A stretch of 64,000 nucleotides of DNA from positions 248,001 through 312,000 of the forward strand of contig CAMLMH010000002.1 of NCBI GenBank assembly GCA_946481315.1, read 5' to 3'. Made by a program: the position numbers and the translations under genes. Positions 1 to 64,000 of the stretch are shown piece after piece; positions within the stretch are counted from its first letter, which is position 1, and each line of letters begins with the position of its first letter. This stretch comes from an uncultured Bacteriovorax sp. GTDB taxonomy: Bacteria > Bdellovibrionota > Bacteriovoracia > Bacteriovoracales > Bacteriovoracaceae. The notes under the pieces are model-generated. The model did not search any database, was not told where the DNA came from, and was given only the letters and a program-made list of their open reading frames with translations.

Positions 1-1
1 A

Positions 2-916
2 AAAGAGCTTTTCGTAGACAAAGCTTATCGTGAAAAACTTAAAAATGCTAAGACCGCCAGTGTCGAAAAGATGGAAAAGAAAGATCATCAGGCGGCTGAG
101 AATCTTAAAAAAACTGTTTATGAATTGCGGGATAAAAATAATTCGGTGATAGAACGTTACAAAGGGGAAGTTGCTACCACAAAGCATAATGCAGAAGAGC
201 AGATTAATAGCCTGGATGAGAAGAACACGAATCGTTTTAAAGAACAGCGTATTGAGTTCGGTAAAGTTGTTAACACAATGAACGAAAAAAATATGAACAC
301 GATCGCATCTCTTAAAGAAGATTTTTCGAAAGATAAGTCAGAATCCATTGAACGTTCTAAAAAAGAATTTAATGATGAAAAAATCAACATGAAGAATGAG
401 TTTTATCGCCAGATAAACCTGAAAGAAGCCAATTATGAGCAACGATTGGCAGAAATGGAAAAGCAGACCAGCAAGATAATAGAAAATTATGAAAATAGAA
501 TTTCTCAGATTGTCCGTAAGGCCGATAAAGAAGTTGAGGCAATTAAATCAACTGAAGAAGAACGCAAGATAAAAGAGGCGCAGGCACAGCAAATCTCATT
601 TGAGAATATGCAGAAAGCTCACCGAACTGAATTGCTTCAGTTGCGTGATAAGTATGAAAATGTGGTGGCCAAAACACGCATCCAAAATGAGCAACAACTT
701 ACTCACGTGGTCCAGAAATATGAAGACCAATTAGATCGAGAAAGAAAAGAAAGCCAGAAAGAACTCTCAATTAAGCTAAGTGAAGCCCAGGCTCAGTTAG
801 AACGTCTTTTCCGCAGTTCAGAACAGGAAAAAGAGAGTATCCGAGCACAAAGCGAGGCGAAGATAGAGAATCTAAAACTTGCAGCATTGGCACAAGAGAA
901 TTCAAAAAAAGCATAA
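2..916 (+). CDS. Coiled-coil protein, 5' end outside the window
   Basis: The reading frame is open from base 2 to the TAA at 914-916 and has no stop at the window edge. The first internal ATG (71) is therefore probably not the start, and the gene is cut at its 5' end. The visible ~304 residues are almost entirely Glu, Lys, Gln, Arg and Ala with heptad-like spacing, which predicts one long alpha-helical coiled coil. There is no signal peptide or membrane segment in the visible part, and no catalytic motif. The pyruvate kinase gene follows after 51 bases on the same strand. A structural or scaffolding role is a guess from composition only, and I do not recognise a family. Confidence 0.8.
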   Translation, partial: KELFVDKAYREKLKNAKTASVEKMEKKDHQAAENLKKTVYELRDKNNSVIERYKGEVATTKHNAEEQINSLDEKNTNRFKEQRIEFGKVVNTMNEKNMNTIASLKEDFSKDKSESIERSKKEFNDEKINMKNEFYRQINLKEANYEQRLAEMEKQTSKIIENYENRISQIVRKADKEVEAIKSTEEERKIKEAQAQQISFENMQKAHRTELLQLRDKYENVVAKTRIQNEQQLTHVVQKYEDQLDRERKESQKELSIKLSEAQAQLERLFRSSEQEKESIRAQSEAKIENLKLAALAQENSKKA

Positions 917-967
917 TCAATGTTAATCTTGTTGTAGACCAAATAGTGGACTAACCCAGGATTACTC

Positions 968-2644
968 ATGAGACGTGCTAAAATTGTCGCCACAATAGGC
1001 CCCGCAACCAGCTCCAAAGAAATGCTGACTAAATTAATTAATGCCGGGGCAAATGTCTGTCGCATCAATATGAGTCACGGAACCTATGAAGCTCACCAGA
1101 ATGTAATCAAAACTATTCGCGAAGTTTCCAGAGAAACCGGATATGAGGTAGCAATACTTGCAGATTTACAGGGACCCAAAATCCGAGTAGATAAATTACC
1201 TGAGCCGTTAAAGCTGGAAGCCGGCTCTTTGTGGGTTATCGGTGCTTCTAAAGTCAAAGCGAATTATCCTCAATATGCTTCAAATTATATTCCCACCATT
1301 TATGAAAATCTGGTCGCTGATTGTCACGATGGAGCGAGAATCCTTTTTGACGACGGTCTGATTATTGCTGAGGCCATTGAAAAAGATGGTGATGTTTATA
1401 AAATCCGAGTGAAGATAGGCGGGATGCTTAAATCCAATAAAGGAATTAACCTTCCTGATTGTGAAGTTTCGGCACCGGCCTTTACTGAAAAAGATAAAGA
1501 AGATCTGATGTTTGCCCTGAAGTCCGGAGTTGATGCGATTGCCCTGTCTTTTGTGCGTAAAAAAGAAGATATAAAAGCGGTCAAAGTTTTACTGCACTCT
1601 CTCAAAGTAGATGTACCTATTATTTCGAAAATTGAAAAACCTCAAGCGATAGATAACCTCGATGAAATTCTATCTGTGACAGATATGATCATGGTAGCCC
1701 GTGGGGACATGGGAGTGGAAGTAGGGAATCATCTGGTTCCTGCCATTCAGAAAAAAATTATTGCAAAATGTAACGCTAAAGGAATTCCGGTTATCACCGC
1801 CACACAGATGCTGGAGAGTATGACAGAAAATCCAACTCCAACCCGTGCAGAAGCTTCAGATGTTGCAAATGCAATCTGGGATGGTACTGATGCTGTTATG
1901 TTGTCCGGTGAAACAGCATCGGGGAAATATCCAATCGAAGCCGTGCAGATGATGGGAAATATTGTTATTGAAGCGGAAAAAACGCCTAAAGAGCGTCCGC
2001 TGCTTCGGCTGCAGGATTTATCCAGTGTGACAGCTTCGATCATGGTGGCTGCCTCAATGATTGCCGAAAAAATTAAGGCCCAAAGAATTATCTCTATTAC
2101 TGAGTCAGGAACATCTTGTCTGCGTATCTCACAATTTCGTCCTATTGTAAGTGTCCTGGGGGTAACAAACTCTGTCCGTGTGGCCCGCAGAATGTGTCTG
2201 TATTGGGGAGTTTCTCCATTTCTGGTCACTGATCAGGAACATGAGGATCCGGATTTTATGAAAAATGTACTGGACGAAGTACGGGATCGTTTAAAATTAC
2301 AGAACGGGGATAAGCTTGTTGTTACAAAAGGTGATGGTAAGTTCTTTGCTCAGGGAAGTGCGAACTCCGTGAAAGTGGAGATGATTAAAGATAAACCTAA
2401 GGTTAAAGGTGGCTCTTACGGATTAGAAGAAGCAAGCGACGATAAGAAAAAAATCCTCCTGGATACGACGATATGCGGATCTTGTCAGGCATGTGTGCAG
2501 GTTTGTCCACATGATATCTGGGCCATTGACGATCAGAAGAAGACTTTCATTAATAAAGCGAACGTCGATCAATGTGCTATGGATAATGCATGCGTAGAAA
2601 AATGTCCGACCGGCGCTATTGAAATTATACCAAAATCATTCTGA
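968..2644 (+). CDS. pyk: Pyruvate kinase with C-terminal ferredoxin domain
   Basis: Converts phosphoenolpyruvate and ADP to pyruvate and ATP in the last step of glycolysis. Residues 1 to about 475 form a complete pyruvate kinase: KIVATIGPAT at the start, ADLQGPKIRV, SKIEKPQAI with the catalytic Lys, ARGDMGVEV, and TATQMLESM with the PTRAEASDVANA block. The alpha/beta C-domain ends near GSANSVKVEM. After a short Lys-rich linker comes an extra ferredoxin-like segment with Cys at 503, 506, 509 and 513 (CxxCxxCxxxCP). A second motif has C536, D539, C542 and C546 (CxxDxxCxxxCP). Typical pyruvate kinases are about 470-480 residues, so the 558-residue length is explained by this addition. It is one uninterrupted frame. 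The stop shares its last A with the start of queG, so the two are probably co-translated. The role of the clusters (redox sensing or electron transfer) is unknown. Confidence 0.93.
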   Translation: MRRAKIVATIGPATSSKEMLTKLINAGANVCRINMSHGTYEAHQNVIKTIREVSRETGYEVAILADLQGPKIRVDKLPEPLKLEAGSLWVIGASKVKANYPQYASNYIPTIYENLVADCHDGARILFDDGLIIAEAIEKDGDVYKIRVKIGGMLKSNKGINLPDCEVSAPAFTEKDKEDLMFALKSGVDAIALSFVRKKEDIKAVKVLLHSLKVDVPIISKIEKPQAIDNLDEILSVTDMIMVARGDMGVEVGNHLVPAIQKKIIAKCNAKGIPVITATQMLESMTENPTPTRAEASDVANAIWDGTDAVMLSGETASGKYPIEAVQMMGNIVIEAEKTPKERPLLRLQDLSSVTASIMVAASMIAEKIKAQRIISITESGTSCLRISQFRPIVSVLGVTNSVRVARRMCLYWGVSPFLVTDQEHEDPDFMKNVLDEVRDRLKLQNGDKLVVTKGDGKFFAQGSANSVKVEMIKDKPKVKGGSYGLEEASDDKKKILLDTTICGSCQACVQVCPHDIWAIDDQKKTFINKANVDQCAMDNACVEKCPTGAIEIIPKSF

Positions 2645-3636
2645 TGCAACTGCAGAAAATTTTAATTGAGAATGGAGTCGCAGACTGGGGATATACCGAG
2701 GATTCTCTTCCCTTGAGTCGCGACCAATTCTCTGCATGGATTGAAGCAGGCAAAGCAGGGCCGCTGCACTATTTGCAGGACACCAGAAAAGATAAGCGGG
2801 ATGATATAAAAAATTACTGGCCGGATTTCCAGTCAGCCCTGGTCTTTCTTTTTTCCTATGATCATGGGCGAAGACAGCTGCAGCATTTATATAAAAATGA
2901 TTCTGAATGGAACGGATTGAAAATAGCCAGCTATACTCTGGGATTTAACGGACAGGATTATCACCATATTATAAAAGAAAGACTAAATAAGATCGGAACA
3001 TATCTGCGGGAAGAATTGGGAACTAACTTTCAATTAACCCTGGATGTTCATCCGGTTTTAGAGAGGGACCTGGCCTACAAAACCGGATTGGGGTGGTTTG
3101 GAAAAAATTCCATGATGATCAACCGGAACAGTGGAAGTTTTACATTGATTGGCTCTTTATTGCTGGATCAAAAACTCAACTTGACTAAAAATACTCCTGA
3201 TACCGATCACTGTGGGCAATGCACATTGTGTGCTGAAGCTTGTCCGACAAAGGCCATTGATCCTGTTACAAGAACAATAACTGCAGTGGATTGTATAAGT
3301 ACTTTTACTATTGAACAGTTTAAATTAGAGACAGAAGTTACCGAGGCCATGGATCTTAGGTCTGGCTTCATTTTCGGTTGCGATATCTGCCAGGATGTTT
3401 GTCCCTGGAATAAACGTCAGGAGCGCCTGCATTCACTTCCCGTGCCGCAATGGAGTCAACAGCAAGCTATGATAGTGAATTATTTTTTAAAGCGTCCGTT
3501 TGAAAATATTCTTTGTGACTTAGAGGAGAGCAGCGGTAAACAGTTTGAAAAAAAATTCAGATTGACCAGCTTTGAGCGATCCGGCCGCCGGGGTCTTTTA
3601 AAAAACCTCCGGCTCTATCAGAAACAAACCCGTTAA
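2644..3636 (+). CDS. queG: Epoxyqueuosine reductase
   Basis: Reduces epoxyqueuosine to queuosine in the wobble position of GUN-anticodon tRNAs, using cobalamin and two [4Fe-4S] clusters in the cytoplasm. The 330-residue protein has the family layout. An N-terminal domain carries VLERDLAYKTGLGWFGKNS. The bis-ferredoxin region has CGQCTLCAEACP and, further on, VDCIS plus CDICQDVCPWN. The C-terminal HEAT-like part seen in longer homologues is short. The ATG overlaps the pyruvate kinase stop (TGATG), which indicates translational coupling of two Fe-S proteins. The 3' end overlaps the converging permease gene by 4 bases. The window also holds a tRNA-Phe gene, but QueG substrates are the tRNAs for Tyr, His, Asn and Asp. 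Confidence 0.93.
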   Translation: MQLQKILIENGVADWGYTEDSLPLSRDQFSAWIEAGKAGPLHYLQDTRKDKRDDIKNYWPDFQSALVFLFSYDHGRRQLQHLYKNDSEWNGLKIASYTLGFNGQDYHHIIKERLNKIGTYLREELGTNFQLTLDVHPVLERDLAYKTGLGWFGKNSMMINRNSGSFTLIGSLLLDQKLNLTKNTPDTDHCGQCTLCAEACPTKAIDPVTRTITAVDCISTFTIEQFKLETEVTEAMDLRSGFIFGCDICQDVCPWNKRQERLHSLPVPQWSQQQAMIVNYFLKRPFENILCDLEESSGKQFEKKFRLTSFERSGRRGLLKNLRLYQKQTR

Positions 3637-4850
3637 ATATTTTTTCTCAAGGCTTCGACAATATCCATTTTAGAAGCTCTTAGTGCCGGAATAAGTGTGG
3701 CTATAATTGTCGTGATTACAGCAAGTGCGCTTGCATAGCAGGCAGATGAAACTAAAAAATAAATTTTAATCTGAAATGGAATTGATGCTCCCGGCATTTC
3801 AGTCATAATTTTCACGGTTTCAACTAACTTAATAACGCCTACAGAGAGTAAAAGACCAGCACCGATACCAAGTAGAGCAATGAAAAATGTTTCAATTAAA
3901 AACTGACCAATGATATCAATTCTGGATTCTCCAAGCGCCCTTAATGTACCGATTTCTCCTGTTCTTTCGACGACTGTCATACTCACAGTATTAAGAATCC
4001 CCAGAAACATTAATGAAAGAAGAATGCATTCTATAAGCCTGTTTTGAACACCATAAAATTTATCAACCTGACGAAAAAGAACCGCCAGCTCTCGCCATGT
4101 CCGGGCAATGAGTGTCGGATGCTCTTTTGCCAGGTCTGCATTGATTGAAGCTGCCGTTTTTTCTGCCATATGTAGTTCTCTGAATTTTAAAACAGCAATC
4201 TCCACATTTGGAGTGTCCAGTAACTCCTGAGTAACTTTCAACGGCATATAAATGACCTGACCATCAATTTCGTCAATTCCTGCTGAAAAAATACCGGCCA
4301 CTGTCAGGTCCATCGCATTCATTATTCCATCGATGGTATTGGTCAGAATGGTAATATTGTCTCCCGCTGTCACGTTCATTTGTTTGGCCAATAACTGTCC
4401 AACAACAACGTCCCTCGATTCAGGGCCTTCAAAAAACTGCCCGGCCATAATGCGCATACTTTTACTGAATTGAGGTTCTCCAACGGAATCAACACCAATA
4501 ATTTTTGCTCCGACCGATAGATCGTTGTTACTGACCAGCCCAAAAAAACTTAGTCGACCACTGAGCCTTTCAATCTGAGGATAACGACCTTTAAGATTAT
4601 CCAGCTCATTGATTAAAAAAAGTCTCTCTGTCCTGGATTCTTTTCCGGGAGACCAGTATTTTTTTGGTGCAATCTGCATATTGCCGTATTGGTTTTCAGC
4701 AGCGATGTGTTTTAATGCATCCAGTGAGTAGGCAGAAAAACCCTGAAATAATATCATTGCTGCGACAGCACCCGCAATCATCGCAATTGAAAGTAAACTT
4801 CTTAAATGATGTCGGGTAATATTTCGTATAGCGAGTTTTATTCTGATCAT
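3633..4850 (-). CDS. ABC transporter permease, MacB/LolC-E type
   Basis: Inner-membrane permease of 405 residues with the FtsX/MacB layout. One N-terminal membrane helix (around 20-40) is followed by a large periplasmic domain (about 40-270). Three C-terminal helices then surround the conserved MTVVERTGEIGTLRALG segment. It overlaps the start of the ATPase gene upstream (ATG at 4850 shares a base with that gene's stop region), so the two are co-translated. MacB/LolCDE transporters move substrates by mechanotransmission: they do not carry cargo through the inner membrane but hand periplasmic or membrane-embedded lipids or proteins outward. The LolA-like and outer-membrane proteins encoded upstream fit a lipid or lipoprotein export role. 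The substrate is not evident. Confidence 0.88.
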   Translation of the reverse strand: MIRIKLAIRNITRHHLRSLLSIAMIAGAVAAMILFQGFSAYSLDALKHIAAENQYGNMQIAPKKYWSPGKESRTERLFLINELDNLKGRYPQIERLSGRLSFFGLVSNNDLSVGAKIIGVDSVGEPQFSKSMRIMAGQFFEGPESRDVVVGQLLAKQMNVTAGDNITILTNTIDGIMNAMDLTVAGIFSAGIDEIDGQVIYMPLKVTQELLDTPNVEIAVLKFRELHMAEKTAASINADLAKEHPTLIARTWRELAVLFRQVDKFYGVQNRLIECILLSLMFLGILNTVSMTVVERTGEIGTLRALGESRIDIIGQFLIETFFIALLGIGAGLLLSVGVIKLVETVKIMTEMPGASIPFQIKIYFLVSSACYASALAVITTIIATLIPALRASKMDIVEALRKNI

Positions 4851-5566
4851 TAGATATTCTCCGCGAAAGAATCACTTAAAATCAAACCGTCAGAAATTTT
4901 AATCTGTCTTCTTGTTTTGGCGATGAGATCCATATCATGTGAGCAAAGCATGACCGTGACTTGAAGGTCCTTTTGTAAATCAGTTAACAACTCGAAGACT
5001 TCCTCGGAAGTACGGGTATCGAGATTGGCAGTAGGTTCATCCGCCAGAATCAAAGTAGGACTTTTGACAATTGCACGGGCAATGGCAACTCTTTGGCGTT
5101 GTCCTCCGGAGAGCTGGGCAGGTCTGCGATGAGTAAAGTCCTGTAACCCCACTCGTTTAAGTGCCTGGTAAGATCGCTCCTTTCTTTCGGCTTCAGGAAT
5201 GTTCAGCAACATTAAAGGATATTCAACATTTTCCAGACTGCTTAGCAACGGAAGAAGATTAAATGACTGAAAGATATAACCTATATCCTGTGCTCTGATT
5301 AATGAAAGCTCTTTATCGTTCAGGTCGTTTATATTTTTATTTTTAACAAAAAGTTTTCCTCGCGTAGGTGGATCTATCAGGCCAGCAATGTTTAGAAGAG
5401 TTGTTTTTCCACTGCCTGATTTTCCAGAAAGTCCAATGAATTCACCTTTGTGGATAGTGAAGCTGATATCCTTTAATGCCTGAAATTCTACACCTTCAGA
5501 ATAGAAAATTTTTTGAATGTTTTCGAATCGAAAAACTGCATTGCTTGTATTTGAATGAGTGCTCAT
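4850..5566 (-). CDS. ABC transporter ATP-binding protein, LolD/MacB type
   Basis: 238-residue ATPase partner of the permease encoded just downstream. Walker A is [11 protein letters not shown], the Q-loop is [22 protein letters not shown], the signature is [14 protein letters not shown] and Walker B is LILADEPT followed by the D-loop SANLD-like TANLD. The [21 protein letters not shown] Q-loop region is typical of LolD/MacB/FtsE-class ATPases. It is the third gene of a four-gene operon read leftward from 7574. LolD itself is normally encoded beside lolC/lolE with a canonical LolA elsewhere, so I do not assign the lol symbol. Biochemically it should hydrolyse ATP to power the periplasmic movement of the permease. 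Confidence 0.9.
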
Positions 5567-5580
5567 ACTTTATTCTTTCC

Positions 5581-6852
5581 TTAAAACTGGAAATAGTTTT
5601 TTAATGAAAAAAAGATGTTACTAATATTTTTTAAACGACCCAAGGTTGCTCTGGGTTCACCCCAATAAGTCTCTGCCCCAGTTCGCAGTTCGAGTTTATC
5701 ATTGACCGGCCAGGAGAGCTGTGCCTGAATAGCGTGGCCTGAAAGGGATATCTGGTGAGTGTATGAAACATCGAATATTTTCTCTTCACCGAAATCATAA
5801 CTAATTTTTGCAATTGCAAATTGCTCCTCTTTTTCCCTTAAAGCCTGAGCGTTTAGTTTATTCAGTCCTGACTGAGCATATATGAAGACACCAGAGAAAC
5901 TGCTGTATGTGGGCGTGTCTACACTGAAGAGTAAGTTTAATTCATCAGTTTGTTCGTCCAGCAAAGTGAAGCCAGCAACTCCGGTGCTCAATGTATTGAT
6001 TGTTTTATTCTGATTCAACACGATGTCACTTCTGAATACGAAATCATCAAATAGAGTTTTAGCGATTGAGGCGCCGTAACTTTGTATGCGTCCATGTCGT
6101 TCCAGCAAATTGACCGATGAAAGAGTTACAGACTCTATGGAATAATATGGATTGCGATCAATGTGATCAAAGTAGAAAAAGGCCGTATCAAGACCTGAGA
6201 AAGACAAAGACAGCTTACCGCCGTATTCATGTTCCTCAAATATCTTGGTCACCAATTTTTTTCGAGCCTGAAATTGTATATTCGGAACGAGCGATGAAGT
6301 GAAGAGACTGACAGGTAATGTTTTATTAAATCTGGGCTCGGGTGAATAGAGGAATTGTAAAGATCCGGCCGCGAAAAAAATTTTTGTATTGAGAAGTAAT
6401 AAAGGAAGCTTTGCTTCACTGGCCTCTGCATACCCAGTCAGTGTCTGATCCTTAGGATTAATTAAATCAGCGTAGTTAAACCCAAAGGCTTCTCCCCAGG
6501 AAACTTCCTGATATCCTGCCTGAAAAACCCATGAATCATTTTTCCATTTTAGATAATTTTCTCCAGGATATAAATCATGTGTATCTTCAGATTGCAGGAG
6601 AAGTGGGGGATTGTTTAGATCCTGATAGAGAGAAGAATAGCTCCAGCGTGCCTGATTAAGTATTGAAAAATTATCTGACATCAGTGAGAGATGTTCAAAT
6701 TGAGCATAATGTCGTTGACCGTGATTTTCTTTTGTTCTGGCAGTATATCCAGTAATTTTACTGGAAACATAACCTCTCATCTCATATGCGGCTTCGGCCA
6801 GAACAAGAGATGGAAAAGATATTAGTAATAGGCAGGATGTGAATTTGATCAA
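5581..6852 (-). CDS. Outer-membrane beta-barrel-like protein of LolA/ABC cassette
   Basis: 423 residues with a signal peptide (about residues 1-19, ending near LVLAEA) and alternating amphipathic strands. The final residue is Phe (NYFQF), the usual signal for outer-membrane barrel assembly. The block SWGEAFGFNYADLINPKD is the kind of motif seen in DUF1302-type outer-membrane proteins. The start is a TTG at 6852-6850, preceded by AGGA. The next in-frame ATG lies beyond the signal peptide, so the TTG must be used. It overlaps the stop of the upstream LolA-like gene (TTGA). By position it is likely the outer-membrane partner of the adjacent ABC exporter; this is inference. Confidence 0.75.
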   Translation of the reverse strand: MIKFTSCLLLISFPSLVLAEAAYEMRGYVSSKITGYTARTKENHGQRHYAQFEHLSLMSDNFSILNQARWSYSSLYQDLNNPPLLLQSEDTHDLYPGENYLKWKNDSWVFQAGYQEVSWGEAFGFNYADLINPKDQTLTGYAEASEAKLPLLLLNTKIFFAAGSLQFLYSPEPRFNKTLPVSLFTSSLVPNIQFQARKKLVTKIFEEHEYGGKLSLSFSGLDTAFFYFDHIDRNPYYSIESVTLSSVNLLERHGRIQSYGASIAKTLFDDFVFRSDIVLNQNKTINTLSTGVAGFTLLDEQTDELNLLFSVDTPTYSSFSGVFIYAQSGLNKLNAQALREKEEQFAIAKISYDFGEEKIFDVSYTHQISLSGHAIQAQLSWPVNDKLELRTGAETYWGEPRATLGRLKNISNIFFSLKNYFQF

Positions 6853-7574
6853 AATTCCATCCTGTCTTTATTAAAAGTACTTTCGCTGAAAGTTTTAGGA
6901 GCGTGATTGCTGAAAACCAGTGTTGACTGTTTTTCCTTCTGCAAATAATCGCGAATAACCATTTTTGTGGCGCGATTCATTCCCTGGATTGGTTTGAAAT
7001 CAGAGAATGCGGCACTCTTTAATGGTTTACCTGAAAGAGCGTAAAAGACAGCTGCAACCGGCGAATAATCTTTTTTGGCAACTAAGTATTCAATCCGGCC
7101 GTACGTGACTTTTTTATTTTTAGCCTTTAATTCCAGTTTAAAAAACTCAGCCCCGTCTTTGTTTTCAGTAGACAATAAAGACGCATCATAGTCTTCAGCA
7201 TAATTGGTTCGTGCGATATCTCCGTTAGAGACTTCACCGGTTAATTTTTGCTCCAGCGAAATACGCAGAGGCTTTTTTATATTTGGTGTAAATAACCAGA
7301 TGTCATAATCTTTCATCAGAATTTTTCGGCCACGAGCTCTTTCCGGTTGAGTCTGTACGATGAGAGAGTTGTTCACATCCTTGAAAGAAACTTCGTAAAC
7401 TTCAATTTTATTATCCTGATTAGTAACCGTTACATTAAACTGATGCGAGACATTTCCCAGTCCGCGTTTGAGATCCGCTTTTTTAACGATTTCGTTTGGA
7501 TCTATAGTTTGTGCCAGGAGAGTTGTGGAAAGAAAGAATGCACTTAAAATTGAAAATTTCACCCTGTTAAGCAT
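6849..7574 (-). CDS. LolA-like outer membrane lipoprotein-sorting protein
   Basis: Periplasmic protein of 241 residues with a signal peptide (cleavage near LLAQTID). It has the hallmarks of the LolA-like family usually labelled outer membrane lipoprotein-sorting protein: RGRKILMKDYDIWLFTP and a following PLRIS strand, then an acidic stretch (NYAEDYDAS) and YGRIEYLVAKKDYSPV. Such proteins have an unclosed beta-barrel that can carry a lipid or an acyl chain. It is the first gene of the cassette that continues with the outer-membrane protein, the ATPase and the permease. A role as a periplasmic shuttle between the ABC transporter and the outer membrane follows from the family and the context. 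True LolA activity is not shown. Confidence 0.82.
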   Translation of the reverse strand: MLNRVKFSILSAFFLSTTLLAQTIDPNEIVKKADLKRGLGNVSHQFNVTVTNQDNKIEVYEVSFKDVNNSLIVQTQPERARGRKILMKDYDIWLFTPNIKKPLRISLEQKLTGEVSNGDIARTNYAEDYDASLLSTENKDGAEFFKLELKAKNKKVTYGRIEYLVAKKDYSPVAAVFYALSGKPLKSAAFSDFKPIQGMNRATKMVIRDYLQKEKQSTLVFSNHAPKTFSESTFNKDRMEF

Positions 7575-7684
7575 GCTAAACCGCCATAGTAAAAGAATCT
7601 TATATTTCTTCTATTGTAAGCGATTTCAACGTTACAGGTGATTAAATATTTCTTGCCCACATGACCACCGAGCGGATTGGTCGG

Positions 7685-8215
7685 CTAATTTCCGGCTCTG
7701 GCCTGACAGCGGGAGGGATCAAATGTAAGAGCTAAAAAATGATGAAAGTTTTCGCCCGCAATTCCCCAGCGGATTTTGAATGTCTCGAATGTAGTATCCA
7801 AACCCTCTTCCGTCACTTTAGCGGTATTAAAGGTTACAGTTCTCAATGGACTATTCTCCGGACGATGCCAGAGTGATTCTCCGCCACATTTCATCAGTAA
7901 TGGTTCAGCCTGATTAAATTCACATTGAGGCAACGGCCAGGAAACAAGAACTTCATGGTCAATGCTGGATAATTCCTGCTCGGCAATTTTAACATAGGGT
8001 ATTGTTGCCCGGGTCACGACTCCTTCATAGAGAGGAAAATCAACTGCCCCCAGTGAGTTTGAATAATGCACAAAGAGACGTTGCTCCTGAGTATAGACAG
8101 AAACGGCCACTCTTCCCCGATTGCCGTTACAAAAGAGCTGATAGCTGAAGGCCTCAGCAGTCGACAGTGATAATGTAATCAGGCTTATTGGCAGAAATAT
8201 TTTCAATAGGTACAT
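7685..8215 (-). CDS. Secreted protein of unknown function
   Basis: 176 residues with a clear signal peptide (cleavage near TAEAF) and a mature part rich in beta-type residues. It contains four Cys (FCNG, PQCEF, MKCGG, SRCQ), probably two disulfides in the periplasm. The start ATG at 8215 follows AGGAG at a good distance. The antiporter gene ends only 11 bases upstream on the same strand, so the two may share a transcript. I do not recognise a family. The expression of the protein is likely, its function unknown. Confidence 0.7.
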   Translation of the reverse strand: MYLLKIFLPISLITLSLSTAEAFSYQLFCNGNRGRVAVSVYTQEQRLFVHYSNSLGAVDFPLYEGVVTRATIPYVKIAEQELSSIDHEVLVSWPLPQCEFNQAEPLLMKCGGESLWHRPENSPLRTVTFNTAKVTEEGLDTTFETFKIRWGIAGENFHHFLALTFDPSRCQARAGN

Positions 8216-8226
8216 ATTATTAACTC

Positions 8227-10458
8227 CTACGTTCGCAGTTTTTGTTCCAGTTTTTTACTGTCGGCAACAACCCATAATAAATCACCAGGTCTTAAAATCA
8301 TTGCCGGATCAGGATTTAAGGTTCTAATACCGTCACGTTCAACCCCGACGATGAGTCCTTCAACACTTTCCCGGATCCCACAATCCCGTATACTCTTGTG
8401 GACAAAAGTTGAATCAGCATTAAGTGAAACGCACTCCAGTCCAAAATTTTCATGCTCAGAACTTTCCAGCAACTCGTCCCGGGCTTCAAGAATGGTCTTA
8501 GCTTTACTTAACTGATCATCATTTCCAATAAGATACACTTGATCAAATGGCATTAACAAGGTTGCTCTTCCCGGTGCCATTATTTTTTTGGATCCACGTT
8601 CAATCAATGCAACGGTGACTCCGCATCTTTCTTTTAAGTGCGACTCCTGGAGCGTTTTTCCTACCACTGAAGAATGGGGAGAAATTAAAAATTCACTCAT
8701 TCCGGCATCCCAGGGAGCAAGAACTGGAGTTGTTTTAGCACGGGCAAGTTCTTCGCGTTCCTTTGCATTCAGGTTTTCCATGAATCGATCTTCAATAGAG
8801 CGATAAAATGGTCCGATGAACCCACGGAAAAATAAAGAAGCCAGAAACAATATTAAAAAGAGGGCCATATAAGATATATGCATATCGATGAATCGGCTGA
8901 TAATAAATGCCACCAGTAATATTCCCAGGAAAATCCGGATTCCAGTAACCAGAACCAGAACGTTTCGGATCCGTTGAGCACGGGATGATTCCATCAGATT
9001 TAAGTTAGCGGGAGGTCCAAAAACTACGGCCCATAAAAAAGGTGCCGAGAATAAAATAGCTGTAATAGCACCTAATCCGGACAGCGTTCTGCTGGGTACA
9101 TCCATTTTAAAAATATACCGGGTGAAAAGATAATCTGCTGCCAGAGAAATACCTATTACCAGAGTTGTATTTAAAACAACTTTAATCCCATATGTTTTCC
9201 ACAGAAGCTGGACAATTCCTTCCCGCGTTTTATTACTGAAGGAGGCTTCATAATAGCGTAGCTGTTCGAGAAATCGCTCTGATAAATGACGTTCAATAAA
9301 AGCGTAAAACCTTTCTGAGAACTGAATGGTATACGGAGTCGTAAAAGTAGTTATTGCACAGACAGCAACAGCAATCGGATATAAAAAGGAGCTGGTGACT
9401 TTAAGGGTTAGTCCCAGAGTAGCGATGATAAATGAGAATTCGCCGATCTGTGCCAGACTCATTCCGGTCAGGATTGAATTACGTAATGACTGTCCTGAAA
9501 GAAGTGCGCCAACTGTAGTTGAGAAAACTTTTCCAAAAAGTGTGACTAAAGTAATAACCACAACGGCTTTCCAATTTTCACCCAGAGAATGTGGATCAAT
9601 CAGCATTCCGACAGAAACAAAGAAAACGGCGGAAAAAAGGTTTTTTATAGGATCAAGTAATTGTTCAATTCTTTTGCGTTCCCGGGTTTCTGCCAGAATA
9701 GAGCCCATTATAAACGCCCCTAAGGGCGCTGAAAATCCAACACTCGTTGCAATGATGACCATTAAAAGACAAAGGGCCAAAGAGATAACAACTGTGGTCT
9801 CATCGGTTAATTGCTTGCGCACAAAATTTAAGAGCAACGGAATGACATAAATTCCCACCAGAAACCAGATAATCAAAAAGAAAGCAAGCTTAAAGGTTGC
9901 TGTCGCTAGTGCTTCACCAGAAAGTGAATTTGTGACAGCAACTGTTGTCAGAAGAACCAGAAGTAAAATGGCAATTAAATCTTCTACGATGAGAATTCCA
10001 AAAACCAGCGAAACAAATTTTTTTCCTTTTAATCCTAACTCATCAAAGGCACGGACAATAATTGTAGTGGATGAGATCGATAAGATTCCCCCCAGATACA
10101 GACTGTCGATATTATTCCAGCCCAGGATTTTTCCAGTCGTAAAACCAATTCCCAGCATGAAAGCCGCTTCAACAAAGGCAGTAATTGATGCACTTTTTCC
10201 AACTCGGGAAAGTTTCTTGAAGCTAAATTCCAGACCTAATCCGAATAAAAGAAAAATAACACCAATCTCGGCCCAAATATGAACGGACTTCGTATCCTGA
10301 ATACTGAGAAAAAAAGGAAAGTGTGAACTTAGAAAGAAGCCTGCAAGCAAATATCCCAGTACCAGGGGCTGCTTTAATTTTTTAAAAATTAAAGTAACAA
10401 TGGCCGCTGTGACGAGAATAAATCCTAAGTCTTTGATGAGAACTGGTAAATGGGTCAT
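8227..10458 (-). CDS. CPA2-family cation:proton antiporter with TrkA-C domains
   Basis: 743-residue inner-membrane protein. Residues 1 to about 385 form the Na+/H+ exchanger fold, with motifs such as GLELS-like LFGLGLEFSFKKL and LSISSTTIIVRAFDELG, and many hydrophobic helices. A second membrane section (about 425-560) follows. The cytoplasmic tail carries two RCK/TrkA-C regulatory domains (roughly 590-655 and 670-743). There is no NAD-binding TrkA-N domain, unlike KefB/KefC. The likely role is K+/H+ or Na+/H+ exchange for pH or osmotic control, gated by a ligand on the TrkA-C domains. It is the first gene of the pair with the secreted protein at 7685-8215. Confidence 0.9.
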   Translation of the reverse strand: MTHLPVLIKDLGFILVTAAIVTLIFKKLKQPLVLGYLLAGFFLSSHFPFFLSIQDTKSVHIWAEIGVIFLLFGLGLEFSFKKLSRVGKSASITAFVEAAFMLGIGFTTGKILGWNNIDSLYLGGILSISSTTIIVRAFDELGLKGKKFVSLVFGILIVEDLIAILLLVLLTTVAVTNSLSGEALATATFKLAFFLIIWFLVGIYVIPLLLNFVRKQLTDETTVVISLALCLLMVIIATSVGFSAPLGAFIMGSILAETRERKRIEQLLDPIKNLFSAVFFVSVGMLIDPHSLGENWKAVVVITLVTLFGKVFSTTVGALLSGQSLRNSILTGMSLAQIGEFSFIIATLGLTLKVTSSFLYPIAVAVCAITTFTTPYTIQFSERFYAFIERHLSERFLEQLRYYEASFSNKTREGIVQLLWKTYGIKVVLNTTLVIGISLAADYLFTRYIFKMDVPSRTLSGLGAITAILFSAPFLWAVVFGPPANLNLMESSRAQRIRNVLVLVTGIRIFLGILLVAFIISRFIDMHISYMALFLILFLASLFFRGFIGPFYRSIEDRFMENLNAKEREELARAKTTPVLAPWDAGMSEFLISPHSSVVGKTLQESHLKERCGVTVALIERGSKKIMAPGRATLLMPFDQVYLIGNDDQLSKAKTILEARDELLESSEHENFGLECVSLNADSTFVHKSIRDCGIRESVEGLIVGVERDGIRTLNPDPAMILRPGDLLWVVADSKKLEQKLRT

Positions 10459-10608
10459 TAATCAGCTTGGTTTGAGTTTAAATTGCCATTTTAGTGTAAC
10501 TATTTTTGTCAAAAAAATAAACTGCATGCAGTGCATTTTATGGTCAGATGACTCAATTTATGAAATCCTTTTATGAGCTTAGCATTATTTGATCTGAAGG
10601 TCGTGAAA

Positions 10609-11481
10609 ATGAAAAAGAATATTCGCGTTTGTTGTTTAAATTATCTGCAAAAGAATGTCTCTAGCTTTGAAGAGTGGCGTGATGATGCAGTTGCTTTAAT
10701 AGATGTGGCCGTAGAAAATGGAAGTGATTTTATTTTGTTTCCGGAATTTTTCACTATGCCGCTGCTATCCCTCGAAAAAAAACAGCTAGGGAAGGACAAC
10801 ATCTGGAGTCTTTCAAAGTACACTGAAAAATATATCGATTTATTAAAAGAAGAATCAATCACTAAAAAAATCAATATCATCGGGGGAACACACCTCATGT
10901 ATGATCATGCCGGTCATGTTAAAAATGTCTGTCATGTCTTTACCCGTGACGGAAATATTCATACTCAGGAAAAATTGCATCCTACTCCTAATGAGCGAGA
11001 AGCCTGGAATGTTGTCGGCGGCGATGAAGCAAAAGTCATTAATACTGATTGTGGGCCGATAGCTGTGCAGGTTTGTTACGACAGTGAATTTCCGGAAATG
11101 GCCAGAGAGCAGATTGATCAGGGGGCCCTCATCTTGTTTGTGCCGTATTCAACCGATACTCGTCACGGCCATCTGCGAGTGAGGCTGTGTTGTCAGGCCA
11201 GAACAATAGAAAATCAATGTTACGTCGTTCTCTCCGGCAATACTGGTCATCTCAAAAATGTGTTCAATGCTGATATTAGTTATGCTCAAAGCTGTATTCT
11301 CACACCTTCTGATTTTGGATTTGCCCGTGACACTATTGCAGCCGAAACAGAGGCCAATATACCAATGGTGGTGTTTGCTGATCTCGATCTGCAAAGATTA
11401 GAGCGTGCCAGAACTGAAGGAAGTGTCAGAAATCTTAACGACCGCAGGCTAGATCTCTATCAAGTAAACTGGAAAAGATAG
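10609..11481 (+). CDS. Carbon-nitrogen hydrolase (nitrilase superfamily)
   Basis: Cytoplasmic amidase-type enzyme of about 290 residues. The catalytic triad of the superfamily is visible: Glu in LFPEFFTMP, Lys in EKLHPTPNE and Cys in VQVCYDSEFPE. An in-frame ATG at 10573 would add 12 residues but has no Shine-Dalgarno sequence. The ATG at 10609 has GAAGG about 10 bases upstream and starts the family-like first strand, so I chose it. The substrate is unknown; omega-amidase and N-carbamoyl-type activities are both possible. It converges on the JmjC gene, ending 7 bases from its stop. Confidence 0.88.
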   Translation: MKKNIRVCCLNYLQKNVSSFEEWRDDAVALIDVAVENGSDFILFPEFFTMPLLSLEKKQLGKDNIWSLSKYTEKYIDLLKEESITKKINIIGGTHLMYDHAGHVKNVCHVFTRDGNIHTQEKLHPTPNEREAWNVVGGDEAKVINTDCGPIAVQVCYDSEFPEMAREQIDQGALILFVPYSTDTRHGHLRVRLCCQARTIENQCYVVLSGNTGHLKNVFNADISYAQSCILTPSDFGFARDTIAAETEANIPMVVFADLDLQRLERARTEGSVRNLNDRRLDLYQVNWKR

Positions 11482-11488
11482 GTTTTTC

Positions 11489-12349
11489 TTAAGAGTTTTG
11501 TCGTGCCCTAATATGGCGAATAAAGGCCCGGACAAATTCTTGGTCCGTCATTTTTTCATTAAGCTCTTTAAGTGATTTAGTTATGGCCCGTGTGTAAAAT
11601 TCAGTTTCCGTCGACTGATCTTTGAAAGTTTTATGCACTGGTAAGCGGGTTCGGAATAAAACATCCCGGGCAAAGTGCTCTGGCAGAAAGTTTAAAATAT
11701 CCAGTGCGGAAGAAGGCATCAGCCCAATTGAAATGTGCATCGATTCCTGGCGGGTTCTGGCCACATGCCACCATCCCGAAGGAATATAAAGCCAGTCACC
11801 TGGTTCAAGTGTGACGTTTAATTCAATATTCGTTTTTTCTTTTTCAAACCCCATATCTTTAGGGATGTATTTCAACGTTGGATTGGGATGAATGGAATTG
11901 GGCCGGATAGTGTAGTGCTTACTTCCTTTTGTCTGAATGACGAAAACTTCTTCAATGTCATAATGCCAACCAAAAGCATTGTTATTTTCCGGTGTACAAT
12001 AAAGCTGAATATCCACCGGCGTATGAAAGGATCTGGAAAAATCATCGGCCAATTCCTTTAATCTGGGATGCGAGCGTTCTGCATACCGAAGCAGCAGTGT
12101 GTGACCCAAACGATGGTGAGTAATGGCTTCCGGATAACTCAGGTCTACATAATCTTTAATGACTCTTCCGTCCTGGACAATTCTGAGCTTAGATTTTTTA
12201 GCTGCAAGAACATCTTCAACCACTTTCCAGTCCAGCAAATGGAGGAGATTTTTTGCACCATTAGGCATCGAAAAAGGCATGCGCGTAAAATTTTTTTCCA
12301 AAAAATCATCAAGTGGAACGTCGTTTAGCATTTGCTTTAATATTTTCAT
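11489..12349 (-). CDS. JmjC/cupin-type oxygenase, possible ribosomal oxygenase
   Basis: 286-residue Fe(II)/2-oxoglutarate oxygenase of the cupin-4/JmjC class. The iron-binding HxD is in GWHYDIEEVF and the distal His in LYIPSGWWHVA, preceded by the turn LEPGDW. The N-terminus (FEKNFTRMPF-like) and the helical C-terminus resemble bacterial YcfD/RoxA, which hydroxylates ribosomal protein uL16, and the human MINA53/NO66 group. The substrate here is inferred, not shown. YcfD is usually longer (about 370 residues) with a winged-helix tail, and this protein is shorter, so another target is possible. It is divergent from the cyanophycin operon. Confidence 0.78.
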   Translation of the reverse strand: MKILKQMLNDVPLDDFLEKNFTRMPFSMPNGAKNLLHLLDWKVVEDVLAAKKSKLRIVQDGRVIKDYVDLSYPEAITHHRLGHTLLLRYAERSHPRLKELADDFSRSFHTPVDIQLYCTPENNNAFGWHYDIEEVFVIQTKGSKHYTIRPNSIHPNPTLKYIPKDMGFEKEKTNIELNVTLEPGDWLYIPSGWWHVARTRQESMHISIGLMPSSALDILNFLPEHFARDVLFRTRLPVHKTFKDQSTETEFYTRAITKSLKELNEKMTDQEFVRAFIRHIRARQNS

Positions 12350-12469
12350 CCGGCCTCAAATAGGATTCATTTTTAACACATTTGTTTGAGCTGACACATC
12401 ATAATTCTTGTGGGGCATATTTTCCAGCACTGTCTTTTAATAGTCCGGATTTCACGCGGACGAAATTAA

Positions 12470-12515
12470 CTTAGGCCTAAGATTGACTTATTTTTTCCTT
12501 GGCATACTTCTGGCA
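12470..12515 (+). promoter_or_regulatory. Candidate sigma-54 promoter and palindrome before cphA
   Basis: TGGCAT-N5-TGGCA at 12500-12515 has GG and GC dinucleotides exactly 12 bases apart. This is the -24/-12 spacing of sigma-54 promoters, with one mismatch in each half to TGGCAC/TTGCA. A perfect palindrome CTTAGGCCTAAG lies just upstream at 12470-12481. A transcript would start near 12525 and give a leader of about 34 bases to the cphA ATG. A weak sigma-70 alternative (TTGACT at 12483) lacks a good -10. Confidence 0.4.
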
Positions 12516-12558
12516 ACAGGCATTTCGTTTTTCTAAGTACTTTCCTTAAAGGAGCGTC

Positions 12559-15243
12559 ATGAAAATTCAGAGTATAAGGACTATCGCCGGACCTAACATC
12601 TACCACAACCGACCTGTTCTCATTATGACGCTGGACCTTGAAGATCTAACTGATCGACCTAGTGACAGCGTTGCCGGTTTTACGCGAAATCTGATTGGTC
12701 TTCTGCCGGGCCTGCAGGAACATCGCTGTTCTCCGGGATATGTCGGAGGCTTCGTTGAACGGCTTCATAAAGGAACTTATTTTGCCCATATTGTAGAGCA
12801 TATTGCGCTCGAAATTTCCGAGCTGGTGGGAATCGGAGTTGGATATGGTAAATCCATTTATGGAAACGCAACAGGCATATATCAAGTCATTATCCGTTAT
12901 AAGAATGAAGAAGGAATGAAAGAAGTTCTTCGCACTTCTGTTAAACTCGCCGATGCGGTAGCACATGGACAGCCTTTTGATCTGGAAACATGTTTAATCA
13001 GTATAAAAAACCGCATACGTAAATCTGAACTAGGTCCCAGTACAGTGGCCATCATTAAAGCTGCCGAAAAACGCAATATTCCCTGGAAGCGTCTGACTGA
13101 ATTTAGTCTCGTGCAACTAGGATATGGGAAGTTCCGCAAGTTTATACAGGCGACAACCAGTTCAATGACCAGCGATATAGCAGTCGATATTGCTCAGGAT
13201 AAAGACATGACCAAAAAATTTCTGCAGGAGGGTGCCATTCGTGTTCCTTTTGGCAGAGTCGTCAATACGCTGGAAGAAGCTCTGGAAGTTTTCAATGAAA
13301 TTGGCGCAGCCGTCGTCGTTAAGCCCCATGATGGTAATCACGGCCGCGGAGTTTCCCTAAATCTGACTACGAAAGAAGAAGTGGCAGTGGCCTTTGAAAT
13401 AGCTCAATCGCATTCCGGCTCCGTGCTGGTCGAAGAGTTCTTTCAGGGCAATGACTACCGGATCATTGTTGTTGGCGGAAAAATGATAGCGGCTGCCCGA
13501 AGAGAAGCAGCTCATGTTATTGGTGATGGTATCCATAATCTCGCCGAATTGGTCGCATTAGAGAATATGAATTCGATGCGTGGTGAAGGTCATGAAAAAC
13601 CACTGACTAAAATTACTTTTGATCCTGGAAATGAAGCACTTTTAAAAAGAAATAATATGAGTCTGGAGATGATTCCGCTCAAAGGACAGAAAATTTATTT
13701 GAGGGAAACTGCTAATCTCTCAACGGGCGGGACAGCAATCGATGTAACGGAAGTTGTTCATGAAGAAATAAAGCTCTTGTGTGAAAGGGCCGCTAAAATT
13801 ATTGGCCTGGATATCTGTGGCATCGACTTGATCATGGAAGATATTTCCCGACCTCTGGCCGGACAAACTGGCGGAGTGATAGAAGTCAATGCCGGTCCGG
13901 GTATTCGTATGCATCATCATCCGCATCAGGGAGAAGCACGGGATGTGGGCGGTGCCATTATCGATTTTATGTACCCGGGCAATCATAACGGTCGAATCCC
14001 GATAATTTCAGTAACTGGGACAAATGGAAAAACAACCGTCACGCGTCTGATTTCCCATATTGTGAAACAGACGGGAATAACTGTCGGTAGCACCACAACT
14101 GACGGAATTTTTATCAATAACAAGATGGTGGCAGAAGGAGACACCACCGGTCCGCTTTCGGCACAGAATATTTTATTTGATCCTACTGTTGATTTTGCTG
14201 TATTCGAAACGGCAAGGGGAGGTCTTGCAAAACGAGGACTAGGATACGACTGGTCGGATGTCGGGATTATTACGAACGTAGCTGCTGATCATCTTGGACA
14301 GGATGGAATTAATTCTATTGATGATGTTTTGAAAATTAAATCACTGGTTGTCGAAAGAGTTAGAAAAGGGGGAACAGTTATTCTCAATGCCGATATTCCT
14401 GAGCTGGTTGCGTTGGTTGAAAATCCGCAGATGGAAATGGATCAGAAAAATGTCGTTTTCTTTTCGACCAAGGAAAATTCTCCTGTCATTCATCAGCATA
14501 TAATGGAAGGGAAGACAGCATTCTTTTTAAAACAAGGTCGGCTTTATCACGCCTATGAAGGAATTGAGCGTTTTGTGATGGAAGCTCGCGAAATTCCCAT
14601 GACCATTCATGGTTCAGCCGTCTTTCATATAGCCAATGTATTATCCGCTATGGCCGCCTGCAAAGCCGTTGGGCTTCCCTATAAAGTGATCCTGGAGGGA
14701 CTCAAATCATTTGATCTCAACGAAGATAATCCTGGTCGCACCAATATTTATAAAATTAATGAGGGATTTGTTCTGCTGGATTATGCTCATAATCCCGAAG
14801 CTCTGCTTAATATCGGAGATATGGTTCGCCGTTGGGATATTTCCCAGCTAACCGGAGTGATCGCAGTTCCTGGTGACCGTGCGGATGAATTGGTGAAAAT
14901 GTCCGGCATTGCAGCCGCTCACGTTTTTAAAAAAATTATTATCCGTGAAGATGCCGACCTCCGGGGGCGTGCTCGGGGCGAAGTGGCACATTTAATCATG
15001 ACCGGAATTCTTAATGAGAACACCGATTCGGTGGCGAGCATTGTATTTGATCCGGAAGAATCCTTAACTAAGGCCGTGCAGGAAATGCGCTCCAATGAAG
15101 TGGTGGCCTATTTTTATGAAGACTTTAAAGCTGCTGAGACAATGCTTTTTAAATTAGGGGCCATTAGAGTTAGTCCTTCTGTCCTGGCGCAGAAGACCTA
15201 TCATCAGCCTGTGCATGAGGAAAACCTATGGCAACAGCATTAA
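12559..15243 (+). CDS. cphA: Cyanophycin synthetase
   Basis: Polymerises Asp and Arg with ATP into cyanophycin (multi-L-arginyl-poly-L-aspartate), a nitrogen and energy store. At 894 residues it has the normal CphA1 length and three-domain order. The N domain (1 to about 165) contains HIVEH at 77-81, the HxxEH zinc motif linked to primer-making hydrolysis in some CphAs. An ATP-grasp domain (about 215-470) adds Asp to the backbone. A Mur-ligase-like domain with the P-loop TGTNGKTTVTR (about 485-495) adds Arg to the side chain. The ATG follows AAGGAG. The last codons overlap the iadA start by 16 bases, so translation is coupled. A candidate sigma-54 promoter lies upstream. Confidence 0.96.
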   Translation: MKIQSIRTIAGPNIYHNRPVLIMTLDLEDLTDRPSDSVAGFTRNLIGLLPGLQEHRCSPGYVGGFVERLHKGTYFAHIVEHIALEISELVGIGVGYGKSIYGNATGIYQVIIRYKNEEGMKEVLRTSVKLADAVAHGQPFDLETCLISIKNRIRKSELGPSTVAIIKAAEKRNIPWKRLTEFSLVQLGYGKFRKFIQATTSSMTSDIAVDIAQDKDMTKKFLQEGAIRVPFGRVVNTLEEALEVFNEIGAAVVVKPHDGNHGRGVSLNLTTKEEVAVAFEIAQSHSGSVLVEEFFQGNDYRIIVVGGKMIAAARREAAHVIGDGIHNLAELVALENMNSMRGEGHEKPLTKITFDPGNEALLKRNNMSLEMIPLKGQKIYLRETANLSTGGTAIDVTEVVHEEIKLLCERAAKIIGLDICGIDLIMEDISRPLAGQTGGVIEVNAGPGIRMHHHPHQGEARDVGGAIIDFMYPGNHNGRIPIISVTGTNGKTTVTRLISHIVKQTGITVGSTTTDGIFINNKMVAEGDTTGPLSAQNILFDPTVDFAVFETARGGLAKRGLGYDWSDVGIITNVAADHLGQDGINSIDDVLKIKSLVVERVRKGGTVILNADIPELVALVENPQMEMDQKNVVFFSTKENSPVIHQHIMEGKTAFFLKQGRLYHAYEGIERFVMEAREIPMTIHGSAVFHIANVLSAMAACKAVGLPYKVILEGLKSFDLNEDNPGRTNIYKINEGFVLLDYAHNPEALLNIGDMVRRWDISQLTGVIAVPGDRADELVKMSGIAAAHVFKKIIIREDADLRGRARGEVAHLIMTGILNENTDSVASIVFDPEESLTKAVQEMRSNEVVAYFYEDFKAAETMLFKLGAIRVSPSVLAQKTYHQPVHEENLWQQH

Positions 15244-16418
15244 TTCTGCATAATGCTGATCTCTATTCACCACAACACGAGGGGGTTCATGATGTACTGG
15301 TTATCAATGAGACGATTGTCCATCTTGCTAAGACGAAAATTGAGAAAGCTCCGCTAGTCAATTTAGGAATTTATGTAGAAGAAATTGATGTGGCAGGGAG
15401 AATGCTGATTCCCGGCCTTATTGATCCCCACGAACACATTATTGGTGGTAGTGGTGAAGAAGGATTTGCCTCGCGATCGCCGGAAATTGGTCTCAATGAA
15501 ATTATCCGCGGTGGAATTACGACTGTCGTTGGATGTCTGGGAGTCGATACATATACCCGGAATATGCCTGCGCTGCTAGCTCAGTGTAAGACATTTAACG
15601 AAGAAGGAATTACATCCTATATTTATACCGGAGGATATAATGCGCCACCAGCGACACTTACTCCTAATGTCTTAACTGACATGGTTCTTGTTCCGGAAGT
15701 TATTGGTGCAGGTGAAATTGCCGTATCTGATATCAGGTCCTGCAAAGCTTCAGTCAGAGATGTCGCAAAGATTGTCTCTCAGGCCTATAATGGTGGAATC
15801 CTCACCGGTAAGGCCGGAGTCACACATATTCATATGGGTGATGCCAATTCATATTTTGATCCTGTGATTGAAATGATGGAAGTTCATGACCTGGATATTA
15901 ATTCACTATATCCGACTCATGTCGAGCGAAATGAAAAATTACTCAAACAGGCGATTGAGATAACAAAAAAAGGAATGTCGGTCGATTTTGATGTCGGGGA
16001 AGACGATTTCGATATTCACCTGAAAACATTCATGGACCGGGGAGGAGATCTCAGTCGCTTAACTATATCATCAGATGCTTCATTCGTTTCACCCTGTGTG
16101 GTTTATGATCAGATACGAAAAGTCATGAAAGTTCATAATATGCGATGGGAAGAAATTCTTCCTCTTTGTACCAGTAATACGGCCCGTGTGCTTAAACTTC
16201 CAAAGAAAGGAAATATAAAAGTCGATGCTGATGCCGACTTTAATATCGTCGATCCTGCAACCTGGAAACTGGAATACGTCATTGCTCGCGGACAAATTTT
16301 CATGCGTGAAGGAAAAATTATTCATGAATCAAAAAGTTTAAAAAACTCTAACAGGGTCATAGAAAGATATGGGCAAAAAAAAGTTTCAGGGCAGACTGAT
16401 CATCATCGGCGGCCATGA
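15228..16418 (+). CDS. iadA: Isoaspartyl dipeptidase
   Basis: Hydrolyses beta-Asp-Xaa dipeptides. In this operon the expected substrate is beta-Asp-Arg released by cyanophycinase. The 396-residue amidohydrolase shows the dinuclear zinc site: the HxH of DPHEHIIGG, the bridging Lys in LTGKAGVTHIHMGD, His in YPTHVERN and the catalytic Asp in ISSDASF. The start ATG has GAGG upstream and lies inside the end of cphA. The last 50 bases overlap cphB in another frame, so the final ~24 residues (after KIIHESK) are not part of the conserved fold. Membership of a cyanophycin operon supports the assignment over a general protein-repair role. Confidence 0.94.
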   Translation: MATALILHNADLYSPQHEGVHDVLVINETIVHLAKTKIEKAPLVNLGIYVEEIDVAGRMLIPGLIDPHEHIIGGSGEEGFASRSPEIGLNEIIRGGITTVVGCLGVDTYTRNMPALLAQCKTFNEEGITSYIYTGGYNAPPATLTPNVLTDMVLVPEVIGAGEIAVSDIRSCKASVRDVAKIVSQAYNGGILTGKAGVTHIHMGDANSYFDPVIEMMEVHDLDINSLYPTHVERNEKLLKQAIEITKKGMSVDFDVGEDDFDIHLKTFMDRGGDLSRLTISSDASFVSPCVVYDQIRKVMKVHNMRWEEILPLCTSNTARVLKLPKKGNIKVDADADFNIVDPATWKLEYVIARGQIFMREGKIIHESKSLKNSNRVIERYGQKKVSGQTDHHRRP

Positions 16419-17193
16419 GGATAAAGAAAACGACAGTGAAATTCTTACGAAAGTGGCCAACGATGTAGGGGACGGAAAGCTTTGCATCGTAACTGTGGCA
16501 TCTTCTGTAGGTGACGAATTATGGGAGACCTATCGGCGGGTCTTTAAAGAACTGGGCGTAAAAAAATTAAGTCATCTCGATGTTGTTCACCGGCAGGAGA
16601 GTGTGGATCACAAGGCCTATAATGCCGTTAAGGATGCCAGTGCTGTTTTTTTCACGGGTGGTGATCAGCTGAAAATTACCAGTGAGCTGGGCGGGACTAT
16701 GGTCCTTGACCGCATCATGGAGATCTATAAAAAAGGCGGCATTATTGCCGGTACTTCGGCAGGAGCATCGGTCATGGGGGAAACAATGATGGTGCAGGGA
16801 AAATCCGATGCATCTTTTCGAATTGGATCTTCACTGAAAATGTCTCCGGGCCTGGGCCTTGCCTCAAATATGCTGATCGACCAGCACTTTGCTGAACGCG
16901 GTCGTATTGGTCGTCTATTAGGAGCGACGGCACATAATCCAAAATACCTGGGAATTGGAATTGATGAAGACACGGCAATTGTCCTCGAAGATAAAGTTGG
17001 CTTTAACGTGATGGGCTCAGGGGCCGTCTATGTTCTGGATGCTCATGAGGCAAATGGATGTAACATTTCAGAAGCTGATGAAGATGCCACTCTTTCCATT
17101 TTTAACGTTAAACTACACTTGCTGGTTAAGGGAGATCAGTTTGATTTAGTCCATCGTAAGCCGATAAAGGGGATTGAAATTCCGGGACAATGA
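16369..17193 (+). CDS. cphB: Cyanophycinase
   Basis: Serine exopeptidase (S51 family) that cuts cyanophycin into beta-Asp-Arg dipeptides. The 274-residue protein opens with RLIIIGGHEDKEND, then FFTGGDQLKITSE. The nucleophile Ser is in GTSAGASVMGE and the substrate loop is DQHFAERGRIGRLLGA. It is the family's usual intracellular type, since no signal peptide is present. The start lies 50 bases inside iadA, immediately before a run of eight A residues. The only Shine-Dalgarno-like sequence is a weak AGAAAG, so translation probably depends on ribosomes arriving from iadA. With cphA and iadA this completes a store-and-release cycle for Asp and Arg. Confidence 0.95.
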   Translation: MGKKKFQGRLIIIGGHEDKENDSEILTKVANDVGDGKLCIVTVASSVGDELWETYRRVFKELGVKKLSHLDVVHRQESVDHKAYNAVKDASAVFFTGGDQLKITSELGGTMVLDRIMEIYKKGGIIAGTSAGASVMGETMMVQGKSDASFRIGSSLKMSPGLGLASNMLIDQHFAERGRIGRLLGATAHNPKYLGIGIDEDTAIVLEDKVGFNVMGSGAVYVLDAHEANGCNISEADEDATLSIFNVKLHLLVKGDQFDLVHRKPIKGIEIPGQ

Positions 17194-17213
17194 GAGAGAG
17201 TGAAGATGAGAGG

Positions 17214-17256
17214 GGGCACCTGAGAATACTTTGGGGATTCTCAAAAGATGGTGCCC
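17214..17256 (-). terminator. Nested hairpin at the 3' end of tRNA-Phe
   Basis: GGGCACC (17214-17220) is complementary to GGTGCCC (17250-17256), which is part of the tRNA acceptor stem and CCA. Inside it is a second 7-bp stem, TGAGAAT (17221-17227) with ATTCTCA (17237-17243). Reading the tRNA strand, this gives a long structure right after the CCA but without a T-run. It may be a processing or termination element, or a 3' block for cphB mRNA read from the other side. Confidence 0.4.
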
Positions 17257-17324
17257 AGAGGCGGAATCGAACCACCGACACAGGGATTTTCAGTCCCTTG
17301 CTCTACCAACTGAGCTATCTGGGC
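17249..17324 (-). tRNA. tRNA-Phe (anticodon GAA)
   Basis: The minus strand folds into a complete cloverleaf of 76 bases. It has a 7-bp acceptor stem (GCCCAGA/TCTGGGC), a D-arm with AGCTCAGTTGGTAGAGC, and an anticodon stem AGGGA/TCCCT around loop CTGAAAA (anticodon GAA). The T-arm has GGTTCGATTCC. The discriminator base is A and the CCA end is encoded in the DNA. No integrase or direct repeat of the tRNA end is nearby, so there is no sign that it serves as an attachment site. Confidence 0.97.
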
Positions 17325-17507
17325 AAGACCATTTTTTGGAAGTTTTAAATTAAGTGATTGGACCTCCTTAGTCAATCATCTTTTATTAAATTATCGTGAT
17401 TTTCGCTTTTTTTTTGATATGTAATCTTTTCAAGCGAACTCAATAAATTCGCTCTCGTGTTATTTTAGCGCCCATAAATCTTTCGCAGATTAAAACTGGA
17501 GACTCAT

Positions 17508-18053
17508 ATGACGACAAAAATTCTCATGGCCTTACTTTTAACTTTGAAAGTGGTGAACACTTACGCTGAAACTGACGGGAATGCCAACATTCCAAAGGCC
17601 GTTCTCGACCGACATGTTCTGGCTTGTCCCGAATTCGCTGAAGAAGAAAGGGGGAAATGGATGACGAGAGAAATTCATGAACTAAAGCGCGACAACTTTA
17701 CCTCATCCGGAAACAAACTCGTCCTCCTGGGTTGTGAACTATACGCCTACAATTCCCGTGAGCGGGCCTATATCGTGACTAGTTACGGAGACATCACAGA
17801 TGTCGCCGTGACGGAAGTGGATCAAAACGGAAATTTTGTAGCGACCGCTGATTTAATGGGAGCTGGATTCGATCCGCAAACACAAACTTTAGGCACATTC
17901 GTCAAAGGACGCGGTGTCGGTGATTGCGGTCAATCTGCCACCTACAAATATTCATCAGAGTCAGATCGTTTCATTTTAGTTGAACAACGCCTGAAAATGG
18001 AATGCGATGGCGATCCAGAATCTGACTGGCCGGTTGTCTTTCCTAAAAACTAA
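17508..18053 (+). CDS. Secreted DUF1176-like protein
   Basis: 181-residue protein with a signal peptide (cleavage near NTYAET). The mature part resembles DUF1176 proteins: a Cys-containing strand followed by LYAYNSRERAYIV, then the C-terminal block LGTFVKGRGVGDCGQSATY ending in MECDG. Three of its four Cys sit in this conserved layout and probably form disulfides in the periplasm. The ATG follows GGAG at a good distance. A strong terminator follows the stop after about 27 bases, so it is likely a single-gene transcript. The function of DUF1176 is unknown. Confidence 0.78.
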   Translation: MTTKILMALLLTLKVVNTYAETDGNANIPKAVLDRHVLACPEFAEEERGKWMTREIHELKRDNFTSSGNKLVLLGCELYAYNSRERAYIVTSYGDITDVAVTEVDQNGNFVATADLMGAGFDPQTQTLGTFVKGRGVGDCGQSATYKYSSESDRFILVEQRLKMECDGDPESDWPVVFPKN

Positions 18054-18080
18054 TTCTCTCTTTAATTCACTAATCAAAGA

Positions 18081-18105
18081 AGGGAGACAGTTAGTCTCCC
18101 TTTTT
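18081..18105 (+). terminator. Rho-independent terminator after the DUF1176-like gene
   Basis: AGGGAGAC and GTCTCCCT form an 8-bp perfect stem around the loop AGTTA (18089-18093), followed by TTTTT. The hairpin ends 15 bases before the next gene, so the hydrolase gene must start from a promoter inside or just after it, or rely on read-through. Confidence 0.92.
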
Positions 18106-18119
18106 GTTATGATGGCCGC

Positions 18120-18920
18120 ATGAAAATTATCAAAAGCACACTTCCTTACGAGAACACCAGGACAAACGTCTTTTATTTTCTTCCGGAACCTCATGAAGAA
18201 ATTAAATCAACCTGGGCCATTTTCACTCATGGCTACACGGCGGATAAATCATCCATTCTGAACTGGCCGATTCGTTTAACAGAAGCAGGTGTCTCATGTG
18301 CTCTGTTTGATCTGCCAGGTCATTATCTCGGAACTTTCTCAGAAGCTGAAAACTTTGATTATTTTAAAGACCATGCTCATGAACTCTTTTATACGGCCTT
18401 TAAAGGGCTCTCAGAACAGTTTGAACAGGAGTTCCCGCTCAATATTCATCAAAAAGATCCGGGCGAATTAAAGGTCGTTCTGGGCGGTCATTCGCTGGGT
18501 GGCCTTCTCTCACTTAAGGCCCTCACCCTTGCTGGTTTTGCGGACTATGATAAACAGGCCGTTTGCGTAGGTCTGGGTATGGCCCCAAAAGATGTCGTGC
18601 ATCTCTTCGATACTCCTTTTTACAAATCCACTTTAAAAGTCCGCGAGCAACTGGTTTCCCCCGCCTTGAAGCCTGATCATGTTTTTCCATGGATTAAAGA
18701 CGAAAAAGAAAACCTCAACATCACTGGAAAAACTGTTCACCTCGTTACCGGTATCGATGATGTCGTCGTCGGCGATGATGGCACTGAGCGACTGCAGGAA
18801 ATTCTGATCGCCAAAGGAAACACAGTCACCATTGAAAAACCATCTAAACTTCCGCACCATGAACCGCAGATGGCCGCGGCGCATGTCAAAAAACATCTGA
18901 AGAAGATTCACTGGCTCTAA
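18120..18920 (+). CDS. Alpha/beta hydrolase
   Basis: 266-residue cytoplasmic hydrolase of the lysophospholipase/acylglycerol-lipase type. The oxyanion loop is FTHGYTADKSS and the nucleophile elbow is GGHSLGG (Ser near residue 125). A likely acid is Asp in TGIDDVVVGDDG, with a catalytic His in the C-terminal LPHHEPQMAAAH stretch. There is no signal peptide. The start at 18120 lacks a clear Shine-Dalgarno sequence and lies directly after the terminator. The substrate cannot be told from sequence. Confidence 0.85.
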   Translation: MKIIKSTLPYENTRTNVFYFLPEPHEEIKSTWAIFTHGYTADKSSILNWPIRLTEAGVSCALFDLPGHYLGTFSEAENFDYFKDHAHELFYTAFKGLSEQFEQEFPLNIHQKDPGELKVVLGGHSLGGLLSLKALTLAGFADYDKQAVCVGLGMAPKDVVHLFDTPFYKSTLKVREQLVSPALKPDHVFPWIKDEKENLNITGKTVHLVTGIDDVVVGDDGTERLQEILIAKGNTVTIEKPSKLPHHEPQMAAAHVKKHLKKIHWL

Positions 18921-18940
18921 ATCTCTTAAAAGACGTGGAA

Positions 18941-19012
18941 ATGTCAAAAAAACTAGACATAATGTAAAGTTTAATTGACATTTTGAAGCCTGATGTATAG
19001 TTTACTTTACAT
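18941..19012 (+). promoter_or_regulatory. Three ATGT-N12-ACAT operator repeats
   Basis: Three 20-base inverted repeats of the form ATGT-N12-ACAT lie at 18941-18960, 18962-18981 and 18993-19012. Their starts are 21 and 31 bases apart, close to two and three helical turns. The second and third copies share the core AGTTTA. They end 15 bases before the ATG of the HTH gene. They are the obvious candidate binding sites of that regulator. Confidence 0.75.
18975..19001 (+). promoter_or_regulatory. Candidate sigma-70 promoter of the HTH gene
   Basis: A perfect -35 TTGACA (18975-18980) is followed by TATAGT (18996-19001) with a 15-base spacer, slightly short. TAGTTT at 18998 would give 17 bases. The -35 lies in operator copy 2 and the -10 in copy 3, so a repressor bound there would block RNA polymerase. 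AGGAGA precedes the ATG. Confidence 0.55.
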
Positions 19013-19027
19013 CAGGAGAATTTCACC

Positions 19028-19261
19028 ATGGGAAATTTAAAACCAAAACTGGTGCTCGTGAACCAATTGCAGGTCCTGCGTGCGGAGAAGAAAATCACCC
19101 AGCAGGAACTCGCTGACGTCATTGGAGTCACAAGGGCCACGGTCAATGCTTTAGAGAAAGGAAATTACAATCCAAGTCTTGAGCTGGCCTTTCGCTTATC
19201 AATGTATTTTGAAAAAAACATTCACGATATATTTCGTGTGGAGGATTATCATGAGTTCTAG
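19028..19261 (+). CDS. Cro/CI-type HTH regulator
   Basis: 77-residue DNA-binding protein of the small XRE type. It has LRAEKKITQQELADVIGVTRATVNALEKGNYNPSLELA: a helix-turn-helix at about residues 20-45, followed by the ending FEKNIHDIFRVED found in stand-alone regulators paired with membrane proteins. It overlaps the membrane-protein start by 11 bases. The three phased operators over its promoter suggest autorepression. Target genes beyond its own operon are unknown. Confidence 0.92.
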   Translation: MGNLKPKLVLVNQLQVLRAEKKITQQELADVIGVTRATVNALEKGNYNPSLELAFRLSMYFEKNIHDIFRVEDYHEF

Positions 19262-19841
19262 GTTAAATTTATTCGACAAATGGGCCTTTCGTTATCTGGT
19301 CTATCTCTCGCCGGTCATTATCGGATTTATGGTCTGGGCCGTTATCACTGATTTTAAAGATCAACAGTCCAAGGGATTGGGGTGGGACATTTTTGGCTGG
19401 GTGTTCATCGCCTGGGTTCTCGACTTGATCTATATCATCACCAAAATGCTCTTTAGTGTGCAGATGAGAAATGCCGTCATGACAAAATTAGCAGGCTTAA
19501 AAGAGCGCGACGAAAGAGAGAGTGTCGTCGCTGGGAATGCTGCCAAGTTTTCTTTCCTCTCGACACTGACACTGTTGATTTTTATGCTGGTTTTTTCGAT
19601 GAGTACTTTGAGTATTAAAAAAGATCCTGATCCTACTAACGGGAAAAAAGAAGGTTCAGTGGCCATAGGCTTTCATATGAATGCTATCGATGATTCGGCC
19701 ATTGTTCATGAAGTGAAAGGTCGCGATGAATATTATAACTATAACGGTTTTCCATTAACAAAACCTATGTTGATTCTCATTCTTATTTTCTGGCAGATTG
19801 GAAGTTATCATTTTATCGCGAGAAAAGAATTGCGGGAATAA
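19251..19841 (+). CDS. Four-helix membrane protein paired with HTH regulator
   Basis: 196-residue inner-membrane protein with four predicted helices (about 16-35, 45-68, 100-122 and 170-190). The conserved-looking cytoplasmic segment between helices 2 and 3 carries KERDERE. The true start is the ATG at 19251 with GGAGG upstream; an upstream in-frame ATG would only add out-of-frame HTH sequence. Pairs of a small XRE regulator and a 3- to 4-helix membrane protein with an ERDER motif are common in bacteria. The membrane partner's job is not established. A terminator follows directly. Confidence 0.85.
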   Translation: MSSRLNLFDKWAFRYLVYLSPVIIGFMVWAVITDFKDQQSKGLGWDIFGWVFIAWVLDLIYIITKMLFSVQMRNAVMTKLAGLKERDERESVVAGNAAKFSFLSTLTLLIFMLVFSMSTLSIKKDPDPTNGKKEGSVAIGFHMNAIDDSAIVHEVKGRDEYYNYNGFPLTKPMLILILIFWQIGSYHFIARKELRE

Positions 19842-19844
19842 AAA

Positions 19845-19878
19845 AAAGGCCTGAAGGTTCTTCTCCCGTCAGGCCTTT
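19845..19878. terminator. Bidirectional terminator between convergent genes
   Basis: AAAGGCCTGA (19845-19854) pairs perfectly with TCAGGCCTTT (19869-19878) around a 14-base loop. A-rich sequence on the left and T-rich sequence on the right let it end transcription from both sides: the HTH operon and the secreted protein at 19904-20434. Confidence 0.9.
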
Positions 19879-19903
19879 CTTATCCGAAGAATCTATTTTT
19901 ATT

Positions 19904-20434
19904 TTATTTTTTTAGCCACACTTTACTGTCACAGAACTCAACGTCACCGTCAAAAACATGCGATAGTTTTTCGAACTTAACTTTTCCTTTAACCACAGAA
20001 CGGTTGTAAACTTCATAGTATCCGTTACCACCACCAACACCAATGTTCCAGCGGTACAGATCCAGACCCTTGATTGTCTTATGTTCAATTTTTTCCAGAG
20101 TGATGTCATCAACACTTGAAAAGAATTCTGCCATGTCGCTATAGTTATCGATATCGGCCGTAGCTTCTAAAAGTTCAGCTTCTACTTTTTGTAATTTTCT
20201 CATCGTATCTTGCGCTGGAGCATTGTATTCAGGTTCAAAATACTTAACGATTGTTTTTGTAACAATGAATTGTTTTCCTTCATAATCCTGGTGAGTCGAG
20301 CATCCACCGATATACTCGTTAGATCCATCCGGAAGTTCACGGTAAGATTCTTCGTACGTTTCAGTGCGGGACATGTCTTTAGCAAATGATGAAAATGTTG
20401 CCAGTAGTGATAAAGCGATTAGAGCTGATTTCAT
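19904..20434 (-). CDS. Secreted protein of unknown function
   Basis: 176 residues with a signal peptide (cleavage near FSSFAKD). The ATG is preceded by GGAGG. The mature part holds two Cys (GGCSTH and EFCDSK), probably one disulfide. It has acidic segments around residues 95-115 and a Gly-rich turn GVGGGNGYYEVYNRS. The protein ends in KVWLKK. It shares a bidirectional terminator with the convergent HTH operon and looks monocistronic. I recognise no family. Confidence 0.72.
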   Translation of the reverse strand: MKSALIALSLLATFSSFAKDMSRTETYEESYRELPDGSNEYIGGCSTHQDYEGKQFIVTKTIVKYFEPEYNAPAQDTMRKLQKVEAELLEATADIDNYSDMAEFFSSVDDITLEKIEHKTIKGLDLYRWNIGVGGGNGYYEVYNRSVVKGKVKFEKLSHVFDGDVEFCDSKVWLKK

Positions 20435-20544
20435 ATATCCTCCAGTAGTTTTAAAAAAATCTAAGTTGGAGGATATATAATTGAATAGATATTCAGAGTC
20501 TTCTGAAAAAATTAGATAGTTACTATTTTACAAAGCAAGGGGAA

Positions 20545-21075
20545 TCAATGGCCTTCAAAATGGCACAGGCTGAAGACTTTATGTCCTAAGGCCTGAATTT
20601 TCTGGGCACCACCCAATTCAGGCAAGTCGACCACAAAGGCGCATTCAACCACGTGAGCACCAACTTTTTCGATTAAAGTGATCGCTCCGATGGCCGTTCC
20701 GCCGGTGGCGATCAGATCGTCAATGAGAAGAATTTTTGCTCCTTTATGAAGAGCGTCTTCGTGAATTTCAATAGTATCTGAACCATATTCCAGATCATAG
20801 TTTTGTGTAATCGTTTTACCCGGAAGCTTGCCCTTCTTGCGTACAGGGATAAAACCTTTTCCGAGAGCAAAGGCGAGAGCCGAACCCAGGATAAACCCGC
20901 GGGCTTCAATACCGGCTATATAATCAAGATCGGTATTTTTATATTTGTTTACGAGGAGATTGATGGTCGTTTTAAAACCTTCAGGATCTTTTAGAAGAGT
21001 CGTGATATCGCGAAACATAATTCCTTCTTTAGGATAGTGAGGAATTGTTCTGATTAGTTTTGCGATATCACTCAT
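20545..21075 (-). CDS. apt: Adenine phosphoribosyltransferase
   Basis: Salvages adenine with PRPP to AMP. The 176-residue protein has the standard length and motifs: FRDITTLLKDPEGF near the N-terminus, AGIEARGFILGSALA, VRKKGKLPG in the flexible loop, and the PRPP-binding ILLIDDLIATGGTA. The gene sits downstream of yceI on the same strand with a 23-base gap, so the two may be co-transcribed. For a predator that takes up prey nucleic-acid components, purine salvage is expected, but nothing in the sequence ties this gene to that specifically. Confidence 0.96.
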   Translation of the reverse strand: MSDIAKLIRTIPHYPKEGIMFRDITTLLKDPEGFKTTINLLVNKYKNTDLDYIAGIEARGFILGSALAFALGKGFIPVRKKGKLPGKTITQNYDLEYGSDTIEIHEDALHKGAKILLIDDLIATGGTAIGAITLIEKVGAHVVECAFVVDLPELGGAQKIQALGHKVFSLCHFEGH

Positions 21076-21098
21076 TGGACTCTCTCTTTAAAGGGTAA

Positions 21099-21671
21099 TT
21101 ATTTTTTCATCACAAGAATTACCGTTAATTCAACCTCATCATTGATCATTTTGTCACCTAGTCCCTGGAAAAATTTTCCAGAACCGTATTTAATATCATA
21201 CTTTGTACGGTCAAATGTTAACTTCGCTGTTGCTTTTTCTTTAGTTGCATCAGCATTGAAGGTAACTGGAGCTGTTTTGTCCTTAATTGTCAGGTCACCG
21301 GTAACTTTGTAATTATTGTCTTTAACTTTCTCAACTTTTTTAATGACCAGTTTGGCAGTCTTGTATTTGTTGGTAGCAAAAAAATCTTCAGAGTTCATGT
21401 GACCAACAAACTTGCCCAGATATTCAGGATCTTTAATGTCTGTGTTTGAAATGGTGGTCATATCAGCAATAAACTCGCCGCCTTTTAGAGTTCCGTTGTC
21501 GAAATTCAGGTGTCCAGAAGAAAGCTTTACTTCCCCAGTGTGTTCACCGGTTACTTTTTTACCAACGTAAATGATTTTTGATGCTGTTGTATCGATTTCA
21601 ATTTTTTCTGCTTTAGCAAAAGCGTTCACAGATAAAGTAAGGGCAGAGGCGAGGGCAAGATGTTTTAACAT
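21099..21671 (-). CDS. YceI family periplasmic protein
   Basis: 190-residue YceI protein: a signal peptide (cleavage near VNAFAKAE), then the lipocalin-like family pattern with KVTGEHTGEVKLSSGHLNFDNGTLKGGEF, the Met-Thr-Thr-Ile turn, HMNSEDFFATNKYKTAKLVI and DRTKYDIKYGSG. The ATG at 21671 has AAGGAG at the right distance. An upstream in-frame start would lengthen the protein before the signal peptide and is not needed. YceI proteins bind isoprenoid or other amphiphilic molecules. The divergent LysR gene and the palindrome between them suggest shared regulation. Confidence 0.92.
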   Translation of the reverse strand: MLKHLALASALTLSVNAFAKAEKIEIDTTASKIIYVGKKVTGEHTGEVKLSSGHLNFDNGTLKGGEFIADMTTISNTDIKDPEYLGKFVGHMNSEDFFATNKYKTAKLVIKKVEKVKDNNYKVTGDLTIKDKTAPVTFNADATKEKATAKLTFDRTKYDIKYGSGKFFQGLGDKMINDEVELTVILVMKK

Positions 21672-21777
21672 AGTATTCTCCTTATATAGTTTAATAGCTC
21701 TTTTATAGAACGCGGTTAAAAAACTAATTTTTATCATTGTCAAAAATGTTAGCTTAGGTTTGTATAAAAACAAATTA

Positions 21778-21809
21778 TAATTTAACTATTGATACGATAA
21801 GTTAAATTA
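21778..21809. promoter_or_regulatory. Palindromic operator between yceI-like and lysR-type genes
   Basis: TAATTTAACT (21778-21787) and AGTTAAATTA (21800-21809) are perfect 10-bp inverted arms around a 12-base centre. The site is 35 bases before the LysR start and about 107 bases before the YceI start, the usual place for a LysR regulator to control itself and a divergent target. Confidence 0.6.
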
Positions 21810-21844
21810 ATCAAGTTTGAGACAGTTCTTCGGAGGTTACGCCC

Positions 21845-22717
21845 ATGACATTAGAGCAGATTATCACCATTGAGGCGATTGTCAGTCAAGGAAGCTTTAA
21901 GGCCGCAGCCGATTATCTGCATAAGAGTCAGCCATCAATCAGTATGGCGGTGAAAAAACTGGAAGAAGAATATCAGATAACACTCTTTTCCCGGGATGAG
22001 TATCGGCCAAGTCTCACTCCGGAAGGAAAGATTTTTTTTCAGAAGGCCAGATCGTTACTAAAAGAATACCGCGAGCTCGATGCCCTCGCTCAGCAGATGA
22101 ATCAGGGGGTAGAAGTTGAACTGCGAATCAGTATCGATGCCATTAGCCCCGTGACGCTTATTTTAAAGTTTTTAAAGGAGTTTTTTGCCAAACATCCGCG
22201 GACTAAGCTGCAGCTGAGCTTTGAGGTGTTGCACGGGACGATAGAGCGCCTAATAGACGGTGAGGTCGATATGGCCATTACTCCAATGTATGAGTCCGGT
22301 GCAAACCTAAAACACATGAAGCTATCAAAAGTGAGACTTGTTCCGGTTATTCATCCTCAACTGGTGAAAGGAAAAATTACTGATGAATTTCTACGACAAC
22401 ATAATCAAATTATTCTCGCTGATTCTTCCCGGCATTCACCCAAAATGACTAGTGGAGTGCTGGAAGGTGGAAAAAGTTTAACAATCACCGAAATGACTTT
22501 TAAAAAAGAATTGATCATGCAGGGTATGGGGTGGGGAGGTTTGCCGTTTGATATGATTAAAGACGAATTGAAAAAAAATAAATTAACAGTCATTCATACG
22601 TCGTCGATCAAGGAACGGGAGCTGGATATTTTTATTGTTCGCAATCAGGAAAAACCAATGGGCCCGGTGATGAAAGAATTGTGGAAGAGTTTTGATGAAG
22701 AAAAATTTCCGGGGTAA
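21845..22717 (+). CDS. LysR-type transcriptional regulator
   Basis: 290 residues, the normal LysR length. The N-terminal winged helix-turn-helix is at about 3-62 (FKAAADYLHKSQPSISMAVKKLEE). A linker helix and a two-lobed effector-binding domain (about 90-285) follow. The ATG has GGAGG upstream. It is divergent from the YceI gene with a palindrome in between, so that gene is the best candidate target. I see no redox Cys pair like that of OxyR. The effector is unknown. Confidence 0.93.
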   Translation: MTLEQIITIEAIVSQGSFKAAADYLHKSQPSISMAVKKLEEEYQITLFSRDEYRPSLTPEGKIFFQKARSLLKEYRELDALAQQMNQGVEVELRISIDAISPVTLILKFLKEFFAKHPRTKLQLSFEVLHGTIERLIDGEVDMAITPMYESGANLKHMKLSKVRLVPVIHPQLVKGKITDEFLRQHNQIILADSSRHSPKMTSGVLEGGKSLTITEMTFKKELIMQGMGWGGLPFDMIKDELKKNKLTVIHTSSIKERELDIFIVRNQEKPMGPVMKELWKSFDEEKFPG

Positions 22718-22941
22718 CTCTCGAAGAAAAAATCGACGCTTCAAAATCCGTTTCTAGTCGTCGACCCATCATCGTGCTTGTGTGTCTCTATGAAGAAATT
22801 CTAGGGGGCAAGCTGATTTTTTTACACTTCTTTTTTCTTACAATTCATTACTATTTTCTGACATTTGAACCAGGCCATTCCAAGTGTGCGTAACTGTTGC
22901 GGCCTCAAAAAAAGCTGGTAGTACTATAAGATTCTATTCAA

Positions 22942-23655
22942 CTACTTTTCTGGTCTTTTATAAACATATTCTCCTTGAAAGGAGCGAATAATAAACTCAG
23001 AATATTTAGCGATAATGGGTGACTTTTCTTTTTTTAATTTTTCAATGTGATCAGCAATTGCACGAACACTTTTTTCTACATCACTTACCATGAATTTTTT
23101 TATAAACGTTGCCATACTAGACTCAGGAATAACAATAGAGCGATAGCGAAAGAGTGTTTTGTCTTCGAGTGGCTGAAACACAGCAGAGCCACGCACGTCG
23201 CGGGCAGAATTATTTTCAACTTTATACCAGGATGTCTGATAGACAACCTCACCACCAATATCTTTTTTGCTTATGACAGAGCCATTAGTGTACTTTGCAT
23301 TGGGAAAGGGAAAAGGAACACGCATTTCATAAGCTGTGTGTACTTCTATCGGACTGATCTGTCTGACGACTTCCGATTTAAGCATATTGGGAACATAGAC
23401 TTTTTGATAATCGAGTGCTGAAAAAATGGCCATCGATTCAAAGGCCCCTGCATCGATGATTTTGTACATTGTTAATTCAGGCCAGGGAAGATCATCGAGC
23501 TCCCTGGTTTTAATGATCAATTTGCCGGACTTAACATCTGAGAGCTCTGCAGGAGTCAGATCTTTTTTGACATCCTCCTGTGCCTGGAGCACCGGAAGAC
23601 TACAGGTCAGAATAAGGCATAGCAGATTGAGAGATTTTAATGGTTTATTGACCAT
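22942..23655 (-). CDS. Secreted START/SRPBCC-like protein
   Basis: About 237 residues. The start chosen is the ATG at 23655, which places a proper signal peptide (cleavage near VLQAQED) at the N-terminus. The longer frame begins with TTG and has no better ribosome site. The mature part has a START/polyketide-cyclase pattern: VHTAYEMRVPFPFPNAK, a long beta section, then the C-terminal amphipathic helix VEKSVRAIADHIEKLKKE. Such folds bind lipids in a deep pocket. It lies next to the ceramide genes, which makes a lipid ligand attractive but unproven. A similar secreted protein is encoded at 60611-61237. Confidence 0.65.
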   Translation of the reverse strand: MVNKPLKSLNLLCLILTCSLPVLQAQEDVKKDLTPAELSDVKSGKLIIKTRELDDLPWPELTMYKIIDAGAFESMAIFSALDYQKVYVPNMLKSEVVRQISPIEVHTAYEMRVPFPFPNAKYTNGSVISKKDIGGEVVYQTSWYKVENNSARDVRGSAVFQPLEDKTLFRYRSIVIPESSMATFIKKFMVSDVEKSVRAIADHIEKLKKEKSPIIAKYSEFIIRSFQGEYVYKRPEK

Positions 23656-23744
23656 ATTGTGCTCGCTAAAAATTGTCAGAATTGGAACTTTAGTATAATA
23701 AGAAGGCATCATTTGCAAAGTAGTTATTTTAAAGGTTTAAAGCT

Positions 23745-24362
23745 ATGAAAAAGCACACTGGCGAGTCGATTCGAATTTTTAAAAATCCGATTCTCGAATC
23801 CTTTACTCACGTTCACCCTGTCATACCACTTCTTTTGTGGATGCCGGTTGTGGCCTTTCTGTTTTATCGGAGTGTGACGGTTAAGGAATTATCAGCCCTA
23901 CAAGTAATTTTGATTTCGTTTTTCGGTCTGTTGTTGTGGACATTCACTGAGTACACTCTTCATCGTTTTGTTTTTCACTGGAATGCTAAGAGCCGTGCCG
24001 GTAAATATTTTGTTTTTCTCTTTCATGGTCTACATCACGATGATCCTCAAGATCCGACCAGACTGGTGATGCCACCAGTACCGGCCATTTTAATTGTTTC
24101 TTTGTTGTGGGTACTCTTCTCTGCAATTTTTCCTGCTCAATTTATTGATGCTATCATGGCCAGCTTTCTGGTGGGTTATCTCTGTTACGATTACATTCAC
24201 TATGCCACTCACCATTTTCCGATGACTTCACCGGTCGGTAAATACCTGCGCAAGTATCATTTGCAGCATCATTATTCTGGTGAACAAAGTAAATATGGTG
24301 TCAGCTCTCCTCTATGGGATTATATTTTTAAGACAGTAACAGGCCCAAAGGAAAATCACTAA
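23745..24362 (+). CDS. Fatty acid hydroxylase, FA2H/Scs7-like
   Basis: 205-residue di-iron membrane hydroxylase with all four His clusters: EYTLHRFVFH, FHGLHHDDPQD, IHYATHHFP and YHLQHHYSG. The RLVMPP segment after the second cluster and the ending GVSSPLWDYIF follow the order seen in eukaryotic Scs7/FA2H, which 2-hydroxylate the acyl chain of ceramide. Four hydrophobic stretches place it in the inner membrane. Its stop overlaps the start of the PAP2 gene (TAATG). The pair converges on genes for ceramide synthesis, so acyl- or sphingoid-chain hydroxylation of ceramide is the likely role. Regiospecificity is inferred from similarity only. Confidence 0.85.
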   Translation: MKKHTGESIRIFKNPILESFTHVHPVIPLLLWMPVVAFLFYRSVTVKELSALQVILISFFGLLLWTFTEYTLHRFVFHWNAKSRAGKYFVFLFHGLHHDDPQDPTRLVMPPVPAILIVSLLWVLFSAIFPAQFIDAIMASFLVGYLCYDYIHYATHHFPMTSPVGKYLRKYHLQHHYSGEQSKYGVSSPLWDYIFKTVTGPKENH

Positions 24363-25165
24363 TGCGTTACTGGAGTTTTTTTTTCTTTCTCCTTTTGATC
24401 TCTCCATCCTCGCAAGCAGCTGAATTAACCGGTAGGTCTTACTGGGATGGACTTAACGATGGGATCATGCTGATGGGAAAAGGCGGGGTTTTGCAATTTA
24501 GAGAAAAAAATAATCTCTATGCTATTGCACTGGCCGTACCAGCTTTATGGTTTTCGTTTGAAGAAGATAAAAGAATCATTGCCCACGCCAGAACAAAAGC
24601 GATTCCTAAGTATATGCAGATTTCCAGCGACCTTGCACCGGCACTTTCATTTCCCGTTATACAGGTTGCTTTTCTCACATATGGGATAAAACAAGACGAT
24701 GATCGTGCAGTTCAATTCGCCAAAGAAACATTTGGCGCCATGTATCTGGCCCTGGTTGAATCGGCAGCACTTAGTTTAATCGATGTGCATGAAAGACCAG
24801 ATAAAAGTAATCTTTCCAAATGGGAAACAAATTTTCGAGGCGATTCATCCTTTCCATCTGGTCACGTTGTTCCTTATGCGACTCTAGCTTTAAAGACATT
24901 TCAGTTTTACGGACCCTGGTATGCGATTGCTCCGGGGGCCCTTTTTATAGCGACATCAATTCAGCGCGTGCGGGACGAGAAACATTATCTCTCGGATGTT
25001 ATTGGTGGTTTTTTTCTTTCAGTTTTTGCATCCGAAGGGGTCCGAAAGGCCGCAGAGTATAAGGACAATCATCCGCTTTATAAAGAATTATTCGTTCATG
25101 ATGTAGAAGTGGGAGTCATTCAATATAATGGAGTGATGGGACCGCGCATAGTCTATAGATTTTAA
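24362..25165 (+). CDS. PAP2-family phosphatase
   Basis: 267 residues with a signal peptide or signal anchor (cleavage near SQAAEL). The PAP2 active-site motifs are present: the KxxxxxxR-like region ERPDKSN, FPSGHVVPYA with the catalytic His, and the RVRDEKHYLSDVIGG motif with the nucleophile His and Asp. PAP2 enzymes remove phosphate from lipids such as phosphatidate, sphingosine phosphate or undecaprenyl pyrophosphate, facing the periplasm. It is co-translated with the FA2H-like hydroxylase and overlaps the converging epimerase gene by 4 bases. Action on a sphingolipid intermediate is plausible from context only. Confidence 0.88.
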   Translation: MRYWSFFFFLLLISPSSQAAELTGRSYWDGLNDGIMLMGKGGVLQFREKNNLYAIALAVPALWFSFEEDKRIIAHARTKAIPKYMQISSDLAPALSFPVIQVAFLTYGIKQDDDRAVQFAKETFGAMYLALVESAALSLIDVHERPDKSNLSKWETNFRGDSSFPSGHVVPYATLALKTFQFYGPWYAIAPGALFIATSIQRVRDEKHYLSDVIGGFFLSVFASEGVRKAAEYKDNHPLYKELFVHDVEVGVIQYNGVMGPRIVYRF

Positions 25166-26157
25166 TTAATCCACTGACGTTTTTTATAGTCTTCCAGTGT
25201 AATCGCAATCGTTTTTGAAAGATTGTATTTATAAGCCTGATCAAGTTCTTTCATTGATTTTTTACTATCACAGGTCCAGTTGGTAGCGGCCAGCTCAAAA
25301 ACTTTATCAGGTGTCAGCCGCAGATTGTGCGGACGGAAGTGGTATAGTTTTGAAAGAATAAAAGCAGCTGATTTGACCAGGAAAAGCGGAAGCGGAAGAT
25401 GCATAATAAATGATGTCTGAGTCTGTTTTTTTATCTCTAAAATCAGTTGCTGAAAACTGACATGTTCAGGATGAGAACTGTAAAATGTTCCCTCTTTTTT
25501 CATTTCTGTTAGCTTGACAATGGTCTCTACAAGATCAAAAACACAGACGAAACTATAGAGTTTGGATTTTGAATTTAAACCCGGAAGGACAATGATTCTT
25601 CCACGCACCATTTTAAAAATATCTAAAACGGCAGCATCTCTTGGACCAATGACCATTGGAGGACGAATAATAGAAAGCGTCCATGTTTCAGGAGCGAGTT
25701 CTTGCAGGTGCTCTTCAGCTTTTTTCTTTGACCGACCGTAAATACTGACTGGTACATCGAGATCAGATTCTGAACGGACAACTGGTCCCATTGAAGGACC
25801 TGCAGCTGCCAGTGACGAGATAAGGACAAAATGCAGTTGCTGAAATCGCTTCTTTAAGTTGGTGATCAGATGAGCAGTACCCTGAGCATTGGTTTTATAA
25901 AAATGATCAGTGATATAAGAATGCACGATGCCTGCTGTGTGCACACACGAGTCCAGATCGTCCGGCAAAAGAGTCATCCAGCTGAGATCAGCATGGTCAA
26001 GATCTCCCTGTACTATATGCAATCTGGAAGAAGGTGAGACATCCGTAAATTTAGCAGGCGAGCGAACGAGGGCATAAACATCGTGGCCGTCATTAAGAAG
26101 GCGCTGGCATAGATGTGTACCTAAAAATCCGGAAGCACCGGTTACCAGAATTTTCAT
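25162..26157 (-). CDS. cerR: Extended SDR, probable ceramide reductase
   Basis: 331-residue NAD(P)-dependent extended short-chain dehydrogenase: Rossmann motif TGASGFLGTHLC at residues 6-17, Ser in LISSLAAAG, and the YGRSKKKAE catalytic YxxxK. It is the last gene of a tight minus-strand operon after serine palmitoyltransferase and the GNAT protein (ATGA overlap with the latter). In Caulobacter the epimerase-like CerR reduces 3-keto-ceramide in the same neighbourhood. Assignment to this step rests on gene order plus family. The symbol is given on that basis. A sugar-epimerase role is the alternative. Confidence 0.8.
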   Translation of the reverse strand: MKILVTGASGFLGTHLCQRLLNDGHDVYALVRSPAKFTDVSPSSRLHIVQGDLDHADLSWMTLLPDDLDSCVHTAGIVHSYITDHFYKTNAQGTAHLITNLKKRFQQLHFVLISSLAAAGPSMGPVVRSESDLDVPVSIYGRSKKKAEEHLQELAPETWTLSIIRPPMVIGPRDAAVLDIFKMVRGRIIVLPGLNSKSKLYSFVCVFDLVETIVKLTEMKKEGTFYSSHPEHVSFQQLILEIKKQTQTSFIMHLPLPLFLVKSAAFILSKLYHFRPHNLRLTPDKVFELAATNWTCDSKKSMKELDQAYKYNLSKTIAITLEDYKKRQWIN

Positions 26158-27290
26158 ATGATCACCTTGTGATAAATGCGGTAACGTTTGTAAGCGTCGC
26201 CCGCCATTCTGATTAGCGGTTTATTCATCTCCAGATTGCTCTCGAGAATCCAGCTCATTTCGATATTTGTGATTTTAGGATATTTCTGAATAGCAATGTG
26301 ATTGTGTTTATATAACAACGTTTCCAGTCCCATTTTGCGGTATTCTTTTTTTATTCCCATCGTGATCACGCGGGCGCGGGAAATTCTTTTTTTAGCTGTC
26401 AGTAATTTATAAATGGCCATCAAAGAGAGTTCACCGGTTTTAATTTCCCGGAAAACCTGGTTGAGATCCGGGAGTGTTAGAATAAATCCGGCTTCTTTGC
26501 CATCTACTAAGGCAAAGTGGATAAGATTCGGATCGACAATTGATTTTAGATCTTTGGCCGTGTGATAAAATTCGTCCTTAGTCATAGGCACGAATCCCCA
26601 GTTAGCTTCCCAGGCACTGTTATAGATATCAAACATGGTATCCAGTTCTTCATTCCATTTTTTCAGATTTAATGTCCGGTATGAAACTTTGGATTTTTTT
26701 TCTGTGCGATCAGCAATGTCCAGAATGATTTTAGGCATCGAAAAGTTTGCTGAAACATTATAGGCCAGGAGATCCATGGCCTTAGTAAGACCATAAGCCG
26801 ACATATGGTTTTCATAGAAAGCTGGATTGTAAGTCATCATGACCTGTGGAGCATCGTCAAACTTATCAACGAGCAGACCGCATTCATAATTTGTTCCCGG
26901 ATTCATTGGTCCTTCAATGACTTCCAGTCCTTCAGATCTGAGAGCATCTTCAGCGGTCTTTAAAAGCAGGGCAGAGACGTCTCTATCATTAATGCTTTCA
27001 TAGAAACCAAAAAAACCTTTTTTGCTGTTATGGTATTTGTTGTAGGCATGATTGTTTATCGCCATAATCCGGCCGACATCTTCGCCATTTATCGATGCGA
27101 TCCAGGCCTTAGTTGAGGCCGTCTGATAGAAAGGATGTTTCTTTTTGTTGAGCAGATCACGCACGGCCATTTTTAGTGGCGGGATCCAGTGTGTATCACC
27201 TGCATAAATCTTCCAGGGAAGATTTATGAAGGCGTTGATGTCTTTTTTATTATTGAAGTCAATTTCACGGATGGAGAGTGACGTTTTCAT
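26154..27290 (-). CDS. GNAT-family protein, probable bacterial ceramide synthase
   Basis: 378-residue GNAT-superfamily acyltransferase. It has GEDVGRIMAINNHAYNKYHN early, the EVIEGPMNPGTNYECGLLVD block, and a C-terminal second GNAT-like half with VITMGIKKEYRKMGLETLLY. Bacterial ceramide synthase (bCerS, known from Caulobacter) belongs to this superfamily and N-acylates 3-ketosphinganine. The gene sits between serine palmitoyltransferase (6-base gap) and the SDR reductase (4-base overlap), exactly the pathway order. This is family and context evidence. Activity has not been shown here. Confidence 0.8.
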   Translation of the reverse strand: MKTSLSIREIDFNNKKDINAFINLPWKIYAGDTHWIPPLKMAVRDLLNKKKHPFYQTASTKAWIASINGEDVGRIMAINNHAYNKYHNSKKGFFGFYESINDRDVSALLLKTAEDALRSEGLEVIEGPMNPGTNYECGLLVDKFDDAPQVMMTYNPAFYENHMSAYGLTKAMDLLAYNVSANFSMPKIILDIADRTEKKSKVSYRTLNLKKWNEELDTMFDIYNSAWEANWGFVPMTKDEFYHTAKDLKSIVDPNLIHFALVDGKEAGFILTLPDLNQVFREIKTGELSLMAIYKLLTAKKRISRARVITMGIKKEYRKMGLETLLYKHNHIAIQKYPKITNIEMSWILESNLEMNKPLIRMAGDAYKRYRIYHKVII

Positions 27291-27295
27291 CTTGC

Positions 27296-28513
27296 CTAGT
27301 GAAGTGAGCTTGGAATTTCAAAAGCCTTTTTGGCTTCAGCGAAAACTTCCAATACGCGGGCAAGATCAGCTTTATCATGAGAGGCCATATAGCTGGTACG
27401 AATTAAAGCTTCACCTTTTGGTACTGCCGGAGGAAGAACCGGAGTACAGAAAATGCCGTGCTTTTCAAGAAATTTTGTCATCTTCAGAGCTTTAAAATCA
27501 TCTCCAATGAAGATAGGTATGATCGGAGTATTTGATCCATAAGTATAAAAGCCAAGATCTTTAAAACCCTCTTTCATCATCGCAACGTTTGACCATAAAT
27601 TTTCTAAGATTGTCGGATCAGATGTCACCATGTCGATACAAGCAGAAACAGTTGCAACTGCTGCTGGCGGCATTGAAGCTGAGAACATGAATGAGCGGGC
27701 CGAGTGACGAACGTAATCGATGGCATCTTTTGAACCGGAAATGACTCCACCAATTGAAGCAAAAGATTTTGAGAATGTGCCCATGTTGAAATCAACTTCA
27801 CGGGCAAGATCAAAGTGGTGCATAGTTCCTCTGCCTTGAGGTCCCATAACACCGATTCCGTGAGCATCATCAACATAAACATAAGCGCCGTATTTTTTTG
27901 CCAGGGCGACTACTTCCGGAAGCTTTAACACATCACCGGTCATGGAGAAGACACCATCGGCGACAATGATCACCCGGTTAAATCGATGAACATTGCTCTC
28001 CAGTAACTCCTCTAAAGAAGCCATGTCATTATGTTTATACTTAAAAGTAGTGCCGAGAGATAATCTCGAGGCATCAATTATAGAGGCGTGGTTTTCAGAA
28101 TCAAACAGCATCAAGTCTTTCGGTCCGCAAAGAGCAGAAAGAGCTCCAAGATTCGCCTGCATACCTGTTGAGAAAACGATGGCCTTCTCATGACCTAAGT
28201 AGCTGGCCAGTTTTTCATCCAGCTCTTCATGGATATTTAAGTTACCGTTTAAAAATCGTGAACCAGTGCAACCTGTTCCGTATTTTTCAATCGCTTTAAT
28301 GGCAGCTTCCTGCACATACGGATGATGTGTCAGACCAAGATAATTATTCGAACCGATCATAATATGTTTTTGACCTTTAACAGTCACAGTAGAAGCTTCT
28401 GTTTCTTCGATCGCTCTGAAGAATGGATAGAGATCATTGTTACGTAGCAGGTTAGCCCGCTCAATAATTTTACTGTCAGAAAAAGGCGTTCGGGTCGTGT
28501 TGATGTCCGTCAT
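27296..28513 (-). CDS. spt: Serine palmitoyltransferase
   Basis: PLP enzyme of the alpha-oxoamine synthase family that condenses serine with an acyl-CoA (or acyl-ACP) to 3-ketosphinganine, the first step of sphingolipid synthesis. The 405-residue protein has SNNYLGLTHHPYV, GTGCTGSRFLNG, a His in SENHASIID stacking on PLP, VDDAHGIGVMG with the cofactor Asp, and the Schiff-base Lys in GTFSKSFASIGG. KBL and ALAS are relatives, but the ceramide-type neighbours favour SPT. The SPT of Bdellovibrio (Bacteriovorax) stolpii is a characterised bacterial example. The ATG follows AAGG. It heads the operon. Confidence 0.92.
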   Translation of the reverse strand: MTDINTTRTPFSDSKIIERANLLRNNDLYPFFRAIEETEASTVTVKGQKHIMIGSNNYLGLTHHPYVQEAAIKAIEKYGTGCTGSRFLNGNLNIHEELDEKLASYLGHEKAIVFSTGMQANLGALSALCGPKDLMLFDSENHASIIDASRLSLGTTFKYKHNDMASLEELLESNVHRFNRVIIVADGVFSMTGDVLKLPEVVALAKKYGAYVYVDDAHGIGVMGPQGRGTMHHFDLAREVDFNMGTFSKSFASIGGVISGSKDAIDYVRHSARSFMFSASMPPAAVATVSACIDMVTSDPTILENLWSNVAMMKEGFKDLGFYTYGSNTPIIPIFIGDDFKALKMTKFLEKHGIFCTPVLPPAVPKGEALIRTSYMASHDKADLARVLEVFAEAKKAFEIPSSLH

Positions 28514-28680
28514 CGTTATACCTTGAAAAGGGTCTTGATCATTTCTTAAGGGGCAAAATTACTAGGAATGGGCTTCCCCGTCAATTAATTTAGAGGGGTG
28601 TGAAAATTATATCTGCAGAAAAATTGCCTGTGATAACGGGTGATTAAGGGCGCTTGAGTAGACACTCGCTAATGGATTTC

Positions 28681-29544
28681 CTATTCCGCCTTTTTGGCCA
28701 GAATAGTATCGAATTTCTTCTTCATTTCCTCACCTCGTGCTTCGGTGGAAATTTTGATATAAAGCTCGTCTTCTGTTTTTCGGGGCACGTCTTTAAAGGC
28801 GATACCAACTTTCATTTTTCCGGTATCAGCTCCTTTATCATCTTTCATTGGGATGTGTGCGGCAATCTGAGCAAGTGGGATGTAGTAGTTTTTGCGGTCA
28901 AAGCGCAAGGTGCATTCGGAAAACAACTTTCCTTTGGCGAATCTTTCCAGATCCATGGGCTCAATAACAAAACTGGTTCCTCCAACAGAAATATCCAGCG
29001 CATCAAATACCTGGTCATCAATTTTAAACTGAATGGGGATGACTTCGCTCGCGGCCAGGCGATAATTGCCCCGTGCCTGACTCTTATAAATGACATCATT
29101 GAGTTCGAGGCTATAAGTGAGATCATCAGGGTGAAACTTTAATCGTCCTGCAGAAAAGTAATTTATCTTTTCTTCAATAGGAACTTTCACCAGAACCTGT
29201 TTTCCGGCCTTGGTACTGCCAGTTATTTTTGTGACCAGTTTTCCGGTGGGTTTAAGTTTTATAATTCGCGGATTAGGAAAATACTCGACTGCCTCATAGA
29301 GCTCTGCCTGATCTTCTGAATCACCTTTTTCCCAAATTGTCAGTGGAGGAGAAGTCTCCAGCTCACAATGCATGTTCATACTTTCAGTAAACTCAGCTTC
29401 GGCCGCGACCTGAAAATAATGCCTTTTATTGGGATCTTTTTTGTCTGTCATACGTATATATTCGGAATTGGAATAAAAAGACTTTAATTTATGGACCTTT
29501 TTTCCTGACTTTAGACCTGATTTTCTGGTAAATTCTAGCCTCAT
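28681..29544 (-). CDS. PilZ-domain c-di-GMP binding protein
   Basis: About 287 residues with a PilZ domain in the second half. RGNYR (the RxxxR motif) is at about residue 155-160 and DISVGG (D/NxSxxG) about 27 residues later. Together they bind c-di-GMP. The N-terminal half is beta-rich and may be a YcgR-N-like or second PilZ domain. The start is uncertain: an ATG at 29544 overlaps the ATG of the divergent gene (CATG), and a longer frame begins with TTG at 29589. It ends 167 bases before the SPT gene on the same strand. A role in motility, predation or envelope control is general for the family. Confidence 0.82.
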   Translation of the reverse strand: MRLEFTRKSGLKSGKKVHKLKSFYSNSEYIRMTDKKDPNKRHYFQVAAEAEFTESMNMHCELETSPPLTIWEKGDSEDQAELYEAVEYFPNPRIIKLKPTGKLVTKITGSTKAGKQVLVKVPIEEKINYFSAGRLKFHPDDLTYSLELNDVIYKSQARGNYRLAASEVIPIQFKIDDQVFDALDISVGGTSFVIEPMDLERFAKGKLFSECTLRFDRKNYYIPLAQIAAHIPMKDDKGADTGKMKVGIAFKDVPRKTEDELYIKISTEARGEEMKKKFDTILAKKAE

Positions 29545-30388
29545 GACCACTATTGATCCAAGAATGAGTTCTCCCTTTAATCTCGACAAGATGGAAACAT
29601 CCCTGAATGCCGGGATGGCCTGTTATGATTTAGTGACCCCGGAAGGCCCCATCCGCTTAAGCGACAGGGTTGGGCAGTTGGTCCGCTTTCACTTTCAGAA
29701 GGAAATTAACTGCTGCCATTGTGGAAAAGTCACAAAGAAGAGCTACTCCGGCGGTTACTGTTTTCCTTGTTCGATGAGGCTAGCCGAGTGCGATTTATGC
29801 ATCCTTCGCCCTGAGACCTGTCATTTTGCCCGTGGAACCTGCCGGGAGCCATCCTGGGCCCAGGAAAACTGCATGATTGACCACTATGTTTACCTGGCCA
29901 ATTCAAGTGGGCTAAAAGTCGGGATTACAAGAACATCTCAGATTCCTACCCGATGGATTGATCAGGGGGCCGTGGCCGCTGTACCGATTATGAAAGTGGG
30001 AACGCGGCATTTGTCCGGGCTCTTTGAAAAACTGATCTCTTCAGAAATTAATGATAAGACTGACTGGCGAAAAATGCTCAAAGGCGAGCAAGTCATCATT
30101 GATCTGGAAGAAAAACGAGATGAGATCTTCCAGCTTTTCGGTGAAGATATTGACCGGATGGAAAGAGAGCTGGGATCGGACAAAATCAGTATTCTCGAAA
30201 ACGAGACACCGGTAGCGATTGATTATCCGGTCACGAAATTTCCGGAGAAAGTCACTTCGATGTCTCTGGATAAACATGAAGTCGTAGGGGGTGAGCTCCT
30301 CGGTATCAAAGGGCAATACCTTATTTTTAACACTGGCGTAATCAATATAAGAAGCCATACTGGCTATAAAGTGAAAGTTGAATACTAA
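29543..30388 (+). CDS. DUF2797 protein with zinc-binding Cys motifs
   Basis: 281 residues. Four CxxC-type pairs lie in the N-terminal third (CCHCGK, YCFPC, ECDLC, plus further single Cys), pointing to one or two structural zinc sites. The middle block, VYLANSSGLKVGITRTSQIPTRWIDQGA, is typical of DUF2797 and resembles the GIY-YIG nuclease fold. No full set of nuclease residues is evident. The start shares its first bases with the PilZ start on the other strand, and no Shine-Dalgarno sequence is visible. In-frame ATGs at 29564 and 29591 are alternatives. It precedes pepN by 22 bases and may be co-transcribed. Confidence 0.8.
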   Translation: MTTIDPRMSSPFNLDKMETSLNAGMACYDLVTPEGPIRLSDRVGQLVRFHFQKEINCCHCGKVTKKSYSGGYCFPCSMRLAECDLCILRPETCHFARGTCREPSWAQENCMIDHYVYLANSSGLKVGITRTSQIPTRWIDQGAVAAVPIMKVGTRHLSGLFEKLISSEINDKTDWRKMLKGEQVIIDLEEKRDEIFQLFGEDIDRMERELGSDKISILENETPVAIDYPVTKFPEKVTSMSLDKHEVVGGELLGIKGQYLIFNTGVINIRSHTGYKVKVEY

Positions 30389-30409
30389 GCATTTAAGGAG
30401 AAACTAAAT

Positions 30410-33013
30410 ATGAAAGCTGAAGCACCAAAGATTATTAAACTAAGTGAATACAAAGCACCTGACTATTTTGTTGAAACAATCGACCTGACTGTCACTTTGG
30501 ATAACACTAAGACTTTAGTGCAGTCAAAAATGCTTTTAAAAAGAAATGCGGCGGCTGATTGTCCGCTGGTTTTAAACGGTGAAGAACTGGTTTTAAAATC
30601 AGTGAAGATCAATGGCTTCAATCACTCCGATTACAAATACGATACCGAAGCCAATCTCTTAACGATTAATAAAGTCGGAGCTGAGTTTACGCTCGAGATT
30701 GAAAACGAAATCAACCCGGAAGCCAATAAAACGCTCGACGGTCTCTATAAATCAGGAACGATTTTCTGTACGCAAAATGAGCCGGAAGGATTCCGTAGAA
30801 TCACATTTTACATCGATCGTCCGGACAACATGGCGAAATTCACTACTAAAATTATCGCTGATAAAAAACTTTATCCGGTTCTTCTTTGTAATGGAAATCC
30901 TATTGCCCGCGGTGACCTGGATGGCGGAAGACATTTTGTGACATGGGAAGATCCCTTCAAAAAGCCTTGTTACTTATACGCCTTAGTCGCGGGTGACCTG
31001 GGTGTTATTAAAGATACGTATACAACTAAATCTGGCCGCAAAGTGGCGCTTGAAATTTACTGTGACAAAGGAAACGAGTCTAAATGCCATCACGCGATGG
31101 AGTCTCTTAAAAAATCGATGAAGTGGGATGAGGATCGTTTTGGCCTGGAGTACGATCTGGATATCTATATGATTGTGGCCGTTGATGCTTTTAATATGGG
31201 CGCGATGGAAAACAAAGGTCTCAATATCTTCAACAGCGCTTATGTTCTTGCTGATCAAAAATCAGCAACAGACACCAACTTTTATGGAATTGAATCAGTC
31301 ATTGGTCACGAGTACTTTCACAACTGGACCGGAAACCGCATTACCTGTCGTGACTGGTTTCAGCTGACACTAAAAGAAGGATTAACTGTTTTCCGCGACC
31401 AGGAATTCTCTGCTGATATGAACTCAAGAAATGTTGAGCGTATTCAATCAGTGCAAGGACTTCGGGCGGCACAGTTCCCGGAAGATCAGGGACCGACTTC
31501 GCATCCGATCAAGCCAGAAACTTATATGGAAATTAACAATTTCTATACTGCGACCATTTATGAAAAAGGAGCGGAAGTTATCCGCATGATTCAAACCCTT
31601 CTTGGACGTGATGGATTCAGACGCGGAATGGATAAATATTTCGAACTCTTCGATGGTCAGGCGGTTCGCACTGAAGATTTTATTCATGCTATGAGTGTCG
31701 CTAACAACAATTTCGACTTCACTCAATTTAAAAACTGGTACTCGCAAAACGGTACACCACTTCTCTCAGCAACAACGAAATATGATGAAGCATCTAAAAC
31801 GTTCTCGCTGACATTAAAGCAGTCTCTTCCGCACAATGCGCCAGCAGGAGCAAAGTATTATCACATGCCGATTAAGGTAGGTCTGATCGATTCTGCCGGA
31901 AAAGACATGACCGAAAAAGTTCTTGAACTAAAACTAGAAGAGCAGACTTTCACGTTTGAAAATATTGCTACTAAGCCAATTGCTTCTATCAACCGCGATT
32001 TTTCTGCGCCAGTGAAATTAACAACTGATCATTCATTCGATGACCTGCTGTTTTTAATGTCTCACGATAAAGATGCATTCAACAGATTCGAAGCATCGCA
32101 AGTTGTAGCGACAAAAATTATGCTGGAGTTGTTAGAAGATGCCAAAGCGGGAAGAACGCTTGAAGTTCCAACGAAGTACGTTGAGGCCTGGGGAAAAATC
32201 CTGAAGGATGCATCAATTGACGAAGCTTTTAAGGCCCTCTCAATGACCCTTCCTTCAGAAGGAATTCTGCATCAGGAACAAAAAGTTATTTTTTATCCAG
32301 AGACAGAGAAGGTGAGAAATTTTGTTAAGAAATCTCTCGCGACCGCTCACCAAAAAGATCTTCTGGCCGTTTATTCTCAGGTCAACTTAGAAGGAGAATT
32401 TAAAATTGATCCAAAGGCCATGGGCCAGCGTGATTTGAAAAACAAATGTCTTGATCTTCTGGCTTTTGTCGATGGAGAAAAATTTGTTTCACTGGCATTT
32501 GATCAGTTTACAAAAGCAACCAACATGACAGATGAATTGGGAGCATTGACAGTGCTTGTGCATACTCAGGCACCTAAATCCGATGAAGCCGTTAAATCTT
32601 TCTATAACAAATGGAAGCATGAAACACTGGTAATGCAAAAATGGTTAACTGTGCAGGCTGCCGCATCTCAGGAATCCACTTTCAACCGTATTCTGGAACT
32701 GGAAAAAGATGCTGTCTACGACCGGACCATTCCAAATCTGGTTCGTTCATTGCTAGCAACGTTTGCTGGAGTGAATAAGGTTCAGTTCAATCATCCATCT
32801 GGTCGCGGTTATAAACTGATCGCTGATCGCATGCTTGAACTTGATAAACTCAATCCTCAGGTGGCCTCTCGACTGGCGTCGGCCTACAAAGACTTTAACC
32901 GTCTGCCGGCCAACCTTAAATCACTGATGCAGATTGAACTGGAACGGGTATTAAAGACAGAGGGACTTTCAAAAAACGTTTATGAAATCGTTTCTAAAAT
33001 TCTCGGCGCATGA
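30410..33013 (+). CDS. pepN: Aminopeptidase N (M1 family)
   Basis: Broad-specificity cytoplasmic zinc aminopeptidase of 867 residues, matching E. coli PepN in length. The exopeptidase motif GAMENKGLN and the zinc motif HEYFHNWTGNRITCRDWFQ with distal Glu in LTLKEGLTVF are present, followed by the VEGIYEKGAEV-type helix (TATIYEKGAEVIRM). The C-terminal half is the PepN-specific beta and alpha-superhelical region. The ATG has AAGGAG at a good distance. For a predator it would help recycle prey peptides, but it is a housekeeping enzyme in most bacteria. Confidence 0.96.
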   Translation: MKAEAPKIIKLSEYKAPDYFVETIDLTVTLDNTKTLVQSKMLLKRNAAADCPLVLNGEELVLKSVKINGFNHSDYKYDTEANLLTINKVGAEFTLEIENEINPEANKTLDGLYKSGTIFCTQNEPEGFRRITFYIDRPDNMAKFTTKIIADKKLYPVLLCNGNPIARGDLDGGRHFVTWEDPFKKPCYLYALVAGDLGVIKDTYTTKSGRKVALEIYCDKGNESKCHHAMESLKKSMKWDEDRFGLEYDLDIYMIVAVDAFNMGAMENKGLNIFNSAYVLADQKSATDTNFYGIESVIGHEYFHNWTGNRITCRDWFQLTLKEGLTVFRDQEFSADMNSRNVERIQSVQGLRAAQFPEDQGPTSHPIKPETYMEINNFYTATIYEKGAEVIRMIQTLLGRDGFRRGMDKYFELFDGQAVRTEDFIHAMSVANNNFDFTQFKNWYSQNGTPLLSATTKYDEASKTFSLTLKQSLPHNAPAGAKYYHMPIKVGLIDSAGKDMTEKVLELKLEEQTFTFENIATKPIASINRDFSAPVKLTTDHSFDDLLFLMSHDKDAFNRFEASQVVATKIMLELLEDAKAGRTLEVPTKYVEAWGKILKDASIDEAFKALSMTLPSEGILHQEQKVIFYPETEKVRNFVKKSLATAHQKDLLAVYSQVNLEGEFKIDPKAMGQRDLKNKCLDLLAFVDGEKFVSLAFDQFTKATNMTDELGALTVLVHTQAPKSDEAVKSFYNKWKHETLVMQKWLTVQAAASQESTFNRILELEKDAVYDRTIPNLVRSLLATFAGVNKVQFNHPSGRGYKLIADRMLELDKLNPQVASRLASAYKDFNRLPANLKSLMQIELERVLKTEGLSKNVYEIVSKILGA

Positions 33014-33017
33014 GTCC

Positions 33018-33491
33018 ATGAGTCTTAGACAAAAAATTCTTTATACTTTAATGAATTACTGGCCCCCATTTTTGGGGGCCGGTATTTCTGTTGACCGTGT
33101 CGCCAAAGACTTCACGGAAATTGATGTTTCCATGAAACTCAAGGCCACCAACAAAAATTACGTAGGAACCCATTACGGCGGATCACTTTACTCAATGACC
33201 GATCCGTTTTACATGCTGATGCTTATTCAGTTACTGGGCCGTCACTATATCGTCTGGGATAAAGCCGCGACTATTAAGTTTATTAAACCAGGGATCGGAA
33301 AAGTTCATGCCAGGTTTCGTCTTTCCACCGAACAGATTGATCAGTTTAAACGTGAACTGGAAATTGATAAAAAAATAGAACCTATATTGTGGGTGGATAT
33401 CACCGACGAAAAAGGGGACATCGTTGCCCGGGTTCAGAAAATTCTCTACATAAAAAAGAAATCAGAGCACAAAGTCGCGGCAGGGATTTGA
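33018..33491 (+). CDS. DUF4442 (hotdog/thioesterase-like) protein
   Basis: 157-residue protein starting at the ATG 4 bases after the pepN stop. A start upstream inside pepN is less likely. The central segment YVGTHYGGSLYSMTDPFYMLML is the DUF4442 signature and resembles the long helix of hotdog-fold thioesterases. No classical thioesterase acid is obvious. The 3' end overlaps the convergent peptidase gene by 30 bases. Function unknown, possibly acyl-thioester binding. Confidence 0.83.
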   Translation: MSLRQKILYTLMNYWPPFLGAGISVDRVAKDFTEIDVSMKLKATNKNYVGTHYGGSLYSMTDPFYMLMLIQLLGRHYIVWDKAATIKFIKPGIGKVHARFRLSTEQIDQFKRELEIDKKIEPILWVDITDEKGDIVARVQKILYIKKKSEHKVAAGI

Positions 33492-34916
33492 TCGGCCGGC
33501 ATTTTCTTTCTTCACTTTATTATAAGAAGCATTATAGAGAAGTTTTTCATCGCGTTTAATCCTGTTGGCCAGATTATAAGTGCTTTCTACCATTTTATCG
33601 TAATTGGCAGCGACTCTGGCCGCTGAAAAGAGATCCGGCTTTCTGGCCGCGAGTTCTTCTTTTTTTCTTTTAAGTGCAATAAAATAAGTTTTTGCGCGGA
33701 TTAAGTCAGCATCACCGGGAGCATTAAGCAGTTCAAGATCTTTCTTCGCTATAATCTCCTCATAGTTAGTTCTGAAGAGTTCCCCTAACGTTATGGGAGT
33801 ATCCATAAACCCTGCAACAGAAATCGTTTCAACGGTCTGCAGTTGACGTGTATTGGTTTTCTTCAATTCCTGTAACATTTTGTCCTGAACGTCTTTATAC
33901 GCCTTGATATTTTCTTTTAATGAGGAAAGATCCATTCCTATTTCTTCATAAGTCCAGAAGAGAAAGCGTCTCTGAACCCGGTTAGCCGCCTCGATTTCGC
34001 TGATGAATTTATTTATTTTTTTAAAATCTTCTTCTCTTTTTTGCATATGGCAGGTCAGATCTTCCTGGGATAGTTTCGTTAGATATGATCCAAGTTTATC
34101 TCCATCTGGATTAGCATGGTAAAGATAAGGAGTTATCGCCTCATAAAGACTTTCATTCATTATCCGGTCTTCCGGTGTTGAGATCATCGGTGTACCATTG
34201 TCATAATCGGTCACTTCCCGTGCTTCCAGGAATACCTCTTCCAGGTTTCTTCCGCTCTTTAATCTGGAAACAAAATGATCTCCAAATGTACCAGGCCCGG
34301 TGTATCCGAGATGATTTGGACCTGTAGAGGAAATCACACAGGTGTTCTCATCAGCAAGTGCCTGTGAAGCTCCGGAGTGGCAGGAGAGATCAATTATGGC
34401 GAGTTTAACACCGTTGTTACGGGCCATTGTTCTTAATGCAAGTAACTTATCCATGCTGACGACTTCAGATCCTTTTGCAGTTGTAGTATCCGTGATCGCC
34501 GCCCCTGAAAGGGATATTGAATGGGTGAGTTGACCTTCTTCTTTTTGTCCACCATGTGTATCTACATACAACATTAAATTTGAGCCGGGCCCAATCAAAC
34601 CTCTACTGATCTTATCGGTGTAATCATCGATTAAAAGATTGTACTGATTTTCTGTAAAATTTGATTTTGTGCCAATATTTGTAAATTTACGGGTGATGAT
34701 TTCTTCTGTTTCGGAGTGGCCTCCGTTAAAGGCCATTCTGGAATAGTTCCAGCTCTTACTCTTAAAATAATCACCCAGCTGAGTAAGATTATTATCAAAA
34801 ATCGTATTTGTTCCTTTTGGTTCTCCACCACCACCCAGGATAAGAATATTTGACGTGAAAGGCTGAGCTAGTGCAAGTTGAGGGATTAGGACAGAAGTGA
34901 TCAGTAACTTTTTCAT
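33462..34916 (-). CDS. Secreted caspase-fold (clan CD) peptidase, paralogue A
   Basis: 484 residues with a signal peptide (MKKLL start, cleavage near ALAQPF). The catalytic domain (about 22-285) starts with ILILGGGGEPKGTNTIFD and contains FNGGHSETEEI. The clan CD dyad is His121-Gly122 at the end of a hydrophobic strand (LMLYVDTHGG) and Cys179 after another (LAIIDLSCHSG). The remaining ~200 residues are helical and charged, with a closing NPCR. The upstream frame from a GTG adds only two residues; the ATG at 34916 forms an ATGA overlap with the small-protein stop, so they are translationally coupled. Substrate and whether it self-processes are unknown. Confidence 0.8.
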   Translation of the reverse strand: MKKLLITSVLIPQLALAQPFTSNILILGGGGEPKGTNTIFDNNLTQLGDYFKSKSWNYSRMAFNGGHSETEEIITRKFTNIGTKSNFTENQYNLLIDDYTDKISRGLIGPGSNLMLYVDTHGGQKEEGQLTHSISLSGAAITDTTTAKGSEVVSMDKLLALRTMARNNGVKLAIIDLSCHSGASQALADENTCVISSTGPNHLGYTGPGTFGDHFVSRLKSGRNLEEVFLEAREVTDYDNGTPMISTPEDRIMNESLYEAITPYLYHANPDGDKLGSYLTKLSQEDLTCHMQKREEDFKKINKFISEIEAANRVQRRFLFWTYEEIGMDLSSLKENIKAYKDVQDKMLQELKKTNTRQLQTVETISVAGFMDTPITLGELFRTNYEEIIAKKDLELLNAPGDADLIRAKTYFIALKRKKEELAARKPDLFSAARVAANYDKMVESTYNLANRIKRDEKLLYNASYNKVKKENAGRSNPCRDFVL

Positions 34917-35266
34917 TTGCACCTGGCCTGTTTTAAGACTTTTAACTTTTCGACGGGGTGGTAAACAGGATCTGGAACTCGTAATTCAATTTTATTAATC
35001 GCCGTCAGCGATCCCTTTGTTCCATCAAATTTTTTATCTATCAAAATAGTCGCAGTTACTGGCCGGTTCATATAAGCGTAGAGTTTGGCTTCCCAGTTAA
35101 CCGGGGCCGTAATTGTCACTTGTGATTTACTTTTTTCGTTAACAAATATTACTGCGCGTCCCTTATGTTCACGAACAAAACCTTCTAGCTCATATAAACC
35201 ACAGGCCTGGGCAGGCCCGCTCAAAAAGGTGAATACGATCAGTGAACTCATCAGTTCTATTTTCAT
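34913..35266 (-). CDS. Small secreted partner protein A
   Basis: 117 residues with a signal peptide (cleavage near PAQACG). The mature ~95 residues form a beta-rich domain with Cys right after cleavage (ACGLYELEGFVRE) and at the end (ARCK), likely disulfide-linked. It shares the pattern CGxYxxxGxVR, RPVTxxxL, KF-xxx-KG and LRxPxP with the protein at 35396-35779. The stop overlaps the start of peptidase A (ATGA), so the pair is made together. A role as inhibitor, chaperone or activator of the peptidase is a guess. If mature CG is a lipobox it lacks the usual L-x-x-C, so I read it as soluble. Confidence 0.72.
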   Translation of the reverse strand: MKIELMSSLIVFTFLSGPAQACGLYELEGFVREHKGRAVIFVNEKSKSQVTITAPVNWEAKLYAYMNRPVTATILIDKKFDGTKGSLTAINKIELRVPDPVYHPVEKLKVLKQARCK

Positions 35267-35395
35267 CGATCCTTAAAATTGTAACCGCCCTTCTTTAAAA
35301 TTTGTCAGCGTAATTTAATGATTACAATTGCTTAGTTCTTTTCGGAGAGAAAGTATTAAAGCTTTAATATGACCTGAAAGATTGGCAACTAGTGA

Positions 35396-35779
35396 TTATT
35401 TAAGGCAGGGAGTTTCATTTAAAAGGAAAAAACCAGTATCTCGTGGATTAAGCGGAGCAGGAATGCGCAAACTAGCTTCACTCACAATTTGTGAGGCATA
35501 TCCCTTTTGGTGTTCAAATTTACGCTCGAGCAGTAGGGACACGGTCACTGGTCTGTCAGCAAAAGGAGTCAATTTTCCATGTTCAAATTTGTCTAATGCA
35601 ATAACGATCTCTGAAAGCGTTTTTTCGTGAACAATTACTTTGATTTCATCATCTCGTAACCTAACGATACCGTTGACCTGATATTCACCACATTTTTGTG
35701 GCGACTGTTGCATTTCTTTGGCCTGTAAAGAAAAAATTATTATCATCAAAGAAGTAAAGAGCGCGAACTTATAAAACAT
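35396..35779 (-). CDS. Small secreted partner protein B
   Basis: 127 residues with a signal peptide (cleavage near SLQAKEM), AAAGGA-type ribosome site before the ATG, and the same mature pattern as protein A: CGEYQVNGIVRL, RPVTVSLLLERKFEHQKG, LRIPAPLNP and a final PCLK. The start lies 12 bases after the stop of peptidase B on the same strand, so the two are probably co-transcribed. It does not overlap peptidase A's partner; a 129-base gap at 35267-35395 separates them. No family known to me. Confidence 0.72.
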   Translation of the reverse strand: MFYKFALFTSLMIIIFSLQAKEMQQSPQKCGEYQVNGIVRLRDDEIKVIVHEKTLSEIVIALDKFEHGKLTPFADRPVTVSLLLERKFEHQKGYASQIVSEASLRIPAPLNPRDTGFFLLNETPCLK

Positions 35780-35790
35780 GAGATTCCTTT

Positions 35791-37224
35791 CTACATTTTA
35801 ATTTTTCTGCAAGGATCATTGTAATTGAGACCCTGACGCATTTTATAAAGATCATCGTAAAACTTGCGTTCTTCCTTCGCAATTGATTCAGCGGTGTTGC
35901 GGTTTTCACCCATGAGTTTGACTATCTCTTTACTTTCTTTTTCTGCGTTTCTAATGTCCGGATATTGAAAAAGAATTTCTTCTTTTTTTCTGCGCATTTT
36001 TTTATGATGTTCTACCTGTGCTGTTAAAAAAGCTTTTTCTTTCGGGTTCTTTTCCTTTGCCACTTTGGCTGAGTAATGGGCAATCCATTTATCAGGATCT
36101 TCGTTGAGTAAGTTTTTCCAGCTATGAGTAATGGCCAGAGGGCGAGGTGAGCCTGCAACCGGTGTGATAAACTGTTCCTGCTTATCCAGGTTATGTCCAC
36201 CGAGATTACGAATTTTGTTCAGCAATTCATCCTGCTGTCTTTTATATTGTGTAAGCATATTTTTTAACTGATCAGCATAAGGACTACCTGGAACAAGCTT
36301 CTTGAAATTTTCAATTTTTCTGATGAGATCATTGAACTGCTCTTCTCTTCTGCACACTAGCTGATCTTTGCTGTTTTCTGTGAGGTAGCCTGTCATTTTA
36401 TCTGCAGTGGGATCATAGTAGTAAAGATAAGGAGTAATATGATTATACATATCTTTGACGATGCTTTGATTTTCTTCGGTACTGATCATGGGATAAGAAG
36501 CATCATTGGATTCGGCACGGGCCTTTAAAAAAGCCTGCTCCATGGTTGTTCCGGGTTTAAAGCTTGATAAGAATTTATCCATAAAGGCACCGCCACCGGT
36601 GAAAGCATAGTGAATGGGGCCGGTAGCTGTTACAATACAGGTGTTGGGTGATTTTAGTTTCTGAGTGCTGCCAGAGTGGCAACTTAAGTCGACGATTCCC
36701 ATTGTGATGCCCCGTTCATTGGTGAGTTTCACCAGTTCGGCCAGATCATCCACGTTTACGAGATTAGCATTTGAGAGATTGTTGAGGTCACCGGCAGCTT
36801 TTCCTGTTGTTGCAATCAGGTGAGTCTCTTGTCGGCCATTATTCTGAGCGCCGTGTGTATTGAGAATGACTACAAACTGATCACCAGGACGGATTTCACC
36901 CAGAAGAATTTTTGCTTTATAATTTTCTATTAACTCTTTGTAGTTTTTCGATGTGAAGTTGGATGTTTTTGTTGATCTGGGAAATTGTTCGCGCAGAATT
37001 TTTTCTGTTTCAGTATGTCCTCCGTTAAAAGACATTTCATATTGCCAGCCAGAATTGTTCAGGTTAGGAGCGAACCCTTTAAGACCGCCATCAAAAATGG
37101 TTTTTCTCCCTTCCGGTTCACCACCGCCACCTAAAAAGGCCAGGTAGTTTTCGGCATAAACACAAGTGGTACTAAGAGCTAAACAAAGAATGGAGAGAGT
37201 GTAAGTCAGTTTCATAATCTCCAT
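35791..37224 (-). CDS. Secreted caspase-fold (clan CD) peptidase, paralogue B
   Basis: 477 residues, clearly paralogous to the protein at 33462-34916. It has a signal peptide (cleavage near CVYAEN), LAFLGGGGEPEGRKTIFD, FNGGHTETEKI, the His124-Gly125 dyad partner (FVVILNTHGAQ) and Cys182 (MGIVDLSCHSG). The His-to-Cys distance (58) is the same in both. The C-terminal helical part ends with DPCRKIKM. An alternative start at 37215 (MKLTY) would still leave the signal peptide intact. The partner gene B follows after 11 bases. Clan CD includes caspases, legumain, gingipain and separase; the exact subfamily is open. Confidence 0.8.
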   Translation of the reverse strand: MEIMKLTYTLSILCLALSTTCVYAENYLAFLGGGGEPEGRKTIFDGGLKGFAPNLNNSGWQYEMSFNGGHTETEKILREQFPRSTKTSNFTSKNYKELIENYKAKILLGEIRPGDQFVVILNTHGAQNNGRQETHLIATTGKAAGDLNNLSNANLVNVDDLAELVKLTNERGITMGIVDLSCHSGSTQKLKSPNTCIVTATGPIHYAFTGGGAFMDKFLSSFKPGTTMEQAFLKARAESNDASYPMISTEENQSIVKDMYNHITPYLYYYDPTADKMTGYLTENSKDQLVCRREEQFNDLIRKIENFKKLVPGSPYADQLKNMLTQYKRQQDELLNKIRNLGGHNLDKQEQFITPVAGSPRPLAITHSWKNLLNEDPDKWIAHYSAKVAKEKNPKEKAFLTAQVEHHKKMRRKKEEILFQYPDIRNAEKESKEIVKLMGENRNTAESIAKEERKFYDDLYKMRQGLNYNDPCRKIKM

Positions 37225-37256
37225 TGAAACATGACCTTAATTTTGCAGCAAGACAA

Positions 37257-37293
37257 GCGCCTTTTTCCCAGTTAATGGCCGGTAAAAAGGCGC
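37257..37293 (-). terminator. Terminator-like hairpin after fba
   Basis: GCGCCTTTTT (37257-37266) pairs with AAAAAGGCGC (37284-37293) in a 10-bp perfect stem with a 17-base loop. Reading leftward from fba it lies 14 bases after the stop. The following TTGTCTTGC is only partly T-rich, so termination may be incomplete. Confidence 0.6.
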
Positions 37294-37306
37294 AAGATCG
37301 AAGTAA

Positions 37307-38332
37307 TTATTGAAGTAAACTTTTACCGGTTGATTTCAAATCATCACAGGCAGTGGCAATTCTTTCTGTCATACCTTTTTCAGCAAGTTTATTCCATTCC
37401 CGTGGGTCGTAATGTTTTTTAGAACCGACTTCGCCGTCGATTTTTAAAACCTTATCGTAGTTTTTAAGCATGTAATCTACAACGGGGCGAGTATAGGCAT
37501 ACTGAGTGTCTGTATCAATATTCATTTTGATGACTCCGTAGCCAAGTGTCTCGTGGATTTCATGCAGCTCTGATCCTGATCCTCCATGGAAAACCAGGTA
37601 GTGTTCAGCTTCTTTACCAAAGGCCTTTAGCACAGCCGCCTGACCATCGCGAAGAATAGTTGGCTTTAATTTAACATTACCAGGTTTGTAGACACCGTGA
37701 ACGTTACCAAAAGTAGCTGCGTACATAAAAGTTCCGATCGGACGGAGGGCCCGGCAGATTTCCACCATTTCTTCTGCTGTCGTATAGAGTTTATCGGCCG
37801 GAGTTCCTTCCGTATTGTGGCCGTCTTCTTCACCTCCAACAACACCTGTTTCAACTTCCAGGATCAGTTCACTCTTAGCAAAACGCTCTAAAAGCGCTTT
37901 AGACTGCTTAATATTTTCCGCAAGCGGAAGCTCTGATCCGTCAAACATATGGGAGTTAAACAGGTTGGGAAGTCCCTGAGCCCGTCTTTTTTCTGTTTCG
38001 GCCACCAGCGGGAGCATGAAACTGTCAACATACTGGGGATGACAGTGATCAGTGTGAAGAGCGATGAGCACATTGTATTTTTCGGCCATCAGGTGAACGT
38101 GCTGAGCCAGAGAAATCGCTCCAAGGGCCATATCACCAACTCCCTGACCGGAAGCAAACTTCCCCCCGCCGGTGGATACCTGAATGATCCCGTCCGAGCG
38201 TTTATCGGCAAAGGCCTTGAGGGCAGCATTGGCAGTTGACATAGACGTTACATTAATCGCTGGATACGCATATCCACCGAGTTTCGCCTTTTCTAACATT
38301 TGTTTATATTGTTTGGGTGTTGCAACAGGCAT
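37307..38332 (-). CDS. fbaA: Class II fructose-bisphosphate aldolase
   Basis: Zinc enzyme that splits fructose-1,6-bisphosphate into glyceraldehyde-3-phosphate and dihydroxyacetone phosphate. The 341-residue protein shows AYPAINVTSMSTANAAL, the metal and catalytic ALHTDHCHP (Asp and His), ILEVETGVVGGEEDGHN, ATFGNVHGVYKPGNVKL with zinc His, VFHGGSGS, and NIDTDTQYAYTRPV. Length and motifs fit the E. coli FbaA (type A) group. The ATG has AAGGAG. It is divergent from the dehydrogenase gene. Confidence 0.95.
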   Translation of the reverse strand: MPVATPKQYKQMLEKAKLGGYAYPAINVTSMSTANAALKAFADKRSDGIIQVSTGGGKFASGQGVGDMALGAISLAQHVHLMAEKYNVLIALHTDHCHPQYVDSFMLPLVAETEKRRAQGLPNLFNSHMFDGSELPLAENIKQSKALLERFAKSELILEVETGVVGGEEDGHNTEGTPADKLYTTAEEMVEICRALRPIGTFMYAATFGNVHGVYKPGNVKLKPTILRDGQAAVLKAFGKEAEHYLVFHGGSGSELHEIHETLGYGVIKMNIDTDTQYAYTRPVVDYMLKNYDKVLKIDGEVGSKKHYDPREWNKLAEKGMTERIATACDDLKSTGKSLLQ

Positions 38333-38475
38333 AGATTCTCCTTACACGAGTCGTTAAGTCGGTCAAAAATTCGCTCACAAATTGTAGAATGAATTCTTTT
38401 TTGTTACTATAAAAATCCTAAAAAAGATTTAATTACCTGCGCACTTTAACCCAAGGTGTAACCCGAGGATTGGCA

Positions 38476-40521
38476 ATGCTTAAAAAAGTTGAGAAAAAAT
38501 ATTCAGTGAAAAAGACCCCTAAGGCCCAGTTAAAAAAATGGTACGAGTTGATGACACTAGGCAGACTCCTAGATGAAAGAGCTCCTAATTACTTAAAACA
38601 AGCGATCGGCTGGTCTTACCACGCTCCTTATGCCGGTCACGACGCCATTCAATTGGCCATTGGCCAAACCTTTGTTAGAGGAGAAGATCATCTTTTCCCT
38701 TACTACCGCGATATGCTGACGGCGGTAGCAGCAGGTATCACGGCCGAGGAAATCATTTTAAACGGGATTTCTAAGGCCACGGACCTAGCTTCCGGTGGTC
38801 GTCATATGTCCAATCACTTTGCCAAACCAGAATGGAAGATTCATAACGTTTCAAGCTGTACAGGGAATCATACGTTGCACGCAGCAGGAGTTGCCCGGGC
38901 AATGAAGCGCTATAAACACAAAGGTGTGGCCATATCTTCTCAGGGGGAATCCTCTGTTTCAGAAGGCTATTGTTATGAAGCAATCAATGGAGCTTCTTGT
39001 GAAAAGCTTCCGGTCATTTTTGTTTTCCAGGATAACGGATACGGAATTTCTGTTCCTAAACGTGATCAGACTGCAAACGAAAGAGTGGCCGATAACTTCT
39101 CGGGTTTTGCCAACCTACGTATCATTCACTGTGACGGAAAAGATGTTTTTGATTCCATGAGTGCGATGGAAGAAGCGCGCAGGCATGCGATTGAAAAATC
39201 AGAGCCGGTTATTGTTCACGCTGATTGCGTGAGAATCGGTAATCACTCTAACTCTGATAAACACGAATGGTACCGTGACGAAAAGGAAAGAGAAGAGGCT
39301 AAAGCGCAGGATCCATACCTTCGCTACAGAAAAGAGCTTCTTGAGAGCAAAGTTTTTTCTGAAGACGAACTAAAGGCCGTTGAAGAAGACATGAAAAAAG
39401 TTGTACTCGACGCTCATACCAAAGCGATGAAAGCGCCAAATCCTGATCCGTCTTCTATTTACGATTTCGTCTTACCGGAACCATATGTTTCAACAAAATA
39501 TCCGGAAGGACTGCATAACGATTCATCAGAACCCATCAAGTTCATTGATGCCATTAACGGAACACTTAAAGCAGAATTCCGTCATAACCCGAATACTTTT
39601 ATCTGGGGCCAGGACATGGCCAATAAGGAAAAGGGCGGCATCTTTAACGTTTCAAAAGGAATGCAGCAGGAATTCGGCGTTGAGAGAGTCTTTAACGGGC
39701 CGATCGCTGAAGATTTTATTCTGGGAACTGCAAATGGTTTCTCGCGTTTCAGAGATGATATCCGCGTGTGTGTGGAAGGAGCAGAGTTCGCGGACTACTT
39801 CTGGCCGGCCATGGAACAATTTGTAGAAATGACTCATGATTACTGGAGAAGTAACGGAGCTTTCTGTCCAAATGTGATTATCCGTCTGGCAAGCGGAGGC
39901 TATATCGGTGGTGGATTGTACCACTCGCAAAATATTGAAGGGGCCCTGGCCACTTTCCCGGGAATCAGAATCGTATCACCATCCTTTGCTGACGATGCCG
40001 CCGGTCTTTTACGAACGGCCTTCCGTTCAAAAGGCCCGACTGTTTATCTTGAACCAAAAGCTCTTTATAACTCTAAGCAGGCCATGAGTTCAGTGCCGGA
40101 AGATTTCGAAGTTCCATTCGGAAAATGCCGTGTGAGAAGAGAAGGATCTGACCTGACAGTCCTAACTTATGGAAACACAACTCACATGTGTTTAGAGGCG
40201 GCAGAAAATCTTTCCAAAGAAGGATATAACGTTGAAGTCGTCGATCTGCGTTCACTTGTGCCACTAGATGAAGAAGGAATTGTTGCTTCAATCAGAAAAA
40301 CCAACCGCTGTTTGATCGTTCATGAAGATAAAGTCTTTGGTGGATTTGGCGGAGAGTTGGTCGGGATTATCAATGATAAAGCTTTCGAATACCTCGATGC
40401 ACCAGTAAAGCGTGTGGGGTCTACTTTCACGCCGGTCGGTTTTAACCGTATCCTCGAACGCGCGATCCTGCCTAATACTGAAAGAATTCAGGAAGGTATG
40501 TTAAGCCTGCTGAAATACTAA
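38476..40521 (+). CDS. Thiamine-dependent dehydrogenase E1, alpha-beta fusion
   Basis: About 681 residues combining both E1 subunits of a 2-oxoacid dehydrogenase. The alpha part (about 1-330) has the TPP region SSQGESSVSEGYCYEAINGAS with VFQDNGYGISVP. The beta part (about 350-681) has WGQDMANKEKGGIFNVSKGM, EDFILGTANGF, LASGGYIGGGLYHSQNIE and VVDLRSLVPLDEE. The layout is that of branched-chain (or pyruvate) E1 fused into one chain. The chosen ATG (38476) has GAGG upstream; a TTG two codons earlier is the first in-frame start. No E2 or E3 gene is adjacent, so those must be elsewhere. A strong terminator follows. Confidence 0.9.
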   Translation: MLKKVEKKYSVKKTPKAQLKKWYELMTLGRLLDERAPNYLKQAIGWSYHAPYAGHDAIQLAIGQTFVRGEDHLFPYYRDMLTAVAAGITAEEIILNGISKATDLASGGRHMSNHFAKPEWKIHNVSSCTGNHTLHAAGVARAMKRYKHKGVAISSQGESSVSEGYCYEAINGASCEKLPVIFVFQDNGYGISVPKRDQTANERVADNFSGFANLRIIHCDGKDVFDSMSAMEEARRHAIEKSEPVIVHADCVRIGNHSNSDKHEWYRDEKEREEAKAQDPYLRYRKELLESKVFSEDELKAVEEDMKKVVLDAHTKAMKAPNPDPSSIYDFVLPEPYVSTKYPEGLHNDSSEPIKFIDAINGTLKAEFRHNPNTFIWGQDMANKEKGGIFNVSKGMQQEFGVERVFNGPIAEDFILGTANGFSRFRDDIRVCVEGAEFADYFWPAMEQFVEMTHDYWRSNGAFCPNVIIRLASGGYIGGGLYHSQNIEGALATFPGIRIVSPSFADDAAGLLRTAFRSKGPTVYLEPKALYNSKQAMSSVPEDFEVPFGKCRVRREGSDLTVLTYGNTTHMCLEAAENLSKEGYNVEVVDLRSLVPLDEEGIVASIRKTNRCLIVHEDKVFGGFGGELVGIINDKAFEYLDAPVKRVGSTFTPVGFNRILERAILPNTERIQEGMLSLLKY

Positions 40522-40559
40522 AGTATTAATGACATTTAATTCATAAATTAATGACTAAA

Positions 40560-40587
40560 ATCCCGGGCCCGTTCCCGGGATTTTTTT
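40560..40587 (+). terminator. Rho-independent terminator after the E1 gene
   Basis: ATCCCGGG (40560-40567) pairs perfectly with CCCGGGAT (40574-40581) around a CCCGTT loop, followed by a T-run to 40587. Confidence 0.93.
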
Positions 40588-40642
40588 ATCCTTTTTTCTC
40601 AGTTGCCGAATAGACAAAAGCGTAAAACAGCCAGGGCAATCT

Positions 40643-41998
40643 ATGAGTCGCACGCTTGTCATCTCGGACAATGAATTTCTGAACATCTTGTACATGATGA
40701 ACCTGGAAGTTTATCTAGGCACTGATGTGGATCTTGCGACAACCTATGAGACAGCGCAGGCCATGCTTAAGTCTAAAACAAAGTATGATCTGGTCATCGC
40801 TTTACATAGACTCGGAGGAGTGGATATTTCCAAAGCGTTACTCGAGTTTCGCGGCTCCTATGGCATCAAATCTCCTGTCGTCATTGTGGGTGGTGAAAAC
40901 GATCGTGAAATTGATCTAAAAACATTTGTTGTGGCTTCCAAATATGCCCTGCAGCCCCTTCTGAAACGATCAGCAACTATTCTGGGAGTAACAGCAAAAC
41001 AAATGGCAGCAATGGATGTAGGGGAGTACTATCCTCTCTCTTTGGCTTCGTTGGAATCACTATCAAGGGTTCCTTGTAATTTATACGTTCAGCAGGATGA
41101 GAAAAGTTATAAAAGCCTGGCCCGCGCTAACGATCCACTTGAACAGAGTTTTAAGCAGATTCGGGAACAAGGAATCGATAAGATCTTCGTTAAGAGTCAT
41201 GATCGTCTGTCAATTGTTAACAATGTTTCCATTAAGCTCATCGAAAGAATAACAGCTGCATTAAAAAATGCTGATCATCTTTCAACCGATAAGAAAGTGG
41301 AACTTCTTAACGATGGCTATGAGTTTGCAGCCGCTAATCTTTTCTCCAGTGAGGAAATTAAACAGGAGATGCAGGAAATTGCAACGGCATCCGCCAAGGT
41401 TATGCAGGATGTAGTCAAAGACAGCACTCATTTAAAGAATCTGCTGGCTTCAATGCTTCATAATAAAAGTGGTTATATTTTTACCCATTCTCTGATTGCC
41501 AGTTATACCGCAAATCACATAATCAAAAATGTCGCCTGGGGAGGAGAAGGACAAAGCGAGAAAATTAATTTTGTGCTTTTCTTTCACGATATTTATCTAG
41601 CACCTCTTTATTTGAAATACCCCAACCTGGGTGTTGAGCAGGAGCTTCTCACTTCCAAAGAACTTACTGAAAAAGAAAAAGAGATTTTTCTCAATCACGC
41701 AAAACTGGCCGCTGAACTGGTTGTTTCATATAAACGCTGTCCGATGGGAGCAGATGTCCTGATTAAACAGCATCATGGAATGAAAAAAGGATCTGGATTT
41801 GCGCTTCGTTTTCCGGAAGATCTCTCTCCCTTATCAAAAGTATTGGTTGTGGCCGAAGCTTTTGTGGAGCAATTTATGATCTGTCAAAAAGAGAATCGCA
41901 AAGTTGAAATGAAGATCATAATCCCCAAACTGATTGAAGACTTTCAGTCACAGTCATATATTAAAATTGTTCAGACCTTGGTGAATCTACCGCTGTAA
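40643..41998 (+). CDS. Receiver-like/HD-domain signalling protein (degenerate HD-GYP)
   Basis: 451 residues. The N-terminal ~125 residues look like a response-regulator receiver, but the phosphoacceptor position (YDLVIA) has Ala instead of Asp. The C-terminal half (from about 270) is an HD-type phosphohydrolase fold. It has HSLIAS, the FFHDIYL His-Asp at ~312, HAKLAAEL and KQHHGMKKGSGF at ~376. The last motif replaces GYP by GF-like residues. HD-GYP enzymes degrade c-di-GMP; with these changes the protein may bind rather than cleave it, or act on another nucleotide. No signal peptide. It is followed by a convergent gene 2 bases after the stop. Confidence 0.72.
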   Translation: MSRTLVISDNEFLNILYMMNLEVYLGTDVDLATTYETAQAMLKSKTKYDLVIALHRLGGVDISKALLEFRGSYGIKSPVVIVGGENDREIDLKTFVVASKYALQPLLKRSATILGVTAKQMAAMDVGEYYPLSLASLESLSRVPCNLYVQQDEKSYKSLARANDPLEQSFKQIREQGIDKIFVKSHDRLSIVNNVSIKLIERITAALKNADHLSTDKKVELLNDGYEFAAANLFSSEEIKQEMQEIATASAKVMQDVVKDSTHLKNLLASMLHNKSGYIFTHSLIASYTANHIIKNVAWGGEGQSEKINFVLFFHDIYLAPLYLKYPNLGVEQELLTSKELTEKEKEIFLNHAKLAAELVVSYKRCPMGADVLIKQHHGMKKGSGFALRFPEDLSPLSKVLVVAEAFVEQFMICQKENRKVEMKIIIPKLIEDFQSQSYIKIVQTLVNLPL

Positions 41999-41999
41999 G

Positions 42000-42476
42000 C
42001 TAATTTTTTGGTGGACAATATTTATTTCTGAATTCCGTCTGCTTATCGACTGCATCCCATTCCAGGCTTTCATCATTCAGATCCCAATTTTGGTACTTCA
42101 CCTGAAAATAATGAACCAGCTCATGCACAACAGAATCATCCATACAACGCTGATTGCGTTCGTACCATTCTGCATCGTCCATTATGTAGACTTCATTTCT
42201 TTCGACTGCAAAAGCATTCGTGAACACGTCCGGACGGAAGCCCCACTGTTTTTCCAGTGCATCCTGGAATTGTTTAAGCGGCGTAGAGCTGGCAAAAAAA
42301 TACTTCGGCATGGGAACGTCGTCGCGCTTTTCCAGGTTCTTCATTTCCAGCGTTTTATTGAAGAGAAATTCGAGTGTGTATTTCAACTTAGCAGGTGCCG
42401 GCGGTTTAGAACCAGCCCAGGACGCAGTTGATGTTAGAGTACATACGAGAAATGTCAGCAGAATTGATTTTTTCAT
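42000..42476 (-). CDS. Small secreted HELVH protein (DUF6647-like)
   Basis: 158 residues with a signal peptide (cleavage near SWAGSK). Near the end is VVHELVHYFQ, a HExxH zinc-binding motif, followed by ESLEWDAVDKQTEF, whose Glu could be a third ligand. This resembles small DUF6647-type proteins. It may be a secreted metallopeptidase or a zinc-binding domain that has lost activity. The start ATG has no good Shine-Dalgarno sequence. The upstream cyclase gene ends 57 bases away with a hairpin between them. Confidence 0.7.
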   Translation of the reverse strand: MKKSILLTFLVCTLTSTASWAGSKPPAPAKLKYTLEFLFNKTLEMKNLEKRDDVPMPKYFFASSTPLKQFQDALEKQWGFRPDVFTNAFAVERNEVYIMDDAEWYERNQRCMDDSVVHELVHYFQVKYQNWDLNDESLEWDAVDKQTEFRNKYCPPKN

Positions 42477-42487
42477 GGGGGGAGATT

Positions 42488-42518
42488 AGGCCAGCTGAAA
42501 TGCTTTTTCAACTGGCCT
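42488..42518. other. Intergenic hairpin after the cyclase gene
   Basis: AGGCCAG (42488-42494) and CTGGCCT (42512-42518) pair perfectly, with further internal pairing. No T-run follows on the minus strand, so it may stabilise or partly terminate the cyclase transcript before the HELVH gene. Confidence 0.45.
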
Positions 42519-42533
42519 CTCTCTAACCTAAAC

Positions 42534-44753
42534 TTACTTTGATTTATGCGTGTAGGAGCCGTCCCAGTTAGGTGGTGGCGGAACCTCCATAAAGTCTTCG
42601 CACATGTGCAGCATACGCCCGAAACTTGGATCATCAGGGAATCTGGTATGAAGCTGGCGGAAGATTTCGGCGGCCGCATGAAATTTCATTTCCAGATAAA
42701 AATTAAAGGCCATCTCATACTCGGCCAGCGCTTCAGTTTCATTAATCAGCGGATGAGTTGGATGCAGAACTTCATAAATTGTTACAGCATTTTCTTTGCC
42801 CTTGACCTTAACTTTATCCAGAGTACGGAAAGTGAACTCTTTTTGTAAATCCTCTGGAATGGCATTTTTCGTGTACTCGGAGATATTTAGCTGGACACCA
42901 TAGTATTTACACAAAGATTCCAGCCTTGCTCCCAAGTTCATATTATCACCCAATGCGGTGTAGGAGAAAATCTGATTCGAACCCATGTTTCCTACGGAGC
43001 ATTCACCAGTATTGAGACCAATTCCGTGTTTAAACAAGGGAAATCCTTCTCTTTCAAACTCCGCATTGATGGGAGGAAGACGCTCAATCATCTGGATGGC
43101 CCCTTTGACTGCCCAGTAAGCATGGTTTTCAAGATCTACCGGGGCCCCCCAGTAAGCAACCATGGCATCGCCGATATATTTATCCAGAGTCCCTTTGTGC
43201 TCAAAGAGTGTGTCGGTCATCATTGTCATATATTTATTCAGGCAGTAGGTGAGTTGTTCCGGTGTAAGTTTTTCTGAAATGCTGGTGAAATCACGAACGT
43301 CTGAAAAAAACACTGTAATGTTTTTCTTCTCTCCGCCCAGTCTTACTTTTTCCGGATTTTTTAACAGGTCATTTACAATGGAAGGAGCGAGGTAACGGGA
43401 AAAAGTACCCTTGATCTTTTTCTTCTCTTTATTGGACTGGTAAAAATGCAGGAACGTTGACCAGGAGTAACAATTGATAACTGCAAACAAGCAAAAGAAA
43501 AGCCGGTTATTGTAGCCACGGGGAATGAAATAATAGGTATCAAGAGCAAACAAAATGGCCACAATGGAAATGACGGCGAGAAAATCCAAGACTGCATTAC
43601 CAAAAAGCATAATAACGATAATCACCAGGCAACCAACGGCCATCATGGTCCAGGACATTTTGGCCGAATCAAATTCCGAAACGTGAAACATTCCTTCGAG
43701 CAACATATGAGTCATGTTCATGTGAAAAACAATTCCCGGTAAAATCGGGTCTACCGGTGTATTTCTCAAGTCATTAGCACCGAAAGCTGTTGACCCCACG
43801 AAAACGAGCTTGTCCTTAAATATGGAATGCATTTCCGGATCGTTGTCACTGGCCTTGAAAATGGTATGGATATTAACCGAAGGAAAGTGATCGAGGCCAC
43901 CGAGCCAGCGGACCTTGGCTTCGCCATTATGATTTAAATAAAGCTTACCTTTATCTGTAAGCAGATAACTTTCTGCCTGATTTGAAACCACCTTTGTTTT
44001 TTTTCCACTGAATTTCTCATAGGCCAGAACAGAAAATGAAGGGAAGTAGAGTGTTCCGATGTTGGCCACAGCGGGATAATGGCGGAAAACACCATCAAAA
44101 TCGGCTTCTGCTTCGATGTGCGCCAGACCCGTTTCTGTATCGGCAAGAACCGGCACCGGAAAAACTTTTTTCTCAATGATATGTTCCTGCAGATCACTTC
44201 CGGAGTTAATTTGAGCGTCCATCATATAGTTCATCATCAGACTATCCGGAGGTTCAACAAAAAATTTTTCTTCATCAATTTTCTGTTCTTCCTTGCGTGC
44301 AACAGAGTAGGGAAGAATAATTTTTCTGTCTGGGGCAGACGCTTCAAATTTTTTAATGGCCTCTGCAAAACTGATGTCAGGAGATTCTGCATTACAAGCG
44401 AGTTCTGGCTCAGAAAAGAAAACGTCAAAGGCAACGACCTTGGCCCCATAGGTTTGCATTTTTTCAATTAGCTGAGTGATCTTTATCCGGCTCCAGGGCC
44501 ATCGGCCGATTTTGTTGAGAGATTCATCATCAATGGCAGCGAGAACAAGGCGATTATCTTTTTTGCTTTTATCAATGGTAAACTTCATCCGCATATCGAA
44601 GAAGCGATCTTCAAAAAATGATGCATAGTTGTAAACGAAAAATTTATCACCATACACATTCAGTTCACGCGAACTGGTACTTAAAAATATACTAATGGCA
44701 CAAAAGCAGATGATGAGCAGGAGGCCCACATATTGGAAAATCCGAAAGAGCAT
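42534..44753 (-). CDS. CHASE2-domain class III adenylate cyclase
   Basis: 739-residue membrane cyclase. An N-terminal helix (about 5-27) precedes a periplasmic CHASE2 sensor (about 50-355, with LVLAAIDDESLNKIGRWPW and FVGSTAFGANDL). Three helices (about 365-445) follow, then the cyclase domain from ~470. Two metal-binding Asp are in FFSDVRDFTS; the adenine-selecting Lys is in TLDKYIGDAM and Thr in YTALGDNMN. It therefore should make cAMP. The C-terminal ~100 residues contain a TPR-like helix pair. It is the third gene of the operon after the FecR-like and TPR/barrel genes. Ligand of CHASE2 is unknown. Confidence 0.92.
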   Translation of the reverse strand: MLFRIFQYVGLLLIICFCAISIFLSTSSRELNVYGDKFFVYNYASFFEDRFFDMRMKFTIDKSKKDNRLVLAAIDDESLNKIGRWPWSRIKITQLIEKMQTYGAKVVAFDVFFSEPELACNAESPDISFAEAIKKFEASAPDRKIILPYSVARKEEQKIDEEKFFVEPPDSLMMNYMMDAQINSGSDLQEHIIEKKVFPVPVLADTETGLAHIEAEADFDGVFRHYPAVANIGTLYFPSFSVLAYEKFSGKKTKVVSNQAESYLLTDKGKLYLNHNGEAKVRWLGGLDHFPSVNIHTIFKASDNDPEMHSIFKDKLVFVGSTAFGANDLRNTPVDPILPGIVFHMNMTHMLLEGMFHVSEFDSAKMSWTMMAVGCLVIIVIMLFGNAVLDFLAVISIVAILFALDTYYFIPRGYNNRLFFCLFAVINCYSWSTFLHFYQSNKEKKKIKGTFSRYLAPSIVNDLLKNPEKVRLGGEKKNITVFFSDVRDFTSISEKLTPEQLTYCLNKYMTMMTDTLFEHKGTLDKYIGDAMVAYWGAPVDLENHAYWAVKGAIQMIERLPPINAEFEREGFPLFKHGIGLNTGECSVGNMGSNQIFSYTALGDNMNLGARLESLCKYYGVQLNISEYTKNAIPEDLQKEFTFRTLDKVKVKGKENAVTIYEVLHPTHPLINETEALAEYEMAFNFYLEMKFHAAAEIFRQLHTRFPDDPSFGRMLHMCEDFMEVPPPPNWDGSYTHKSK

Positions 44754-44774
44754 TATTTTTCTCCTTACGAGAGA

Positions 44775-46367
44775 TTAAAAACTATATCGCAATTCAGTCG
44801 TAAATACGCTTTTTGAGTAATCATAGCTGACACTACGGGAATTATTTTTTGTGTAGTCGTAGTTAAACCCAATTTTCAGATTTTGGTTAATGTCTTTTGA
44901 GAGATCAACTGAAGGGTTCAGTGTAAACTCAGTTCCTCGTGAAGCCTTCTGATCTTTTGTGTCGGTAACGGTCATGGCCAGGGCAAAGTCAGATGTCCAC
45001 GTAGGAAAAATGTCAGGAATCAGATAATCCATCCTGGCCATAAATGTATTGGTGTTAGTCAATTTATTATTAAAATTATCAATAAAGCTGGCATCGAATA
45101 AGAAGATAATCAAATGTTGAATTGGAAGAAAAGCTGTCTGATCTACAGTGAGAGAAGTTGTGTTGTTGCTGATCTGATCGTTCTTACCTTTGTAAGCTTT
45201 GCGCTTTAAACGAAGAGAAGTATCCCCGAAATCAAATAGGCCAAACGATTGCCCTAGGGTAAAGGTAAGGGCACTTGCATAATAATCCCGACTGCGCCTT
45301 TGATCTGCATCTTTATATGTTCTGGCATAATCGAGATCAAAAATTACAGAAGACGGTTTAGCGAATGCCAGTGTCTCGTATTTATTTTTAAGGGCTGTAT
45401 TAATTAGGAAAGAATCATTTGTGAAAACTTCCGGCGAACTTTGATCTGCATTTTCAATATAAGTCAGACGTGCTTCCGGCGTAACAATGAAACGTTTTTT
45501 GAAGGAGAAGTCATATTTTGCGTAGGCTTCACTTTCAAAAACAAAAGACTCTTTTTTCGTTTGCTGAGTATTATTTTCTTCGTTTGTTTGTGTAATGTTG
45601 TCATCAAATTTCAGTTTTTGAGTAACATAGCCGCTGTAACGTTTCGGAGAGAGTCTTCGACCGTTGGCCATTTGATCGGGATCTAGTCCGAACTCTGTCA
45701 ATAATTCAGTTATTCTCTGAGATATATCGTAGGCAACAGGCGTACTCAGATCCATCTTATGAGCTGTTCTCATCATGGGAAGAACAAATTTATCGACTCT
45801 TCTTGTGAGATCTTCTGCTGTTGCAGATTTAGTTCTTGCAATAGAAAGCAACGATTCTGCCAGCTGAAACTGGGCGATTTGTTTCATTTTAGCGTCAGTT
45901 TCTTTGTCTTTCAGAACTTTGAGATAGTGATCCCGGGACGACTCAAAATCTTCCAGGATTTGAGAAATGTGGGCAATGTAATAAGTTGAAGCCGGGCGGT
46001 TATAATTCATTTCTGCCGAACGGGCAAAAGCGTCTCTGGATTTTCTTAATTCATTGGCAGCATAAAGTGACTGACCATATTCATAATAAAGATCTTTGCT
46101 GTTATTTTTTTCAGCGATTGCTTTTTCAAACTGAATAATGGCTTTATCATATTCTTGCAGACGGGCATAGGTGAGACCCAGCAGATAAGAATGTGTATTA
46201 CTTGCCGAACTCTGGTCCAATTTCTCCAGCACAGCAGCGGCTTTGAGATAATTTCCCTGTTTAAAATTCAGGTAGAATTCTTCTAGGCCTGCAGCGAAGA
46301 CGGATTCAAGCGAAATAATTGTTGTGGCAACAACTAAGCAAAATTTAGCTTTTGAACTAAAGGCCAT
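44775..46367 (-). CDS. TPR protein with C-terminal outer-membrane barrel
   Basis: 530 residues. Signal peptide (cleavage near SVFAAG), then TPR repeats (about 30-200; for example YLLGLTYARLQEYDKAIIQFEKAI), then a beta-strand-rich half (about 235-530) ending in a terminal Phe (TTELRYSF), as in outer-membrane barrels. It lies between the FecR-like and cyclase genes on the same strand. The start is 17 bases past a strong terminator, so expression may use a separate promoter or read-through. A scaffold linking the periplasm to the outer membrane is likely from the architecture. Confidence 0.82.
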   Translation of the reverse strand: MAFSSKAKFCLVVATTIISLESVFAAGLEEFYLNFKQGNYLKAAAVLEKLDQSSASNTHSYLLGLTYARLQEYDKAIIQFEKAIAEKNNSKDLYYEYGQSLYAANELRKSRDAFARSAEMNYNRPASTYYIAHISQILEDFESSRDHYLKVLKDKETDAKMKQIAQFQLAESLLSIARTKSATAEDLTRRVDKFVLPMMRTAHKMDLSTPVAYDISQRITELLTEFGLDPDQMANGRRLSPKRYSGYVTQKLKFDDNITQTNEENNTQQTKKESFVFESEAYAKYDFSFKKRFIVTPEARLTYIENADQSSPEVFTNDSFLINTALKNKYETLAFAKPSSVIFDLDYARTYKDADQRRSRDYYASALTFTLGQSFGLFDFGDTSLRLKRKAYKGKNDQISNNTTSLTVDQTAFLPIQHLIIFLFDASFIDNFNNKLTNTNTFMARMDYLIPDIFPTWTSDFALAMTVTDTKDQKASRGTEFTLNPSVDLSKDINQNLKIGFNYDYTKNNSRSVSYDYSKSVFTTELRYSF

Positions 46368-46383
46368 TGTTACTTCCCTATAA

Positions 46384-46411
46384 CAAAAAAAAGCACCCTT
46401 AGGAGGGTGCT
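46384..46411 (-). terminator. Terminator between the FecR-like and TPR genes
   Basis: On the minus strand AGCACCCT and AGGGTGCT form an 8-bp stem around a 4-base loop, followed by eight T. It lies 41 bases after the FecR stop and 17 bases before the next start, inside an apparent operon. Confidence 0.92.
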
Positions 46412-46451
46412 CAACTGTGTGACTTCTTTATTGAGTATAAATGAGAATCAA

Positions 46452-48083
46452 TTACTGCGCATCGAAAATTATTTTCAATTTAGTTGTAGGACTTTTCAGA
46501 CCTAAGTCAGTTTCTTGTTGTCTGACTGTTTCAGTTTTTTGCATAACTTGTGTGGCCAGAGTCTGAAGTTGTGTATTCGACGTCGGAGGCGGTGGAGGAG
46601 GTGCGATTGGAGAAGCGGCAAATTTAGCAGCGAACTGGGCCATCTCAGGTCGGGCGTCATAGATTTTAGGAACTTCAATCTTTACGGCAACTGCTGCTGG
46701 TCCTACACTGGCCGGTGCACGATCGCCGTCTTTTTTATCACTCTTGGCCGTTTCTTCTTTTTTCTCCGGCTTGCTTCCTTCATCTTTTTTATCCGCTACG
46801 GTCGCGGCATCATCGCTTTTTTCAGCACCTTTCTCACCAGCTTTTTCTTCTGATTTTTCTGCTGATTTGTCATCAGACTTCTCTTCTGATTTCTCCTCTG
46901 ATTTTTCATCTGATTTTTCACCAGTGCTGTCCGGTTTAGCTTCTTCTGTGACAACACCTTGTGCGCGCTGATAAGCTTCGGCATCGACCAGAATGAATTT
47001 ACCGTCCACTCCTAGCTTTAGACCTTCGGGAGCTTTATATTCCCCTGTAGTCTTGTCAACTTTACCGTAAGTTTCTGGTACAACGTAAGTGTTGGAGTTT
47101 GCATCAAACACGGCATTGGTCGGAGGAGGTATGATGTTTACCGTGCTCAGGTCGATGATACTACCAGCTGGTAGTTTGTATTCCCCGGTCTTATCATTGA
47201 AAAATCCGTTAGGATTGCTGACATCTGTTTCAACTGTTTTTTTCGATAGCTCAGTGATGGCAGTTGCCGGAGCCATTTTCAGCATTTCTTTTTCCAGCTC
47301 CGGAGCCGAGTTAGAAAAAGCCGCTCCATCTGCACCAGGTGGAATAGGATTTTTGAATTGCTTTTTACTTTCTTCTGCTACCGCAGACTCACGAATTCCT
47401 GTGTCGTTTGATTCCAGTGCCTGAATTTGTTTTGGACTCAATTTGGTTGGTACCATGGCCTTTTCGGCGACGTTCAGGTTGACCGCAGAAACTTGTCCTT
47501 GCTCAACCATAACGGCGTGTTTACTGGAGACCACATTTTCAAGTACAGACTGATCAAATTGTCTGGCCTGTAATCCTTTCTCAATTGAGGCCATGGCGAC
47601 TTTACCTTCGAAGGTAATAAGCGATGTATTTTGATTTTCCGGATTGAAGTTAACCTGGAATGAAGTTCCGCGAATACCCATGGCCGCAGTTTTGGTTTTG
47701 ATATAAAGTTTACTTTTACTTTTATCATCCATCTCCATGTAGTCTTTGGTAACTTGAGATTTAATTTCTCCTTTCATCAGCGTGATAATTCCCGCTTCTT
47801 TTTTAGGAAAAGAGTTGATGACCATCTGTGAGTTAGGTCCGAGATTCATCGTCGATTTATCAATGAAAATCAGTTTCACAAAACTTTTCTCAGCCGTTTG
47901 CAGCGTTGCCCCTTCAGGCAGAGAGCTGTCCATCTTTACATCGACAATTTCTCCTGAAGTAAGTTTGGCCTTAACCATCCCGCGCATCAGAACAACTTTT
48001 GCAACTTTCGCAGCTTCAGCATTAGCAAGCTGAATACTGCTGGCGAGAATGAATAGTGAAATGCTGAAGGCCCTGATATTCAT
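46452..48083 (-). CDS. FecR-domain protein with charged repeat region
   Basis: 543 residues. Signal peptide (cleavage near ANAEAA), then a FecR domain (about 30-160) with the typical GAELKTAEKSFVKLIFIDKSTMNLGPNSQ-type block and MGIRGTSFQVNF. A Pro-rich middle and a Glu/Lys/Ser/Asp low-complexity repeat (see separate entry) follow. A short, Pro-rich tail contains ASPIAPPPPPPTSN. FecR domains here are not linked to an ECF sigma factor; proteins of this kind often accompany CHASE2 cyclases. The chain is long enough to cross the periplasm or touch peptidoglycan; this is inference. Confidence 0.85.
   Translation of the reverse strand: MNIRAFSISLFILASSIQLANAEAAKVAKVVLMRGMVKAKLTSGEIVDVKMDSSLPEGATLQTAEKSFVKLIFIDKSTMNLGPNSQMVINSFPKKEAGIITLMKGEIKSQVTKDYMEMDDKSKSKLYIKTKTAAMGIRGTSFQVNFNPENQNTSLITFEGKVAMASIEKGLQARQFDQSVLENVVSSKHAVMVEQGQVSAVNLNVAEKAMVPTKLSPKQIQALESNDTGIRESAVAEESKKQFKNPIPPGADGAAFSNSAPELEKEMLKMAPATAITELSKKTVETDVSNPNGFFNDKTGEYKLPAGSIIDLSTVNIIPPPTNAVFDANSNTYVVPETYGKVDKTTGEYKAPEGLKLGVDGKFILVDAEAYQRAQGVVTEEAKPDSTGEKSDEKSEEKSEEKSDDKSAEKSEEKAGEKGAEKSDDAATVADKKDEGSKPEKKEETAKSDKKDGDRAPASVGPAAVAVKIEVPKIYDARPEMAQFAAKFAASPIAPPPPPPTSNTQLQTLATQVMQKTETVRQQETDLGLKSPTTKLKIIFDAQ
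46811..46920 (-). repeat. EKS-type low-complexity coding repeat in FecR-like protein
   Basis: About seven imperfect copies of a five-residue unit such as EKSDE/EKSEE, coded by a 15-base repeat with the core TCTGATTTTTC on the plus strand. Such tracts vary in copy number by slippage in units of 15 bases without frameshift. Confidence 0.85.
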
Positions 48084-48252
48084 AAAATCTGTCCTTATTT
48101 AAGAGAAAAGCTCACTATCTCTTCGATAATTATAAGAGACTTCTTTAGAGAACTTTTGTTGAGGATTAAGTGCTTAAAAGTAGATGAGGAAAGAATGGCC
48201 AGTTTTAATAGGTGACACTTTTAGTTGGATAACAGGAGCTAAACCGGCGATC

Positions 48253-48981
48253 TTAAAAGAGGGTCATTCCCAGGCGTATGATGAAGTAATGCCCTGAAAA
48301 CTTACGGGAGCTTTTTTCACTCAAAGTGATGACGTCTGTTTGTTTACTGGCATCATGAATGGAAACCTTATAGGAGCTCATATAGCTATAACCAAACTCC
48401 AGGTAAGTAGGGTGACTAGATTTATCCGGTGTGATTTCTTCAATGCCAAAATAAATATTTCCGCCATAGTTTTCAAAACTCACGCGGTTGTTATTATTAA
48501 AGCCACCAGCTCCCACAACATCACTGAAAACAAAAGTCTGCAAAGACCAGTTAGGTCCTGCTCCGACGTAAAATTGTGCCTTATTAAGCAGAATTAATGG
48601 GGTAATATATTTAGCCGTCGGTCCTAGATTAACAACTCGAAAATGCCCTGATCCCCGAATACTTTTATTCTCAGAAATGAAGGTGAGATCCTTAATCTGT
48701 CCGAAGTAAACATCTGAGCCAAAAAGCAGTTCAAAGTCTGTCCAGCGCCGAGCCACAGAAGTCGTAAAACCATAACCTGGGGTATTGGTTTCGTCTGTAT
48801 CAACTTCACCTTCATCATGCTCAGTATTGTCGATCAAACTGCCTGTCTTGAAAAAGACACTGAGGAAAGAAAGTCCACCACGGATGATATAATTGTCTTC
48901 CATTCCTTTATTGACTTCCCGGACAGCTGACCGGGTAACTGGAGATATAAGTAGGGCAGTCAGCAGGATAAAAACTTTCAT
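48253..48981 (-). CDS. Outer-membrane beta-barrel-like protein
   Basis: 242 residues with a signal peptide (cleavage near VTRSAV), alternating hydrophobic and polar residues across the chain, and a Phe at the C-terminus (IIRLGMTLF). It has two long turns, one acidic (NTEHDEGEVDTDETN). The ATG overlaps the stop of the DUF3943 gene (TGATG), so the two are co-translated. I recognise no named family beyond the barrel type. Confidence 0.7.
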   Translation of the reverse strand: MKVFILLTALLISPVTRSAVREVNKGMEDNYIIRGGLSFLSVFFKTGSLIDNTEHDEGEVDTDETNTPGYGFTTSVARRWTDFELLFGSDVYFGQIKDLTFISENKSIRGSGHFRVVNLGPTAKYITPLILLNKAQFYVGAGPNWSLQTFVFSDVVGAGGFNNNNRVSFENYGGNIYFGIEEITPDKSSHPTYLEFGYSYMSSYKVSIHDASKQTDVITLSEKSSRKFSGHYFIIRLGMTLF

Positions 48982-49658
48982 CAGAAGTTTACCTCAAACT
49001 GAATGCGTGCACCTTTGTCTTCCTGTTCAAGGGAAGGAATGATCAATGTTCTGCCTTCATAAATAGGAAGCAAAGTCGCCGGGTTGATGAGATGACCAAA
49101 TATTTTACCGAATGTTGTTCCAGTATTTAATGAGTACAAGGATAATTTTTCCAGCCCCAGGCCTATAGCCGAACCCAAGACCGGTGTCTGATAAAGATCC
49201 TGTATGCTTGCTGGTTCTGTGAAAATCTCAATTGTAAATTCAAAAAGAGCAGAGGTGACAAACGTCATACCGAAAGCTTCCATGCGTGTATATCCATCAG
49301 CACGGTAGAGCAGATAGAGTTGTGATCCGGTCAAAGGGTGAACAAAAAAATTCCAGAAAGGCTCATCTTTATCAAAAACCACCTTTCCCAGATTTTTTTT
49401 ATAGTCTCTCCAGCCACCGGCACCGTTAAAGACTTTGGGCTGAACGACGGGATAGAAGACCCATGCAAGTCCATAGAGTATTCCGATATTTTTAGCATTA
49501 TCCAAAGGAGTGTGTTCTTTTTCGATAAACTTATATTCATACAGCCGTACCGGACGATTCGTCACAGGATCGATGAATGCGCTCTCATCAAGATTTTGGG
49601 CCAAGACCGTCTGGCTTGCTAAAAATAAAGTGATCAGAAATGAGACAATCTTTGCCAT
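48981..49658 (-). CDS. DUF3943 protein
   Basis: About 225 residues. The ATG at 49658 gives a proper signal peptide (cleavage near QTVLAQ); longer starts do not. The DUF3943 signature is clear: WRDYKKNLGKVVFDKDEPFWNFFVHPLTGSQ, then YTRMEAFGMTFVTSALFEFTIEIF. The family is predicted to be membrane-associated and is of unknown function. It is co-translated with the barrel protein downstream. Confidence 0.82.
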   Translation of the reverse strand: MAKIVSFLITLFLASQTVLAQNLDESAFIDPVTNRPVRLYEYKFIEKEHTPLDNAKNIGILYGLAWVFYPVVQPKVFNGAGGWRDYKKNLGKVVFDKDEPFWNFFVHPLTGSQLYLLYRADGYTRMEAFGMTFVTSALFEFTIEIFTEPASIQDLYQTPVLGSAIGLGLEKLSLYSLNTGTTFGKIFGHLINPATLLPIYEGRTLIIPSLEQEDKGARIQFEVNF

Positions 49659-49757
49659 ACGTGGTATGAAGTCGACGAGTATAAAAGCTTTGTTAATGTG
49701 TTGTTTTTTAGCACACCGGAGCTTTTTTTGAAATGACAATCTGGAGTGGATAAAGAA

Positions 49758-50675
49758 ATGACTGCACCTGGACTAATAGAGTTACGTTCTCAGTTTCATC
49801 AACACGTTAAGAAGCTGCAAGACCAAATTACTAAGGCACTTCAAAGTGCCGATGCAGAACTGAGCTTAACTGAAGACCTCTGGACCCGAACGGATGTCAA
49901 AGGTCAACCGGGGGGCGGAGGAATAACCCGCGCTTTTACCGGCCCTGTGATTGAAAATGCAGGAGTGAATACCTCGGAAGTCTTTGGGGCCATCGATCCG
50001 GAATTTGCCCGACGCCTAGGCGGAACCAACGACGAAATGTGGGCAGCGGGAATCTCCCTGATTATTCATCCCCGCAATCCCCGCGTTCCGACAGTTCATG
50101 CCAACTTCCGGATGATTTGCGCCGGTGAAAAGTTCTGGTTTGGCGGCGGAGCAGATCTCACGCCATTTTATCCGCATGAAGAGGATTTTCGCTACTTTCA
50201 TCAGACCTGGAAAAAGGCGTGTGCTCCCTATGGAGAATATGAGCGCATGAAAAAAGAATGTGATCAGTATTTCGTCAATGCACATCGAAAGTCTGATGGT
50301 CTTGCCGAAATGCGTGGTATCGGCGGCATTTTCTTCGACCATTACAATACCGGTGATACCTTAAAAGATATGAACATGGTTATGGATTTATCCAATCACT
50401 TCATTGACTCTTACTTTCCGATCGTCGAAAAGAGAAAAAACGAAATCTATACAACAGCTGATGAAGATTTTCAGCTTCACCGTCGCGGACGATATGTAGA
50501 GTTTAATTTACTGCATGATCGCGGAACTATGTTTGGTCTAAAAACTAACGGTCGCACAGATTCTATTCTCATTTCGTTGCCAGCAAGAGCGAAGTTTACT
50601 TACCGGTATGCTCCGCCTAAAGGTTCTGTGCACGAAAAAATGATGAGCTATTACTTCCCGCAAGTGTGGGCATAG
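49758..50675 (+). CDS. hemF: Oxygen-dependent coproporphyrinogen III oxidase
   Basis: Converts coproporphyrinogen III to protoporphyrinogen IX in heme synthesis using oxygen. About 305 residues with the conserved HPRNPRVPTVHANFR, FGGGADLTPFYPHEEDFRYFH, RGIGGIFFDHYN and GRYVEFNLLHDRGTMFGL. Start at the ATG 49758, which has GGAG 11 bases upstream; a GTG 4 codons earlier is possible. The EamA-type gene starts 1 base after its stop. Aerobic heme synthesis fits the aerobic life of predatory Bdellovibrionota. Confidence 0.96.
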   Translation: MTAPGLIELRSQFHQHVKKLQDQITKALQSADAELSLTEDLWTRTDVKGQPGGGGITRAFTGPVIENAGVNTSEVFGAIDPEFARRLGGTNDEMWAAGISLIIHPRNPRVPTVHANFRMICAGEKFWFGGGADLTPFYPHEEDFRYFHQTWKKACAPYGEYERMKKECDQYFVNAHRKSDGLAEMRGIGGIFFDHYNTGDTLKDMNMVMDLSNHFIDSYFPIVEKRKNEIYTTADEDFQLHRRGRYVEFNLLHDRGTMFGLKTNGRTDSILISLPARAKFTYRYAPPKGSVHEKMMSYYFPQVWA

Positions 50676-50676
50676 T

Positions 50677-51597
50677 GTGACTAAAAAACAAGTTTTAGTA
50701 TTTAATATTTTTTTGCTACTTATTGCGACGGCCATCTGGGGTTATGGTTTTATAGCCACCCGATGGACATTACAAGGTGTCGATCCGTACTGGTCGAATG
50801 GTCTCCGGTTTGGACTAGCGGGATTACTCAGTCTTCCTGTTTTAATTTATAAGAAGTCATTCACCCGAAAAGCCCACATTCTACGCAAAGCTTTTATCAG
50901 TTCGCTTTTTTTGCTGGGAGTTCTTCTTTTTCAGACAATTGGTCTTTCCATGACGACTGTTGCAAAGAGTGGATTCATCACTACGCTTTATACGCTTTTC
51001 ATTCCGATAACCACGATGTTTGTTTTCAAAAAAAAATATCGTCCTAGTTTCTGGTTTCTCATTCTCATGGCCCTGATGGGAATGGCCCTCATGTGCAACC
51101 TGGAATTAAAGGATATAAACAGGGGAGATCTCTTTACGCTTCTTTGTTCTTTTTGCGGAGCCTGGCATATTATCTATGTTGGTCACGTGGCCAATTCTAT
51201 TGAATCCCCACTGGAGTTTAATTTTCTGCAAAACTTTTTTGTGGGAATACTCTCGCTGCCAATCGCTCTCGTTTTTTCCGGTCCGCTCTCACTTCCGCTG
51301 GCCTTAAGTAATGCAATGGTCATAAAGGGCTTACTGTTTCTCAGTATCGTTTCAAGCATGATTTCATTTACAGTGCAGGTCGTAGCACAGAAAAAAATTC
51401 CGGATCACATCGCAGGATTGATCTTTTTGATGGAATCGCCCTTTGCTGCTTTTTTTGGATTTATCGTATTAGGAGAAGTCTTAAACGGAATGAATCTGGT
51501 TGGCGCTGCTTTGATTATTCTGTCGGTCTTACTGGTGCCTGTTTTGGGAAGAGAAGTGACTGCCGAAGCACCACACGGGCACAACGGCAGTCATTAA
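50677..51597 (+). CDS. EamA/DMT-family transporter
   Basis: 306-residue inner-membrane protein with about ten helices arranged as two EamA repeats. WGYGFIATRW and FITTLYTLFIPITTMFVF are in the first; ESPFAAFFGFIVLGEVLNGMNLVGAALI is in the second, both typical. Start is GTG 1 base after the hemF stop. Drug, metabolite or amino-acid export is usual for the family; the substrate is not evident. Its stop lies 3 bases from that of the convergent lipoprotein gene. Confidence 0.9.
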   Translation: MTKKQVLVFNIFLLLIATAIWGYGFIATRWTLQGVDPYWSNGLRFGLAGLLSLPVLIYKKSFTRKAHILRKAFISSLFLLGVLLFQTIGLSMTTVAKSGFITTLYTLFIPITTMFVFKKKYRPSFWFLILMALMGMALMCNLELKDINRGDLFTLLCSFCGAWHIIYVGHVANSIESPLEFNFLQNFFVGILSLPIALVFSGPLSLPLALSNAMVIKGLLFLSIVSSMISFTVQVVAQKKIPDHIAGLIFLMESPFAAFFGFIVLGEVLNGMNLVGAALIILSVLLVPVLGREVTAEAPHGHNGSH

Positions 51598-51600
51598 AGC

Positions 51601-52242
51601 TTAGTGATTATATTTCTTATAAACGTTCATTAATTGATTCTTAACTGCACCTTTCATATCTAGCATCAGCAGAAGTCCAGAGTATTCTCCATTTGCGTCT
51701 TTACCCACAACTGAAACTGTACCTGCTCTTTTTTGGTTTACGTAATAACGGAAAGAAGCAATGGCACCATCAACACCGATTTCTGCCGGCACAAAAATAC
51801 CAAAATTATCTTTTCCTAAATAAAATGTCATGTTGTGGAATTTTTCAATGGAGAAAGCAACTGCTGGAAGTGAACCTGCGGCCACACCTGGAAGGTTACG
51901 ACCACCTGGAAGTTTCTGTGGCTCCTGATTTTCAAGTCCACTTTCAACTATATCTTTTAGTGAAACAGAAATGCTCATGAGTGTTCCGTTTGACTGGAGG
52001 TCAGGAGAGATTTCCAAATATGAATATTTATATTTTGGAATGTTGTAGCGAAGACCACCGTCTAACTGAACATTTTCAAATACCATCGAGATAAGCATGT
52101 TGTCCTGAAGCAGAGTCACTGTCGGGCCTTTTACTCCGGCAATTTCAATGTTTGATGTATCGTTTTGACCGCAAGATGTCGCAACAAAAAGCGAACAAGC
52201 GGCAACGAGTGTGAGTAATGGTTTCTTCCAGGTTTGTAACAT
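51601..52242 (-). CDS. Lipoprotein of unknown function
   Basis: 213 residues with a lipoprotein signal: a hydrophobic stretch followed by the lipobox VATSC, so Cys24 would be lipidated. The mature part is mostly beta strands (LRYNIPKYKYSYLEIS, FYLGKDNFGIFVP). The ATG has AAGGAG at a good distance. It is monocistronic by position. No family recognised. Confidence 0.72.
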   Translation of the reverse strand: MLQTWKKPLLTLVAACSLFVATSCGQNDTSNIEIAGVKGPTVTLLQDNMLISMVFENVQLDGGLRYNIPKYKYSYLEISPDLQSNGTLMSISVSLKDIVESGLENQEPQKLPGGRNLPGVAAGSLPAVAFSIEKFHNMTFYLGKDNFGIFVPAEIGVDGAIASFRYYVNQKRAGTVSVVGKDANGEYSGLLLMLDMKGAVKNQLMNVYKKYNH

Positions 52243-52445
52243 AAAGATGCTCCTTCGTTAGTGATAGTGGACAATTTCTTTTTTGTGTTAGATCGGTCCG
52301 GAAACAAAAAAATGTTAGGAAGTATTTTTTGGTGACAAATATTTTTTGGGAGTTCTTTTTGATATCTGTTTGTTAGGAAGAATACCCGAGCAAAAAGCTC
52401 CCCTGGTTGATTAGCAATGTTTGAGAGAATGTTGGATGAGGTAAA

Positions 52446-52595
52446 TTAAAGACGATTTTCTTCAGAGAATTTTTTTGTCAGAAGACAGAGAATTTCTTCA
52501 TCAGAGAGCTCCGGAAAACGGGCCTTCTGCTCAGAAATCATAGATTCGATTTTTGAGATAATCACTAACAGGGGATGACAATTTTGAACGATCAT
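52446..52595 (-). CDS. 49-residue small protein
   Basis: A short frame: ATG at 52595, TAA at 52446. The ribosome site is a perfect AGGAGG five bases before the ATG. The predicted protein has an N-terminal hydrophobic part (HPLLVIISKIESMI) and an acidic/basic helix (PELSDEEILCLLTKKFSEEN). A promoter with TTGACA and TATACT and a palindrome lie directly upstream. The 203 bases between it and the lipoprotein start (52243-52445) hold nothing I can identify. No recognised family; a regulator, antitoxin or small membrane-associated peptide are all possible. Confidence 0.6.
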   Translation of the reverse strand: MIVQNCHPLLVIISKIESMISEQKARFPELSDEEILCLLTKKFSEENRL

Positions 52596-52612
52596 AAGAT
52601 CCTCCTGTTAGT

Positions 52613-52645
52613 AGTATAATATGAAAGTTTGACTTGTCAAACTTT
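52613..52645 (-). promoter_or_regulatory. Promoter with overlapping palindromic operator for small ORF
   Basis: On the minus strand, TTGACA (52640-52635) and TATACT (52618-52613) are separated by 16 bases, close to sigma-70 consensus. The -35 lies inside a perfect palindrome AAAGTTTGAC-TT-GTCAAACTTT (52624-52645), a plausible repressor site. A transcript would begin around the AGGAGG, giving a very short leader. Confidence 0.6.
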
Positions 52646-52700
52646 TTCAGCTAAAGAAAAAGCTCATTTTGATCAGGACATAAGCATGTCCCGAAAAGAC

Positions 52701-53282
52701 TTAGAATTCCGGAGCGATGTAAACTTCAATATCTGGATTGAGCTCATCGCGCAGGATGGCCTTAATGGCCTCCAGTGTTCCCGTTGCTGATGATGGGCAG
52801 GTCCCGCACGCACCCTGATATTTAACCATCAGAATATTTTCACTATAGGAGAGTGCCTGAATATCTCCACCATCACCCTGCAGACCAGGACGAATTGTTT
52901 TATCCAGAATTTCTTCAATCTGGCGCAATTCAGGAGAAAGATTTTTTCGGCGTTCAGCTTCCGGATTTGGATCATTGTAATCCGGATTATGTGTCGGCAT
53001 AAATTCCAGCAGCTTTTTGGTAACAGCAACTTCAACTGCGTTCCAGTCTTCATAAGAAAATTTTGTAACAGCAATAACATTTTCAAAAAAGTGCAGCTGA
53101 TCAATACCCCGAATCGTGAATAGCTCCTGGGCCAGTTTATTTTCTCCGCACTCCGATGGAGAACGATAAGTAGAACTGTCTTCATTTTTTACCGGTACAT
53201 TCAAAATAAATTTCAATGCATTCGGGTTAGGTGTTGGTTGAATGTCGATATCAATATCATTGCTGGTTAATGTTTCTGTCAT
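52701..53282 (-). CDS. nfuA: Nfu-type iron-sulfur scaffold protein
   Basis: 193 residues with an Nfu N-terminal domain (IDIQPTPNPNALKFILN and EKNxxx-like FFENVIAVTKF) and a C-terminal NifU-like domain with GDGGDIQALSYSENILMVKYQGACGTCPSS. The CxxC binds a [4Fe-4S] cluster at the dimer interface for delivery to target proteins. It is the last gene of the suf operon, 14 bases after sufS. Confidence 0.92.
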   Translation of the reverse strand: MTETLTSNDIDIDIQPTPNPNALKFILNVPVKNEDSSTYRSPSECGENKLAQELFTIRGIDQLHFFENVIAVTKFSYEDWNAVEVAVTKKLLEFMPTHNPDYNDPNPEAERRKNLSPELRQIEEILDKTIRPGLQGDGGDIQALSYSENILMVKYQGACGTCPSSATGTLEAIKAILRDELNPDIEVYIAPEF

Positions 53283-53296
53283 AATCCTATCCTGTA

Positions 53297-54517
53297 TTAA
53301 CTTAAAAATTCTTTAGCTTTTTTAATCGCCGCTATCAGCGCATTTACTTCTTCATAGGTATTGTAAAAGGTGAACGAAGCCCGGGCACAGGCCGTGATCC
53401 CGAAGCGTTTCATCAGCGGTTGGGTGCAGTGATGACCGGTACGAATAGCGACTCCCTGCTTGTCTAGCAGTGTTCCCAAATCATGCGGATGAACGCCATC
53501 AATCACAAAAGAGAGAACTCCTGATTTATCCTGGGCTTCCCCGATCAGACGAACACCTTCAATTTTCTTTAATTCTGACGTTGCATAGGCCAGTAACTCA
53601 TCTTCGTATTTTTTAATTTCGTCCATGCCGATACTCTGAACATAATCGATCGCTTTATTAAACGCGATGACTTCAGCGATGGCCGGAGTTCCCGCCTCAA
53701 ATTTGTTGGGCAGAACATTGTATGTCGTATTGTCGAATGTGACTTCCGCAATCATGGCACCGCCCCCCTGATAGGGAGGCATCTCATTCAATAATTCCTC
53801 TTTTCCGTATAGAAATCCCAATGCATTGGGGCCGTACATTTTATGGGCAGAAAAAACCAGGAAGTCACAGTCGATATCCTGTACATCCACCTTTTGATGG
53901 GCGATGGATTGAGCAGCATCTATGCAAACTTTTGCACCCACGGCATGAGCAAGACTGGTGATTTCTTTAACGGGATTCACCGTTCCCAGCGTATTGGATA
54001 TGTGCACCACAGAGACAAGCTTAGTTTTTGGAGAAAGCATTTTTTTATACTCTTCCAGAATAAGTTCACCGCGGTCATTAAGCGGAATCACCCGGATCTT
54101 TGCACCTTTTCTTTCTGCCAGCATTTGCCAGGGAACGATGTTAGAGTGATGCTCCATCCCCGAAAGGATGATCTCATCACCGGCAGAAATAAATTTTTCA
54201 CCGAAGGAGTGGGCCAGCAGATTGATTGATTCCGTCGTCCCTTTGGTATAAATCACCTCATGGGCATGACGGGCATTAATCAGTCGTTGTACACTGATTC
54301 GTGTTTCTTCAAACAGCCTCGTTCCTTGTTCTGAAAGAGAGTGAACTCCTCGGTGAACGTTGGCCACCTCTTCACTTAAATATCTGGTCATAACATCGAT
54401 GACGACTTTAGGTTTTAGCGTAGTGGCAGCGTTATCAAGATACACCAAAGGTTTTCCGTTAACCTGCGTTTTTAGCTGCGGAAAATCGACGCGGATTTTT
54501 TCAACATTTAAACTCAT
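53297..54517 (-). CDS. sufS: Cysteine desulfurase SufS
   Basis: PLP enzyme that takes sulfur from cysteine for Fe-S assembly. 406 residues with YLDNAATTLKP, HHSNIVPWQ, DAAQSIAHQ, the PLP Lys in SAHKMYGPN, and the catalytic Cys in RTGHHCTQPLM, the group II (SufS) type. The ATG overlaps the sufD stop (ATGA). There is no sufE or sufU in this operon, so the sulfur acceptor must be encoded elsewhere or not needed. Confidence 0.95.
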   Translation of the reverse strand: MSLNVEKIRVDFPQLKTQVNGKPLVYLDNAATTLKPKVVIDVMTRYLSEEVANVHRGVHSLSEQGTRLFEETRISVQRLINARHAHEVIYTKGTTESINLLAHSFGEKFISAGDEIILSGMEHHSNIVPWQMLAERKGAKIRVIPLNDRGELILEEYKKMLSPKTKLVSVVHISNTLGTVNPVKEITSLAHAVGAKVCIDAAQSIAHQKVDVQDIDCDFLVFSAHKMYGPNALGFLYGKEELLNEMPPYQGGGAMIAEVTFDNTTYNVLPNKFEAGTPAIAEVIAFNKAIDYVQSIGMDEIKKYEDELLAYATSELKKIEGVRLIGEAQDKSGVLSFVIDGVHPHDLGTLLDKQGVAIRTGHHCTQPLMKRFGITACARASFTFYNTYEEVNALIAAIKKAKEFLS

Positions 54518-55779
54518 AAATCCGCTCCTTCCAGCGCGGTCATCAGAAAGCGCTCGCGTAGAGTTTTGGCGGCCAGGTCATGAATTTTTTTATCGCTGAT
54601 GTTGAAGAGTACATCTGAAGCAAAACCTTCACACAGAAGTTGTTTGGCGCGTGCTTTTTTAATCCCGCGGCTTTCCAGATAGAATTCTTCTTCCGGAGAA
54701 AGTTGTCCGATCGTGGCTCCATGAGAACATTTAACATCATCAGCGGCAACCAGCAGTTGTGGACGTGTATCAATATGTGCTTTTTTTGAAAGTAATAAAT
54801 TCTTATTCAGCTGCTCAGAATTGATCTGTTGTGAGTCGCGTGCCACAACGATTTTTCCGGTGAAGGCCCCGTGTGAGTCTCCGGATAAAATGCCTTTAAA
54901 CAACTGAGAAGAATTCGTGTGAGCGGCAGCGTGATCGATGTGCGAGAAAATGTCTGCATGCTCGCTTTTTTTCAGCGCAAATAATCCATTGACCTGTGTT
55001 TCGGCTCCGGATTGCAGCAAGCGCACTTCAATATTATCCCGGGAAGTTTTAATCCCCAGATCCAGTGTCAGCGAACGGAAGGCTGCATTTTTATAAACCA
55101 GTGCCCGGGTGAGGCCGATGTGCGTAGACTCCAGAGCTTCCGTCTGAATTTTAACATGTTCAATCTGAGCACTGTCTTTTAGTTCAAAGTTAATGGCCGC
55201 GTTTGTAGTGTATTGAAACAGCAGATTTTGAGTGGAGGTAAAAATCTCAGCGATTGAGACCTTACTGAATTCTTCGGCAACAATCGTAATTCGGGGTGAG
55301 ATAATTTTATTCACTCCCGCTTCGTCCACCAGGTGAACAATGCTCAGTGGGAAATCCAGAACAGTGTTCTTTTTAATTTTTAAAAAGAGCGGGGAGATGG
55401 CAGTTGCAAAATTAAGCGCATCAAACGTGTCGTAAAAATCAATGGAAGGGCGAAGCTGGTCAATCGTAATTCCTTCCGGAAGTACCGACTGGAAACGATT
55501 AAAGACTCCATTATTGAGCACGATAAATCCGCGACGGTCTAAAACTTCTGCCGGGATATCATGCACGATTTCACTTTGCCGGCTAAAAAAGCGGGGAGCG
55601 AGCACTTTTGCAATATTGGTATATTTCCAGTCTTCCTGGTGCTTTGAAGGAATGCCTTTGGACTTAAAAACATCCAGAGCATGTGCCATCGCTGACTGGT
55701 AGCTAGCGCCCAGTTCACTCGTCACTTTAGTGACATCAGCAGAATTTTTTATCAGTTCCTGAGTCAGTAGATTTTCCAT
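54514..55779 (-). CDS. sufD: Fe-S assembly protein SufD
   Basis: 421 residues, a paralogue of SufB forming the SufBC2D scaffold. It has the N-terminal KHQEDWKYTNIA motif and the C-terminal beta-helix with CSHGATIGQLSPEEEFYLESRGI. The ATG follows 13 bases after sufC. It lacks the SufB catalytic Cys pattern, as expected. Confidence 0.94.
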   Translation of the reverse strand: MENLLTQELIKNSADVTKVTSELGASYQSAMAHALDVFKSKGIPSKHQEDWKYTNIAKVLAPRFFSRQSEIVHDIPAEVLDRRGFIVLNNGVFNRFQSVLPEGITIDQLRPSIDFYDTFDALNFATAISPLFLKIKKNTVLDFPLSIVHLVDEAGVNKIISPRITIVAEEFSKVSIAEIFTSTQNLLFQYTTNAAINFELKDSAQIEHVKIQTEALESTHIGLTRALVYKNAAFRSLTLDLGIKTSRDNIEVRLLQSGAETQVNGLFALKKSEHADIFSHIDHAAAHTNSSQLFKGILSGDSHGAFTGKIVVARDSQQINSEQLNKNLLLSKKAHIDTRPQLLVAADDVKCSHGATIGQLSPEEEFYLESRGIKKARAKQLLCEGFASDVLFNISDKKIHDLAAKTLRERFLMTALEGADL

Positions 55780-55792
55780 TTTTTGTCGGTCC

Positions 55793-56554
55793 TTATTCGT
55801 GGTCTTTAATCAACCACTCATATCCTTTTTCTTCCAGTTCCAGCGCCAGTTCTTTACCGCCGGATTTAATGATTTTTCCCTTGTAGAGAACATGCACATG
55901 GTCGGGAACAATATAGTCCAGCAATCGTTGATAATGGGTGACCAGAATCGTTGCATTGAACCGGTTTTTAAGTGCGTTGACACCTTTGGCGACAATTTTT
56001 AATGCATCGATATCCAGACCGGAGTCTGTTTCATCCAGCAACGACAGACGGGGATTAAGAACTGCCATTTGCAGGATTTCGTTTTTCTTTTTTTCTCCAC
56101 CTGAAAAGCCGGTGTTCACCGGTCGGTCCAGAAAAGAATCATTCATTTCCAGCAATTCAAGTTTCGGCTTTAAAAAGACGCGGAATTCTTCCATTGTCAT
56201 TTCTGGTGCACCATTGAACTTGCAGGTCTCGTTGAAGGCTTCCAGCAAAAAGGTAATATTAGAGACGCCCGGAATTTCTACCGGATATTGAAAACCTAAA
56301 AAGATTCCGCTCTTAGCTCTTTCGTCAGCTTCGAGTTCAAAAAGATTTTTGTTTTTGGCGTTTATTTTATAGGTAATTGTCCCTTCAGTGACAGTGAAGG
56401 CCGGATGACCAGCAATTACTTTAGAAAGTGTACTTTTTCCTGAGCCGTTCGGGCCCATGATCGCGTGCACTTCTCCTGCCTTAACCGATAGGTTAATCCC
56501 TTTTAAAATTTCTTTATCGCCGACACTGGCATGTAAGTTGGTAATCTCGATCAT
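55793..56554 (-). CDS. sufC: Fe-S assembly ATPase SufC
   Basis: 253-residue ABC-type ATPase of the SufBCD complex. Walker [18 protein letters not shown], signature [13 protein letters not shown], Walker [18 protein letters not shown], all typical SufC. It energises conformational change of SufB-SufD during cluster assembly. Start ATG at 56554, 10 bases after sufB. Confidence 0.97.
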
Positions 56555-56564
56555 ATGTTTTTCC

Positions 56565-57992
56565 TTATCCGATACTATTTTCTAATTTCATTTCAATTAA
56601 TTTTACGGCTTCAACTGAAAACTCCAGCGGAAGTTCTTTAAAGACGTCTTTACAAAAACCATTCACGATCATAGAGATACATTTTTCTTCTGAAAGCCCT
56701 CGGGACTGCAGATAGAAGAGTTGTTCTTCTGAAATCTTGGAAGTAGAGGCTTCATGCTCCACCACGGCCGTATTGTTTTTGACATCGATATACGGGAAGG
56801 TATTGGCACGGGCCTTGTTTCCGATCAGCATTGAATCACACTGTGAATAATTGCGGGCTCCGTGAGCTCCGGGCATTATTTTAACCAGACCACGGTAATT
56901 ATTTTCTGAATCTTCAGCCGAAATGCCTTTGGAGATGATGGTCGACTTGGTGTTTTTACCAATGTGAACCATTTTCGTGCCGGTATCTGCCTGCATGAAA
57001 TTATTAGTCAGTGCTACAGAATAGAAAGCTCCTTCTGAATTATCACCGATTAAGTTACATGATGGATATTTCCAGGTGATCGCCGATCCGGCCTCAACCT
57101 GTGTCCAGGAAATTTTGGAATTTGTTCCAACACAGTTTCCGCGTTTGGTAACAAAATTATAAATACCACCTTGACCTTTTTTATCGCCAGCATACCAGTT
57201 TTGAACTGTAGAGTATTTGATTTCGGCATTATCCAGAGCAACCAGTTCGACGATTGCAGCGTGCAGCTGATTCTCATCACGTTGAGGTGCCGTACAGCCT
57301 TCGAGATAGTTAACGAATGATCCTTCATCGGCAATGATCAGCGTTCGTTCAAACTGGCCGGTATCTTTGGCGTTAATCCGGAAGTAAGTTGACAGGTCCA
57401 GCGGACATTTCACTCCTTTAGGAATATAGACGAATGATCCGTCAGAGAAAACTGCAGAGTTTAGGGCCGAATAAAAGTTGTCAGCATAAGGAACAACAGT
57501 TCCCAGGTATTTTTTAACCATGTCCGGATGCGTTTTAACCGCTTCTGAAATAGAACAGAAAATAACACCTACTTTTTCCAGTTCTTCCTGATGGGTTGTC
57601 GCAACAGATACTGAATCAAAAACGGCATCAACGGCAACACCGGAAATACGCTTTTGTTCGTTGAGCGGTATCCCCAGCTTTTCAAAGGTGGCCAGTAGTT
57701 CAGGATCAATTTCATCGAGACTTTTGACGGCATCTTTCTTTTTAGGAGCTGAGTAATAATACAAATCCTGAAAATCAATTTCCGGAATAGTAAGTTTTGC
57801 CCATGAAGGTGGTGTCATCTTCAGCCAGTGACGAAAGGCCTTGAGACGATACTCCAGAAGCCATTCCGGCTCATCTTTTTTCTGCGATATTAAGCGGACG
57901 ATTTCTTCATTCAATCCTTTCGGAAAAGCTTCCGTCTCAATATCGGTAAAAAAGCCGTATTTGTATTCGCTGTTTAAGTACTCATTGGTCAT
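56565..57992 (-). CDS. sufB: Fe-S assembly protein SufB
   Basis: 475 residues, the SufB length. Motifs include [85 protein letters not shown] and [18 protein letters not shown] near the C-terminus. It is the scaffold on which the cluster is built with SufC and SufD. Its ATG overlaps the stop of the Rrf2 regulator by 4 bases. Confidence 0.96.
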
Positions 57993-58453
57993 AAATTTAT
58001 CTCCGTCACAGGACGCTTCATCCCTTTAGGAGGATTGAAATCAGCTCCCTGTAACAATTCTTTCAAAGTCAGATTTTCTAAAAAGACATTCAGTTTGCGA
58101 TTTAATAGTTCCACAGGAGTAGAAATATTGCACTTTCCGAGAAGTTCACATGTTCCTTTGGAGGACGAACAAACGCGGCCGATTTCCGTTTTACCTTCGA
58201 TCATTCCGGCCAATTCAGCATAGGTGATTTCATCGAGTGTACGGTTTAAAGAATAGCCGCCTTTAATTCCTTTAACGGATTTTAAAATGTCATGGTTGTT
58301 CATGACCTGCATAACTTTGGCCGTCGTATCAAACGGTGTGTGAAAGTGATCGCAAATTTCACGCGCTGAGGTGAGCGGGTCCTGGTCCGATTTATCGGCC
58401 ATGAACTTTAAGGCCATCAGAGCGTATTCCACTTTCTTATTAATTTTCAGCAT
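57989..58453 (-). CDS. Rrf2-family Fe-S regulator of suf operon
   Basis: 154 residues from the ATG at 58453 (GAGG upstream; longer frames start without a ribosome site). It has the Rrf2 winged helix with [28 protein letters not shown] and three Cys ([14 protein letters not shown]), the cluster-ligating pattern of IscR/SufR-type sensors. It is first in the operon and overlaps sufB (ATGA), so it most likely represses suf when clusters are sufficient. A direct repeat 40 bases upstream may be its site. Confidence 0.92.
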
Positions 58454-58490
58454 AATTGCCTCAACTTTTTGTGGTGTAATGGCTAAATGT

Positions 58491-58508
58491 CTTGAGCGGC
58501 CTTGAGCG
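58491..58508 (-). promoter_or_regulatory. Direct repeat upstream of the Rrf2 gene
   Basis: CTTGAGCG occurs twice (58491-58498 and 58501-58508) with a 10-base period, one helical turn, between the Rrf2 and rhomboid genes and about 38 bases before the Rrf2 ATG. Candidate regulator or activator site for the suf operon. Confidence 0.45.
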
Positions 58509-58634
58509 TACATCAAAATACGTCAAAAAAAAACCTATTTATCCTTTTTCTTTGCCATTAAAGGGTCGGAAAGTAGAATAAGAAAGCAATCTGCTAAAGT
58601 GAGAATTTAGTAACTAAGCCTAGGGATCAGACTT

Positions 58635-59552
58635 ATGTATATAGCAGGACAACTAAGCGACAAGACCATGCATGATCAGCTTTACGCTGAAATGCTCCTG
58701 CGTGGTCTATCTGTTTCCTCGGTGTTGGATGAAAGGGCCCAGGTTTATACCCTTTTAGTGGAAAAAGAAGAAGACCTGTCAGAAGCTCAAGACATTTTTA
58801 GGGTGAAAATGGGTTTTCAACGTCCGGTCATTCCTGATGCCGAATGGCTTAAAATTAAGTCTCTACCCAGGGGGCAGCTGACTTACTCAATTATCATTGT
58901 TTGCGTCGGACTTTATCTATTAAGTTTTACTGACATGGGCAGGCGTTTTTACGATGTGTTGTTTATGGGGCGGGTAGAAACTGGCTTTCTGGCAGAAATC
59001 AAGCAGGGTCAGGTCTGGCGTTTATGGACACCCATGTTTTTGCATTTGAGCCTGATGCACATTCTTTTTAATATGCTTTGGTTTCGGGACCTGGGCTACA
59101 TTATTGAATATAAATTCGGACGAAATGATCTTCTGATTATGATGGGCATAACCGGACTGCTCTCCAATCTGATGCAATATCTGGTGAGCGGACCACAATT
59201 TGGCGGAATGTCCGGAGTCCTTTATGCAATGCTGGGTTATATCTGGGTTTACAAAAAAATTGATGATCAGTTTGAGTTTCCTCTGCCCAAAAGAGATGTC
59301 GGTTTGATGATAGGCTGGCTTTTTCTCTGCCTGACTGGTCTTTTGGGACCAATTGCCAATACTGCTCACGCCGGGGGGCTTTTTTCCGGTATGTTGTACG
59401 CTCTTTATCGAGGGCATACTGCAAGAGTGCCATGGGGAAAAACTCAGCTTAAATACTTTTTACTGGCCGTCGTCTTTTTGGCCTTTACAATTGGTGTAGA
59501 GGGGATCAAACTCCGCGGAAGATTTTATTACCTTTTATGGGGACAAGGCTAA
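58635..59552 (+). CDS. Rhomboid-family intramembrane serine protease (GlpG-like)
   Basis: 305 residues. An N-terminal cytoplasmic domain (about 1-70) resembles that of GlpG. Six helices follow with WRLWTPMFLHLSLMHILFNMLWF, the nucleophile Ser in FGGMSGVLYAMLGY and the catalytic His in ANTAHAGGLFSGM. The protein cleaves membrane segments of other proteins. Substrates unknown. The ATG has AGGGA at about 10 bases. Confidence 0.93.
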   Translation: MYIAGQLSDKTMHDQLYAEMLLRGLSVSSVLDERAQVYTLLVEKEEDLSEAQDIFRVKMGFQRPVIPDAEWLKIKSLPRGQLTYSIIIVCVGLYLLSFTDMGRRFYDVLFMGRVETGFLAEIKQGQVWRLWTPMFLHLSLMHILFNMLWFRDLGYIIEYKFGRNDLLIMMGITGLLSNLMQYLVSGPQFGGMSGVLYAMLGYIWVYKKIDDQFEFPLPKRDVGLMIGWLFLCLTGLLGPIANTAHAGGLFSGMLYALYRGHTARVPWGKTQLKYFLLAVVFLAFTIGVEGIKLRGRFYYLLWGQG

Positions 59553-59554
59553 CA

Positions 59555-59812
59555 ATGGCAGCACATTTATCACCTGAAGAACGAGTGAAAGCTCTGATAG
59601 AGACTTTTAAAGACAAAACTCCAAAACAAATGCGGACGATCAGAAACAATCTCAATAACCGGATTAAATCTTTCGAAGAAGAATTAAAATTCGGAAAAAC
59701 TTTGCCGAAATTATCGGCCAGTCATATGTTTTATGAGTTGGAATTAAGAGAACTTCGCTCCCTGGAAGTGGCGGTGAAGAAAAAAATAAAGAGTGACGAA
59801 AAAGAAGCATGA
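59555..59812 (+). CDS. Small charged helical protein
   Basis: 85 residues from the ATG 2 bases after the rhomboid stop (AAGG upstream). It is Lys/Glu/Arg-rich and predicted all-helical. No signal peptide or membrane helix. Co-transcribed with the rhomboid gene; function unknown. The next ATG overlaps its stop. Confidence 0.68.
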   Translation: MAAHLSPEERVKALIETFKDKTPKQMRTIRNNLNNRIKSFEEELKFGKTLPKLSASHMFYELELRELRSLEVAVKKKIKSDEKEA

Positions 59813-60132
59813 TCACTGTTATTTTCGCGCTGATAATAAATATTTCTCCAGCGCAGGACGAATCAGCGGCCCGCGGTGATTATCCGCTGGATGACCGTTA
59901 TAAAGGCGGGTCCAATTTAATTTTCGATTGTCAGCGCCAGCACTATGCCTGCGTGGATAAAGATGGTCTTCAGTTGTGTAAAGAGGCAAGAGAAAAAAGC
60001 ATGCAGCTGAAAGTTACTCCCTATGCCTGTGCTCCGCTTGAAACATTTGATGAGAAGAAGAAATGTCTTCTGAAGAACTATAAAGTGATTGAAAAAAACG
60101 CATGGAAGCGTTTTTGTTTCCCTAAAACCTAA
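59809..60132 (+). CDS. Small secreted Cys-rich protein
   Basis: 107 residues with a short N-terminal hydrophobic segment that could be a signal peptide (cleavage near SPAQDES). It holds six Cys in the mature part, likely three disulfides. It overlaps the preceding gene by 4 bases, so it belongs to the rhomboid cluster. No family recognised. Confidence 0.65.
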   Translation: MITVIFALIINISPAQDESAARGDYPLDDRYKGGSNLIFDCQRQHYACVDKDGLQLCKEAREKSMQLKVTPYACAPLETFDEKKKCLLKNYKVIEKNAWKRFCFPKT

Positions 60133-60569
60133 ATTGGCTTACACATTAAGACGTGTGGGCCTATGCCTTCGATTTCGAAAACTTCATCATTTACTTTTTT
60201 AAACCCAGCTTTTTCGTAGAAGCCTATGGCCGAGACACGGGCATTACACCACAGAAGCGTACAGAAGTTTTGCTTAATGATTGGAAAGGCCATTTTTAAC
60301 AGTTCGTTGGATAGGCCCTGGCGCTGATATTGCGGAAGAGTGGCCATTCCACGCAACTGATACTGATGCTGGTCAGGAAATTTTGGGTTTCTTTCGTAAT
60401 AAAATGAAGCGACTGAAACAAGTTGTGAATCTTTAAAAGCACCTAAGTGAAAAGAGAGATCTTCATCGTCATCATTTTCAAACTTTGCTTTTTGCAGATC
60501 GTGATCCGGAACCAGGACTTGCTGACGGATCGGATAGGTATCAGATGCACTTATTCTTAAAACTTTCAT
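60129..60569 (-). CDS. GNAT-family acetyltransferase
   Basis: 146 residues with the GNAT acetyl-CoA motif LRGMATLPQYQRQGLSNELLKMA and the C-terminal block NARVSAIGFYEKAGFKKV. Likely an N-acetyltransferase on a small molecule or protein N-terminus. It converges on the small Cys-rich gene with a 4-base overlap. Confidence 0.9.
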   Translation of the reverse strand: MKVLRISASDTYPIRQQVLVPDHDLQKAKFENDDDEDLSFHLGAFKDSQLVSVASFYYERNPKFPDQHQYQLRGMATLPQYQRQGLSNELLKMAFPIIKQNFCTLLWCNARVSAIGFYEKAGFKKVNDEVFEIEGIGPHVLMCKPI

Positions 60570-60610
60570 TGGGTCAATTTATAAACTGCTTTCGCGCTTT
60601 CGTCACTCTT

Positions 60611-61237
60611 TTAATTTGAACTTGAAAGTGTGGAGGAGAGTCTAAATAATCTTTCCATAGAATACTTTGCTAATGCCTGAGAAAAACCCTCGAGAATGAA
60701 GTCGGGAATCTTCGTATGCGGACCCTTCCAGGACGCATCGGTGTAAAACAAACATCGCGACTGTCCTTTGTCTGTGTGATTGATAACGTGAATATTTCCT
60801 GTCAAATCTTTTAAAATTCCCATATCAAAGCTGAAGGGATAAACACCGGGGGCCTTTATGCGCTCTAATTTAAAAATTAAACGCATGTCATAGGGCATGA
60901 GCACATGAGAGAGCAAGAAATTTATTTCGCGAGTGGATTCGTTGTAGCGGGACTCTTTTACGAAATCGAGAAACTGATAATAGTTTTCATAAAGCGAGAG
61001 TTTTTTCATCGCGTATGAACAATTTTTAGGATGCAAACCTGCGATAGAAAACTTCAGAGATTGGTTTTTTTGACCGCCTAAAGTATTACTGTCGACCTTT
61101 GATTCGGAGAATATTACTCCTTCAGAAATTTTTTCTTTCACATTTTTTTGATAGGGAAGTGAGGCGAGATTTAGCTCTGTCCCATTGGAAAAACCCGAGT
61201 AAAACTGAAGTGCAGCGAGAAAAAAAATGTGACGCAT
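60611..61237 (-). CDS. Secreted START/SRPBCC-like protein
   Basis: 208 residues from the ATG at 61237 (AAAGG upstream; the longer frame is not supported). N-terminal signal-like segment (FFLAALQFYSGFSNG). The remainder has a START/polyketide-cyclase pattern: KSRSTREINFLLSHVLMP, YPFSFDMGILKDLTGNIHV, and a C-terminal long helix (FILEGFSQALAKYSMERLF). It is like the protein at 22942-23655 in layout and length, not in close sequence. Ligand unknown. Divergent from the topoisomerase gene. Confidence 0.65.
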   Translation of the reverse strand: MRHIFFLAALQFYSGFSNGTELNLASLPYQKNVKEKISEGVIFSESKVDSNTLGGQKNQSLKFSIAGLHPKNCSYAMKKLSLYENYYQFLDFVKESRYNESTREINFLLSHVLMPYDMRLIFKLERIKAPGVYPFSFDMGILKDLTGNIHVINHTDKGQSRCLFYTDASWKGPHTKIPDFILEGFSQALAKYSMERLFRLSSTLSSSN

Positions 61238-61333
61238 TGTACCTTTTCGATTACCGTGTGGGATCTTTAACCTTAACATCAAACTTAACAGTAGTATTAT
61301 TTCCCAATATTTAGAGTTTGAAAAGGATTCATA

Positions 61334-63457
61334 ATGAGTAGTGTCGGTCCCGTTGTTCGTAAAGGTAACACCAAAGACGCACTGATTGAAAGCAAAGATC
61401 AGCGCTGGCATGTTCGCAATCGTATTACACTGGTTTTTGGATCAAATGATATCGAAGACCTTGAAACTTATATCTACAAACCAAACGGCGTAGAATTTAA
61501 AACTGTTAAATTTCATCAGGCAAAGAGTAAGGCCATCGAAGAAATTCTCGATAACAGCATCGATGAATATTACCGTGGTCATGTCACTGAAATTCACACG
61601 ACACTTTCTCCGGATAAAAAAACTGTCACCATTGCCGATAATGGCATTGGTTTTCCGATCGATAAAGTGCCACAGGTCTATACCGAGTTCAGGACGGGAT
61701 CAAAATTTAAAGATGAAGAAACTGATGAGAAAGGATTTCTTTTCAGAACGCTGGGACAAAACGGACTAGGAGCTGCAGCGACTTGTTTAACGTCCGATTC
61801 ATTTGTCGCCACAGTTAAGCATTATAATTCCAAAAAAGAGCAGACCTATGAGTTTATCAACGGTGCTCTTGAGACGAAAAAAACCAAACCAAAACCCTTC
61901 AAAGGAGCTTCGGGAGTCACTGTTACCCTGACTCTTTCAAAAGAAGTCTATAAAGACAATATCATCAATGAAGATCTGCTTCGTAAACGTATCATCGATC
62001 TTGCTTATAACAATCCGGGATTAACGTTCTTTTTTAACGGGGAGAGGTACCAGTTTAAAAAGGGGCTTCTGGAGCTGGCCCAGCGAGTGGATGCCGCTTC
62101 CGCTCAGCTTTTTGGTGAAGAAGTGTTTGTCTATGAAACGCAAAATGCCAAAGGGAAAACGGTTAAAGGAAAAATCGATTTTCACCTTTCTCTTTGTATT
62201 GATAAAAAAAGCGATGACCGCGAAAAATTCATCTCATTTGTTAACTCAACACCGACTTTTGACGGTGGATTCCACCACGACCGCGTAAAGAGAATTTTCA
62301 TCAACGCAGTAAAAGAAAAGATCGAAAGAGCGGCTAAAAAAGAAAAAATTAGTGTTATTGATAATGACGTTTTAGTCGGAACGACATTTGTCATGGGAAT
62401 TACCATGCCCAATCCTCGTTTTGAGTCGCAGACCAAGCGTAAACTGGTTCGTGACCTGAACCTGGAAAAGGGGATCGAAGCGTTCATGAATGACAATATT
62501 GAGAAGTTCTTACGTAAAAATAAGGAATATCTCGACCTGGTTGTTGAACGGGCCAAATCCCGTCACCGTTTCCAGGAATTAAAAGATGCTTCTCTCAAAG
62601 GGAAAAAAGCGAAGAAGCAAAGAGTGGAAAAACTGCTCGACGCCAACGAGAGAAAAGACCGTCACCTGTGTACCCTTTTCATCTGTGAAGGGGATTCGGC
62701 TATCGGAGGACTTCGTTCTGCAAGAAATAAACTGTATCAAGGCGGGATAGCGCTCAAAGGGAAACCGATGAACGTTATGCAAGCTTCGATCAATGACGTT
62801 ATTAACAATCAGGAATTCATGGATATCATGGCCTCGATTGGGCTGACGATCGGACAAAAAGCTGACTCACAGAATCTTCGTTACTCAAAAATCGTCTTTC
62901 TCGCCGACTCGGATGTCGATGGTGGTCACATCAACACACTTCTTGTTAACTTCTTCTTCACATTCTGGCCGGAGCTCTTTGAACAAGGCGCCATTCAGTT
63001 TGCCAAAGCGCCACTGTTTGAAGTGATCACCGACAAAGAAACTCTCTTTGTTGAAAGTGATGATCAGCTGGAGAAGTTAAAGAAAAATCCAGCGGTCAAA
63101 ATCAAAGAAATTCAGCGCAACAAGGGACTAGGAGAGATGTCCCCGGAAGCATTCAAGCATACACTTAACCGTGATGAATTTACCAAAATCAGTGTTGATG
63201 ACATGGATTCGGCCAAGAAAACGCTGGATATCTGTTTTGGAAAGGACACAAATCTTCGTAAAGAACTCCTTTTAGATGAAGAATCAACGGGTGTTGCATT
63301 GGGTGAAGAAGAGCAGCGACACACTTCCGGTGGCAAAAAAACTTCTAAACTTGCTAAAGCAGTCAAAGCTACCAAGAAGGCCCCGGCAGCTAAAAAAGCT
63401 CCGGCAGTAAAAAAAGCAATTGTAAAAACGACTAAGAAAGCAAAGGGTAAGAAATAA
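61334..63457 (+). CDS. Type IIA topoisomerase subunit B, eukaryote/T4-like
   Basis: 707 residues. GHKL ATPase with EEILDNSIDEYYRG and ADNGIGFPIDK, then GQNGLGAA at about 142-149, which is closer to the eukaryotic/T4 RNGYGA type than to the bacterial GGLHGVGA. The QTK loop (ESQTKRKL) lies before the TOPRIM domain. TOPRIM has EGDSAIGG (~450), the DxD pair in LADSDVDGGHINTL (~525) and KGLGEMSPEAF. A Lys/Ala-rich tail (about 665-707) ends it. Start ATG with AAAGG. Its ATPase/TOPRIM subunit pairs with the A subunit encoded 1 base after its stop. Confidence 0.92.
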   Translation: MSSVGPVVRKGNTKDALIESKDQRWHVRNRITLVFGSNDIEDLETYIYKPNGVEFKTVKFHQAKSKAIEEILDNSIDEYYRGHVTEIHTTLSPDKKTVTIADNGIGFPIDKVPQVYTEFRTGSKFKDEETDEKGFLFRTLGQNGLGAAATCLTSDSFVATVKHYNSKKEQTYEFINGALETKKTKPKPFKGASGVTVTLTLSKEVYKDNIINEDLLRKRIIDLAYNNPGLTFFFNGERYQFKKGLLELAQRVDAASAQLFGEEVFVYETQNAKGKTVKGKIDFHLSLCIDKKSDDREKFISFVNSTPTFDGGFHHDRVKRIFINAVKEKIERAAKKEKISVIDNDVLVGTTFVMGITMPNPRFESQTKRKLVRDLNLEKGIEAFMNDNIEKFLRKNKEYLDLVVERAKSRHRFQELKDASLKGKKAKKQRVEKLLDANERKDRHLCTLFICEGDSAIGGLRSARNKLYQGGIALKGKPMNVMQASINDVINNQEFMDIMASIGLTIGQKADSQNLRYSKIVFLADSDVDGGHINTLLVNFFFTFWPELFEQGAIQFAKAPLFEVITDKETLFVESDDQLEKLKKNPAVKIKEIQRNKGLGEMSPEAFKHTLNRDEFTKISVDDMDSAKKTLDICFGKDTNLRKELLLDEESTGVALGEEEQRHTSGGKKTSKLAKAVKATKKAPAAKKAPAVKKAIVKTTKKAKGKK

Positions 63458-63458
63458 A

Positions 63459-64000
63459 ATGGAAGACAGATACCTGCACTCACTTGATTCAGTCTCATTA
63501 ACTGAAATTGTTAAAGAAGAATATCGCCTGTATCAGATTTACACGCTCATGGATCGCGCCATTCCTTATCTGCAGGATGGTTTGAAACCCGGACAGAGAA
63601 GAATTCTTTTTACACTGTGGAAAAATCAGTCCAAAGGATTGATGAAAGTTTCATCGGCTACCGGTCTTGTTTTAACTCTGCATCCACATGGACCAGCTTC
63701 GGTTGAATCGGCCATCGTCAACATGGCCCAGGACTATACGTTCTCCAACAATTATCCGCTTATTGATAAAAAAGGTTATTTCGGTGAGAGAATGGAGCCG
63801 GCACCGGCCGCTTCCCGTTATATTGAATGTAAGCTGGGTAAAGTTGCCGAATATTTATTGTTCGATGATATGAACCAGGTGGCGATGGTTCCTAACTACG
63901 ATGAAAAAGTCATGGAGCCGGTGTGTTTACTTCCTAAACTTCCCATAATGTTATTGAATGGTGCCGAAGGTATCGGAACGGGATTTTCTTCAGTTATTCC
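63459..64000 (+). CDS. Type IIA topoisomerase subunit A, 3' end outside the window
   Basis: The frame is open from the ATG to the window end (180 complete codons). DGLKPGQRRILFTLWK, then SRYIE with the catalytic Tyr at residue 121, and NGAEGIGTGFSSVIP. The last two resemble eukaryotic topoisomerase II (NGAEGIGTGWS) rather than GyrA/ParC (NGSSGIAVGMA). A start 1 base after the B subunit suggests a coupled operon. Breakage-reunion function is inferred from family; the C-terminal region is not visible. Confidence 0.92.
   Translation, partial: MEDRYLHSLDSVSLTEIVKEEYRLYQIYTLMDRAIPYLQDGLKPGQRRILFTLWKNQSKGLMKVSSATGLVLTLHPHGPASVESAIVNMAQDYTFSNNYPLIDKKGYFGERMEPAPAASRYIECKLGKVAEYLLFDDMNQVAMVPNYDEKVMEPVCLLPKLPIMLLNGAEGIGTGFSSVI

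Follow-up and report, generated by a model that had tools for sequence, protein, structure and literature searches.

A duplicated gene pair in Bacteriovorax encodes predicted exported clan CD-like peptidases and small partners that may inhibit them

What ties an exported peptidase to a small exported neighbour is the question raised by four minus-strand genes in the window, the whole 64,000-nucleotide stretch of uncultured Bacteriovorax sp. DNA that was analysed. The coordinates agree with the order given by the initial annotation, in which peptidase B is followed by partner B, then partner A and finally peptidase A. As also described there, partner B starts 11 bases past the end of peptidase B, and the ATG of peptidase A lies on the TGA of partner A, forming an ATGA overlap. 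The genes and their flanks are as follows.

37224-35791, minus strand: peptidase B, a 477-aa ORF; putative exported clan CD-like peptidase with the predicted catalytic pair H124/C182 and a C-terminal helical domain.
35779-35396, minus strand: partner B, 127 aa; small exported-type protein, predicted OB-like barrel, Cys30 and Cys125 conserved.
35266-34913, minus strand: partner A, 117 aa; small exported-type paralogue of partner B, with Cys22 and Cys116.
34916-33462, minus strand: peptidase A, 484 aa from the ATG; putative exported clan CD-like peptidase with the predicted catalytic pair H121/C179.
37307..38332, minus strand: class II fructose-bisphosphate aldolase (PF01116, E 2e-77); conserved flank (synteny), outside the module.
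32982..33491, plus strand: DUF4442 protein (PF14539, E 8.6e-23), which we take to be thioesterase-like; conserved flank (synteny), outside the module.

The two peptidases are related over nearly their whole length (33% identity, E 2e-82, peptidase A being entered without its first Met) and the two partners are paralogues (31% identity, E 2e-17), which bears out the duplication first read from the locus. All four products appear to be of secreted type, as proposed, judging from a hydrophobic N-terminus that resembles a signal peptide on a home-made hydropathy score. With a similar score, such an N-terminus is found in 80/81 peptidases and 80/81 partners of a set of 81 pairs (E <= 1e-15, at least 400 aa, partner no more than 250 bases away, with near-duplicates and ORFs lacking a partner removed); having been chosen as pairs, this set is silent on the frequency of pairing. 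The promoter count is 10 against 8.8 in shuffles and the terminator count 5 against 3.6, values so close that no separate promoters are claimed.

In its structure model, a relative that shares 48% identity with peptidase B has a fold like those of legumain, MALT1 and metacaspase, and this model supports the clan CD-like (caspase/legumain-type) fold suggested at the outset. As in legumain (C13) and in the metacaspases and paracaspase (C14), a caspase-type fold is accompanied by His-Gly and Cys motifs. The signature noted in both window peptidases is indeed present, at H121/C179 in A and H124/C182 in B, with a spacing of 58 in each. Among the selected pairs, the catalytic His (81/81), the Gly after it (80/81) and the Cys (81/81) are conserved; the spacing is exactly 58 in 20/81 relatives and ranges from 43 to 66, and is not a family constant. 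Other cysteines of peptidase B are also kept (Cys196 in 81/81, Cys472 in 80/81, Cys291 in 72/81). A pattern search found no His-Gly...Cys motif in L139, a diverged, unpaired relative.

The residue two before the catalytic Cys, which in caspase-7 is the P1-contacting Gln184 (PMC4357240), is F, L or M in 54/81, so that specificity is not readable by caspase analogy. This position sets the family apart from C14, as does the Pfam score, peptidase B reaching 21.3 bits against the Peptidase_C14 cut-off of 21.4 and peptidase A giving no C14 match. At E <= 0.01, Peptidase_C14 matches 1/30 family members; Peptidase_C13 also matches 1/30, not a window protein, at E 0.00055, and four unrelated families likewise match one member each. 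Pfam, NCBIfam, PHROGs and PADLOC yield no confident family for any of the four proteins. In a PDB sequence search, peptidase B has one match at E 8.6 and the peptidase profile two, both helical proteins (E 1.5 and 9.1). The best reading of the peptidase is an exported clan CD-like enzyme whose C-terminal helical domain evolves fast. A C-terminal domain is also present in legumain, and a table of PMC4357240 lists it as self-inhibiting.

The partner is modelled as an OB-like barrel. Its structural match list is filled mostly by generic OB-folds, and the better matches, of modest Z, include the exported protein potempin A, which its PDB titles name as a peptidase inhibitor. The first Cys is conserved in 80/81 partners, the last in 79/81 and one Ser in 75/81, and exactly two Cys occur from the first conserved Cys onward in 67/81; a disulphide probably joins the first and last conserved Cys. 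A lipobox-like motif occurs in 3/81 partners, and by eye none is seen at the conserved Cys in partner A or partner B. The PDB sequence search with the partner profile gives no match. Partner A alone as query retrieves only itself among 4 candidates, so that a profile is needed for partner searches. A tandem model of a relative's peptidase-partner pair reaches a pTM of 0.72 and carries no interface information.

The enzyme-partner unit proposed initially is supported as a gene pairing. The partner lies after the peptidase in 54/81 pairs and before it in 27/81; by eye, gene order changes several times on the tree, and the window's two pairs stand on different branches. Peptidase and partner trees correlate with an r of 0.745 over the 81 pairs, a value reached in 0/2000 shuffles. 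When partners are swapped within genomes, with locus-to-genome labels assigned manually, r falls in 5000/5000 trials (mean 0.711). In 11/13 genomes the true pairing comes out on top, in some by a hair's breadth, against about 5 expected by chance; in G002 it takes second place, and in G005, where one partner is shared by two peptidases, third. This shows that each pair is inherited as a unit, tree agreement being no proof of contact. With 16 diverged pairs dropped, the partner tracks the C-terminal helical domain of the peptidase closer than the catalytic domain, a weak measure because the partner and this domain are both fast-evolving.

Beyond the window, peptidase B has 281 homologues; among 120 listed, few are named, and the organism names are Bacteriovorax or Bdellovibrionales. 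The peptidase of L096 as query retrieves 35 proteins, including hypothetical proteins of Bdellovibrio bacteriovorus and other Bdellovibrio, and the family thus reaches a known predator. Occurrence outside Bdellovibrionota was covered by one pattern scan of genome contigs and by viral and plasmid collections. The scan gives 38 relatives among 55 pattern matches, all in loci titled Bacteriovorax, Bacteriovoracaceae, Bdellovibrio, Bdellovibrionales or Oligoflexia; the viral contigs give 21 pattern matches and no relative, and the plasmids no match to peptidase B, the sole query there. In the pattern-scan loci together with the window, 42/43 peptidase matches have a same-strand partner match within 600 bases, and the remaining one, L036, begins at a contig end.

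Across 368 genomes of the phylum the pair is present in many Bdellovibrionota, with a peptidase match in 67 genomes and a partner match in 63. At most 4 peptidase and 12 partner candidates were scored per genome, which makes the copy counts lower bounds: 1 copy in 45 genomes, 2 in 9, 3 in 11 and 4 in 2 (G350:C49 taken once). Fragment merging leaves 105 peptidase places, 84 of them with a same-strand partner match within 1300 bases in the raw count. The best 78 peptidase rows (to E 1.1e-39, 46 genomes) include 77 with a partner on the same strand, and the exception, G010:C233, starts at a contig end. Among the 21 partnerless rows, five turn out to have a partner when read more closely (G044, G048, G195, G329:C65, G351), one is doubtful (G213, E 0.4) and five are near a contig end (G010:C233, G153:C245, G216, G291, G334). 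The other ten are nine places without a partner: G063, G159, G312 (two), G336:C3, G339 (a broken gene), G350:C49 (counted twice), G355:C72 and G358. At least nine diverged peptidases thus seem to stand alone, and by these rows almost all core members have the partner, with a looser tie in diverged ones.

The converse holds as well: the partner is not widespread alone, as 82/99 partner places in the 368 genomes adjoin a listed peptidase. The other 17 comprise 14 with an adjacent peptidase or caspase-like ORF (one the decayed pair L094), L093 at a contig end, L125 without a peptidase and the ambiguous L083. A tally of 95/99 includes some places more than once, as overlapping copies, and is no census. 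A smaller search gives a weak partner match, probably due to chance, in a 384-aa ORF of L084 with no adjoining peptidase. In L094 (G016:C22) and L095 (G021:C31), both peptidase and partner carry in-frame stops, and from these decayed copies the module also gets lost.

We consider it slightly better than an even bet that the module consists of an exported clan CD-like cysteine peptidase and a cognate inhibitor. The peptidase would be an exported cysteine peptidase of caspase/legumain fold that cleaves proteins, and the partner an exported OB-barrel that a disulphide from the first to the last conserved Cys probably closes. The partner would bind the peptidase it is paired with and inhibit it in or on the cell that makes the two, and the peptidase would turn active once away from it, for example in prey or medium. 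Predatory bacteria digest prey with exported hydrolases and must avoid self-harm, and to our knowledge few self-protection proteins are known in them. Among other peptidase-inhibitor pairs, KLIKK proteases are metallo- or serine peptidases, SpeB with Spi is a cysteine peptidase with a small inhibitor, and staphopain, SpeB and the C10 proteases are papain-like.

In PMC7296668 potempins are reported, from data given as unpublished, to be small lipoproteins whose genes stand immediately upstream of the KLIKK protease genes and to inhibit the protease encoded with them. The window pairs resemble the KLIKK-potempin pairs of Tannerella forsythia in that an exported peptidase gene stands beside the gene of a small exported protein (PMC4404884, PMC7296668), and potempin A is among the partner's better, modest structural matches. 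Unlike KLIKK proteases, the peptidases here are clan CD-like and in the window end in CRDFVL and CRKIKM, not KLIKK; unlike potempins, whose lipoprotein gene precedes the protease, the partner lies on either side and rarely (3/81) has a lipobox-like motif. Staphopain-staphostatin and the C10 operons of Bacteroides couple a cysteine peptidase to a small protein that is an inhibitor or resembles one (PMC3462683); these and SpeB are likened to the window pairs at the gene-pair level, the peptidase here being caspase-like. A caspase-inhibitor neighbourhood has already been noted elsewhere, in four Rhizobium strains whose metacaspase operons PMC3501461 associates, from annotation alone, with protease inhibition, its text leaving the inhibitor family unnamed. 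In Bdellovibrio, the self-protection protein Bd3460 inhibits the predator's own hydrolases (PMC4686830); unlike the window partner it has an ankyrin fold, and it acts on peptidoglycan endopeptidases. The interbacterial type VI effector Tse2 is metallopeptidase-like, and its predicted immunity partner is potempin A-like and has a signal peptide (PMC13340143). It is like the window pair in joining a peptidase to such a partner, both by comparison only, and unlike it in the metallopeptidase-like enzyme, the PAAR fusion and the T6SS. By analogy with potempins and this immunity partner, the window partner is taken as a candidate cognate inhibitor.

A serious rival is that the partner is a chaperone or regulatory subunit, whether dedicated to folding or export or staying in the mature complex as an activating or structural component. 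Tight genetic coupling in both orders (54 after, 27 before, n=81), the fact that the partner tracks the C-terminal helical domain more closely than the catalytic one, and the single partner flanked by two peptidases in L032 all suit such a role, whereas the resemblance of the barrel to an inhibitor among its better matches (modest Z) and the diverged relatives that manage without a partner speak against it, and we regard it as rather unlikely. The peptidase might instead act on the producer's own envelope or proteins, in remodelling or regulated self-lysis like orthocaspases, with the partner as a housekeeping brake and prey uninvolved. Chromosomal location with the same metabolic neighbours in 14/81 pairs (many loci being too short) fits this, as does the lack of a copy in the viral collection and, for peptidase B, in the plasmids. 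However, the 2 to 4 copies in 22/67 genomes and the fast divergence would better suit an outward role, and 301/368 genomes, many incomplete and with 4 candidates scored in each, are without a peptidase match; this self-directed role is distinctly improbable.

Very improbable is a pairing that reflects operon inheritance only, the two products working apart and the partner serving, like other OB-folds, to bind perhaps nucleic acid or glycan. The generic OB-folds that dominate the match list speak for it, yet the pairing is kept across great divergence, in both orders and in several genomic places. Anti-phage defence and a mobile element were considered and dropped.

The inhibitor reading also has a bolder form, possible but tentative and on the whole unlikely. 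The module would be a predation arsenal specific to Bdellovibrionota, with polymorphic exported caspase/legumain-type peptidases sent at prey, each accompanied by an OB-barrel immunity protein of its own to keep the predator safe; duplication and assortment would be as in toxin-immunity pairs. A limited search of titles and abstracts on Bdellovibrio or Bacteriovorax caspase-like proteases, clan CD inhibitors and predator self-protection found no such pair described among the papers listed; the main text of the predation proteome PMC12546842 does not contain 'caspase', nor that of the caspase-homologue survey PMC3501461 'Bdellovibrio'. The suggestion that no system of this composition had been described holds within this search for the combination of peptidase and partner families, which seems new, and not for the gene-pair principle, familiar from KLIKK-potempin and staphopain-staphostatin. 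The recurrent, uncharacterised module offers a wealth of natural pairs on which inhibition, specificity and a role in predation could be tested. It is possibly a new inhibitor class for caspase/legumain-type enzymes and, if the bolder reading is true, could become the first characterised cognate-inhibitor family for exported bacterial clan CD peptidases.

Several settings of the genes recur. In L012 the same four-gene layout likewise lies between aldolase and DUF4442 genes, and its second pair is on another branch than the second pair of the window. For 14/81 pairs an aldolase, DUF4442, M1 aminopeptidase or E1 dehydrogenase gene of this kind is found no more than 5 kb away, many loci being too short to tell. 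By eye, a second recurrent setting, near adenylosuccinate synthetase-like and deaminase-like genes, is seen in L029, L030 and L037. L032 and L031 carry peptidase-partner-peptidase arrays with one partner between two peptidases, the second peptidase of L031 being cut by the contig end. Far more diverged exported HG...C proteins adjoin partner-like genes in L080, L082, L116 and L124, hinting at a wider superfamily of such pairs. In L083 (5011-5445), a partner-like, lipoprotein-looking gene overlaps the end of the gene for a 1455-aa exported protein in which no peptidase match is detected. The window also encodes a secreted-looking 158-aa protein (42000-42476) and a 451-aa protein (40643-41998), both without a Pfam match at E <= 1e-5, and look-alikes of the two are seen by eye near the same locus in L004.
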